Source: Prasinococcaceae sp. CCMP 1430 (Eukaryota; Prasinodermophyta; Palmophyllophyceae; Prasinococcales; Prasinococcaceae). Taken from it: a stretch of 48,320 bases of DNA. This document shows, one piece after another, positions 1 through 48,320 of this stretch. Numbering within the stretch: the first letter of the stretch is position 1; each line of letters opens with the position of its first letter. The translations under genes were made by a program, and so were the position numbers. The notes under the pieces were generated by a model. That model was not told where the DNA came from. It did not search any database and was given only the letters and a program-made list of their open reading frames with translations. The DNA is taken from assembly GCA_013416795.1 (NCBI GenBank), contig RQSC01000523.1, positions 267,435 through 315,754 of the forward strand, written 5' to 3'.

Positions 1-217
1 CCGCGCGCGCGCTGTGCGGCGGCGGGCGCGCAACGAGGCGCGGCGCACGCGGCACGCGTTCGGCAACTCCCTGCTTTCTAAGGGCGCGCGCCGGCGAGGA
101 GGGGAGGGGGGGCGGGGCGCAGGCAAAGCGGTGCCGCAGCCGCTATCGGCGGGACGCGCGGGGGCGCCGCTTGTTGGAGATTATATTCGTGCGCGCGACA
201 TTGCTGCGCAGCCGGGA

Positions 218-1576
218 ATGGCGCACGCGGCGTTCCTCCTAACTCATTCGCGGGCGGCGGCGGCAGCGACGGCGGTGCCAGCTCCGAGGAAGCACCACCC
301 GCGTGGCGATCCGCCGGGGGGGCGCCGCCCGCGTGCGCGCGGCCACATCGCAGCCGCGGCGGGCTCTGAGCCGGCGCTGCCGTCCGAGCCCGCAACGTCT
401 CGCGTGGACGCGTGCGATCCGTTCGAGCCGTCTCCGCCGTGTGTGGCGCTCCCGGGCGCGAGCAACCAGCTGCAGGCGCTGGCGACCACTTCGCGCCTCG
501 TCGCGAACACCGCCGATGTGGCGCTCGTGAAGGAACTCGCAGCGCCAGATGGCGGACGGCTGGTGCGCGACGCGTGCGCACACCCCGCGCTCGTACTGGC
601 GGAGTTTTGCGCCGCGGCCATGCCCGAGCTGCGCCTCAAGCACAACGACATCGCTCACCAGCTCGGTGAGGGCGCCTTGCACCTCAAGGACGTGCTTGAG
701 GGCGATGACGAGGGCGAGCTGCGTACGCGCCTGGTCCAGGCGGTGCGCTCCGCCTCCAAGGCTGGCGCGTCGCCTGCGGCCATCGCTGCTGCGCTCACGC
801 TCGACCTCGCAGAGGACCTCGCGGCGGTGCTGCCCGCCGACGGCCGCGTACTTGTGCCGCTGGACCCGATGCTGAGCTTCGATACGCACGAGTTAATCAA
901 CGCGGCGATGGGGCTCGCGGACGCTCTTGAACGCCGTGGCGTGGACGCCGCGTCCAAGCTGTGCGTGCGGATGCCCGCGACCTGGGAGGGTATCCAGGCG
1001 TGCGAGGCGCTCGAGAAGGAGGGTGTTCAGTGCAACATGACGCTCGTGTGCTCTCTCGCGCAGGGCATCGCATGCGCCGACGCAGGCGCGAGCCGCGTGA
1101 CGCCATTCGTCGGACGCACGCTCGACTGGCACAGGGCCGAGCACGCTCGCGATCACTACCCCGCACACGAGGACCCAGGTGTGCTCAGGACCAAGCGCCT
1201 CTACACGCTCTACCACCAGGAGGGCGTCCCCTCCATGGTGACGCCGACGTCTTTTCGCAACATCCACGAGGTGCGCGAACTGGCGGGCTGCGACAGCCTC
1301 ATAATTCCGCCGCTGATCATGGAGGAGCTGCGCGCCTGCTCGGACCCGCTCATGCTCAAGCTCTCAGACAACTACGCGCGCACGCTGTGGCCACGCGAGG
1401 AGGTGGCCGCCCGCCCGCTGTCTTTCGGCCGCTTCGTCCGGCTGCACGACGCCGACGCGTGCGCCGTGGAACTCCTCGAGAAGAGTGTGCACGGATTCGC
1501 CGTCGAGGAACGCCACCTGGAGGAGCTCGTCGCGGAGATCATGGTCGAGACGCCCACCGACAGCGATGAGGGGTAG
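218..1576 (+). CDS. Transaldolase-fold protein lacking catalytic residues (probable pseudoenzyme)
   Basis: 452-residue single-exon frame from the first in-frame ATG at 218. The frame is open further upstream, but only from a GTG. Residues ~90-445 follow transaldolase (TalB/Tal) from end to end: ATWEGIQACEALEKEGVQCN, TPFVGRTLDW, DPGV, and SFRNIHEVRELAGCDSLII are all present. By eye against E. coli TalB, the catalytic positions differ: Asp17 is Asn97 (VANTAD), Asn35 is His122 (CAHPAL), Glu96 is His224 (SFDTH) and the Schiff-base Lys132 is Arg251 (VRMPATWEG). The phosphate-side Arg and the NxT pair are kept. The fold and sugar-phosphate pocket therefore look intact while pentose-phosphate transaldolase chemistry is unlikely. 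The first ~80 residues are Ala/Pro/Arg-rich, as in an organelle leader. It converges with PAT1, 130 nt between stops. Confidence 0.85.
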   Translation: MAHAAFLLTHSRAAAAATAVPAPRKHHPRGDPPGGRRPRARGHIAAAAGSEPALPSEPATSRVDACDPFEPSPPCVALPGASNQLQALATTSRLVANTADVALVKELAAPDGGRLVRDACAHPALVLAEFCAAAMPELRLKHNDIAHQLGEGALHLKDVLEGDDEGELRTRLVQAVRSASKAGASPAAIAAALTLDLAEDLAAVLPADGRVLVPLDPMLSFDTHELINAAMGLADALERRGVDAASKLCVRMPATWEGIQACEALEKEGVQCNMTLVCSLAQGIACADAGASRVTPFVGRTLDWHRAEHARDHYPAHEDPGVLRTKRLYTLYHQEGVPSMVTPTSFRNIHEVRELAGCDSLIIPPLIMEELRACSDPLMLKLSDNYARTLWPREEVAARPLSFGRFVRLHDADACAVELLEKSVHGFAVEERHLEELVAEIMVETPTDSDEG

Positions 1577-1706
1577 GAGTAAATTCGCGCGCGCATTCGA
1601 CTACTCGCGTTGTGAGAATGGTGTGACGTTTTGCGTCTTGTTACAAGGTGTTACGAAACCGAACGCTGCGGTGGCTCCTCGGCCACGCTCGCCTCCGCTG
1701 GCCTCT

Positions 1707-3778
1707 TCACCATGTGGCGCGCGCGGCGAGCGCCTTGAGGGCCTCTGCCGCGGTGCCCTCCGCCGAGATAAGCGCTGCCTCGAACACGCGCTTCGGGGCG
1801 CCCGGCGCCGGCAGCTGCGCGAGCGCCGCCACGAATCTCTCCATGGCGCCCAACCACGCAGGCGCGCTCGCGGCGTCGCCCGTGACGTTGGTGCCGCACG
1901 CCAGCAGCGCCAGCATGAGCACCTCGCCGGGTGGAGGGGGGGCACTGTCGCCTCCCGCGCTCTCCTTGGCCCACAGCCCACGCGGATTCATGGCCGCGAG
2001 GCACGCCACCAGCATGGGCCTGTCCGACACGCCCATGGATGTCACGCACGACGCGCACGCCAGGGCCAGCTGCGTGGCAGCCGGGCACTTGCCACGGCGC
2101 GAGCCCAGCAGCGGGCCGAGGTTGCGGCAGGCGGCCACGGTGAGCGAGCAGGCGGCGGTGGCGGTGGGTGGGAAGCGCTTGAGCGCACCCACCAGCAGCG
2201 AGCGGCCCTTGTGCACCGCGCCCACACGCGCCAGCACGCGGTCGGCGGGCGTCGACGCGGGGGGCAGATGCTCGGCGAGCGACGCGCCCGGGGGCGGCAG
2301 CCGCATACTCGCGATGAGCATGTCCAGCATCTTGTCGCGGCGCCCGCGCAGCATTGCGCCGCCGTCCGCTGGCGCCGGCGGGGTCTCGAGGATGCGGGTG
2401 ATGTCGTCGATGTCGAGCAGCAGATTGTGCCCGTCCTCGATGAGCTGCCTCGCCGCGAGCATCGGCTCCTGCTCAAGCGGGCGCACCTCGTCCTCATCGC
2501 CGCCCACATCCTCGGCGTCCACGCTGATGCCCTCACCCTCGCGCGGCGGGATCTCCAGCATGGGTTTCGGCTTGGTGATCGACGAGTACGCGATCTTGCC
2601 GAGGCCGTCCAGCGCCACGTAGGACACGGCCGCGCCGCGCTGGCTCAGGCCGCTCTCGGCCGCGCCGTTGGCGCCCTCCGCCTGCGTGTCGCGCAGCACC
2701 GCCGGCGCGAACAGCCCCGGCCGCTGGCCGCCGCTCTTGGACGCCAGCGCGAGCGCGTAGTAGTCCTCGTGATACGCGCCGCGCTGGTGCGTGGCCGCGT
2801 ACTGGATGCGCGCGATCTGTTCGACCTCATGCGCGGCCATCATGCTGCCGCCGCGGAGCCCGCCCCCCCCGACGTAGAGGCGCGGGCCTAGGCCCGGCCC
2901 GCGCGGTGCCCCGGTGGCGCGCGGCGCGCCGGCCGGCGGCGGCGTGGCAGGTGGGGCCGGCCCGGGCCTATGCTGCGTTTGCCGCGGCTGCTGCTGCTGC
3001 TGCTGCTGCGGGGGCGGCTGGGCCTGCCGCTGCGGGGAAGGGGCGGGTGACGCGGCGCCCCACTGAGAGGGTGACAGCAGCGCCGGCGCGCCCCCCGCGG
3101 GCTGCGTCGGCACGAGCTTCGCCGGGTCCAGGCGCATTGGCTGCTGCTGCGACGGCGGCTGCTCCGCCTTTCGCTGCTGCTGCTTTTGCTGCATGCCCTC
3201 GAAGCCCGGGGGCGGCGCCCTGCGCATAGGCACCGCTGGCATTTGGAAATCGCTCTTGATGTCAGTGGTGCCGAGCAGCGAGGGCATGGCGGTGGGCTTG
3301 GGCGCCTTCACGCCGCCGCCGAAGTCCCACTGGTACTCATCACCCTCACCGGCGTCGTCGAGCAGCCCGAGCGCGTCCTCCTCGATGTTGCGTCCCACGC
3401 CGCTCGTGTCCTCCACCTCCGACGCGAAGCCGCCACCACCGGGGCCCGCGCGCGGCATGTTGGCGAAGTCGAAAGCCCCCAGGTCCTCCTCGATGCCGAG
3501 CATGTCATCTTCATCCGGTGGGAGAAGATCCTCGTCCTCGAGGGCGCCGCCAAGCTCGCCGAGCAGCGCGTCCGCGTCAGCCCCCCCCGCCGGCGCCCCG
3601 CCGAAGAAGCCGCCCGCGCCAAAGAACGCGGCTTGGCCGGCGCCGGCGCCTGCGTGGTGCGGCGGCACGGCGGGCGAGGCCATCGCCTGCTGCTGCTGCG
3701 GCTGCGCGGGTGGCTGCGCCTGCTGGCGCGCGGCCTCGTGCGCTGCCGCAAAGGCCTCGTGCTGCGCCTGCCAGTCGT
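1707..3778 (-). CDS. PAT1: PAT1 homologue, mRNA-decapping activator
   Basis: PAT1 bridges deadenylated mRNA, the Lsm1-7 ring and the decapping enzyme in P-bodies. The protein opens with a Gln/Pro/Gly-rich acidic region (residues with DEDDMLGIEEDLGAF), then a low-complexity PQ linker. Next comes the family signature: HEVEQIARIQYAATH followed by YHEDYYALALASKSGG, then VALDGLGKIAYSSITKPKP and RPLEQEPMLAARQLIEDG with LLLDIDDI, as in plant PAT1. The helical C-terminal domain (VGAVHKGRSLLVGALKRFP) runs to the TGA at 1707. The 5' end is uncertain: the first in-frame ATG is at 3683, while a likely acceptor (CATTCAG) at 3779-3781 suggests an upstream exon. The stretch upstream holds a GGT repeat and no clear first exon. 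Confidence 0.85.
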
Positions 3779-4027
3779 CTGAATGCGCCGTATGCACGGG
3801 CAAGCGTGTGAACGAGAGGCGGGCAGTAGCGCGGGTGGGTGGCAGGTGGCGGGTGGTGGTGGTGGTGGTGGTGGGAGCACAGCGTCCTATGTCAGATCAC
3901 GGTATCTCAGACGACGCGCGATCGCCCATGTCCCCCCGCCGGGTTCCACGCACACGCGGCACCGCGCGGCGTCCGCCTGCGCCCGCCGTGGTTAGGGCAA
4001 AGGGAAGCGCACGCCGCTCGCGCGCAC

Positions 4028-5305
4028 CTGCGCCGCCGCCGCCGCCGCCGCCGCCGCCAAGCAGCGCGACAGAATTGGCCCGCGCCCCGCCCCGACCATC
4101 ATGAGCACCACAGCATCCGCCGTCTCTACCTGCTCGTCGGGTACCTTCTCGCGCAGGTATGTCTCGACGGCCTGCTGGTAGACGTCGTATTTGGTCGCGT
4201 CGCGCTCGAAGGTCTCATAGGTGGCGCTCTCGAGATTGTCCATTAGCGGCTGCAGCGGGGATTGCAAGAAGTCACGGTAGGACGACTCGGCAACCTCACA
4301 TTCGCTCGGTGCGGGCAGCCGTCGGTACAGGAACGACACGTATTCCAAGTACGGAGCCAGCGGGTGCGCCGGCGCTCGCGATTCCTGCTGGCCGACCACT
4401 GGCGCTGGCGGTGGCTCGTGCCTGCGTGGTCCGTGCAGCACGATTTGCACGTCGTGCTGCAGCAGTGTGGACACGAGCTTCTGGTGGCGCTTCGAGAGAG
4501 TCGGGTAGCCATGTTTGTTGGTGAGGAAGGCATCGGTGGATATCAGCGCAGCGCGCACGGGTTCGCCGAGCCATCGCTCGAGCGCGGCGTCGCCGCCGTC
4601 AGGCAAATCGGCCCCCACCTCCAGCGCCACGCACAGCCGCGGGTGGTGGCCGCACATCGCGCGCAGCTCATGCCACGCCTCGAACGGGTCGTGTGCGAGC
4701 CGTAAGCTCGTGCCAGGCGCACCACTGACGTCGCACGCGCGCTTGGCCAACAGAGCGGCACCCGCGTCGGCGTTGGCGCTCGATGCTGCGATGACTTCGT
4801 CAGCCACCAGCGGAACGCGCACCCACGCACTCATACCCTGCGCGCGCCCGAGCGCCCTCAGCAGACTGTGCGCAGTCGCGGCGACGCGCTCGCCGAGCCG
4901 CGGCACAACGGCCGCCTGCAACGACAGGTGCGCCGCCCATGCGAGCTCTGCATCGAGCGCAGCCGCTGAATCGCGTGCGAGCGCAGGGTCACGCGAGTCT
5001 GCGTCGACCCACGCACTCACGGCGCCCACCACCTGCGAGGTCCACTGCGCCGACGACAGTGCGAGATCCGAGGGGAACACGGGCGGCGGCAGCGCTGCAC
5101 CCGGCAGCGTGCGTCTGGCGCTCGCCACGCGCCGCTCGCCAGACGCCGCAAGCGGCAGTACGGCAAAATCAAAAGCCACACCGCTCTCTGGTGCCACCAG
5201 CGCCTCCGCTAGGGCGCCCGCCGCGTCCTCCGAGTGGCCGCACACGACCCCCGCGTAGCGTGAGCGCGTGCCGCCGTGGTGGCCCAGAGCTCGGCCGAGC
5301 GGCAT
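4028..5305 (-). CDS. PRMT5: PRMT5 arginine methyltransferase, amino-terminal exon only
   Basis: PRMT5 makes symmetric dimethyl-arginine on Sm proteins and histones. Start ATG at 5303-5305 is chosen because MPLGRALGHHGGTRSRYAGV matches the leader of plant PRMT5. The exon carries the TIM-barrel domain (SSAQWTSQVVGAVSAWVDAD, WVRVPLV, HPRLCVALEVG) and the linker LQPLMDNLESATYETFERD ending in SAM motif I, VGAGRGPI. About 10 residues after motif I a poly-Ala run meets a consensus donor (CAG/GTGCGC at 4028/4027). The remaining Rossmann motifs, the substrate double-Glu loop, the beta-barrel and the dimerisation arm are not found downstream: only 249 nt separate this donor from the PAT1 exon. Either the 3' exons were lost in assembly or the gene is truncated. 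Confidence 0.85.
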
Positions 5306-6536
5306 CGCGGCGCCCCTCCCCTCTCCTGCTGGCAGAGCGCGGCACCCCCGCGTTCCCTCTCCACCTTCCTCGCGTCCTTGCCACCGCAAGCCACCGCGGG
5401 CGCCGCCTGTGCGCCCCCACGCACCCCGCCCCGCGCCCCGCTGCGCCACCCACGCCGTCTGGCCGCAGCCTCGGCGTGCACAGCGGCGGCGGCCGCCGCC
5501 GCCGCGCCAGCGCCCGCCGCGCTGGGCACGCAGTTAACCCTATATCTAACCGCAAATGCGTTGTGGCAGGTCCTGCTCGCTATCAAAGAGTCCTTCATCC
5601 CGGTCTCACAGTGCGATGACCTCAACCCAGGGCTGCAAGCGGACACATCAGCGCCACATGGCGGCCGGCGCGCGTACGCGCGCCCTCCCCCTCTCCCCCC
5701 CTTCCCCTCTCACTCCCGCGCGCGCGTGCTCCCCCTCTCCCTCGCTACCCCTCTTTTGCGCGCGCTGGCCAGTGCGCGGGCGCGCGGGCGGGCCGCCGCG
5801 CGCGCGCGCAGGCGCTCCGGGGGGTAGGGGTGAGCGCCCGCGCTCGCGGCCGAGTGCGCTTTTGCCTTCGGCGGGCAACACGCGCAGGGCGCCGCTTGCG
5901 CGATGTGCCTCACGGGCGGAGACAACGCCGATGAGTTCGACATGCTGATGGACGTCAACATGGCTGCGTTCATGGAGCTCGAGGCAAAGCTGGAGGAGGC
6001 CGCTGGCGGAGGAGGTGATGAGGAGAGCGACGAAGGCTGCGGCCCGCAGCCGGCGGAGCGACCGGAGCGTCCCAGCGACGGCGAGTGCTGCCAGCGCGCG
6101 TGCGCGCGCTGCGTGTGGANGGGAGCGCGCACGCGCGCGACACTTTTTTTTCGGGGGGTGTGGTGGGTTGGGGAACGGGAGCGGGCGATGCTTTTTGATG
6201 AGGCTTTCATATTTTCGATGTTTGTGGTGGAGGGCGCGCGCGCGCGGGCGCGCGCGGGCGAGCGTGTTCATTTGATAACCGTCGCTATCCAGAAATGCGC
6301 GTGGGGCGCGCGTGGGTGGCGGCGGATCGCGAGCATGAACACGGATGAACATGTCCGGGGGACCGCTCGGGTGCGAAGGGGCACGGACACCTGCCCCCGC
6401 CATCCCCCCAGCCACCCCCTGGGCCCGTGCGCTCGCATTGCACGCTGGTGGCCGCCGATGAGCGCGCCGATGGCAATCAGGCGCTGACGTCCCTCAACCC
6501 GCACCCCACCCGCAAACCCCACCACACACACCGCAG
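5306..6536. other. Divergent upstream region between PRMT5 and MAPK genes
   Basis: 1.2 kb between the PRMT5 start and the first recognisable MAPK exon. It should contain MAPK exon 1, but I find no glycine-rich loop (GxGxxGxV) in any frame. It holds a less GC-rich patch at ~5528-5650, purine/pyrimidine alternation (GCGCGC runs at ~6236-6262), one ambiguous base at 6120 and one possible exon, listed separately. Confidence 0.4.
5903..6085 (+). CDS. Possible short acidic exon, unidentified
   Basis: From an ATG at 5903 the frame reads a methionine-rich amphipathic stretch (DEFDMLMDVNMAAFMELEAK) and then a Gly/Glu/Asp linker (GGGGDEESDEGCG). Its composition is less Arg/Ala-biased than the random GC-rich frames around it, which is the only reason to suspect coding. 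The frame runs into low-complexity sequence and an ambiguous base at 6120. It might be a 5' exon or leader of the MAP kinase downstream, or part of another gene. I recognise no domain and the end coordinate is approximate. Confidence 0.25.
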
Positions 6537-7845
6537 CTCTGCGTGCGACGCCGAGACAGGGGAGACGCTCGCCATCAAGAAAATCTCGAACGCCTTCGTG
6601 AACCCCATCGACGCCAAGCGCACGCTGCGCGAGCTGCGGCTGCTCAAGCGCATGTCGCACGAAAACGTGGTGTCGCTGCGCGACATCATGAAGCCCCCCG
6701 GCGGTCGCACGACGTACAACGACGTCTACGTCACGTACGAGCTCATGGACACCGACCTGTACCAGATCATTCGCTCCAACCAGCTGCTTTCGGAGGACCA
6801 CTGCCAGTACTTCGTGTATCAGCTGCTGCGCGGGCTCAAGTACGTGCACTCGGCCAACGTGCTGCACCGGGACCTGAAGCCCTCAAACCTGCTGCTCAAC
6901 GCCAACTGCGACCTCAAGTTGGCCGACTTTGGCCTGGCCAGAAACGCGAGCGACAAGGACGCCATGACGGAGTACGTGGTCACGCGCTGGTACCGCGCGC
7001 CCGAGCTGCTGCTGAGCTGCGCGGAGTACACGCCCGCCATCGACGTGTGGTCGGTGGGCTGCATCCTCGCCGAGCTGCTCATGCGGCGCCCGCTCTTCCC
7101 GGGCACGGACTACGTGCACCAGCTCAACCTCATCACGGCGGTGACGGGCGTGCCCTCGGCGGAAGATATGGCCTTCGTGCGCAACGAGAAGGCGCGCGCG
7201 TACATCCGCGGCATGCCGCCGTCGCAGCGCGTGCCCATGCGCAAGCTCGCGCCCGACGCGCCGCCGCTCGCGTGCGACCTCGTGGATCGCTGCCTGGCCT
7301 TCGACCCCGCGAAGCGGATCACCGTGTGCGAAGCGCTCGAACACCCCTTCCTCGCGTCGCTGCACGATGACACGGACGAGCCCCTGGCCGACTTCACCAT
7401 CGACGAGCAGGAAGACTTGCAGAAGGGCTTCGTCGCCGCCGATCCGCGGGCTAGCCTGCGGGAGCTCGTGTACCTAGAGATCATGGACTTGCATCCGGAC
7501 CTTGCGAGCACCGACATGGCCTTCGACAGGGCCGATCGCGAGACCGAGGAGCGGCAAGCCGCGGGGGCGCCGGCTAAGGGCGCGGGGGCGGACGTGTATC
7601 AGCAGCATGGGCAGCAGGAGCAGCACTACGTGGCGATCGAGGACGAGGAAATGGAGATGGACTCGGACTTCATGCCGACGCCCGTCGAGGGCGTCACGCC
7701 GCACTCGGCGGCCATGGCACATGCGCAAGCACAGGCGGCGGCGGCGGCGGCGGCACGCGGCATGCAGGCGCAGGGTTGCGTGTCGGCGAGCGCGCGCGCG
7801 TTCTCGGAACAGCTACCCACCTGCCGAAGCACCATCAAATCATGA
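6537..7845 (+). CDS. MAP kinase, TEY type, missing first exon
   Basis: Proline-directed Ser/Thr kinase of an ERK/plant-MPK-type cascade. The exon follows a consensus acceptor (ACCGCAG at 6530-6536) in phase 2 and begins at the VAIKK strand ([10 protein letters not shown]). Visible motifs in order are the catalytic loop [14 protein letters not shown], the activation lip with TEY in [27 protein letters not shown], and a C-terminal common docking motif LHDDTDEP, which resembles plant MPK docking sites. The tail is rich in Ala/Gln and ends at TGA 7843-7845. The preceding exon, which must carry the ATP-binding Gly-rich loop (usually ...GAYGxVC), is not present upstream, so the model is partial. 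Confidence 0.9.
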
Positions 7846-7988
7846 GCGCAATTTTCCAGCAGCCTCGCGAGCAATCCGACATCTGAAACAGTAATATAGC
7901 TAGACTAGAGGTACAGGCGTTCATTACATTCACCTCCCGCGCCAGGCCGCCGCCAAGTGCACAGCGTGCGAGTGTGCTCTTGCGCTTC

Positions 7989-9149
7989 CTACTTGTCCTT
8001 CTTTTCCTCGAGCTTGTCACCCCCCTCCTTGCCCTCCTCCTCCTCCTCGTCCTCGGGCGGCAGCTCGTCGTACGCAAGCAGCTCCTTGAACTCCCCGCGC
8101 CACCATGCGTTCAGTGTCGACGCGCCCATGACGCCCGGCACGATATAGAGCAGGGCGGGCTGTGCGGCGTCGAAGACGTTCATGACGACGATGGTAAGCA
8201 CAAGGCCTGCGACGTAGCCAAAGAATGCCGCGTGGAAGGTGCTGTGCGTAGCGGGCCTCGAGCGGCCGCGAGCGGCGTCGAAGCGCAGCAGCAGCGCGAC
8301 GACGATGCCCGGGATGACGATGTCACCCAAGCCGAGCATCGAGAACGGGCTGGCGGCGGCCGCCTCCCCGACGCGCGGGAAAAGCAGCTTGATGGGCGCT
8401 TCGACGTTGCGTGCCACGCTCACCATGACGGGCGTGCCGAACACCCAGAAGATGTCGTAGATGAACAGGCCCGCGAGGAGGATGGCGCCCACCTTGAAGC
8501 TGCCGATGGACAGGAACTCGAGCCCTTGGACCGAGAACGCGAGGCCGAGCGTGTTATTTGCCAGCCAGTGCTTGGTGGCGACGTAGTAAGCCACCACCGG
8601 CGACGCCAGTACCGCGGCAATGGCATCGGGCACCGCGACTGTCAGCTCGGCCGGCTCGTCCATCAGCAGCGGGATCTTGACCGTCTTGTGGATGCCGATC
8701 TGCTTCTCGCGCAGGCGCACAGGCACGTACGGCGTGACGACCGGGCTGATTGTGCCCGCGAGCGCGAGCACGCCGAGCACCACGAAGTATATCGTAAGAA
8801 GCGCGTTCACGAGGTCCTTGTTGAGCACCTTGAACGCCACAAACAGCCCGAACAGCACAGCGCTGCCCATCAGCGGGAAGCGCATCGCGTCACCCCTCTC
8901 CATGGTGGTCATCTCGCTTAGGTCGAGGCCACCGTCGACGCTTGCGTCCTCACCCGCCCTGCACGACCGATACGAGCCGACGTATACCGCCAGGGAGGCC
9001 GTCACCACGATCGACAGGTTGGTCGGCACGGGCACTACCGCCGGCAGCGCCGCCGCGAGGAAGAGCGCCACGTGCATCGCCACGCTGTGCAAGTCGGCCG
9101 CGCGCGGCGCCGCCTCGGCCGCCGCGCCCCCTGCCGCCCCCCCGCCCAT
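7989..9149 (-). CDS. SPP: Signal peptide peptidase (ER intramembrane aspartyl protease)
   Basis: 386 residues, close to the ~375 of animal and plant SPP. It cleaves leftover signal peptides and other type II membrane segments inside the ER membrane. Start at ATG 9147-9149 (MGGGAAGG). Nine-TM presenilin-like topology is visible: the catalytic pair is YD (LFIYDIFWVFGTPVMVSVA, ~residue 230) and GxGD (MLGLGDIVIPG, ~275), followed by the PAL motif (QPALLYIVPG, ~330). The tail is acidic and ends EEKKDK, a KKxx ER-retrieval signal, supporting ER rather than plastid or lysosomal SPPL location. The frame stays open far upstream, but that part is low-complexity and not homologous. Confidence 0.93.
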   Translation of the reverse strand: MGGGAAGGAAAEAAPRAADLHSVAMHVALFLAAALPAVVPVPTNLSIVVTASLAVYVGSYRSCRAGEDASVDGGLDLSEMTTMERGDAMRFPLMGSAVLFGLFVAFKVLNKDLVNALLTIYFVVLGVLALAGTISPVVTPYVPVRLREKQIGIHKTVKIPLLMDEPAELTVAVPDAIAAVLASPVVAYYVATKHWLANNTLGLAFSVQGLEFLSIGSFKVGAILLAGLFIYDIFWVFGTPVMVSVARNVEAPIKLLFPRVGEAAAASPFSMLGLGDIVIPGIVVALLLRFDAARGRSRPATHSTFHAAFFGYVAGLVLTIVVMNVFDAAQPALLYIVPGVMGASTLNAWWRGEFKELLAYDELPPEDEEEEEGKEGGDKLEEKKDK

Positions 9150-9780
9150 CGCGAGCCCGGCCTCCTCGCAGACGCGGCGCAGCTCGTCGCCGTCGATCTC
9201 AACGCGCGCGCGCGGCCCCCTCCCCGCGCGTGCGCGCGCCGCTAAAAAGGAAAGAGGCTCGAGCCTCGCCTCCCTCCCGAACCCGGCAGACGCCCGCCGC
9301 GCGCCCTGTGCCCCCCTCCCCCCACCCCACCACCCGCCCCCCGCGCCCCCGCGCCCGCCCCCGTCACCATCACGCCGCGCGCCGATCGATAACAGCTCTC
9401 GCCACCGAAACGCACGCGCTCGCGCGCCACGCCACACCGCCATCAAAATCAATGGCACGAGCGCGCGCGAACCCGGCTCCGCGGCGTCCCCCCGGTTCGG
9501 TCCTGGATCAGATCGGCACGGCGATGGGAGTTGGCGCGGAACGTCGCAGGGGGTCGCGCGAATTGAGCGGACGTTTGATGGGGAATGAGGGGGGACGGCG
9601 CGCGAGGTGGCGCGCGCGCGCGCGCGGAAGCGCGCGCGCGGCGCAGGCGCGGGTGTTTGAGCGGGGGAGCGCTGTGCCACGGCGCGCGCCACTCTGCGGG
9701 CGGGCGCGGGCCGGTGGGGGGTGGCGGGACATCGTGGCACAGGGCAGTCAGGAAGCAGGCAGGCGGGGGCGGGCGGATCG
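9150..9780. other. Divergent promoter region of SPP and VPS23
   Basis: 631 nt of very GC-rich DNA with CGCGCG runs (9611-9642) and C-rich tracts on the top strand. I see no gene, TATA box or repeat family here. Confidence 0.4.
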
Positions 9781-10116
9781 ATGGGGGCTGTCGAGGACGC
9801 TGTCGACGATGCGATGTCTGCGCGCGGCCCCGGCGGCCCGCTGTCGTACGCGGGCGGGCCGCACCAGCTCGCGGCCGTGCGCAAGGCGCTCGTCGACGCG
9901 CGGCGGGAGTTCGTGTCGCTCGTCGCCCTCGCCGCGCCCGCGACGCTGCGCTCGGGCAAGACGGGGAAACTCTTGAAACTCGAGGGGACGGTGCCCATGT
10001 ACCACCGGGGGAACAAGGTGTGCACGCGCGTGGCGCGCAGTTCATTGCGCTCCGTGCCTGCGGGCAATGCTCCCGCGCATGTGCGCTGACGCAATCGTGC
10101 TGTCCGCTCCCGCTCC

Positions 10117-10155
<39 letters not shown>

Positions 10156-11475
10156 CACCGCCGCTGCTGCTCTCTGGGCCTGCCTCTCTCTTTGTGCGCG
10201 CGTGCGCAGTACAACCTCCCTGTGGCAGTGTGGCTCCCTGAGGCGTTCCCCGCTGAACCCCCGGCGTGCTTTCTGGTTCCCGCGCCGACGATGCTCATCA
10301 AGCCGCGGCACTCATGCGTGGACAGCATGGGCCACTGCGTGACGCCCTACATCCTGAATTGGATGGCCAACGCGTCGAACATTGTCGACATGCTCCATTC
10401 GATGAACATCGCGTTCGGCTCGGATCCGCCGCTGTACACAATGCCGCAAGGGCGGGCACCGCGGGACCGTCCACCGCAGGATGCGCACGCGCAGCTCACG
10501 CATGTGTATGCCAGACGTAGCGCAGGCTACGTCGAGACTGCCGCGAATGGCCACGGTGACGGTCACGCGCACATACAGCACCCCCAGGCAACGTACACCG
10601 TCCCGCAGGCGTCATTCATCGACCCTCCGCAGCATGTGCAGCCGCCGCCGCAACCGCCGCCGTCTCAGTATCAGCACCAAGACCAACACTATCAGGCATC
10701 GCCACCGCAGCAGCAGCAGCAGCAGCAGCAGCAATCGCAGCAATCGCAGCAGGAAGAGCAGCAGCACGCTTTCGCACCTGGGCAGCAGCAGTACAGAAAT
10801 CCGATGCAGCCAGGTTCTCCGCGCTCGAGATTCACACAACACAGCGTCCCCGTCGCTGGCGTGGCTACTTTACCCGCGGCGGTGGCAATGACAGCCTCCT
10901 CTTCCGAGGCAGTGCCCAGCGCCACAGCCTCGGCGTCGGCGGATCGCAGCGCGGGTCCGATGGCCGCGTTTCGCACCAGTGCCATAGCCGAGCTCACCGC
11001 CAAGCTCAGAGCCGCGCTGCAGGCCGACAGCACCGCGTTCGCCGTCGAGTACGACAGGACGCTCGCGAAACAGCGAAGCTTGCAGGAGCGCGGGCAGGCG
11101 ATACGATCGATGGCGACCGCGCTTGCGGAGGAAAGGACGGGGCTCGAGACCGCCGTTGGGGCCCTGCATGCTCACGCGCGCGAGGTGAACGGCTGGCTTG
11201 AGCAGCACGGCAAAGCGGCCGCTGAGGCCAGCCGCAGCATTTCTGTGGATGAGCTCGTTGTGGGTGCCAGCCCGCGCGACGACCAGGTGGCGCGTGCCGC
11301 CGCGGACGACGCGGCGGTGGAAGACACGCTGTATGCGCTGGATGACATGCTCGCACGCGGCAGGCTACCCTTCGACAACTACATGAAGCGCGTACGCAGC
11401 CTGTGTAGGGAGCAGTTCACAGCGAGGGAGACCGCGCGTAGGGTGATGGCCGCTGAGCGCTACGGCGAGTCGTGA
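9781..11475 (+). CDS. VPS23: ESCRT-I subunit VPS23/TSG101 (ELC-like)
   Basis: Two exons, 9781-10017 and 10210-11475, joined in phase 0 (AAG/GTGTGC ... GCGCAG/TAC), giving 500 residues. The joint restores the UEV core: GNK then YNLPVAVWLPEAFP, MLIKPRHSCVDSMGH, YILNWMANASNIVDML and DPPLY, as in TSG101. UEV domains bind ubiquitin and PTAP-type peptides without E2 activity. A long Pro/Gln linker (residues ~175-270) includes a CAG-encoded polyQ run at ~10709-10732. A coiled-coil stalk follows, and the C-terminal steadiness box (VEDTLYALDDMLARGRLPFD) assembles ESCRT-I. The protein sorts ubiquitinated cargo at endosomes and acts in cytokinesis. Confidence 0.93.
10118..10154 (+). repeat. (GCT)n microsatellite inside the VPS23 intron
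   Basis: Uninterrupted GCT/CTG repeat, about 12 units, in the 192-nt intron at 10018-10209. It sits in the same gene as an exonic CAG run. Confidence 0.9.
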
Positions 11476-11661
11476 GCCCCTCGGCACCGGCCCACGTGCT
11501 CGCGGCCGCCCCGTGCCTGTGGCGATGCCAAACCTGTACACATTTGTTCTTTCCACTGTACAGTACGACCTTGTTCCTACATAAGTTACAACGGGCAGCG
11601 GCAGCTGGCACTCGCAGCACCTAGGCGCCACGTAGCGAGCGCGTGCGCACTCGGACGAGGC

Positions 11662-12620
11662 CTAGTCCATCGTGCTGGGGTCCACCGGCATGAGGGTGCA
11701 TCCCTTCGCGCGCAGCGCCTCCGGCGGAGCTGCAGGCCGCGCCTCGTCCCACGGGCCACTGATGGTGCGCTTGTGGGGATGCAGAGTCACCAGCAGCAAG
11801 GGGCACGCCACGCCGATGGCCAGTACGACGGCTGCCGGACGAAGCGAAAGGGGCGCCGGCGCGTCAGCGTGTGCAGCTGCGCGCCGACGGCGAGCTGCGG
11901 GCACACAAATGCGCGCGCGCGCACGCGGGTCTCACCAACATGGAGCGCAGCCGCCCAAGGTGACACAGCCCGCCAGAGCGCGACAGCAGTCGCTGCCGCG
12001 GAGGCGTACGACGCGGCAAAGTGTGTGCGCTCGCCACGGAGTCGTAGCTTGCGCCGCGCGCGAGGCGCAAGCAACACTGCCGCGAGTGCCAACATCAAGA
12101 AGGATCCCACGCGCGAGCCGCGGGGGTCCAGCCGGCTAGCGAGCAGCAACGCAGCTGCGGTACCAGCCGACGCCGACGCGCTGCGCTGAACGGGGTCAGG
12201 GTGCGACCGCTGTGCGCGTGCCAGCATGCGAGCGCGTTCTTTAGGGCTGCTCGCGTGCTCGCCGCTGCCACCCACGCCGTGTGTACCCACTGCATACGCG
12301 CCGTAGTCGTCCAGCGCCACGTGCAGCAGCAGCAGCGCGCCCGCGCAGACCAACAGCGTATCATCGGATATGGACGCCGCGAGCGTGCTCAGGGCGGGTG
12401 CAATCACGAAGACCGCACCCGCAAGACCACCTGCATACAGCCCGGTGGCGAGAGGCGCGAGCGAGCGCGGCAGCGTGCCACCCGTGCCGTGCAGGGCGGT
12501 GCTCGTCATGGGCACCTGCTTGCGCTCGCGTGGGCAAGCGGCGCCGACGGCAGTGAGCGCGAGCAGCGCGCCAAGCGCCGCGTGCAGGGCGCGCGCATCC
12601 GCCCCCGGCCCGCCCGCCAT
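11662..12620 (-). CDS. PIGC: PIG-C/GPI2, subunit of GPI GlcNAc transferase (amino terminus missing)
   Basis: The GPI-GnT complex adds GlcNAc to phosphatidylinositol on the cytosolic face of the ER, the first step of GPI-anchor synthesis. Two exons: 12620-11936 and 11831-11662. They join in phase 1 across a 104-nt intron (GTTG/GTGAGA ... CCGGCAG/CC). Family signatures are SISDDTLLVCAGALLLLHVALDDYGA, here seen as SDDT and DYGA, then LASRL and the C-terminal HPHKRTISGPWDEA, matching the conserved HGPWDEA end. Several hydrophobic helices are visible. The usual start (W.KVLY..QPFPDNY) is absent. The first in-frame ATG is 12618-12620, and only ~160 nt, with an ambiguous base at 12709, separate this from the next gene. 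Confidence 0.85.
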
Positions 12621-12783
12621 CGCGTCAGCGGCCGCGGCGGCCACAGCCGCCGCGCTCGACCACGTGCTCGTCACGCACGCCGCACCGGCAGCCGCCCGCC
12701 CCCAGCTGCNCGCATCATCTCGACGAGTTGCCTGGAAAGGGGTGGGGGGTGGGAGGGGGAGGGAAGGGGGGACGCCCGCGTGC

Positions 12784-13194
12784 TCACAGAGTGGCGAGCC
12801 CCTCCTCGTCGCGGAAGTTGGTGAAGCGGTTGGCCATCTGCCGCCGCCGGCGCTCTCGCGAGCGCCGCATGCACGCGTACGCGACGTACACGGACGCGCC
12901 GATGGCGAGCAGGACTGCGGCCACGAGCGCCGAGTACAGCAGCACCGAGCTGTCCGTGTCTGTGGAGGCGTCCTTCGGGTCCGACGGTGGGGGCGGCGAT
13001 GGAGCGGGCGGCGCAGACGGTGTGGAATTTGCAGGCGGTGAGGGCGTCTCGGGCGGTGAGGGTGGCGTCGAAGGTGAAGGAGGTGTTAGGGGAGGAGGCG
13101 GCTGCGCTGGCGGCGCCGTCGTGTTGGGGGCTGGCGCGGGCGCGGCCGCCGCGCCCTCTCCGCTGCCCGCCACCCCACCACCGGGCGCGCTCAT
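12784..13194 (-). CDS. Proline-rich single-pass membrane protein, unidentified
   Basis: 136 residues from ATG 13192-13194. An extracellular-type Pro/Ser/Thr stalk (PPPPLTPPSPSTPPSPPETP) with NTT and NST sequons is followed by one membrane helix (LLYSALVAAVLLAIGASVYVA) and a short basic cytosolic tail (RRSRERRRR) ending in RDEEGLATL. The stalk is like hydroxyproline-rich algal wall proteins. No signal peptide is visible, so this may be the last exon of a longer type I protein. I do not recognise a family. The stop lies just upstream of the PIG-C gene on the same strand. Confidence 0.5.
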   Translation of the reverse strand: MSAPGGGVAGSGEGAAAAPAPAPNTTAPPAQPPPPLTPPSPSTPPSPPETPSPPANSTPSAPPAPSPPPPSDPKDASTDTDSSVLLYSALVAAVLLAIGASVYVAYACMRRSRERRRRQMANRFTNFRDEEGLATL

Positions 13195-13334
13195 CGGCAC
13201 TCCCGTGCCGCACCCACCGCCCCCGCCCGCCCCGCCCGCGCCCCACGCCGCCCGTGTGGCGCCCGGCGCTTCCTGTCAGCAGGCCCGGTGGCGTGCTGCT
13301 ACTGCTGGCGCTGCCAGGTGGGTTCCGGTTCAAG

Positions 13335-13479
13335 GCGAAAAAACAGAGTTTGGGTTTAATTACCAAGTATGGAGACACCGTGGGTATGTTTGATCATGAT
13401 ATAGATGTACTATCGAATGTGGATCGTACATCGGGAATATGGTTGTCATAGGCTATTAGGAGGCCCGTTTAGGGTTTGG
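13335..13479. promoter_or_regulatory. AT-rich promoter patch with telobox-like element
   Basis: A sharply AT-richer stretch (13335-13450) lies between the divergent starts at 13194 and 13485. It ends in TTTAGGGTTTGG at 13468-13479, six bases before the ATG of the DUF1825 gene. This resembles the plant telobox (AAACCCTAA), an element common near starts of plant translation and growth genes. Confidence 0.45.
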
Positions 13480-13484
13480 ATTTG

Positions 13485-14743
13485 ATGCGGGCGCGAGCGC
13501 GGGCCTGCCACACTCAGTGCAGCGGCGCGGCGCAGTCGATGGCGATGGCGGCGGCTGCCCCATGCGCCGCCGCGGCGGCCAGGCGCACGCGCCCAGGCGT
13601 AGCACGGGGCCACGACGGCGGCGGCGGCGGCGGCGAGCCGGGGCGGGATGGCGACGACAGTGAGACGCTGCGCGTGTCCGCCGACGACCTCGAGTGGGAC
13701 GCAGGCGTGCTCGCGTCGCCCACCGTCGCAGGCGAGGGCGCGGCGCTCGCCGAGGAGTGGGCGTCGCTTACTGCTATGCAACTTTCATACCCATCGTTCG
13801 ACTCGACCGGCAAGCGCATGTACATAGAGCAGCTCGAGGATGTGCTCGAGAGGCTGCAGGTACGTGCGAGCACCGTGTGTGGCGTTGAGGACGCGGCGCA
13901 GTGCCATCAGTCCGAGCGTGCCCGCAGTCGCGTGCGCGCGCTAACTCATGAGCGCACGCGCGCGGAACGCCCCCTTTTCGCGCGCGGTACATTACTGGCG
14001 TGTCGTCACTCCTCGCCAGCTCTTCGTCAAGCGGTACGAGCTTGCGTCCGAAACGGACGAGCATGCTGCTGCCGAGATCGCCAAAGTCGAGGCCGTGCTC
14101 TCGGAAGCAGGCCTCACGTTCGAGAGCGCGCAGGTGCGTGATGGCGTCTCTCAGATGCCTGACATGCGCTTTCCTCATGCGGCTCTCCTCTCTTTTCTCT
14201 CACTTTCATGCGCGGTGCGCTGCTATGCTAGTGGACGCTGACGGAAGTACACATGCTCTGCTGTGCATGCGCGCATGTATATGTTCGTGCGGACACGATG
14301 CACACCGGAGAGCGCAGGCGGCATTCCGCGAGAACGTGGGGCTCATGCGCGAGCTGCTCGAGCGAGAGGAGCGGCTCGGCGCGGGCGCGGCGAGCGTGGC
14401 CACAGCAGAGGCCGAAGCGGCAGCCGCGGCGCGCGCAGAGCGCGATGGGAGCAGCCCCGAGGACAGCAAGAATCGTGGAGCCAGCAGCAGCAGCGGTGGT
14501 TGGACGCCGCGCATGCCGGACATGGCGGCCATGATGGCCGACCCCGCCGTGCTCGCGTGCCTTGAGGACCCCTCCGTGCTCGCCAAAATGCAGGAGGTTC
14601 TGCAGGATCCCGACGCGATGCTCAAGCACGGCAACGACCCCAAAATCGTCAAGCTGATCGAGACGATCTGGGGGAGCCAGTGGCAGGAGGAGCTCGCGCG
14701 GAGAAACGCCGCGGGTGGGGGCAGTGCGCCGGAGGGGCGCTGA
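13485..14743 (+). CDS. DUF1825 domain fused to STI1-like domain, probably plastid
   Basis: Three exons, 13485-13859, 14020-14133 and 14318-14743, all phase 0 (CAG/GTACGT, CCAG, CAG/GTGCGT, GCAG), giving 304 residues. After an Ala/Arg-rich leader the middle reads YPSFDSTGKRMYIEQLEDVL, then LFVKRYELASETDEHA and LMRELLEREERL. This matches cyanobacterial DUF1825 (YGKFDREGKKLFIEQME... FMKRFELSED), a short plastid-lineage family of unknown function. The C-terminus is different: MADPAVLACLEDPSVLAKMQ, then DPDAMLKHGNDPKIVKLIETI, is an STI1/DP2-like helical module used by chaperone adaptors. Splicing is well supported because each junction falls inside the conserved domain without disturbing it. Start choice (13485 against a later ATG at 13542) is uncertain. 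Confidence 0.8.
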
Positions 14744-14830
14744 AAAGAGCATTGCGGTGATTCATTAAGCGATGATTTGTGCTGCGACGGCAGTGGCTCT
14801 CTAGAGCTAGCTGTAGAGAACTAGAGCTAG

Positions 14831-16525
14831 CTAGCCAGCTACATATGTCTTCAGCGGCAGCTTGAACGCCTCCTCAACGAGCTTAGTGCACAGCTCGCGC
14901 GCGCTGGCGCACATGCACAGCGCCGCCTCGAGCGAGGTGGCGCGTGCGCCGTGGCTGCCTTCCGGCGGCGGTTCGCACGAACAAGGCCGCCGCGGTGCGC
15001 ACTGAAAATGGCCCCGAAGAGAACCGTCAGAGTCCATCCCGCCGTCCGCCTGGTAGCCCGCTGCGAGCGTGAGCTGCGCCCCTCCGGGTCGCCAGAGCGG
15101 TGCGACGTAGCACACTTCATAGCGCGGCGCGCTAGGCAGGCCGCCCTGCCACCACATGGCACCCCCGTGTCGCGCCTGCCAGCCATCTGGTGGGAGCTCA
15201 TGCTCACGGAAGGCGCTCAGACTGTGCGAAAAGTCTTCGCCGAGGGACGCTACCACTGCATCGAGCTTCGCATGCGCCTCCGCTACGAGCTGATTGTCGA
15301 GCTCGAAGTAGCCGTCCAGGCCTCCCTCACGGCGCACACGCTCCTCGAAAGCGAATGCCTCCTTTGCCCCGTCTGAACTGAAGTGGTGCGCGTTGACGAC
15401 AGGTACGCTTACGTCTTCCACTGGTATGCCAGCGAGAAACGCGAGCGCAAGCAGGCCCTCGTCCTGCCGCTCCACAGGAATGGGAACGTCAATTAGGTCC
15501 AAGACGCGCCGCGCGTGGCGGAGCGTTGGCCCCTCGTACCGCTGCTCAGTCATGACGGTCAGCAGATCGAGCTCTTCCACTCCGGCGCCACCCCCTGTGT
15601 CGAGGGCGCGCCGTGCGCCACTGCCGACCGCATTGAATTCGCCGCCCGTGCTGGCGCCGCCTCGTCGGTTGGCGCGCTCGACTGCTGCGAGGAGCTCGGC
15701 GGCCGAGGGCATCTTCGCAGACCTCGCGGCCACCCAAATGGCAAGCTGCTTCGCCTGCGGGTCTGTTGGCGACCACTCCCATGGCGCGTCGTCGCACATG
15801 AAAGTCGGCAACGGCGCGCCAGGCGGGCGCTTTTGGAGGGCGTCACACAGCCCAAGCGCGTCGGTGAGCGGCTTGAGCCACGAGTGCCTGTGGCCGTCCC
15901 AGAAATTGGACCAGAAGAAGCGCACCGGATCACGGAAGAGACCCGCAACGACGACCCGCACGCCGGCGTCACGCAAGCGCGCGACTCCGGCCTCAAGGTC
16001 TGCGAACGTCGGTGAGACCATCTTGGCCGTGCGGTGGACCTCGTACACGATGCGAAGCGGTGCCTCTCGCACGGTCGCCTCCGCACTCGCACGCACTGCA
16101 GCGTCGACAACAGAATCCCATCCGGGGCAGTCGTGGGTTGCGTACGCTCCCTTGCCGAGCACGTCCAGCCGCTTGAAGAGCATGCTGAGGGTGGAGCCAC
16201 CCGCCTTGGGCGTATGTAGGACCACGATCACCGTCGGCACCGAGCGCGCGTCTGTCAAGAGCTGCCTGGTACCATCTGACGAGGCGGTGTCCGCGGGGAT
16301 GACCGAATGCGAGCCGTCGAGCAGGTGCGAGGCAGCCTCCGCTCGCGCCACGCTCGCGGCGGCGCCCCCGCCGACGGGACGCGCGCATGCGCAAGCGCAA
16401 GCGCACGCGAGCACGAGTGCGACCGCAGGCAGGTGCGCGCGCGGCTTTGAGCGCCCAGCCAAAGCCATCGTAGACGCCCAAGGCGCCTTACTCGACAAGA
16501 GGCTGCTCGCGCATACTGTGCGCAT
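14831..16525 (-). CDS. Membrane-anchored sulfotransferase
   Basis: 564 residues in one exon. Start is the first ATG at 16523-16525; a later ATG at 16466-16468 would put the hydrophobic segment (HLPAVALVLACACACACA) close to the N-terminus as a signal anchor. Type II Golgi topology is likely. PAPS-binding motifs are present: 5'-phosphosulfate loop HTPKAGGSTL (~residue 105) and 3'-phosphate motif FRDPVRFFWSNFW (~residue 200). The rest is divergent from heparan, galactose and carbohydrate sulfotransferases, so the acceptor is unknown; algal cell-surface polysaccharide is plausible. It converges with the DUF1825 gene, with 87 nt containing two TAGAGCTAGCT repeats between stops. Confidence 0.85.
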   Translation of the reverse strand: MRTVCASSLLSSKAPWASTMALAGRSKPRAHLPAVALVLACACACACARPVGGGAAASVARAEAASHLLDGSHSVIPADTASSDGTRQLLTDARSVPTVIVVLHTPKAGGSTLSMLFKRLDVLGKGAYATHDCPGWDSVVDAAVRASAEATVREAPLRIVYEVHRTAKMVSPTFADLEAGVARLRDAGVRVVVAGLFRDPVRFFWSNFWDGHRHSWLKPLTDALGLCDALQKRPPGAPLPTFMCDDAPWEWSPTDPQAKQLAIWVAARSAKMPSAAELLAAVERANRRGGASTGGEFNAVGSGARRALDTGGGAGVEELDLLTVMTEQRYEGPTLRHARRVLDLIDVPIPVERQDEGLLALAFLAGIPVEDVSVPVVNAHHFSSDGAKEAFAFEERVRREGGLDGYFELDNQLVAEAHAKLDAVVASLGEDFSHSLSAFREHELPPDGWQARHGGAMWWQGGLPSAPRYEVCYVAPLWRPGGAQLTLAAGYQADGGMDSDGSLRGHFQCAPRRPCSCEPPPEGSHGARATSLEAALCMCASARELCTKLVEEAFKLPLKTYVAG

Positions 16526-16812
16526 GCGCGCGTGCGCTCTGTGGCGCGCCAAAGAGAGCGCACAGCATTCGTGTCCTCACACACGCAGGTGGATCGGGGA
16601 GTCTGCGCCGGGTGGAAGGCGCCGATTGCGGTCGGCGCGCGCGCTTGTGAGGCGCCGCACAGGACACAAGGCTGGGCGCACTGGTGCATCAAACGCCGTG
16701 CCGGTGCGCCACTGTCGGCCGCGCTCGGCACGCGACGAGGGAGCACTCTATGCGGCAGTGTGTGCTGCGCTCTCCGCGCCAGTCTAACACATGGCCGGTT
16801 CAAACGCGTGCA

Positions 16813-18223
16813 TTACCCCTCCCGCCGGAACCACGCCTGCACCTGCTCGAGTGGCCCCTGCGCCTGCGGCACGTAGCGGTAGAGGCCATCGAGCAGGGGG
16901 GCGACGCGCCCGCCGACCTGCTGCCACATCTGCCTGTGGTAGAGGTACACGTTGCCGTCCTTGCAATGATAGCGCATGCGGAGAAGCTGCAGGTATATGA
17001 ACGCCGTGAGCGCCCGACGCAAACCGAAGGTGAAGATCTGCAGCGTAATGGTGAGCAGCAGGCCGACCTCGACCGTCGCGTTGAGCTGCAGTGCCTGACG
17101 CGTGTTGGCCTGCAAGAACGCCGCAGCGCGCACGCCGTGCGAGCTCCAGATCGGCAGGTGCGTGAGGCGCTTCTGCGCGTACGTCATGGCATTGTAGCAT
17201 GCGCACACGCACAGCGGCACCAAGGCCATCAGCAGCGGCTCACTGCCGAGGAACACCGTGCAGTACCACAAGTAAGAGAAGTTGTTCGTGCTGAGAACGC
17301 TCGGTAGCCACGCCTTGATGCCGTCTGCGGTCAGCTGCTTAGGCCTGCCCGCCTGCAGATACAGGCTCGAGCCGAAAGCCACCGCCGCTGCACGGCCGCC
17401 AGGCCAATGGCGCAGCATGCGGGGGGAGGCGCCAGGAGCACACGATGTCAGCACATCGTTGGTGTTTGCGCATGAACCAGAACCGGAGGAACGATGCAAG
17501 AGCAATGGAGCTTGCGCGCGCTGGTCGCCGCGCGTCGCGTCACCTCGCCGCACCTGTCGTGAGTGCCCAGTAGTACGACCTGTAGCCAAGCATCTTGAGG
17601 CCGACGAAAGGCACGAGGCCCAGGATGTAGATCGCTGCGCTGAGCAGCGTCATGCAATTCACGCTGAAAAAGAATTGTTGCCTATCCATCTGGCGTGCGT
17701 AGTCCATTGCCGCCGTCGCTGCGGGGAGCTTGGTGAGCGCAGCCTGTGCGGAAACGGCGACGGATGACAACTTCTCGGCAGCGGTAGCGGCGAGCTTAGT
17801 CGCCGCGTCAATGCCGGCGGAGAAGGCGCTGGTACTACCAGCGGTGGACGAGGCGGTGGGCTCAGACGCGGGATTAGTCCGCTCCTCCTGCTGCTGCGAT
17901 GCGGATTCTGCGCGTGGCGCCTCTTCCTTTGCTGCTGGTGCGGGCTCTTGCCTTTGCTCCTCTGCGCCAGCAGCTGCTGCCGCCGCCGCCGCCGCCGCCG
18001 CAGGCCGCTGCCGCGCGGCGGCCTGTGCCGGCGCGGCACCCGCCGTGGCAAGGTCAAAGTCGGCGTCGACATTCTTCTTGTACCACTTCGCCCGCAGCCG
18101 GTGCACGACCTTGGGCAGCTCCGCCGCGCTGACGTTGCTCAGGTCGAGCCTCGCGTAGTACGCCGCCCAGCGCGCGTCGCCGTCAAAGTCGTACGCGCCG
18201 AACGCCCCCGCGTCGGCCGACAT
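16813..18223 (-). CDS. TMEM33: TMEM33/UPF0121 family ER membrane protein
   Basis: Two exons, 18223-17554 and 17387-16813, joined in phase 1 (ACAG/GTGCGG ... GTGCAG/CGG), 414 residues. The join falls between MLGYRSYYWALTT and AAVAFGSSLYLQ. TMEM33 features are the central FLGSEPLLMALVPLCVCACYNAMTYAQKRL, a later VEVGLLLTITLQIFTFGL helix, then LLRMRY and the C-terminal helix. TMEM33 shapes ER tubules with reticulons and modulates the unfolded-protein response. This copy has an N-terminal extension of ~180 residues (Ala/Gln/Glu low complexity with an Ala run at ~17985-18000) that ordinary ~250-residue members lack. Start ATG 18221-18223. Confidence 0.85.
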
Positions 18224-18590
18224 CGCGCGCGTGGGATGGGTTTGGGTGGAGGGTCGCGCGCGCGGGCGAGGGGCCGAAGGCTTTCGGCTGGGTAGGCAGG
18301 GTCGAGGGGCGGGGGGCTGCCGCCACCTGCGCGCGGTGTGACGCCGCTGCCGGCTCCCGGCCGATCGCGATCGGCGCCCCCTCCTGAGAAAAAGAACACG
18401 AGAGCCGCGCGGCGAGTTGGCTCCTCGCGCGCACACCACGCGCGCGCGGGCGGGGGGAGGGAGCTCGGCCGGGCGGCCCTGCGACCCAAACGCGCGCAGG
18501 CCCGCCACCCCAACCCCACCACCCCGACGCCTGCCCGCCGTTGCCGGCGCGCGACGCCTCCGCTCCCCCCCCTCCCCTCCCATCGCTCAC
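18224..18590. other. GC-rich spacer upstream of TMEM33
   Basis: 367 nt between the TMEM33 start and the donor of the SNF2 exon. Frames are open only because of composition. I see no conserved motif, and no later exon of the helicase. Confidence 0.4.
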
Positions 18591-19116
18591 CAACGACATA
18601 GTGCCATAGTCCTGTGACCCCATCCTCCTTTAGCTCCACGGCGTCCACGTGCCTGTCGACGTCGAAGGCGGTCAGCCAGACGGCGGTGACGGGCCGCGGC
18701 GCGCCGATGCGGTGCACGCGGTCCTCCGCCTGCGCGGCGTCGCCCGGCGCCCACGGCCGGTCGACCAGCACGACGTCGCTGGCGGCCGTGAGCGTGAGGC
18801 CCACGCCGCCCGCGCCGAAGGTGCACACGATCGCCCGCGCGCCGCCGCCCTCGCGCTGGAAGGCGTCCACCGCCCGCTGGCGCTCCGCGGCGGCCTGCCC
18901 GCCCACCACCGCGTGGCACTCGGCGCCGGCCGCGGCGAGCCCCGCGCGGAGCGCGTCGACCGTGTCCAGGAAGGCGGCGAAGACCACCACGCTGCGCCCC
19001 TGCTGGAGGAGCTCCTCGCACACGCCGAGCGCGGCGCCCACCTTGGCGAGGCTCGCCGCGCGGCGCACGGCGGAGAGCAGCGCGAGCGCGTCGCCGCCGC
19101 CGGCGAGGAGAACGAG
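18591..19116 (-). CDS. SNF2-family helicase, single C-terminal exon
   Basis: Encodes only the second RecA lobe of a SNF2/SWI2 ATPase: LRxAASLAKV-like start (VRRAASLAKVGAALGVCEEL), motif IV SVVVFAAFLDTVDAL, motif V-like AIVCTFGAGGVGLTLTAASD, VVLVDRPWAPGDAAQAEDR, and motif VI DRVHRIG. Such proteins remodel chromatin or anneal DNA; the short C-lobe linker recalls SMARCAL1/ZRANB3-type members but this is a guess. The exon is bounded by an acceptor (CGTGCAG at 19122-19117) and a donor (GTTG/GTGAGC at 18591). The first RecA lobe with Walker A and DExH is absent from the neighbourhood on this strand, so the gene is a fragment. Confidence 0.8.
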
Positions 19117-19311
19117 CTGCACGCGGCGGGCGCGGCGCGGCCGGTGAAGCTCTCCAAGGAGGCGTCGGCGGCGATGGCCGAGGTCATCGTGAGCTTTGCG
19201 CGAGAGGCGGTGCACCGGCCGCTCAAGGAGGCCGCGTTCGATGGCGAGGGCCAGGCCACGCAGGACCACGTCGAGCGATGCCTGCCGCAGCTGCTGCTGG
19301 ATTTTGCTTGA
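19117..19311 (+). CDS. CENPX: CENP-X/MHF2 histone-fold protein, terminal exon
   Basis: The exon ends DHVERCLPQLLLDFA, the hallmark C-terminus of CENP-X (…EKVLPQLLLDF), preceded by VKLSKEASAAMAEVIVSFAR, which fits the first histone-fold helix. CENP-X pairs with CENP-S in kinetochores and in the FANCM-MHF DNA repair clamp. 64 residues from a possible acceptor (AACGAG at 19111-19116) to TGA; whole CENP-X is ~80 residues, so only the first ~20 are missing. No in-frame ATG lies nearby upstream: the frame there is antisense to the helicase exon. The 5' exon is not found. Confidence 0.75.
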   Translation: MHAAGAARPVKLSKEASAAMAEVIVSFAREAVHRPLKEAAFDGEGQATQDHVERCLPQLLLDFA

Positions 19312-19679
19312 CACTCCCGAATTGTAACATGTGTGACCAGTAGCGAATGTACGAGGCGGAAGGCAGCGTCGCCAGCGCGTGGCCACCGCGCTCGCAGCTG
19401 CGCAAGATGTGCCTGAGACGCCAGAGCGCGCACATGCGCCCACCTTGCCGCGAGCACGATGCGCAAGCGCGCGCCCAGTCATGCCAGGCTGCCCACCGGG
19501 AAGAAAACATGCCCACGCACAAAAAATCGGCAACGCCGGCCGCCTCTTACAGAGCGCGCGTGCACTCAGTGAGCACCAGCTTGCTAGCGGCGGGGTGCGT
19601 GCGCGCGGGCAGCGCTGCTCACGGCGTGGCCACGCAACGGCGCGTGGCGCACGGCATGGCGAGGCAGGTCCACGCCCCT
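19312..19679. other. Spacer between CENP-X and small membrane-protein gene
   Basis: 368 nt between two convergent stops. It includes two long, compositionally biased frames and no recognised motif. No polyadenylation signal of animal type is evident. Confidence 0.4.
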
Positions 19680-20594
19680 TTACTTGCTGCCATAGGCGTA
19701 CCGCGAGATGGGGTCCATGATGACCGCCTCGCCAGCCTCGAGAGCCTTGCCGCTGCGCTTCGCCGCGGTGGCCTTCGCCCACTCGTCGGTCATCGTGCGC
19801 GGAGTCTCGCCTGTTTGCCCGCGCACGCGTTTGTATGCGAGTCCAGCAAGGCGCAACGAGGGCAAGCGGGGTTGGGGCCGAGAAAAAAGGGGGTGCCGGC
19901 GTCGTGGGCGCATGCACGCAAACGTGTTGGCAGGTTCGGTGTTGGGTGTCAGGAGGGGAGGATGGCAGGAAAAGTGCAGCGGACGCGCGCGTGTCTTGTC
20001 AGCGCCGCGGACCAGACATCACGAGCTCGGTGCGTCTCACCGCCGCCGTCTGGACGCCATCGCTACGCCCAGCGTTGCAACGTGATAGGCACAAGGCCAA
20101 GTGAACCTCGGGTGCACGTAGCACAATGGCATGCGGACCGGCGGGGCGCCCCAAGCCAGGGCATCCGCTCGCTCCCCCCCTTCTTCCCCCACGCCCTCTT
20201 TGAGCGCCCACGCCGCGTGGGCCAGCGCTCTGAGCGCCGGGCGAGTCATGCAGTGCGCATTAGGGTTGGCGCTGACCAGCGCTCTGACGTACCGCCGAAC
20301 ACCTTCATGTTGCGCGTCATGTGGAAGAGCGTGCCAGCACCGATGACGCCGCAGGCGAGGCCGGCGGCGATGAGCTGGGGCGAGGCGCCCTTGCGCCCCA
20401 TGCCAATCACATACTTTGCCGTCTTCGCCGCCTGCGCCAGGACGCGCGTGGCGGGGCCAGGGCGGGCGCGCGCACCGGTCAGCGCCGAACCCAAAGGCGC
20501 GGCGCGCGCATCCGTCGCAGCAGCCGCGGCGCGCGCGCGGGCGGGCGGGCGGGCGAGGCTGCGACCGCGCGCGCTGCATGCGCACCTCCGCCAT
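19680..20594 (-). CDS. Small single-pass protein, probably mitochondrial inner membrane
   Basis: Proposed three exons: 20594-20586 (only ATG GCG GAG), 20431-20293 and 19810-19680, giving 92 residues. Junctions are GAG/GTGCGC ... GGCGCAG/GCG (phase 0) and GGCG/GTACGT ... AACAG/GC (phase 1). The protein is AAKTAKYVIGMGRKG, then one helix (LIAAGLACGVIGAGTLFH), MTRNMKVFGG, ETPRTMTDEWAKATAAKR, and a DPISRYAYGSK end. Size, one helix and basic flanks are typical of supernumerary respiratory-complex subunits, but I cannot assign it. The last two exons are well supported; the 9-nt first exon is inferred because the helical frame itself has no ATG. Confidence 0.65.
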
Positions 20595-20623
20595 GGTTCC
20601 ACCTCGGAGAAGGGGCGGAGAAG

Positions 20624-20624
<1 letters not shown>

Positions 20625-20665
<41 letters not shown>
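20625..20665 (+). repeat. Homopolymer of 41 G
   Basis: Uninterrupted G run between the divergent starts of two small genes (20594 and 20967). Strong G-quadruplex potential. Length may be inexact since long homopolymers are hard to sequence. Confidence 0.9.
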
Positions 20666-20666
<1 letters not shown>

Positions 20667-20736
20667 AGCGCGGCACGCGCTGAGTGGCGCCTCCCCTCCA
20701 CCTTCGCGCATGACTTTGCGCGCGCGATTTGCTCCG

Positions 20737-20778
20737 TTTGTTTGTTTGTTTGTTTGTTTGTTTGTTTGTTTGTTTGTT
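20737..20778 (+). repeat. (TTTG)10 microsatellite
   Basis: About ten perfect TTTG units starting at 20737, followed by a T-rich then A-rich stretch (20785-20865). It is the most AT-rich part of this divergent promoter. Confidence 0.9.
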
Positions 20779-20966
20779 CGCTTCGATTTTTTTGGTCACG
20801 TCCCTTCCAGACTTTGTGGCTGTTTGGGTTCTCCAGGAGAAAAAAAGGAAAAAGAAGAAAAAAGAGGTTGGCCGAGCTGGTCGGGGATGCGCGCCACACA
20901 CACGCGCGCCGGCGCTCCCCCCCCCACCCCCCACCCTACGCCTTCCGCGCGCGCGCGCCTGCTGCC

Positions 20967-21785
20967 ATGCTGCCTTCGAATTCGTTCGCCAACGTACGTG
21001 CCGCTTGCGCGGGCGCGCGCGCAACGCGGCGCCCCGCCGCGCGGCGCAGTAGTGCAAACCTAAAACGTGCACGGGCGGCGCAGGCAGCAGCGAGCAGCGC
21101 CGCGTGTGCGCCGACCGGTGCCCTTCCGCGCTCTCGCACGGTTCGCGCAATCGCAGCATTGTGTTGCGCGGCGTGTGCTGACGCGCGCGCGCTCACCGCC
21201 GGGCTTTCCTTCCCTCCCTGCGTGCGCCTCCATTGCTGCGCACTCTGCTGCGCGCATTCGTGCGCGTGCGCGCCTTGGGCGCGCGTGTCCAACACATCGT
21301 GTTGTGCCTGTCCTGCGCGCCGCCACGCCGCGCGCACGCGCCCTCCCATCGCGCGATTCTGTGCCGCCCCCGTACCTCGCCGCGCGCTCGGGGCATCACT
21401 CGTGTCCTTGTGCTACGATGACACACGCTCGCAGGCTGCACGGGTTGCGGCCGTCACTGTCGGTGTCGTGTGGGGCGCGTCCAAGATGACGGTGGTCAAG
21501 GTGCGTGCATCACGCACGCGGGGGCTGGAGCCTCACCTACCGCACCGTGCCGCGTACGCAAACCGCGACCACCACCGCGCCACGCGCGGACGCCACACCA
21601 CATGCCCGCCTTGGCAGTTGGATCGTAGATGCGCTAGAATCACGACATGTGCCATGCGTGCCGCTGTGCATGCGCTGGCAGTGCGCTGACGCGCTGTTGC
21701 ATGACCCCTCCCCGCCCACTCGCCCACTCCCGCGCATGCGCACCCGCAGATGACGACCCCGAAGTCGGACTCTTCGGGTCACTAG
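20967..21785 (+). CDS. Very small spliced gene, hydrophobic 42-residue product
   Basis: Proposed three phase-0 exons: 20967-20993 (MLPSNSFAN), 21435-21500 and 21750-21785. Donors are AAC/GTACGT and AAG/GTGCGT; acceptors are CTCGCAG and CACCCGCAG. The product is MLPSNSFAN, AARVAAVTVGVVWGASKMTV, VK, MTTPKSDSSGH. One hydrophobic helix and a short polar tail recall small mitochondrial ATP-synthase or respiratory subunits, but the family is not recognised. All four splice sites are consensus and keep frame to a stop. A further exon inside the 441-nt first intron is possible. Confidence 0.45.
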
Positions 21786-22063
21786 CGCCGCCGCGCCCCA
21801 TGGCAGGCGTGGGGCCGCCCTGCGAGCCCGGAGCGCCCGCGCCCGATTGGCGCGGCGCCGCCGCCCACGCCGCACGCTGCAGGCCGCCGCCGCGTAAACA
21901 ATTTTGGAGCATGGCGGGCGCAGCCTGCGGCCCGCTGCCTGCGGCCCGCAGCCCGCGCGGCGAGGAGCAGTGCGGAGTCGGCGACCCCCGGGGCGTGCGC
22001 GCTGGGCGGGACGCCTGCCCCCCACCTCGCCTCGACACTTGCCGGTGCGCTCCGCGATTGCNG

Positions 22064-22782
22064 GCGCGAGCCGCGCGGGCGCTGAGGCCGCGCTCGCGGC
22101 GGCGCGCGGCGGTGGCGCGGCCGGAGGCGAAAGCGCTATTCCAACCGAGGCTGCAGCAGGGGGATTAGCCGCAAGTGGGGGCGCAGACGTGTATGCGTAC
22201 GCGCCGGTGCGTCCTCCCGTGGGTGGCCACGCGCAAACGCATTCAAACGGCCGCGGGCGCGGTAGCGCTGCAGAGCCAAGCGCGTACTGGCATGAGCCCG
22301 ACGACCCACACGACCCACTGCTCGCCGCTGCGCGGCGCGCTGCGGGACTCGTGGCGCTAGTGCCCTCTGAGCGCGGCGTCTATTCGCGCCACCCGGACAT
22401 ACGGCAGATGCAGTTGGAAAGCGACGACTTCGCGTCGTCGGACGACGACGGCAATGTTGGCAATGATGGCTGGCCGTCCAACACAGCTGAGCCCGTCGTA
22501 CGCGCGCGCGGCGTGCCGCGGGCGACGGTCGATGCGCTGCAGGCCGCGACTGACGGTGTCGCGCTGCTTGCACGCGCGCGCGCGAAAGGCGACGGCGGGC
22601 CGGTGTGCGCGGTGTGCCTCGACGCCCTCTGCGTGGCGACACCTGGCGACGCCGCTTGCGTCGCCGAGCTCAGCTCAGGCCTGCTCGCACTGCCGTGCGC
22701 GCACGTGTTTCACGCGCGCTGCATCCGGCCGTGGCTCAGCCGCGATACGCGCTGTCCGTCGTGCAGGCAGTCAGTCGTATGA
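22064..22782 (+). CDS. RING-H2 ubiquitin ligase, partial at 5' end
   Basis: The C-terminal RING-H2 finger has all eight ligands: VCAVCLDAL, then LPCAHVFHARCIRPWL and RCPSCRQ (C3H2C3). Upstream is a disordered Ala/Gly/Asp-rich segment with an acidic patch (ESDDFASSDDDGNVGNDG). No membrane helix is seen in this exon. RING-H2 proteins of this sort recruit E2 enzymes to transfer ubiquitin. The exon start is set at 22064 because the sequence GATTGCNG reads as a CAG acceptor if the ambiguous base 22062 is A. The first exon with the ATG is not identified, although 21911 offers an ATG in another frame. Confidence 0.75.
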
Positions 22783-22923
22783 CCCGAGCCACGAGTAGCA
22801 AGCACCCGATGCACACGGGGCCGCGCGCACGCGCGCGCGCACAAGCGTCCACCGGCGCCAGCACTGAAGCTCGCGCCCGTGCCGCGACGCTGTTTGTGAA
22901 CTATGTACAGTACAGTCTACATA

Positions 22924-24430
22924 TTAATCGCCCACCGCAGCGACAGGACAGGCCGCCGAGCAAAGAGCGGCGTGGTCAAAAGACCCCACGCGGCTGGCGG
23001 CGGCCGCCGCAGCGTGGCCGCCCGGCTCGAAGCGCGAGATGTAGCCCAGCTGCGAGCGCAGCGCAGCGCCGAAGCCGTACGCCGCCCATCGCAGAAGCAG
23101 GCGGCCAACGACCGTCGCGGGATTGACGAGCACGCCGCTCCAGCGCGCAGCGCGCCGGAGGCCATCCGTGTACGCCGCAGCGCCGCGCCCGTCCCCTCTT
23201 ACCTCGATCCCGAGCGCGTCAGCAAGCGCATTGCCCTGCAGCACGCGTGTCGCGTGGGCGAGCTGTTCCGCTGTGGCACGGCGGGGCGGCCTCCCCTCTA
23301 CGGCAGCGAGCGTGGCCTTGGCGAGCTTCGTGGAGAGCTGGTCGGGCCACACCAGGTACACCCATATACTCTGGAGGGCAGCGCGCGCGTCGGGCAGCGA
23401 GCGGCACGCCAGGTTGTGCTCCTCATCGATGCCGATGCAGTGGCCGACTACCCGCCAGAGGTGCAGGAAGTCCTCCACGGCCTCGAGGCTGTCGCTGAGA
23501 TCCACCCCCAATCGCTCCAGGCCGTCAACCACCACCGCTGAGAAGGCCAACTGCGTGACGACCATGTCTATTTGGTTGATCGGTACCCCGTCGGCGGCGG
23601 CGACAGCTTCGTAGGCCGCGCTGCAAGAGAGGCGTGCGCGCACTGCCGCGTGCATGAGGCGCACGCGCACCACCGCGCGCCAGCCCGCCCCGTGGACCGG
23701 CACCATCGCTTCGGGGCCGGCCACCACAGCAGCGACCAGCTGCGCCGTCTCCAGGAGCCTCCGATAGGCGCGGTCGCACCCAGCGGCTGATGTGTCGCCG
23801 CGCAGCGCACCGCCGCATGAGAGCACGCGCGCGATGCGAGGCGCCGCGTACCCGCCCACGAGCGAGAGGTGCAGCAGGCAGGCGCCGCAACCGGGCAGGT
23901 AGCGGAGAAAGAACTCTGCCCCACGCGCGCAGCGAGCGGTGTCTGCCCACTCGGGCAGCGTTGAGACGTCCTCGAGCAGCGCGCGCGCGCGAGCATCGCC
24001 ACTGCCCGCCGCGCGCGCGAGGGCTCCCAGCGCGCAGCCGCTGTCCGCGAGCGCGCCCTCCTCGAGCCCACGCACCTCGGCGGGCGTGCGCGCCGGCAGA
24101 GCGAGCGTGCTGCGAAGGGACAGCAGCGGTGCGAGCAGCGGTTTGAGAGACGTGGGGAGCCACGACGTGGCCGCCGCGGGGACTTTCGCGCCGCCGCCTT
24201 CCCCACCGACGCCGCTGCCGCCCCGCTGCCGCCGCTCCCGCCGCCACTCAGCGAGCACCACCGGCAGCGTATCGTCGGCGAGCGCGTCCCCCCGCGACCT
24301 GAGCGGCTCCAGCTCGCGCGGGCGGCGGTGGGCCGCCGTCCACTCGAAGCCATTGCCCAGGTGCTCGACGGCGTCGCCGGGCGCGTACGCGTCGGCGTCG
24401 GCCGCGCACCGCGGCGTGGCGGCCCCGCAC
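22924..24430 (-). CDS. DUF2236/mpaB-Lcp type haem oxygenase-like protein, 5' end in gap
   Basis: About 500 residues to the stop at 22924, interrupted upstream by the N gap. It matches the ER-bound oxygenase mpaB / latex-clearing protein catalytic domain: LPEWADTARCARGAEFFLRY, VGGYAAPRIARVL, RRLLETAQLVAAVV, then GAGWRAVVRVRLMHAAVR (the His of LMHA is the expected haem ligand), PINQIDMVVTQLAFSAVV and DFLHLWRVVGHCIGI. Bacterial relatives cleave rubber; fungal MpaB cleaves terpenoid chains. The algal substrate is unknown, possibly a polyprenoid or carotenoid-like lipid. The Arg/Lys-Thr environment of rubber oxygenases could not be judged with the N-terminus missing. Confidence 0.8.
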
Positions 24431-24953
24431 NNNNNNNNNNNNNNNNNNNNNNNNNNNNNNNNNNNNNNNNNNNNNNNNNNNNNNNNNNNNNNNNNNNNNN
24501 NNNNNNNNNNNNNNNNNNNNNNNNNNNNNNNNNNNNNNNNNNNNNNNNNNNNNNNNNNNNNNNNNNNNNNNNNNNNNNNNNNNNNNNNNNNNNNNNNNNN
24601 NNNNNNNNNNNNNNNNNNNNNNNNNNNNNNNNNNNNNNNNNNNNNNNNNNNNNNNNNNNNNNNNNNNNNNNNNNNNNNNNNNNNNNNNNNNNNNNNNNNN
24701 NNNNNNNNNNNNNNNNNNNNNNNNNNNNNNNNNNNNNNNNNNNNNNNNNNNNNNNNNNNNNNNNNNNNNNNNNNNNNNNNNNNNNNNNNNNNNNNNNNNN
24801 NNNNNNNNNNNNNNNNNNNNNNNNNNNNNNNNNNNNNNNNNNNNNNNNNNNNNNNNNNNNNNNNNNNNNNNNNNNNNNNNNNNNNNNNNNNNNNNNNNNN
24901 NNNNNNNNNNNNNNNNNNNNNNNNNNNNNNNNNNNNNNNNNNNNNNNNNNNNN
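24431..24953. other. Assembly gap (523 N)
   Basis: Run of N separating the 5' parts of two divergent genes. Starts and promoters of both lie in it. Confidence 1.
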
Positions 24954-25626
24954 GTGCGCGGCGCGGGGCCGCCGCGGCCGCGCGCGCGTGGCAGCCGCGC
25001 TGCTGCCCCTGGCTGCTGCGCGTGCCGGCGATGCGGAGGTCGTCAAGGCCCTCCTCGACTACGTGCGTGCCGCGGGCGCCGTGGATGTTGTCGTTGACGC
25101 CGACGGCCGCACGCCCGTCCATTTCGCTGCGCTGCACGGCAACGCTGCGGCTGCCGCTGCGCTATGCGCGGCGGGTGCCGCCGTGGATGCCGCCGACGCG
25201 CTCGGTGCGACGCCCCTGCATCTTGCCGCCGAGGCAGGACACATCGTCGCGGTGGAGACGCTGCTGCGGCGCGGTGCCGATCATGCGCGCGCGGACCCCA
25301 AGGGCCTCACGCCCATGCACCGCGCGGCGCGGGCAGGCCACGCCGATGCGGTGCGCACGCTCGTCGCCGCGGGCGCGTCCGTGTGTGTGCGCGACGCCGC
25401 CGGGCGGCAGCCGCTGTCGCACGCGGCCGAGCGCGCGCGCGCGGCGTGCGTGTGCGCCTTGCTCGAGCTGGGCGCTGGCGCGCGTGAGGTGGACGGACGG
25501 GGCCGCAGCGCCCTCGAGTGGGCGCAGGCCGAGGGCACGTCGATGGCCACCGACAAACTGCTGCCGCGGTGGGCGGAGGTCCTGCGCGTGCTCGAGGGGC
25601 ACGTGCACGCGGCGCAGGGGGGGTAG
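24954..25626 (+). CDS. Ankyrin-repeat protein, 5' end in gap
   Basis: About 220 residues in frame from the gap to TAG at 25624-25626. Consecutive ankyrin repeats are visible: DGRTPVHFAALHGNAAAAAA, GATPLHLAAEAGHIVAVETL, GLTPMHRAARAGHADAVRTL, GRQPLSHAAERARAACVCAL and GRSALEWAQAEGTSMATDKL. The end (LLPRWAEVLRVLEGHVHA) is helical. Ankyrin arrays are protein-binding scaffolds and the missing N-terminal part may hold another domain. No function can be given. Confidence 0.85.
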
Positions 25627-26211
25627 GCTCGGTGCCCATGCGCGTGCACACACACAAACACACGCCCGCTGGCACAGGGGGCGATCCGATGGTAGCATAG
25701 GACAGGCCGGCTGGGGCTATAATATAACTGTAGAAATCCGCACCCAGTGCGTGTTAGCGCGCTCTGCACGCTCGAAAGTTGGCGTCCTTGTGCGTGCTCT
25801 CGATATGCCGCGCGGCACACTGCGCACATCATCTCCTACCATCGCCACCGCCCTCCCACGCAAACACTCAGCTCGCCTGCCGCGCGCGCGTGTAGCATGT
25901 GCTTTTGGTATGCGCGTGTATATCTCTCTGTGTGCGTGCGTGTATGTGTATGTGTGTGTGCTTAGTACACTGGCGCAGCCGGGCTACCGGCTGCTTCGAG
26001 ATCGTCGGCGAGCGCCACGGTAGCCGCGGCGAGTTCGCGCGCGGCGCTCGCAGCCTCCTGCAAGGCAGAAGCCACATCATCTGAGCTCCGGTCTGCGTCG
26101 GCTGTGCGCGACGTGCTGAGAGTCAGGTGCCCGCGCGTGCCAGACGCAAGCGCGCGTTGAGAGGTGAGCCTAAGCAGACACCCATCCACCTATCTATCCA
26201 CGCACACACAG
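25627..26211. other. Spacer with dinucleotide-rich tracts and a possible minus-strand exon
   Basis: Contains CA/GT alternation (25646-25665, 25915-25965) and a minus-strand frame ending at 25962 that reads DDVASALQEAASAARELAAA then TVALADDLEAAGSPAAPVY and stop. That frame could be a terminal helical exon, preceded by an acceptor-like CTCAG near 26082, but I find no convincing upstream partner. Confidence 0.25.
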
Positions 26212-26256
26212 GTAGGCAACGCGTGCGACGCGTCTAGCCGCAGCGCCTGCCACGCG

Positions 26257-26357
26257 ATGGCCGACGCGCTCAAGCCCGCCTACTTTCGTACCTTGTCGCT
26301 GGACGACCCTCAGCTCGTCGTCAAGGGGGTCGAGCGCCTCAACAATCGCCTCGCCGC
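26257..26357 (+). CDS. Possible first exon of an unidentified gene
   Basis: From ATG 26257 the frame reads MADALKPAYFRTLSLDDPQL then VVKGVERLNNRLA, with residue variety unlike neighbouring random frames. It either stops at TGA 26359 or leaves by a strong donor (CCGC/GTGAGT, near 26355-26358). An acceptor-like CACACACAG lies upstream at 26203-26211, so the exon could also be internal. No continuing exon before ribosomal protein S19 is convincing; the best candidates enter Arg-rich frames. Confidence 0.3.
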
Positions 26358-26361
26358 GTGA

Positions 26362-26895
26362 GTCGGCTCGCAGCGCGCCGGCCGCTCGAAGCACGTCCAC
26401 GCGGAAGGTCCGCATCGCGCCGCCTCGAAGCGCCTCGCGCGCAGCGCGCGCGTCGCCCGCAGAATCTACGAGCGCGAACGGCGGCAGCGGCGGAGGCACC
26501 GACAACCTCGACGCGTCGCCCTTCGCTCGGCTGGCCCGCGCGGCGGCCGCGGAGCGGCGCGGGCCCGAGCGGCGCGGCGCGCATAGGGCACTGCGCTCTG
26601 TTGGACGCGACGCAATGAATGCGCGCGGCGGAAGGCTGTGCAGAGCTGGGCGATGCCGCGTCGCGTCTCATGCGCGGGGGATGGGGTTGAGGAGGGGGAG
26701 GTCCTCATCTTGCCATGCCGTGTTGTGTCGCGCCACGCTGCGCGGATGGCATGAGAAGATCCCCGTGGTTAGTGCGGATGCGCGCGCGCCCTCGCGCGCC
26801 ACTCAGCGCGCTGACGCCCTCGCGATCTCGTCGCTACACCGCACGCCCCCGTGGACGCGCGCCGCGCCGCACTCCCGATCGCCGCCCGCGCAGCC
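26362..26895. other. Upstream region of the S19 gene
   Basis: 534 nt of GC-rich DNA. The base just before the S19 ATG reads CCCGCGCAGCC, so a 5' UTR intron ending there is possible. No gene is seen. Confidence 0.35.
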
Positions 26896-27421
26896 ATGTC
26901 GGCCAAGACCGTGAAGGATGTCCCCGCCGCGGCCTTCGTGAAGGAGTACGCCGCGCACCTCAAGCGCTCCGGCAAGATCGAGCTGCCCCCGTGGGTGGAC
27001 CTCGTGAAGACGTCGGTCGCCAAGGAGCTCGCGCCGTACGACCCGGACTGGTACTACATCCGCGCGGCGTCGATCGCCCGCCACGTGTACATCCGCCCGG
27101 ACGTGGGCGTCGGCGGCTTCAAGAAGCGCTTCGGCTCCAAGTACCGCCGCGGCACGCGCGCCATGCACCACCGCGATGCGGCCGGCGGCCACATCAGGCA
27201 CATGCTCCAGCAGCTCGAGGCGATCAAGGTCATCCGCAAGTCGGACAAGGGCGGGCGCCGCATCACCCCCGACGGCCAGCGCGACCTCGACCGCATCGCC
27301 TCCAAGGTGGTGCTCGCCGGTGAGTCCAAGGAGGAGGACGAGGACGAGGACGAGGACGAGTCCGAGGAGGAGGAGTCCGAGGAGGAGTCGGAGAGCGACG
27401 ACGACGACGACTCCGACGAGG
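26896..27421 (+). CDS. RPS19: 40S ribosomal protein S19 with acidic C-terminal tail
   Basis: Start ATG 26896 gives MSAKTVKDVPAAAFVKEYAAHLK, split here as MSAKTVKDVPAA and FVKEYAAHLKRSGKIELPPW. Family landmarks follow: DWYYIRAASIARHVYIR, GVGGFKKRFGSKYRRG, HHRDAAGGHIRHMLQQLE, GGRRITPDGQRDLDRIA. S19 is needed for 18S rRNA maturation and sits in the head of the 40S subunit. The usual protein ends here at ~145 residues. In this gene the frame continues through ~35 residues of almost only Glu, Asp and Ser to a donor (GAGG/GTGCGT at 27421/27422). A strong earlier donor (GCCG/GTGAGT at 27319/27320) would remove the acidic tail. The last exon and stop are not placed. Confidence 0.9.
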
Positions 27422-27897
27422 GTGCGTCGCGGCGCCGCGGCCGCCGCCGCAGTCGCAGCCGCTGCCTGTTGCGCGCCTGCGCTCTCGCTCGCGCGCGAGC
27501 ACCGGCCACGCGCGCCTTTCTGCGCTGCCGGCGGGGGACCCACTGCATGCCCGCCCAGCTGCTGACATCGAAGCGACCCTCACCCCGGACGCACGCGATC
27601 AACAGAGTAAGCGCAGCACCCGCAGCCACCGGCGCGCGCGTGCGCGCGGGCGGTGGCGAACAAACCGCTGCAAGCTGCTCTTCTGTAATCTGGCCGCCAG
27701 GGGCAGTGCGACGGCACTCCCCGCCCCTCTCCGGCGGCGGCAAGTGGGCTCGAGCGCGCGCGCGCGCGCTCTGCCTCCGTCGGTGGGATTTAACTACGCA
27801 ACCTCGTTGTGACCCCTTCACCGCGCACGCGTCACGCCGCGCGTCACGCCGCGGCGCCAGTGCCACGGGCGCGCCGCCAGCGCGCGCGGCGGAGGCG
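27422..27897. other. Spacer between S19 and Nudix genes, frame open throughout
   Basis: 476 nt with no stop in the S19 frame, so S19 and the Nudix protein are formally one reading frame of 628 codons from ATG 26896. The encoded text is Arg/Ala/Cys-rich and unlike any domain. I read it as S19 3' intron/terminal exon plus the Nudix promoter rather than a fusion. Confidence 0.5.
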
Positions 27898-28779
27898 ATG
27901 GTCGCGCTCGAGCCGCTGGCGGAGAAAGTGCGCGCGCTCAACCGCTTCGACATGGGAAACTTCGTGGCGCTGATGGACGGCGAGCGCAGCCTGGGCGCGG
28001 TGCACGAGGACGTGGCGCGCGAGCTGCTCGCGTACCCGGAGGCAGTCGCCGTGGACCTCGGCCGCCGTGAGGTGCGGCTGCGGCCGGGCAGCGCTGAGGA
28101 GCGCACGGAGCGCTTCGCCGCGATGGCAGCGGGGATGCACGAGGCTGGGCTCGTCCCCGGCTGGCGCGACGAGCTCTTCGCCGCGCAGCGCGGCTTCGGC
28201 ACCGAACCGGTCTTTCTGATCGAGCGTGCGGCCGTCCCGGTGTTTGGCCTGCGCGGCTACGGCGTGCACTGCAACGGCCTCGTGCGCCAGCCCGACGGCA
28301 GCCACAAGCTGTGGGTCGCGCGACGCGCCAAAGACAAGGCGACGTATCCGGGCAAGCTGGACCACATCGTCGCCGGTGGCCAGCCCGCGGGCATCGGGCT
28401 CATGGAGAACGTGATCAAAGAGTGCGGCGAGGAGGCGGGCATCCCGCCCGAGCTCGCCCGGCAGTGCGCGCGCCCAGCGGGCATGGTGAGCTACCGCATG
28501 GAGCTGCCCGACAAGAAGCAGCTCAAGCGCGATGTGCTCTTCTGCTACGATCTGGAGCTTCCTGAGGACTTCGTCCCCACCGCCGTCGACGGCGAGGTCG
28601 AGAGCTTCGAGCTCTGGGACATGGACGACGTGATGCACGCCGTCGCGCACACCGACGACTTCAAGCCCAACGTGGGGCTTGTCCTTATCGACATGTTCGT
28701 GCGGCGCGGCTACGTGACGCCCGATCAGCCGGGCTACATCGCGCTCGTCAAGAGCCTGCGGGCACTCGACTGCGCCTGA
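27898..28779 (+). CDS. Nudix hydrolase of the NUDT20/24 (thiamine-damage) type
   Basis: 293 residues from ATG 27898, single exon. The N-terminal DUF4743-like domain (VRALNRFDMGNFVALM, then LRGYGVHCNGLVR) precedes the catalytic part: LWVARRAKDKATYPGKLDH, AGGQPAGIGLMENVIKECGEEAGI with the Nudix core KECGEEAGI, then DVLFCYDLELPEDFVP, GEVESFELWDMDDV and DFKPNVGLVLIDMFVRRGY. This layout is that of plant NUDT20/24 and yeast YJR142W, which hydrolyse oxidised or damaged thiamine diphosphate forms. The Nudix Arg is Lys, as in that family. An organelle leader is not evident. Confidence 0.88.
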   Translation: MVALEPLAEKVRALNRFDMGNFVALMDGERSLGAVHEDVARELLAYPEAVAVDLGRREVRLRPGSAEERTERFAAMAAGMHEAGLVPGWRDELFAAQRGFGTEPVFLIERAAVPVFGLRGYGVHCNGLVRQPDGSHKLWVARRAKDKATYPGKLDHIVAGGQPAGIGLMENVIKECGEEAGIPPELARQCARPAGMVSYRMELPDKKQLKRDVLFCYDLELPEDFVPTAVDGEVESFELWDMDDVMHAVAHTDDFKPNVGLVLIDMFVRRGYVTPDQPGYIALVKSLRALDCA

Positions 28780-28899
28780 GTCACCCCCGGGCGGACGCGC
28801 CTCGGCGGCGGTGCGCGGACGCCGCGGGAGCGCGCGGGGGCCGCGGCGTGCAGCGTGCCAGCCACGCGCCGTTCCCCCGCTCGCGCCGTCACATGCGAT

Positions 28900-29135
28900 C
28901 CGATATTCTCTTTAAAAACAGCTACACCGTGGCGGAGTGTGATTATTTTATGCGTCCTCCATCGCGCGGCGGGCCGCCCGCCAAGGTGGAACCCACACAG
29001 CGTGTTTTGGTTTTGATCTTAACATGAAGCGAATCCTTCCTGCTTACTATATTCAAATTACATCTAAAATGGATTCCTTTATGTTTGTTGGACGGAAAAG
29101 GTTGCATGCAGATGTAATATGGTATGCATTTTGTG
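28900..29135. promoter_or_regulatory. AT-rich island upstream of eIF4A-III
   Basis: The most AT-rich patch of this half of the window, directly before the helicase gene. It contains ATTACATCT at 29055-29063 and its reverse complement AGATGTAAT at 29111-29119. It likely holds the promoter and 5' UTR. Confidence 0.4.
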
Positions 29136-30829
29136 GAATCCACGTGTCGGCGGGCGGCGCGGCGGCTGCCGGCGACGACGCCACAGAGCGCGGCGGCGGC
29201 GCGGCCACAGGACCCACGCACAACCCACCCACGTCCACCCACCGCAACCGCAACCGCGACCGCCGGCCCCCGCACGCCACTCCCAGCCCCCCGGCCGAGG
29301 GCCAGCAACCTCGCACCAGCGTTCGACGGGCTCGCGGCCCAGCCGAGGGAGGGCGGGAAGGAGGGGAGGGGGGGGACCGCGAGCGCGAGCGCGCTGCCGC
29401 GGCGCCGACCGGCGGCAACCGCAAGGTGTCCGGCCTCGACATCGACGAGACTGATTTCACGACGAGCAAGGGCGTTAAGGTGGTGAAGTCCTTCGAAGAG
29501 ATGGGCCTGCGCGACGAGCTGCTGCGCGGCGCGTACGCGTACGGCTTCTCTGCACCCTCGGCGATCCAGCAGCGCGCGCTGCCACCCCTGCTGGCAGGGC
29601 GCGACGTGATCGCGCAGGCCCAGTCAGGCACGGGGAAGAGCTCGATGATCGCGCTGGCGGGCTGCCAAGTGTCAGACGTGTCCAGCCGCGACCCGCAGGT
29701 GCTCGTGGTGTCGCCCACGCGCGAGCTCGCGCTGCAGACGCAGGCGGTCGCCCAGGCGCTCGGCCAATTCGACTCGGTGAAGGCGCACGCGTGCGTCGGC
29801 GGCAAGAGCGTCGGCGAGGACCTGCGCGTGCTCGAGTCGGGGTGTCATGTGGTGTCGGGGACGCCCGGACGCGTGTACGACATGATCAAGCGCGGCGCCC
29901 TGCGCGCCAAGTCGCTCAAGCTGCTCATCATCGACGAGGCCGACGAAATGTTGGGCAGAGGATTCCAAGATCAGATCTACGACATCTACCGCTACCTGCC
30001 ACCCGACGTGCAGGTGGTGCTGGTGAGCGCGACCATGCCGCGCGATGTGCTCGACATGACGACCCGCTTCATGACCGACCCGATGCGCATCCTCGTCAAG
30101 CGCGACGAGCTCACGCTCGACGGAATCAAGCAGTTCTTCGTGGCCGTCGAACGCGAGGAGTGGAAGTTCGACACCCTGTGCGACTTGTATGACACGCTGA
30201 CCATCACGCAGGCGGTCATCTTCTGCAACTCGCGCAAGAAGATAGACTGGCTCGCGAGCCGCATGCGCGAGGCCCACTTCACCGTCTCCGCGCTGCACGG
30301 CGAGATGCCACAGCGCGAGCGCGACGATGTCATGGGCGAGTTCCGCTCGGGCGCCACGCGCGTGCTTCTCTCGTCGGACATCATGGCGCGAGGCATCGAC
30401 GTGCAGCAGGTCAGCCTGGTGATCAACTACGATCTGCCCAACTCGAGGGAGAACTACATTCACCGCATCGGTGAGTCACTGCGCGATTCCGCGCCCGCGC
30501 GCGTGCAAGCCGCCCTCCGTGATGTTCAACTTGGGGTAACGCCCAGAATATACGCTATACCGAGGCAAAACAGCCGTGCGGAGAGCTTTACAGTGCTGAG
30601 AGGAACGCGAGGCGGGCCTCATCCACTTTGCGAGCAATCGCGGCGTCGCTAACGCCGCGCGGCGCGTTCCCCCTTGCTGCGCACGCGCTGCGCAGGGCGC
30701 TCCGGCCGCTTCGGCCGCAAGGGCGTGGCCATCAACTTCGCCACCGACGAGGACATGAAAGCACTCAGGGAGCTAGAGAGCTTCTACAGCACGCAGATCG
30801 ACGAGATGCCCGCATCCCTGCAGCTATGA
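29069..30829 (+). CDS. EIF4A3: eIF4A-III DEAD-box RNA helicase (exon junction complex)
   Basis: Two exons, 29069-30470 and 30696-30829, joined in phase 1 (CATCG/GTGAGT ... GCGCAG/GG) to rebuild [22 protein letters not shown]-box motifs in order: Q motif [19 protein letters not shown], Walker [33 protein letters not shown] and HRIGRSGR. The stretch [20 protein letters not shown] with [20 protein letters not shown] is nearly identical to eIF4A-III, and the end [13 protein letters not shown] fits. It is the RNA clamp of the exon junction complex. The start is doubtful: in-frame ATGs at 29024 and 29069 lie in the AT-rich island, whereas homology begins near 29430 after a Gly/Arg-rich stretch. Confidence 0.93.
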
Positions 30830-30897
30830 CTGCGCGCGCGCGGGGAGAGCGATGGTGCGATTCGAACGCGTGCCCCGAATTTAATAATTTTAGACAC

Positions 30898-33800
30898 TCA
30901 CTCGCTGGGCTTGTACTCCGCGCCGTCATCGAGGGGCTCCTCGATGACCTCATACGAGGCCGCTACGGTGCCGTCGCCTGCTTCGCCGCCGCCGTCGTCG
31001 TCAGAGCCTCCGCCAGCGCCGCCGGCGCCCTCGCCGTGCGCTTCGTGCCAGCCCTCGGGCAACTTGCCGCCCCAACCGCGCTTGGGTACCTCACCGCGCA
31101 GCTCGGGGTGGTCGATGGAGTCGTACACCTTGTTGCCGAGCACCCAGTCTTCGGAGATCTCCTCCTCGGTGAAGCGCGCGTAAGTTTCGGGCTTGAGGTC
31201 GTGGTTGCCAGGCTCGATTTCGATGGTCGCGGGGCTGTGGAAGCCCGGGTACCGCGCCTTGTCCATCTTGTTGTACAGGCGCTGCATCTTCATGCCGATC
31301 TCCTCGAGGCGCTGGTTAAGCTCGCGCTCATCCATGCCCAGGCTCTCCACCGAGTCGAATGCACCGTCGCCCACACCCGAGCTGTCGCCGGAGGTGATCT
31401 CCTCGTCCGCGCTCGCGTCGCCCTTGCCCTTGCCCTTGCCCTTCTTGCCGCCGGCCGGCCTTGCGTCGTCGTCAGCCCCGTCGCCCTTGTCGGAGGCTGA
31501 GGGCATGAGCTTCCGCACGTAGTCCTCCTCGGTCTCCTCCTCGTACTCGGTCTCCTCTTCCTGGTTCTCCCTGACCTTCATGTACATGTGCTCGCGCTCC
31601 GAGTAGTAGTCCTGGTTGTTGTAGCGCGTGGGCGTGAGCTGGCCGTAGTCGCGCTGCTCGGAGCGCTCGTCCGACCACTCGTTGTCCTTGAACTCGGGGT
31701 TCTTTTTCTCGTCGAGGTAGTCCTGGTCGAGCGTTCCCCCCAGCACGTCACCGTCGTTCACCATGCGGTGCCACACCTCGTCGGGGATGCGCTGTGTGCG
31801 CACGAGCTTCCCCTTCGCCTTGAACTGATCGACCAGATCGGACACCTCCTTGTTCATCTTGGCGACAGTCCCCGCCCAGTTGGGATCGTGCACGACCCGC
31901 CGCGCCTCCTCGGTGCTCATCTGGCGATCGTGCTCGTTCAGCACCTCGAACTCTTTTCTGTATGCGGGCGACGACTTGTCCATGCGGCCGCCCTCGCGCA
32001 GCACGGTGCCCAGCGGCTCCTGCTGCGCCGGGTCGCCGCGCATCTCCGAGTGGAAGATGAGCGGCGGGCTGTCCAGCGTGTCGGCGAGTGGAAGCGCAGG
32101 GTCCAGCAACTCGATCTCAATGGGGAAGCGGAAGCGCCACACGTCCTCGCGGATGGCCGTCACGCGCACCCGGACCCTGTCGTGCGGCGACAGCATCACG
32201 CTCGGGCTGACCTGGGGGCCGGTCATGTACATCCGATCACGGAGCTTGGTGCTGAAGCGCTCCTGGAACTCGAAGCCCGGGTCAACGAACTCAATGGCGC
32301 GCCAGTCGTCCTGCGAGACGTATTGCCAGCCGAAGTACTCGGCCCCGATGTCGATGTAGAGGCCTGAGTACAGGTCCTTGCACACGACCTGCCCGATGAT
32401 CTCGGTGCCAACCTTGAGCTCGGAGAGGGGGATGCGCTCCTTGCCATTGAAATCCGAGCCGTTGAGCGGGCTGTCGAGCACGCACGGGGCCTCGTAGTCA
32501 GGCATGGCCGGGAGCTCCTCCGCCCAGTTCACCTCCTCGTTGGGCAGGCCGAGGCGCATGTAGTCGTTCGTTTCTCCCAGCGGATCGAAGATGTTCACCT
32601 TGTCCCACAGCAGCGACGCGAAGCGCGCGTGGCACTCGTGCGCCGAGTAGTAGTAGTTCTTTCCGGTGTCAGGGTCCGGGTCCCACTTGTCCCATCCGCG
32701 CGAGTACTTGGCGAAGACCTCGTCGGTGACGAGCTTCGAGCACCGCCGCCAGAACAGCGGTCCGGGGTCGTGCTTGAACGCCGCAAACTCCCCGCCGATC
32801 GACTCGACGAGGCCCATCACCACCTGGTCGAGCTCGTCGTCCCAGGGCGGCATCATGTCCATGTACTCGAGCATGCCCAGCTTGGACTCGGTTTGGATGC
32901 CCGACGCCACCAGCTTCTCCTCCTCGACGATGTGAGCGGCCTCGCCCGCATCCATGCCCTCATCCTCAATGAGCACGCGCAGCCTCTCCTCGTATGCCGC
33001 CTCCTGCTCCTCGTCCAGCTCGGGGACTACCACCACGCGCCCGCGCCGATTAGCGCTGGTCTTGCCCTTGTCCTGGGCGGCGTACTGCTGCGCCTGCGCC
33101 TCGAGCTCGAAGTTCTCGAGCGGGGCGAGGTACTGGTCGAGCACGTTGTATCCCACTTCCTCGTCAAAGGGGTTGAAGAGCGCCCTGCGGACAAGCGCCT
33201 CGTCGAGCAGGAAGGGCTCGTCGGTGAAGTCGTCCAAGATGCTCTGTGCCGCCTCGCGCGCGATGCCCTCGCCGACGGGCGAGCGAAGGTACTCCACCTG
33301 GCAGCGCTGCCACATCTGCGCCTCGCCCGCCAGTGCCATGTACTCGAGCGTGGGCGGCACGGCGAACTCCTCCGCGTCCTCGCACCCGCCGAAGGACGGG
33401 AGCACCTCCTCAACCTCCTGCCGCTGGGCCTTTTTGAAGTGCGATTGCGCCTCTTCGATCGCAGCATCCGTCAGGGGCGCCACGTCGCCCTGGCCGACCA
33501 CCTCGCCCGGCGCGGGCGTGGGCGCCTGCTGCGAAGCGTCGTACGGCCGTCCGTCCTCCGCCACGCCTTGGGTTGCGCTGCCGTCACCGTCGGCGCTCTC
33601 GACGTTCTGCCCGACGAGCTCCAACAGGGCCTGGCGCAGCGCTTCCTCTGCGTCGGCGTCGTCCGCCACGGCGGAGAGTAGCTCGCCCACCATGGGCGCC
33701 GCTGCGCCGCGCTCATCCTCCGCGAGCCCATCCATGCCCGCGCCGCGCGTGCTCTCAGGCGCGAGCCCCTTGAAGGACTTGAGGACGCCGCTGAGCGCGG

Positions 33801-34695
33801 CCGCCGCGCGCGCCTCGGCGTCGGTCACCTGCCGGCCGCCAACGCGCTCGGTCGTTGGCATGTCGATGTGCATCTTGGCGTCCTCCCGCGCGAGCACCTC
33901 GTCGGACGTGGGGCCCCGAAGCGCGCGCATCTTCGCCTTGAACCCCTCGGAGACGGAGTCGTCGGGCTTGGGCGTGCCGTCTTCGAAGTACTCGTCCGCC
34001 AGGACGGCATCGTCCATGACCAAGTTGCCCTTCTCGTCCCAGCGCGCGCTCTCGCGCTGGGCGTCCGTGAGCGACTCCCAGCGCGCGTCCGCGTAGCGCT
34101 TGCGCACGTCGAGCAGGCGCCTCTTCAGCGCTTCGCGGCGCTCTCGCGCGGCAACCTTGGCCTCGCTGTCGCCGCCGCCATCGGCGTCCACCAGCCAGTC
34201 GTCATCCTCGTCGGCGTAGGCCTTGAACTGGTCCCAGCGCTCGTCGTCGAGAGCCGGGGCGCCGTGGTTCCACTCCATGCGCTCGAGCCGCTGGTACCTG
34301 CCGAGCTCCTGGGGGTTGGTGATGGGCGGCTCGAGCCCCAGCTTGGCGCGCTTCGCCCTCTTGCTGGACCCACCCTGGCCATCCACGCCCGCGCCGCTCG
34401 GCTTGTCCGCCACCCCGCACCGCACCGCCGCGCGCCGCGGGGGCGCGCGCGCCGCAGCGACGCGAGGGTCGGCCGGCGGCCGCCGCCAACGGCGGAAAGG
34501 GGAAGGAGCCGCGCGGCGCGAAGGCGAGCGAGCGACCGACCGAGCGAGGGCACCCGCCCGCGCCCCCGCGCTCGAGCGCGCTGTAGCACACGCGCACGCA
34601 CACGCGCACACACACGCACGCACACGCACACGCACGCGCACACGCGCGCGCGCGCACACACAGCGCGGCGCCCAGCCGCCTTTTCTCGCCGCCAT
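30898..34695 (-). CDS. Large S1-domain protein resembling plastid pTAC10/PAP3
   Basis: 1,265 residues in one exon, start ATG 34693-34695. An S1/OB domain lies at ~residues 760-865: VGTEIIGQVVCKDLYSGLYI, DIGAEYFGWQYVSQDDW, VRVRVTAIREDVWRFRFPIE, then PPLIFHSEM. The DIGAEYxGW and RFRFPIE...PxIFH strings recall pTAC10/PAP3, a subunit associated with plastid-encoded RNA polymerase; the flanking FDPLGETNDYMRLGLP fits too. The N-terminus is Arg/Val/Ala/Cys-rich like a plastid leader and is written by a CA/CG microsatellite. Long acidic regions and a Lys/Gly run (KKGKGKGKGDAS) flank the S1. It is about twice the length of plant pTAC10. Role in plastid transcription is inference. Confidence 0.6.
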   Translation of the reverse strand: MAARKGGWAPRCVCARARVRVRVRVRACVCACACACATARSSAGARAGALARSVARSPSRRAAPSPFRRWRRPPADPRVAAARAPPRRAAVRCGVADKPSGAGVDGQGGSSKRAKRAKLGLEPPITNPQELGRYQRLERMEWNHGAPALDDERWDQFKAYADEDDDWLVDADGGGDSEAKVAARERREALKRRLLDVRKRYADARWESLTDAQRESARWDEKGNLVMDDAVLADEYFEDGTPKPDDSVSEGFKAKMRALRGPTSDEVLAREDAKMHIDMPTTERVGGRQVTDAEARAAAALSGVLKSFKGLAPESTRGAGMDGLAEDERGAAAPMVGELLSAVADDADAEEALRQALLELVGQNVESADGDGSATQGVAEDGRPYDASQQAPTPAPGEVVGQGDVAPLTDAAIEEAQSHFKKAQRQEVEEVLPSFGGCEDAEEFAVPPTLEYMALAGEAQMWQRCQVEYLRSPVGEGIAREAAQSILDDFTDEPFLLDEALVRRALFNPFDEEVGYNVLDQYLAPLENFELEAQAQQYAAQDKGKTSANRRGRVVVVPELDEEQEAAYEERLRVLIEDEGMDAGEAAHIVEEEKLVASGIQTESKLGMLEYMDMMPPWDDELDQVVMGLVESIGGEFAAFKHDPGPLFWRRCSKLVTDEVFAKYSRGWDKWDPDPDTGKNYYYSAHECHARFASLLWDKVNIFDPLGETNDYMRLGLPNEEVNWAEELPAMPDYEAPCVLDSPLNGSDFNGKERIPLSELKVGTEIIGQVVCKDLYSGLYIDIGAEYFGWQYVSQDDWRAIEFVDPGFEFQERFSTKLRDRMYMTGPQVSPSVMLSPHDRVRVRVTAIREDVWRFRFPIEIELLDPALPLADTLDSPPLIFHSEMRGDPAQQEPLGTVLREGGRMDKSSPAYRKEFEVLNEHDRQMSTEEARRVVHDPNWAGTVAKMNKEVSDLVDQFKAKGKLVRTQRIPDEVWHRMVNDGDVLGGTLDQDYLDEKKNPEFKDNEWSDERSEQRDYGQLTPTRYNNQDYYSEREHMYMKVRENQEEETEYEEETEEDYVRKLMPSASDKGDGADDDARPAGGKKGKGKGKGDASADEEITSGDSSGVGDGAFDSVESLGMDERELNQRLEEIGMKMQRLYNKMDKARYPGFHSPATIEIEPGNHDLKPETYARFTEEEISEDWVLGNKVYDSIDHPELRGEVPKRGWGGKLPEGWHEAHGEGAGGAGGGSDDDGGGEAGDGTVAASYEVIEEPLDDGAEYKPSE
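34579..34668. repeat. CA/CG alternating purine-pyrimidine tract
   Basis: About 90 nt of CACACG/CGCGCA alternation, lying inside the leader codons of the S1 protein (read on the minus strand as RVRVRVRVRACVCACACACA). Z-DNA prone. Confidence 0.85.
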
Positions 34696-34724
34696 CAAAC
34701 CGCACCCGCCCGCCCCACCGATCC

Positions 34725-34738
34725 AAACCCTAAACCCC
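34725..34738. promoter_or_regulatory. Telobox upstream of the S1 protein gene
   Basis: AAACCCTAAACCCC, 30 nt upstream of the ATG at 34695. It is one and a half plant telomere repeats and matches the telobox found in plant promoters. Confidence 0.5.
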
Positions 34739-35664
34739 AAATCCCCAACCTCAACCCTCCGATCGCCCCGGACGTGGTGTGACCTGCGAGGGGGGCGGCG
34801 CGCCGTGTCCCAAAGCCCTTCCGTCGCAGGCCCCCATCGAAATCCCATTCCGCGCGTTCCAACGCGATTCGACGCTTCACCAAATCACCATCAACCGTCG
34901 TTTCTAAATGCGAAAGATCACGCGAATGAAATGCCACCCCTTTGAAAGTATTCATGCCGTTTGGAAAAGGCGGGGATGGCGGCGCGAACGCGCGAAATCG
35001 CGGCGAACCCCCTTTTCCGCCACGCGGGCGCCGCGGGCGCGCGCGCGCGCTTTTCCGGCGGCCGGCCGGGGGCGTCGGCGGGACCGCCTACCTGCTGCGC
35101 AGAGGTCCCCGAAAGCATCGCCAGGCGGATGTACGACCAGATACAAATCGTTCCAGCGCGGCGCAGCTTGGCCGGGTCGCCCAGTTCTGACCGCGCCACT
35201 CATAGAGACTTTCCTCGGCGTAAGTGCCCGTGCAGAGGTCCCCGAAAGCATCGCCAGGCGGATGTACGACCGCCTACAAATCGTTCCAGCGCGGCGCAGC
35301 TTGGCCGGGGCGCCCGGTTTTGACCGCGCCACTCATAGAGACTTACAGTACTTACCGCACCCCCGCCGGTGCAGCGACGAGGCTTACAGTACTACAGTAA
35401 CGGTTAGGGTTTAGGGTATTAAAAAGAGGGTTCGTGCGGGCGCCAGATATTTAGCGGCGCAGGATGCAGCACGGGGTGTGCCACAGCGTGGGCGGTGGGT
35501 GGTGAGGACGACCTCGTGCTCGTCGAAAACCACATGGCGTTCGTCTTCCACGCCAGGGGTGCTGGCGGAAGCTTCCAGTGCGCGCCGGTGCGCGTGGCGC
35601 CGGGGGGGAAGAGGGCGGCAAGCTCCCGCGGCGAGCGCTCGGGCCGCCGCGCGCCGTGCGTGGG
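34739..35664. other. Divergent region between S1 protein and channel genes
   Basis: Holds the 113-bp tandem repeat, a second telomere-like element (TTAGGGTTTAGGGT at 35404-35417) and short repeats CTTACAGTACT at ~35342-35396. Several GT/AG signals suggest 5' UTR exons of the channel gene. Confidence 0.4.
35099..35344. repeat. Tandem duplication of a 113-bp unit
   Basis: Copies at 35099-35211 and 35232-35344, offset 133, about six mismatches by eye, both beginning GCAGAGGTCCCCGAAAGCAT and ending CTCATAGAGACTT. The first copy is followed by GTAAGT (35220-35225), and each copy is preceded by an AG. Confidence 0.9.
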
Positions 35665-38185
35665 ATGCGAGATGTGGGTCATGGTGGAGGAGAGCAAGAT
35701 GAGGCGCCACCGGCCGCGCCTTCCCCTGCGCGCGCCCCGCGTGCTCGCGTGGCCGCCGCGTTGGCGGTCGCGGCAATCGGAGCGACAGCAGCAGGCGTGG
35801 CGCTCGCCGCCGCGCCGCCGGCTGCCGCGACCGCCAGCGCCACGACCGCGCGCGCGCTGAAGGGCAGCGCGCACGCAGATGCGGTCGCGCCGCCGTCGGC
35901 GGCTGCTGCCACGCAGGGCAAGGGCACGGAGGGCGGAAGGCGAAATGAGGTGGCCGTTCGCGACAGCCTCCCTGACCGCGCGATGTATCTGTGTCAGCGC
36001 GTGCTCATGCTGCCGCTCGGGGGCAAGCTCTTCTGGCTGCTCATGGCGTCTTCGCTGCTTGTGTTGGTCGGCGCAGGCGCGTACTGGGCGGCGATGCAAC
36101 CTGCCGATCGGTCCTTCGGCGATGCGGCATGGGCTGCGTACGCGATGGTGTGGAACGCACCTGGCAGTAGCTCGATGCCCGGCGACAGCCCGGGTCTCGC
36201 GGCCAGCGTGGTGGCCAACGTCATCTTCGGCGTCGGCTTGTTCACCTTCGCAGTGCTGCTTGGCATAGTGTGTGATGAAGTGGCAGACAAGGTTGCAGAG
36301 GTGCGCGAGGGAAAATTTCGCGTTATAGAGAGCGGGCATACGGTGGTGGTGAACTTCAATGAGGCAGTTGGGCCTGCGCTGCAGCAGATGGACTTCACTG
36401 AGAAGGAGGATCCCAACGCCTTCGGCTTTAAGAAGGTGATCATTCTGGCGGACAAAGACAAGTCTGAGATGGACAACATCGTCGCAGACCTCGACCTGGA
36501 ACACATCCAGGTGCTCACGCGGCGTGGCAGCCCCGCGTCGCAGGCGGACCTGTACTCGTGCTCGGTGGAGCGCGCAAGAAACATCATCCTCTTTCACCAG
36601 CACGGTATGAGCTCGATCGACGAGCCCATGGTGAAGCTTCAGCTGGAGGCAGACAAAGCCGCCACGCTCCTGCAACTGCGGCAGCTTCGCGCACGTGCTG
36701 GGCATCCACTGGATGATGGCGCGGATTCGCCGACCATCGTCGTGCAGTCGATAGAGGCCGAGCCCGCCGAGGGCCACAACAAGATGTGCGCTCTCACCGA
36801 GGCGCCTTTCAGCGCGGTAGCGGGGCGGCGTACTGTGGCGCAGATTTTAGCCGAGGCTTCGCTCGAGGATTCAGTAGCCTGCGTGTACGACGAGCTACTG
36901 AACTCCGGGGAGGGCAGCAACTCGATTCTCGTGGTGGACGCGCCCGCGCGCCTTGTCGGTGGGTCGCTCGCGCAGGCCCAGGCAGAAATGCCGCATGCAA
37001 TTATCTTGGGGTTGATGCGCACCGAGGAGGAGGTAACGCTTGCACCGCACCCGGGAGCGACGACTATTGCACCGGGCAACAAGCTTGCGGTGATCGCGCA
37101 ATCCAAGCGCGCTGCCGTCTCGCAAGGCGCGCCGCGGCCGACTGCGCCTGCGGAGCCGCCGCGTGTGCGCAGCCGTGGACGCTCACCCGCACGCCCCGCG
37201 GATAGGCCGCAGCGGGTCCTGATATGTGGGTGGGACGCCCTCATGAGTGTGACCGTCGAGGACATGCGCGTGCGCGCCCCTGCAGGGAGCGAGATCACGC
37301 TCATCACGGATGAGAAACCTGCGGGCTTCAGCACCGGCACTCGCAACCGCATCACAACCAAGTTCGCGGGTGGAATGCCACATGCATTCGAAGACATTTC
37401 GCGCGCCCTCGACCGCGGCGTCGATACAATTGTGTTGTTGCCAGACATGGTGGCGTCGTCCGACGACATGGAGGACTCTCTCTATCTTGCGACCATGCTC
37501 TGCATCAAGCGCTACTACAAGTCGAATCCGCAAAGGCCTCTGCCGCGCGTCATCGGCGTGGCGAACAACGAAAACATCAAAGAAATCTCTCAGGTACGTA
37601 AGCGCCAGCGGTCAGCGCGCCTCTCGGCCCGTACAAAGCAGCGCTGACTGGACTGGACTGGCCGGCGCCGCGTGCCTCAACACCTGCTCCAAATAGGAGC
37701 TCTACGAAGAAATGGGTGGCACGCGTACGGAGATGCTCGTACCTAGCGTTGCTGTAGGCAACTTGATCGCACAGGTACGTGCGCCGAGCGCACACCACGC
37801 TTAGCGCAGCAGTACCTTCAGTGCACTGACCAGTTGCGCACACGCGCCGCCGCCTGGACACGCGCCGAATGTCTGCGACGCACAGACTGCCCGCACGGGC
37901 CTACTCGACGAAGTATATGAGGCCTTCATGGAGCTCTCCGCGTCCACGGGCGCGCCAGCACTGCAGAGCTGGCCGGTGACGCGCCTGATCTCGGAGGAGC
38001 AGCTCCAAAAGGGCGGTCCGAGCTTTTGGGAGCTGATGGACGCTGCGGAGAGCGAGGGCCTCATCGCCGTGGGATACGTGCGCGACGGTGAGAATGCCGT
38101 GCACACCAATCCCATCGACAAGGCGAAGGAGCTGGCCCTCGGCGCCGCGGACTCGGTCGTCGTGCTCTCGTGCAGCCAGCGCTAG
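35665..38185 (+). CDS. CASTOR/POLLUX-like ion channel with RCK domains
   Basis: Three exons, 35665-37593, 37697-37774 and 37886-38185, all phase 0 (CAG/GTACGT, AATAG, CAG/GTACGT, GCACAG), 768 residues. The first ATG in frame is 35665. After a hydrophobic leader there are two further membrane segments (LFWLLMASSLLVLVGAGAYW and VVANVIFGVGLFTFAVLLGI) around a putative pore loop, AYAMVWNAPG. The cytosolic part has two Rossmann-like RCK units: HTVVVNFNEAVGPALQQM with VIILADKDKSEMD, and RVLICGWDALMSVTVEDM. The order and DEVADKVAEVREGK after the last helix resemble CASTOR/POLLUX, nuclear-envelope or plastid-envelope cation channels. The plant ADAGN filter is not preserved. Substrate ion is unknown. 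Confidence 0.8.
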
Positions 38186-38486
38186 CTCTAGCGCGCTTGC
38201 CCACACCAACAGATTGTATTACCGAGTCTCAGCGCACTGCAGCGCTGCAGCTGTCACCGCTGTCCTTGTCGCCAGAGTTGCCGCTCCCATCAATGGGACC
38301 CAGTATTGGCTCATCACCCGTGAGGAGTTTGTGCATCGCCGCAGCGTCCCTGCGTGCACCGCGGCGCGGGCGGCGCCATCACCATGGTAGCGCAGATGTC
38401 AGCGACGACTTCGCGCTATGGCATGCAGACATTGGCGCACAGCGACCACATGCACGCGCGTGCCCACCCCTGCTCCCGCGCGCGAC
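38186..38486. other. Convergent 3' region
   Basis: 301 nt between the channel stop and the stop of the TMEM186-like gene. No feature seen. Confidence 0.4.
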
Positions 38487-39080
38487 CTACCATGTCTTTC
38501 TCATCCCTGGCGCGAGCATAAACTCGCGTTCTGTGCCGTCCTCGTCCTCATCGACGCGAATGCGCACGAGGCCGCCACGAGCCAGTGCGTCGCGCAGCTG
38601 CTCCTTGCTAGCTCCTGCGAAGGGCGGTCGCACGTGCTCGCTCAGCGCGCAAACCTCCTGACGCGAGCCCCAAAAGTCGAGAACCGAGAAGCGCATGACG
38701 GGCGCGTGCTTGTGCTGCGACACCTCGCCTGCGTAACGCCTCTGGAAGTAGAGCAGGCAGGCCGTGGCCGCGCCGCTGCCGCCGACGATGCCCACGCACG
38801 CGCCGAGCTCCGCAGCGCTCAACGAGCCGCCGTAGCACACGAGGGGCGCCAGCGCACCCACGCCGGCAAGCTGCAAGACCTTGGTGCGCACGAGTGCTCG
38901 CGCGAGGCGCATCCCAACCGGTCTGTAGATGACCTTCCACTGCGAGCGGTCGGTGCGCGGGTCGGGCTCGGCGCCTGCTTCGCCACTGCCGTCGTCGGCT
39001 GCCGCGCTGCCGCGCGCGGTGCGGCGCGCCGCCGCGGGGAACGGAACGACGCATTCAATCGAGTGTGCGGAAAAGGACAT
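38487..39080 (-). CDS. TMEM186-like mitochondrial membrane protein
   Basis: 197 residues from ATG 39078-39080. The opening (MSFSAHSIECVVPFPAAARR) is Arg/Ala/Ser-rich as in a mitochondrial presequence. The core WKVIYRPVGMRLARALVRTK, then LQLAGVGALAPLV, a second helix (ELGACVGIVGGSGAATACLL), YFQRRYAGEV and VLDFWGSRQEV match the TMEM186 pattern (W..IYR.PGIR, LK.LQ, two helices, LR..V, FWG.R). TMEM186 helps assemble complex I in animals. TMEM70/TMEM223 relatives are an alternative, since these two-helix families are similar. Confidence 0.6.
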   Translation of the reverse strand: MSFSAHSIECVVPFPAAARRTARGSAAADDGSGEAGAEPDPRTDRSQWKVIYRPVGMRLARALVRTKVLQLAGVGALAPLVCYGGSLSAAELGACVGIVGGSGAATACLLYFQRRYAGEVSQHKHAPVMRFSVLDFWGSRQEVCALSEHVRPPFAGASKEQLRDALARGGLVRIRVDEDEDGTEREFMLAPGMRKTW

Positions 39081-39502
39081 GAATTTTTGGACATGCGGGC
39101 GGTCCACGGGGCCGGGGGGGGTGCATGGATGGCGCCCGCTCGCGCCCTCTCGTGCTGCATCCGCCGAGATGATCTGTGAGGCGCGCCGCGGACGACTGGC
39201 GGTGCGCGATCGGGGAACGCGAGCGAGGGCCGCCTGCAGAGGGGGGAGGGGGGGGGGAAGGTGCCTGGAAGAGCAGGGAGATGAGGGTGGACGGATGAGG
39301 GCAGGGACCGCAGAGAGGCGCGGAGATCCCTCAGAGCCTCCACGGGACGAGACGTGGTGGGGGAGAGGGGCACAAGGCTGGAGGTGCGCAGGGTGCGGAC
39401 ACAGCGCCGCGGCCGAGCGGCGCACCGAGCGGCGCACCGGCGGGCAGGCGTGGACCCCCGCGCTCTGCGGACGGGCGCGGCGCCGACGGGGGCGCACGCG
39501 CC
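39081..39502. other. Divergent promoter, TMEM186-like and phospholipase genes
   Basis: 422 nt. G-rich tracts at 39239-39260, no TATA box or repeat recognised. Confidence 0.4.
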
Positions 39503-40981
39503 ATGCTGACCACCACTTGGGGGCGTGGCCGCGGCCGAGCGGCCACGCGAGCAGCCCGCGCGGCGACCGTGGCGATTGTCTTCGCCGTGGCGGCGTTTGC
39601 CTCGACGGGCGCGCGGGCGGCCGCCAAAGGTCTGCAGGGAGCGGGCAATGGCCGCATGGGTGCGTCAAGCGGCGGAGCCAAGATCAAGCGCTCCTCTGGT
39701 ATGAAGAGGAGTGGCGCGAAGGTCGACCTCAGCGGCCTGGGCGGAAACGGTGGACTCGACCTCGGTGCCCTGCTCTCCGGAGGCGCCGCCACGGCCGGCG
39801 GAAGCAGCAGCCGTGGCGGCTCCGGGAGCAGCGGTGGTTTGCGTCCCCACTCGGGCGGCCGCGCCGGCCGAGGCAGCCGCTCCGGCGGCCGCACCTGTGC
39901 CATCGAGTGCCCGCTCGGCAAGGCGCTCGAGGTGAACGCGGGATACGAGCCGTACGCCAACGGCTGTGGCCTGGATGGCATGCCTATTGACCTCACCGGC
40001 GGGCGCTTCGACTTCACCCCCTGTTGCGACAAGCACGACTACTGCTACCAGGAGTGCGGCGCCACGCAGAAGGGCTGCGACGCAACCTTCGGCGAGTGCC
40101 TGCGCAAGCTGTGCAAGGACGAGTACGGCGGCGACGAGGAGTGCACGAAGCTCACGAAAACGTACGAGATGGGGGTGGGGATGTTCGGCTGCGGGCCCTT
40201 CAAGGACTCGCAAAGAAGGGCGTGCAAGTGCCCCGAGCTTTCGCCCGCGGAGAGGACCACGTACGCTGCGCAGCTGCGTGCGGAGGCGGGACCATCGGCG
40301 GTGCCGCGCGGCAAGTACTGCGGCAGCAAGAGCCTGCTGGTGGTGAACGTCGGCCTAGAGGCCGAGGTTGACGCGGAGGCGAAGACCTTCCATCTCAAGG
40401 CGTGGAACGAGGAGGTGCGCAGTGCAGCGACTCGCGCTCTCGCTCGCGTGCTCGCCCCACGCCCGCGCTCGCCCCACGCCTACGCCCGCCGCGGCTCCTG
40501 ACCAGCGCATCGTTGTGGCGCCTGCGCAGGACGGCACGCACTTCTTCGGCGAGGATGGCTGCGGTCCCATTCCCTTCGAGGCGCACACCGATGACCAAGT
40601 GATCGCTGGCATGGACCCGCGCGGCTTCTCGGTCGCCAAGCCATACCCGCCTTGCTACGACCAGTTCTTTGGCGAGGGCGGTCTTGCGGCCGGCGTGAGC
40701 ATCTCTGTTAGGTCGGCAGGGTGAGTGGAACCAGCGCGCGAGCGCCCACGCGATGGGCCCTCGCGCGGCGCACACTCCGTCGCGCCGTCGCCAGGAGCGA
40801 GCCCCCGCGCTGACGTGCCGCCACGCGCAATGCCTCGCCGGCCTCGCGCGCTCACAGCCCCTCGCACGACCTCGTCAGCAGGCTCGAGATCCACGCCGAG
40901 AAAGTGCCCCTCATCAGCCAGCTCGACGTGCGCATCGGGCGCTGCCAGGGCAGCGAGGGCGCGGGGAGGATTGAGCTCTGA
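39503..40981 (+). CDS. Secreted group XII-type phospholipase A2
   Basis: Three exons, 39503-40414, 40506-40720 and 40858-40981, with phases 0 and 2 (GAG/GTGCGC ... GACCAG; GCAGG/GTGAGT ... TCACAG), 416 residues. A signal peptide (ATVAIVFAVAAFASTGARA) is followed by a Gly/Ser-rich linker. The catalytic domain has GCGLDG..., FTPCCDKHDYCYQECG with active-site His178, and KGCDATFGECLRKLC, the group XII (PLA2G12) pattern with its CGPFKDSQRRACKC end. Exons 2-3 add a C-terminal region (DGTHFFGEDGCGPIPFEAHT ... HDLVSRLEIHAEKVPLISQL) that I cannot name. A reading that ignores the last intron stops at 40724, but the third exon looks clearly coding. Confidence 0.85.
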
Positions 40982-41569
40982 GCGCCGCCGCCGCCTCAGC
41001 TGCCACGCTAGTAGACACGCTCGCCTGCAAACATGATTCTTCCATTGCGCGTATCCGAATGTGCACGCCTTGCATGGCGCTGCCGTGGCGCGCGACGCGG
41101 GCACGCCGCCGGTGTGGCGGCGAGGCGGGCGCGACGCAGGCGTCCGCGAGAGCGCGGCGCGCGGTGGCGCAGGAGATGTGGGCGTGGGTGCTAAGAGAAG
41201 GATGGTTTTAAGATATCGTGTAAACAATGCTGTAGACAAACAAAACCGTACCCGATATGTGTGTGACTCAACACTGCCTCGACAGGAGCGACGACACTAC
41301 TACGCGACCAATGGGCAACGCGCCGGTATACCCGAGCGCGTGCGTTCCTAGTAGTACTAATCTCCGCCCCCGCGCGCGTGGTCGTCGGAGACGCGCGGCG
41401 CAGTGCAGTGCAGCACACGAGCGGCGGCGGCGCACGGTACGAACGTGCGGCCTCCCGGCGCCCGTGGCGCTCCGCATCATGCGGCCGGCGCTCCGGCGGC
41501 TTCCGCGCGCGTGCGCGCGCAGGGAGCGCTGCGCAGCCTCGAGCGAGTGTTTCGCGCGGCGTCCGCCGC
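40982..41569. other. Convergent 3' region, phospholipase and decarboxylase
   Basis: 588 nt. An AT-richer patch at 41200-41260 may be the phospholipase 3' UTR. The rest is GC-rich with no supported gene. Confidence 0.4.
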
Positions 41570-43129
41570 TTAGTAGCCCTCGGCTGAGATCTCCTCGGAG
41601 ATGGCCGCGGTCTCGTCGAGCACGAAGGCGAGGTCCTCCACCGTGGCGTCGGGGTTCGTGAACACCATGCGCCAGAAGTTGGGCAGGCCCTGCCTCGGCT
41701 GGTAGTTGACGAGCACGTTGCCGCGGGACATCATGCGCTGCTTGACCACGGCGGTCAGCTTGTGTGTCGCCTCGGCCGACATGTCGAACTGCGGCTTGTA
41801 CCAGTAGCACACGTTGCACAGGCCGGGCTCGACGAACATCTCGAAACCGGGACGCGCCTTCAGCATCTCGACGAAGGCGTCCCGGTTGCTAAGACACCGG
41901 TCGACGCGGGCCTCGAGCCCCTCGAGGCCGATGGTCTTCCACACGAGCCACAGCTTGATGATGTCCGGGCGGCGGCCGCACTGGAGCGACTTCTCGCCGG
42001 TGTCGTACATGGCCGCGTCGTACTCCTGCTCGTGGTAGAGGTACGAGCAGTCGTCCTTGAGCGCGATGCCGGTCTTGAGGATCTCGCGGTCCTGCACGAG
42101 CAGCACGGAGCACGACTGCGGCATGCCCGAGAGCTTGTGGAAGTTCCACGTGAGCGAGTCGGCGTCGGCGACGCCGTCGAGGGTATTCCGGTGCTTGCGC
42201 GAGAAGAGCAGCGAGGAGCCCCACGCGCCGTCCACGTGGAACCAGCAGCCGTACTTCTTCGCCACCGCGCCCACGGCCTTGATGTCGTCCACCGCGCCGA
42301 AGACGGTCGAGCCGGCCGTCGCGTTGACGAAGAAGGGCACGGCGCCGTCCGCGACCGCCTCCTCGAGCAGGCGCTCGAGCTCCGACACGATCATGACGCC
42401 CTGCTTGTTGACGGGCACCTTGATGACGTTGCTCGAGCCCAGGCCGAGCATGAGGCCCGCCTTCTCGAAGCAGTAGTGCGACTCGGCCGACGTGAAGGCC
42501 ACCATGCGCGGCAGCCCGGCGAGGCCCTTGGACTTGGTCGCGGCCACCTTGTTTGAGCGCGCGAGCAGCATCGCGTGCGTGTTGGACGCCGAGCCGCCCG
42601 GGTTGAACATGCCGTCGACGTTCTCGGAGAAGCCCGCGAGCTTGCCCAGCTGCGAGATGACCTCGCGCTCCATGAGCGTCGACACGGGCGCCATCTCGTA
42701 CGTGTACATCGAGTGGTTGCACGCGGCCGCGATGGCCTCGCCGAGGACGCCGATGGGCTCGGTGCCGCCCATGCCCATCTGGTTGAAGAAGCGCGGGTGG
42801 CTCGACTTGATGGAGTACTTGAAGATGTCGTCCACGATGGGGCCGACGGCGTCGTAGCCGACGCCCTTTTCGGTGAGCTCGATGGACGCGGCGGTGTACA
42901 GCTCCTCGGGCAGCTTGAAGTTGCACACCTTGGCGTTGCGATTCCGCCCGTCGGCGTTGACGTACTTGGCGACCTTGGCGAGGCCGTCGGCGATGGCCTG
43001 TGCGCGCGCGCGGTCGCTCGAGGCGCCCACGCCGGTGTCCTCGGCGGACTTGACGGCGGCGAGCACCTCCGCCTCCTTGCGTGCGGCGGCGGGCATGGCT
43101 GCGGCGTCGGTCGTGACGAGGGGCGCCAT
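41570..43129 (-). CDS. Group II PLP-dependent decarboxylase (GAD/CSAD type)
   Basis: 519 residues, single exon, ATG 43127-43129. Landmarks: HPRFFNQMGMGG, NHSMYTYEMAPVSTLMEREV, the PLP-phosphate region NPGGSASNTHAMLLAR, SAESHYCFEKAG, VNATAGSTVFGAVDD, WFHVDGAWGSSLL, and the Schiff-base lysine (about K332) in LTWNFHKLSGMPQ. The pattern QCGRRPDIIKLWLVWKTIG and an ~500-residue length place it with animal-type glutamate/cysteine-sulfinate/aspartate decarboxylases rather than plant calmodulin-binding GAD. Products could be GABA, hypotaurine or beta-alanine; sequence alone does not decide. No organelle leader is obvious. The neighbouring gene is divergent across 1.35 kb. Confidence 0.9.
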   Translation of the reverse strand: MAPLVTTDAAAMPAAARKEAEVLAAVKSAEDTGVGASSDRARAQAIADGLAKVAKYVNADGRNRNAKVCNFKLPEELYTAASIELTEKGVGYDAVGPIVDDIFKYSIKSSHPRFFNQMGMGGTEPIGVLGEAIAAACNHSMYTYEMAPVSTLMEREVISQLGKLAGFSENVDGMFNPGGSASNTHAMLLARSNKVAATKSKGLAGLPRMVAFTSAESHYCFEKAGLMLGLGSSNVIKVPVNKQGVMIVSELERLLEEAVADGAVPFFVNATAGSTVFGAVDDIKAVGAVAKKYGCWFHVDGAWGSSLLFSRKHRNTLDGVADADSLTWNFHKLSGMPQSCSVLLVQDREILKTGIALKDDCSYLYHEQEYDAAMYDTGEKSLQCGRRPDIIKLWLVWKTIGLEGLEARVDRCLSNRDAFVEMLKARPGFEMFVEPGLCNVCYWYKPQFDMSAEATHKLTAVVKQRMMSRGNVLVNYQPRQGLPNFWRMVFTNPDATVEDLAFVLDETAAISEEISAEGY

Positions 43130-44480
43130 GGTGTCTCTGTGCGTGTCGTGCGAGTTGGGCTGCTCTGGAATACGCGGAATTAGGCGGCGACCTGGTGCGC
43201 TCGCTGGTTGCGTTTGATAGGAATAAACGGGACGGAGCGCTGCGAAATGTGCAGCGGGTGGTCTTCGGCCGTGGCGGCGGGGCGGGGCTGGGAGGAGGAG
43301 GGGGTTGGAGGGAGGCGGGCGGCGTGTGCCAGCTGCGTCCGGAGGGGTGTGCTCTTCCGCGCGCGCGAGTCGACGGGCGAGAGAGGTTCCCCTGAAAAGG
43401 GAGGGGGGGGGGGAGAGGTGTCGCGTGCGGTGCTCTGAGCGTGCGCTGTGGCGCGGTCGCGCGGAGCGGCGGCTGTGCTGCGCGCAGACTGAGTAACGTC
43501 TGCGGCGGCGGCTGGAGCGGTGTGGCGCCCACGCGCGCCCGCAGGTGCGTTTTGATGGCGCGTCGTCGTCTTGCGGCGATCGGGCGCGCGCGTCCCGCGA
43601 ATCGGCGCCCGCCGGCGCCATCAAACGGCACTGCCGAGCCGTTCATCGAAAGGCGGTAGGAAGCGCGCGCGTTTCGCCAAGGCGACGGCGGGCGGGGTGC
43701 AAAAGGCGGGAAGAAAACGCGCGAGGGAATTTCGCGCGCGCCGGAGGCAAAGAGACGCGGCGAATTTCGGCGCCCCGTTCGTTGCGAAAGGGCCCCTTTC
43801 CCCTCCATTTCTCCGTTTCGTAAGCACCCCTTCCGGGGCGCGCCTCGCGGTTGCGCGTGCCCGGAGCGTCGCGCGTCGCGTTTTCGTTTTTCCGCTCGCG
43901 CTCGCGTTTGGCGTCCCGCGGATTCGTCGCGCATTTCGCGCGCGCGCGCGCGGGGGCGCGCGGGCGCGGCAGTGGGCGCCCGCGCGGCGCGCGCCGCGCA
44001 CCCACCCAAAACGCCCGCGAGGGGCGCCGCGACGCGCGGCGAAACCCAAATCACGTGGGGCGAGGGACCCACGTGGGTCGGGCGCAGCGGAGTGTGCCCG
44101 GCGTGGAGCGGACGGAGAAGAGGCGGGAAGGGACGGGGATGGGTGGCGCGGCGGGCGCTCGGCCGGCCTGTGTGCACAGCTGCAGAGCTGCAGAGGGGGG
44201 CGCATCACGGTATCACGGTAGTAGAGCACCCACACCTACACCCACACCCCCTCTCGCCGCAGGACGGGGGGCGCCGCGCCCACTCCGCCCGCAGCAGGGA
44301 GCCGCGGCGCTCGGCGACGCCCGCCAGGTGGCGCGGGCGGGAGGGGGACGCGCCGAGCGGAGCGGTGCCGCGCGCGCGGTGGGGGTGGGGGTGGGGGGTT
44401 AGGGGTGAGGTTTGGGGTAGTGCGCCAGCAAGGACGCGAAGCACCAGTCTCACGTGGTCGGCTTCCGACTCCGCGGCGCG
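43130..44480. other. Long divergent intergenic region
   Basis: 1.35 kb without a supported gene. It contains GAATTTCGCGCG (43727-43739, E2F-like), a pair of G-boxes (listed separately) and GGGGTGGGG tracts near 44380-44400. Confidence 0.4.
44052..44079. promoter_or_regulatory. Two G-boxes, one within a 14-bp palindrome
   Basis: CACGTG at 44052-44057 and again at 44070-44075, 18 nt apart. The second is the centre of the perfect palindrome GACCCACGTGGGTC (44066-44079). In plants G-boxes bind bZIP and bHLH factors, often for light or stress response. Confidence 0.5.
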
Positions 44481-46841
44481 ATGCGGCGCAGGCAAGGGGC
44501 CGCAGGCGAGGGCGTGGCATCCGAGCCGCTGCTGCGCGCGCGCGCGCTGGGCATTGGCCACACGGCGGGCGATGGCGGGCTGCCGCGTAGCGTCGCGTAT
44601 ATCGCGTGCGCGGCTGCCGCGCTGGCGCTGTGGTGGGCGGCTCGCACGTTCTTCGTGGCATTTGGTGGCGGCGGCCTCGCGGGCGGCTCCGAGGTAGACG
44701 CGCGACAGCTGGCGAGGCGCTTTGCTGGGACGGCCGCAGCCTCGCCGCGCGCAGCGAGCGCTCGTGAGGCGCTCGCGTATGCCGCGGCAGCGCTCGATGG
44801 CGACATGGTGCGCGCGCTCGTCCCCGCCATCGCAGTGGGAGAGGATGTTGACGTGTCGGAGTCGAGCGCGTTCGCGTGCGGCAACACGCCCTTGCATTAC
44901 GCCTGCGCGACGCTCGACCGCGGCGCGCGCACGGCGCGAGAGCTGCTCTCGCGCCCGCGCCGCGACCTGCAGCTCCGCGAGGCCGCAGCTGTTGAGCGCG
45001 CAATCCGCGGCGGCAGGGAGCTCTTCCGACCGGGCGCGGACGCCTATTCAATCGGCGGCGCGGTGACACTACTCGAGAGCGCCATGGTGGACATCACGAG
45101 GCAGCTCCTTGCAGCAGGTGCCGATGTTGGTGCGCGCAACGTCGCAGGCCGCACTCCACTGCACGCCGCCGCCGAGGGCGGCGCGCAGGAGCTCTGCAGC
45201 GTCCTCCTTGCGGCCGGCGCCCCGCCGAGCGCAAAAGACGAGCTAGGCAGGACCGCCGCCGACCTCGCAGCAGCGCGTGGCTTCAGTGAGCTGGCGTCCT
45301 CGCTGCGGAAGAAAGAGGATGATGGTGTAGCAGGGCAGCCTGGGCGTAGCGGTGCCCACGGCGATGGCACCACCGCGTCGACACCGTTGTTGAGCGCCTT
45401 GCCGGCAGCGGAGGTGGAGAGGCTGCGCGCTGCCTCGGCTGCACTCTACGCTGACGGTGGTGGCTGGTCAAGTGAGGAGCTCGCGGGTGGGCTGATTGAC
45501 GACGTCCTCGAAGTCCTCGGCCCAAGCAAGTGCGAGCTGTCGCACGTGTACGCTGGGGGCAGCGCCCTCCGCGGGGTCCAGAAGGGCGATGCGCGGGACG
45601 CGAGTGGGGCGGTAGAGGCGGAGGCGGCTGGTGGCGACTCCATCGTCGACGAGCACCTCGTTAGGGGTGAGCCGGCGCTCTTTATTGGTGACCTCATTCG
45701 TGCGTCACCGGCACAGGGCATGACGGTGGGAGAGCAGGGCGATGGCGACGAGAGCAGCGGCTCTCCGGCCGGCGATATCCCACTGCGTGAAGTGTTGTCT
45801 GCGGAGTCGCTGCTGTGGCGGCAAGGCGGGCGTGTCGTGTCAGTCGGTGCTGTGCCGTACGCGTCGGGCTTCGGTGGCGGCAAGGAAGATGCCATGTCCT
45901 TAGGGATCTTCGCGCGCCTGCATGTGCTCCACAACGCCACCGTCGACCCGCCGCACAGCGCCGAGACGGCCGCCCGAGCACGCCCCCCTTACGTGTTTGA
46001 AACGGTCGCGTGCGAGGGGAGCGGCATCGCGGACGTCTCGACGGCAGGCATAGGCGTCATGGACGCACTCACGCGCTCAAAAGACCCCTCAATGGCAAGC
46101 GGTAGCGGCGACAGTGGCGGAGACTCCTGTGCGTGCAGTTCGCTGCAGTGGTCGCTCGGCGGCGCTGGCTCAGGCGCGCAGGTGCATACGCACGGGGCGG
46201 CGATGGCAACTCTGGCGTACGGTCGCAAGCTCTGGCTGTTGACGCCGCCAGCACGCGCGCAGGTGGGCTCGCTCACCGGCGCACAACACGTTTTGCAGGC
46301 GGCGTCACAGGAGCTCGCCGCGCGAGCGCGCGGCGAGCGCCCATCCACTCTGTTCTGTGTGCAGGAGGCGGGCGACTCGCTCCTCGTTCCTGAGCTCTGG
46401 GGACACGCAGTGCTCAACCTGCGAGCGAGCGTCGGCCTGAGCGTCGAAGTGCAGCTGCCACAACGCGCGCGCGCGGCGACGGCGCAGGCGGCGGCGCCTA
46501 TCACCAATTCGAGCTGCAAGTGCATGTCGCGGCCCGCATGGGCACCCAGGTGGTGCGCCGACGCGCCGGTGCAGCAGCGCATCGCTGACTGGCAAGGGCG
46601 CGTCGCCGCCGCGCAGGCGCTCACTGCGCAACTCGGTGAGCGCACCGCGCGACGCGCGGGCATCGACGCTCGCAACGAGGGCGCGTTCCTGCGCGATGTG
46701 CTTCGGCGCGAGGAGGCCGCCGCGCGGAGGGAGGGCGCGGGCGCGCGCGCCGGCCGCGGGTGGGAGCACATGGAAGGGAACATGCACATGCGCCAGCACC
46801 TGCGCAGACGCCCCCACGCGAGCCTCGACGCAGCCGAATAA
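44481..46841 (+). CDS. Ankyrin and JmjC/cupin-domain membrane protein
   Basis: 786 residues, single exon from ATG 44481. A single N-terminal membrane anchor (SVAYIACAAAALALWWAART) predicts a type II protein. Ankyrin repeats follow (GNTPLHYACATL, GRTPLHAAAEGGAQELCSVL, GRTAADLAAARGFSELASSL). The C-terminal half has a JMJD8-like cupin: LQWSLGGAGSGAQVHTHGAA with His569 and His571, then LAYGRKLWLLTPP, and LLVPELWGHAVLNLRASVGL with His642. The metal site is HxH rather than HxD/E, as I recall for JMJD8. Hydroxylase activity is therefore uncertain. Lumenal location would follow from topology. The cell partner is unknown. Confidence 0.78.
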   Translation: MRRRQGAAGEGVASEPLLRARALGIGHTAGDGGLPRSVAYIACAAAALALWWAARTFFVAFGGGGLAGGSEVDARQLARRFAGTAAASPRAASAREALAYAAAALDGDMVRALVPAIAVGEDVDVSESSAFACGNTPLHYACATLDRGARTARELLSRPRRDLQLREAAAVERAIRGGRELFRPGADAYSIGGAVTLLESAMVDITRQLLAAGADVGARNVAGRTPLHAAAEGGAQELCSVLLAAGAPPSAKDELGRTAADLAAARGFSELASSLRKKEDDGVAGQPGRSGAHGDGTTASTPLLSALPAAEVERLRAASAALYADGGGWSSEELAGGLIDDVLEVLGPSKCELSHVYAGGSALRGVQKGDARDASGAVEAEAAGGDSIVDEHLVRGEPALFIGDLIRASPAQGMTVGEQGDGDESSGSPAGDIPLREVLSAESLLWRQGGRVVSVGAVPYASGFGGGKEDAMSLGIFARLHVLHNATVDPPHSAETAARARPPYVFETVACEGSGIADVSTAGIGVMDALTRSKDPSMASGSGDSGGDSCACSSLQWSLGGAGSGAQVHTHGAAMATLAYGRKLWLLTPPARAQVGSLTGAQHVLQAASQELAARARGERPSTLFCVQEAGDSLLVPELWGHAVLNLRASVGLSVEVQLPQRARAATAQAAAPITNSSCKCMSRPAWAPRWCADAPVQQRIADWQGRVAAAQALTAQLGERTARRAGIDARNEGAFLRDVLRREEAAARREGAGARAGRGWEHMEGNMHMRQHLRRRPHASLDAAE

Positions 46842-47068
46842 ACGACTGCACACCGAGATGCCAGCAAGTCCACGCGCCGCACCAACGCCATGCGTGCACG
46901 CCCCCCCCCCCCCTCCCGCTCTGCGGTGCGGGACGGCCTGCGCGCGCGCGCGCGCACGGGCGCGCGCGCCGCACCGATCACGGCTTGACACATTATTACA
47001 GGGGCGCTGGTGGAAGGGCCGCGCGTCATCACGTGCACCTCACACAGCGGCTACAGTGTACACAGGCG

Positions 47069-47623
47069 CTAGCCATGCGCGCGCGGGTCGGCGCCGGCGT
47101 CCGGTGTGCTCGGCGGCGCGTCCGCGAGCGTCGCCGCCGCCGTCGCGTCCGCGCCGGCCCCCGGCAGTCGCCTCGAGTAAGGCAGGCTGTCGGCGCCGTC
47201 CTTGAGCGCGCGGATGTTGGCCTTGAAGGCCTCCTCCGGCATGACGCCCACCATACGCGCCTTCTCCGTGTCGTCGGCCGCGAGGAACGAGAAGTGAGGG
47301 ATGCCGTCGACACCGTACTCGTCGAGCTCGCCGTACCACTGCGGGTTGTCCACATTAATCATCACAAAGTTCACGTCGCGGTCGTACGCGTCCTCGGCGA
47401 CCGCGACCGTCGGCGCCATCTCGCGGCACTCGGCGCACCAGTCCGCGTAGAACTCGAGCAGCGACGGGCGGCCGTTGGCGAGCGCGGTGTCGAACGGCAC
47501 CGCGCGCGCTTCGAGCGTGGCCAGCGTCGCCGCGGGATGATCCCCGACGCCGAGCTTCGTCGCCGCGAACAGCGCCACGCCCGCCGCAACGCTCGCCCCC
47601 GCCAGCGCCACGTGTGTGCGCAT
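47069..47623 (-). CDS. HCF164: HCF164-like membrane thioredoxin
   Basis: 184 residues from ATG 47621-47623. An N-terminal hydrophobic helix (HVALAGASVAAGVALFAATK) is followed by a thioredoxin domain: SLLEFYADWCAECREMAP with the redox pair Cys63/Cys66, VNFVMINVDNPQWYGELDEY, GVDGIPHFSFL with the cis-Pro, VGVMPEEAFKANI, and SLPYSRR. This is very close to thylakoid HCF164, which passes reducing power across the membrane for cytochrome b6f haem attachment. Plant HCF164 has a long plastid leader; here almost none precedes the helix, so an upstream exon may be missing or import differs. The C-terminus is a short Ala/Asp tail. Confidence 0.85.
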   Translation of the reverse strand: MRTHVALAGASVAAGVALFAATKLGVGDHPAATLATLEARAVPFDTALANGRPSLLEFYADWCAECREMAPTVAVAEDAYDRDVNFVMINVDNPQWYGELDEYGVDGIPHFSFLAADDTEKARMVGVMPEEAFKANIRALKDGADSLPYSRRLPGAGADATAAATLADAPPSTPDAGADPRAHG

Positions 47624-48320
47624 TCGACATTGAGTGTAGCAAGCAGCCGCTGAAGTTTCCGAAGCTGTGGCGCCCTCCCGGCACGACGCCGAAATTTCGC
47701 GCCCCGCCGATTTCCGCCCCGCGCGACGCCGCGATTCGCCATGCCGCGCCACCCGCCGCGCACCGCATTTCGCCGCGCCGCGATTCCGGCGGATCGGCGG
47801 GGTGCGTTTTCTTATCCGCGAATCCGCGACGGGGCGCGGGATTTTTTTCGCCGGGCGCTTGAGCGGGTTCGAAAGGGTACAAACCGCGCAATGCTCGCTC
47901 CAAACGAATGCACTCCGTTGCAATTGCCGTGGGGTGCGAGCGCCCTGAGGAGGGCGCTCCGCCGCCCCGCGAATTCGCGGAGTTCGTGCCGGGGACGCGC
48001 GGACGGGCGCGCGCTCGGCGCGATCGGGCTGGGACGGCTTTTTTTTTTTTTTTTGCGGGGCGGCGCGCCGGGCGCGGCGCCTCGCGCGGGGCGACGCCAC
48101 ATCTCGAGAAGTAATAAAAATTCCACTGTATTGTATAGCAAAAATACTAACGGGCGAGTAGTTGGCGCTTGGCGAGTGACTGTGTTTTTGATTTGGAGCC
48201 CGTAGGGCTCCAAACACAGGTTGGAGCCCGGAGGGCTAACCCTTTTTTTTCACCTATTTCCCGCAGTGGGCGCCGGGGGCGCTCGGACGGCGCCGGCAGC
48301 GACGCGCGCGGCGGCGGCGC
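47624..48320. other. Upstream region of HCF164-like gene to window end
   Basis: About 700 nt. Contains TTTCGCGCC (47694-47702, E2F-like), a T17-18 run near 48040, an AT-rich patch (48108-48190), and two hairpins listed separately. No gene supported. Confidence 0.4.
48192..48241. repeat. Two adjacent stem-loops followed by T8
   Basis: First hairpin: TTTGGAGCCC-GTA-GGGCTCCAAA, 10 bp stem, 3-nt loop. Second: GGTT..AGCCC-GGA-GGGCTAACC with a 2-nt bulge. Then CTTTTTTTT. The stems share GGAGCCC/GGGCT, so one looks like a copy of the other. Meaning in a nuclear genome is unclear. Confidence 0.75.

Follow-up and report, generated by a model that had tools for sequence, protein, structure and literature searches.

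A transaldolase-like protein with all four catalytic residues replaced, possibly retained as a sugar-phosphate-binding pseudoenzyme

Transaldolase is an enzyme of the pentose phosphate pathway. At the beginning of the window (the whole stretch of 48,320 nucleotides analyzed here) lies a gene whose product, P0001, belongs to the transaldolase family and carries unexpected residues at all four catalytic positions: Asn, His, Pro and Arg are found in place of Asp17, Asn35, Glu96 and the Schiff-base Lys132 of E. coli TalB (residue numbers and roles are those of TalB). Judging from its residues, P0001 is very probably dead as a transaldolase: with both the Schiff-base lysine and the Glu/Asp acid-base pair absent, there is very little chance of transaldolase or aldolase turnover. 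The explanation held here, with slightly more than even confidence, is that of a transaldolase pseudoenzyme kept for a binding role, the chemistry being left to an intact paralogue, L001. The coordinates of the features are reported in Table 1.

Table 1. Features of the transaldolase-like gene, and further open frames of the window matched by Pfam
Feature	Position	Strand	Basis or remark
CDS, transaldolase-like protein P0001	218..1576	+	452 aa, single open frame, no intron required
Putative organelle targeting peptide, residues 1-75	218..442	+	composition
Predicted transaldolase alpha/beta barrel, residues 76-452	443..1573	+	structure model
Asn97 at TalB Asp17	506..508	+	codon aac; alignments
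His122 at TalB Asn35	581..583	+	codon cac; alignments
Pro214 at TalB Glu96	857..859	+	codon ccg; ungapped alignment
Arg251 at Schiff-base TalB Lys132	968..970	+	codon cgg; alignments
Asn273 and Thr275, TalB Asn154 and Thr156, both kept	1034..1042	+	alignment
Thr295 (TalB Ser176 replaced); Phe297 and Arg300 (TalB Phe178 and Arg181 kept)	1100..1117	+	alignment
Ser345 and Arg347, TalB Ser226 and Arg228, both kept	1250..1258	+	alignment
Signal peptide peptidase	7989-10094	-	Pfam match
Vps23/UEV	10192-11475	+	Pfam match
MPAB/Lcp oxygenase	22924-25137	-	Pfam match
DEAD-box helicase	29024-30652	+	Pfam match
Ankyrin repeats	44454-46841	+	Pfam match

The family assignment, already made in a preliminary description of this DNA, is confirmed: Pfam PF00923 (TAL_FSA) matches residues 172-435 with 161.9 bits (E 2.8e-47), against a curated cut-off of 27. 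With TIGR00874, the TalAB equivalog (EC 2.2.1.2), P0001 scores 207.5 bits, below the cut-off of 396.2; the miss is not decisive, since the intact L001 also falls below it (303.8), while P0004, from the green alga Edaphochlamys debaryana, is above (419.6). That 218-1576 is truly coding is supported by the periodicity of GC content: positions 1, 2 and 3 of the codons, in the part of the CDS encoding the mature protein, have values of 0.743/0.459/0.857, a pattern that recurs in L001, in the more diverged homologue L004 and in the neighbouring frame, whereas the 3' flank lacks it (0.571/0.585/0.561). A tblastn search with P0004 as query gives a match in one frame at 446-1540, with 38.6% identity. 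The N-terminus is a putative organelle targeting peptide, as suggested by its composition (among residues 1-45, R and K total 8, D and E 1). For the remaining part, a confident structure model, obtained from P0001 and 61 of the 119 listed homologues, matches solved transaldolases across the entire barrel and predicts the transaldolase-type alpha/beta fold; being homologue-based, it is no proof of stability, and the match consists of ranges, with no residue pairs, and is not a full structure-based alignment. Essential residues are lost and the fold is, by prediction, retained, as expected for a pseudoenzyme.

Homologues were compared using 119 of the 120 matches listed, out of 290, the excluded one being P0002, which represents the same protein. 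Glu96 and Lys132 are kept in all 119; Asp17 and Asn35 in all the 118 that can be scored at these columns, P0064 being a 255-aa fragment without residues there. In P0001, the Asp17 and Asn35 columns fall outside the Pfam match and inside a weak phmmer stretch (0.4 bits); on both columns, this stretch, BLASTP and MAFFT concur. For Glu96, the P0001 string GRVLVPLDPMLSFDT pairs with GRVSTEVDARLSFDT without gaps, which places Pro214 at this column. The preliminary description had correctly reported the loss of the four residues, with Asn97, His122 and Arg251 at three of the positions; its placement of His224 at Glu96 is rejected, as this residue (CAC, 887-889) sits ten residues beyond Pro214. His122 and Arg251 are located at, or adjoining, strands of the model. 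TalB mutants D17A, N35A, E96A, T156A and S176A are found among PDB titles.

An intact Lys/Asp/Glu set located elsewhere, which according to the same description would have overturned its claim, was not found. None of the nine lysines in the modelled mature part lies on a beta strand, so that an alternative Schiff-base lysine is rejected; no acidic residue occupies the place of Glu96, and none of the motifs DTG(D/E), TTNP, STEV and IKxxTW turned up in a six-frame reading of the first 3 kb (DTGD occurs once in 19.8 kb of contig C89). A frameshift or a hidden exon is likewise rejected: with five transaldolases as tblastn queries, every significant match lies in frame 2, and the best one in any other frame has an E value of 0.048.

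The six ligand-site residues marked as kept in Table 1 include the equivalents of Ser226 and Arg228, which bind phosphate in transaldolase structures. Sugar-phosphate binding by P0001 may be considered fairly likely on the strength of these residues. A Francisella transaldolase with the K135M mutation was crystallized in complex (PDB entry 3te9), presumably with a sugar phosphate. Conservation was also scored over 108 near-invariant columns, defined from 59 comparators: P0001 keeps 64 of them and changes 44. The earlier statement that fold-defining strings are well conserved holds in part: 47 of 75 columns are kept after Lys132, only 17 of 33 up to it. By the same count, P0004 keeps 99, P0003 97, L001 82, the Arabidopsis and Vitis TalAB proteins 55 each, and L004 34. 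Against the background of 44 changed columns, the change of four catalytic columns out of four has a p value of 0.025, and the retention of six ligand columns out of six a p value of 0.039; both values are modest, and the residues were picked afterwards.

The locus is present twice in the genome: bases 1-2871 of the window recur with 100% identity at C89:325995-328865, and this second copy includes the P0001 gene. P0002, a public protein of 452 aa with 9 member sequences, is 99% identical to P0001 and has the same four residues; the two differ at residues 4, 19 and 26, all inside the putative targeting peptide, and are identical from residue 27 on. Judging by these differences, P0002 probably stems from another strain or allele, and their confinement to the N-terminus, although the events are few, would fit a constraint on the mature part. 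An artefact of sequencing, assembly or gene model, as might be suspected from a window beginning at a stretch of at least 9.4 kb of N and from two copies of the locus, 100% identical up to a breakpoint at 2871 that hints at an assembly join, is hardly credible: the four substitutions are no base-calling slip, since the DNA of the second copy is identical and P0002 shares all four, and at least 6 base changes from the nearest codons would be needed to produce them.

The breakpoint of identity at base 2871 is sharp and falls within the next gene, a frame of 698 aa at 1707-3803 on the minus strand, with an N-terminal part which is acidic and Gln-rich; the C89 copy of this neighbouring gene has a different N-terminus. 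No Pfam match was obtained for its product at E 0.001; it recalls to us the decapping factor PAT1, as an impression only. The stretch of N preceding the window (C101:258000-267434) hides the 5' surroundings of this copy of the locus, whereas the C89 copy has sequence at the corresponding place. A further segment, 4048-6119, is 100% identical to C112:168561-170632 and ends at a single N (6120). The identical stretches shared with C89 and C112 hint at either a recent duplication or an assembly join. Finally, 431 bases at 12758-13188 are 98% identical to C71:177774-178205, and are perhaps a repeat element.

Six-frame searches of the genome (24.5 Mb in 145 contigs, with stretches of N), using either PF00923 or the Arabidopsis protein as query, led to four places each, corresponding to three distinct genes: the P0001 gene, found twice, C101:179857-180807 (L001) and C72:764976-765611 (L004). 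GC content ranges from 0.68 to 0.72 in the four stretches checked. L001, a TalAB gene in which the Asp, Asn, Glu and Lys are all intact, lies on the same contig as P0001, about 87 kb away; the second, catalytic-looking transaldolase, suggested as a check in the preliminary description, thus exists, and transaldolase activity can come from it. L004 (L004:1444-2943, minus strand) is a weak match. Like P0001, it features Lys132 changed to Arg, within a similar string (RMPAT), and has lost Glu96, here replaced by Ala; unlike P0001, it is more diverged, as indicated by its column count, and in the column of Arg181 the alignments show either Thr or a gap. P0125, a public relative of L004, has 2 differences from it over 342 compared residues. 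The genome, as read from these residues, carries two degenerate transaldolases, P0001 and L004.

In a tree of 38 hand-picked rows, P0001 forms a clade with P0004 and P0003 (support 97/95), at the end of a branch of 2.87 changes per column, while L004 and P0125 group with plant TalAB proteins (89/91). The clade of P0001, P0003 and P0004 is likely, although unproved: in AU tests, placements of P0001 with L004 (p 0.343), land plants (0.174) or L001 (0.098) are not rejected. Origin of P0001 as a duplicate of L001 is not preferred: the two are 31% identical, and placing them in one clade lowers the log-likelihood by 13.5 units. Among the relatives with a name, P0004 is the best match (the 38.6% identity extends over 365 residues); it shares with P0003 and P0001 the same ligand-site residues, and both P0003 and P0004, unlike P0001, retain Asp, Asn, Glu and Lys. 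Orthologues with the same four substitutions, proposed earlier as a check, are absent, beyond the near-identical P0002, from the 120 matches listed of 290; with residues 76-252 as a lone query, P0002 is the only one of 7999 scored candidates to be retrieved at E 0.001.

According to the preferred explanation, the ancestor of P0001 would be a transaldolase of the TalAB type, resembling the green-algal one, and P0001 would retain the barrel along with the sugar-phosphate pocket. With Arg, Pro, Asn and His at the places of Lys132, Glu96, Asp17 and Asn35, neither a Schiff base nor the acid-base steps would be possible, and L001 would supply transaldolase activity. P0001, probably imported into an organelle, the plastid most likely, may bind ligands resembling fructose 6-phosphate or sedoheptulose 7-phosphate and act through this binding, serving either to sense them or, as an inactive partner, to tune the active enzyme. 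The role of sugar-phosphate sensor or regulatory subunit, considered in the preliminary description, would fit the kept ligand-site residues, and a sensing or regulatory role in the organelle is what we prefer to infer. Against the preferred explanation stand the long branch, the 44 changed columns and the replacement of Ser176 as well; its main weakness is that conservation is seen solely among near-identical sequences.

The main rival is the slow decay of a redundant transaldolase, its activity gone and no present function left, with a frame still open because GC-rich DNA has few stops. The branch length and the altered near-invariant positions would be expected in this case, as would the retrieval of P0002 only by residues 76-252; open frames are indeed common, 125 ORFs of at least 150 aa being present in the window. 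Decay is nevertheless rather unlikely: L001, L004 and the neighbouring frame have a similar codon-position GC pattern, significant tblastn matches stay in one frame throughout, the ligand-site residues are retained, and P0002 differs within the putative targeting peptide only, by few events. The earlier argument against a decaying pseudogene receives modest support from the coding periodicity and from the location of these three differences. The retained ligand site would equally suit a new enzyme, where barrel and phosphate pocket are kept and a different chemistry, without need of a Schiff base, relies on His122 and Arg251 as new functional groups; these two occupy the former catalytic positions, at or adjoining model strands. 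A new enzyme must be considered improbable, since Pro214 and Thr295 suggest no new acid-base pair, and neither the matches listed nor the region search gave a family that would reveal selection on the new residues. Persistence of transaldolase or aldolase activity, through another lysine or a substrate-assisted route, could appeal to the predicted fold and the intact ligand-site residues; with no modelled lysine on a strand, and Glu96, Asp17 and Asn35 lost too, there is very little chance that it holds.

The pseudoenzyme explanation may be extended to a wider proposal, which is decidedly speculative and probably not correct as it stands: green lineages would repeatedly have turned plastid TalAB into a non-catalytic, sugar-phosphate-binding regulator. 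Two pseudo-transaldolases and one active enzyme, in the present genome, would report or damp the pool of fructose 6-phosphate and sedoheptulose 7-phosphate, so that transaldolase cannot short-circuit the Calvin-Benson cycle at its aldolase/SBPase branch. As argued in PMC8234502, transaldolase running alongside aldolase and SBPase would defeat the drive exerted by SBPase on the cycle. A literature search, with most subscription papers outside its reach, found no report of a transaldolase pseudoenzyme. P0001 offers a concrete protein for asking whether dead transaldolases regulate carbon flow, and raises the question of why land plants retain a TalAB gene with a differently damaged active site.

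In comparison with E. coli TalB (1onr) and human transaldolase (1f05), P0001 has the catalytic quartet replaced, and Thr at the position of TalB Ser176. Plant-type TalAB proteins have changes of their own. In the set considered (P0124 and P0126-P0243, from 120 of 1653 matches listed, with P0125 left out; all rows that carry an organism name come from flowering plants), N35S, T34V and N154H are found in 119 of 119 listed proteins. S226A and S176Q are each found in 118, and D17, E96 and K132 are retained in all 119. The plant signature (N35S, N154H and S226A, with Lys, Glu and Asp kept) is not present in P0001, which has H, N and S at positions 35, 154 and 226 and has lost Lys, Glu and Asp. At1g12230-type TalAB has been detected in chloroplasts by proteomics, as stated in PMC8927339. 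PMC4407918 reports that the TalAB type is the only one in green algae and, with reference to Caillau and Quick 2005, that activity in E. coli lysate was seen solely for the other plant type (TAL, At5g13420). Set beside the plant proteins, the P0001 gene is thus a further case of altered active sites among green TalAB proteins, reached by a different route: At1g12230 (P0131) and its relatives are, like P0001, green-lineage TalAB proteins with a damaged active site, but the residues lost are different, and D17, E96 and K132 are kept in plants.
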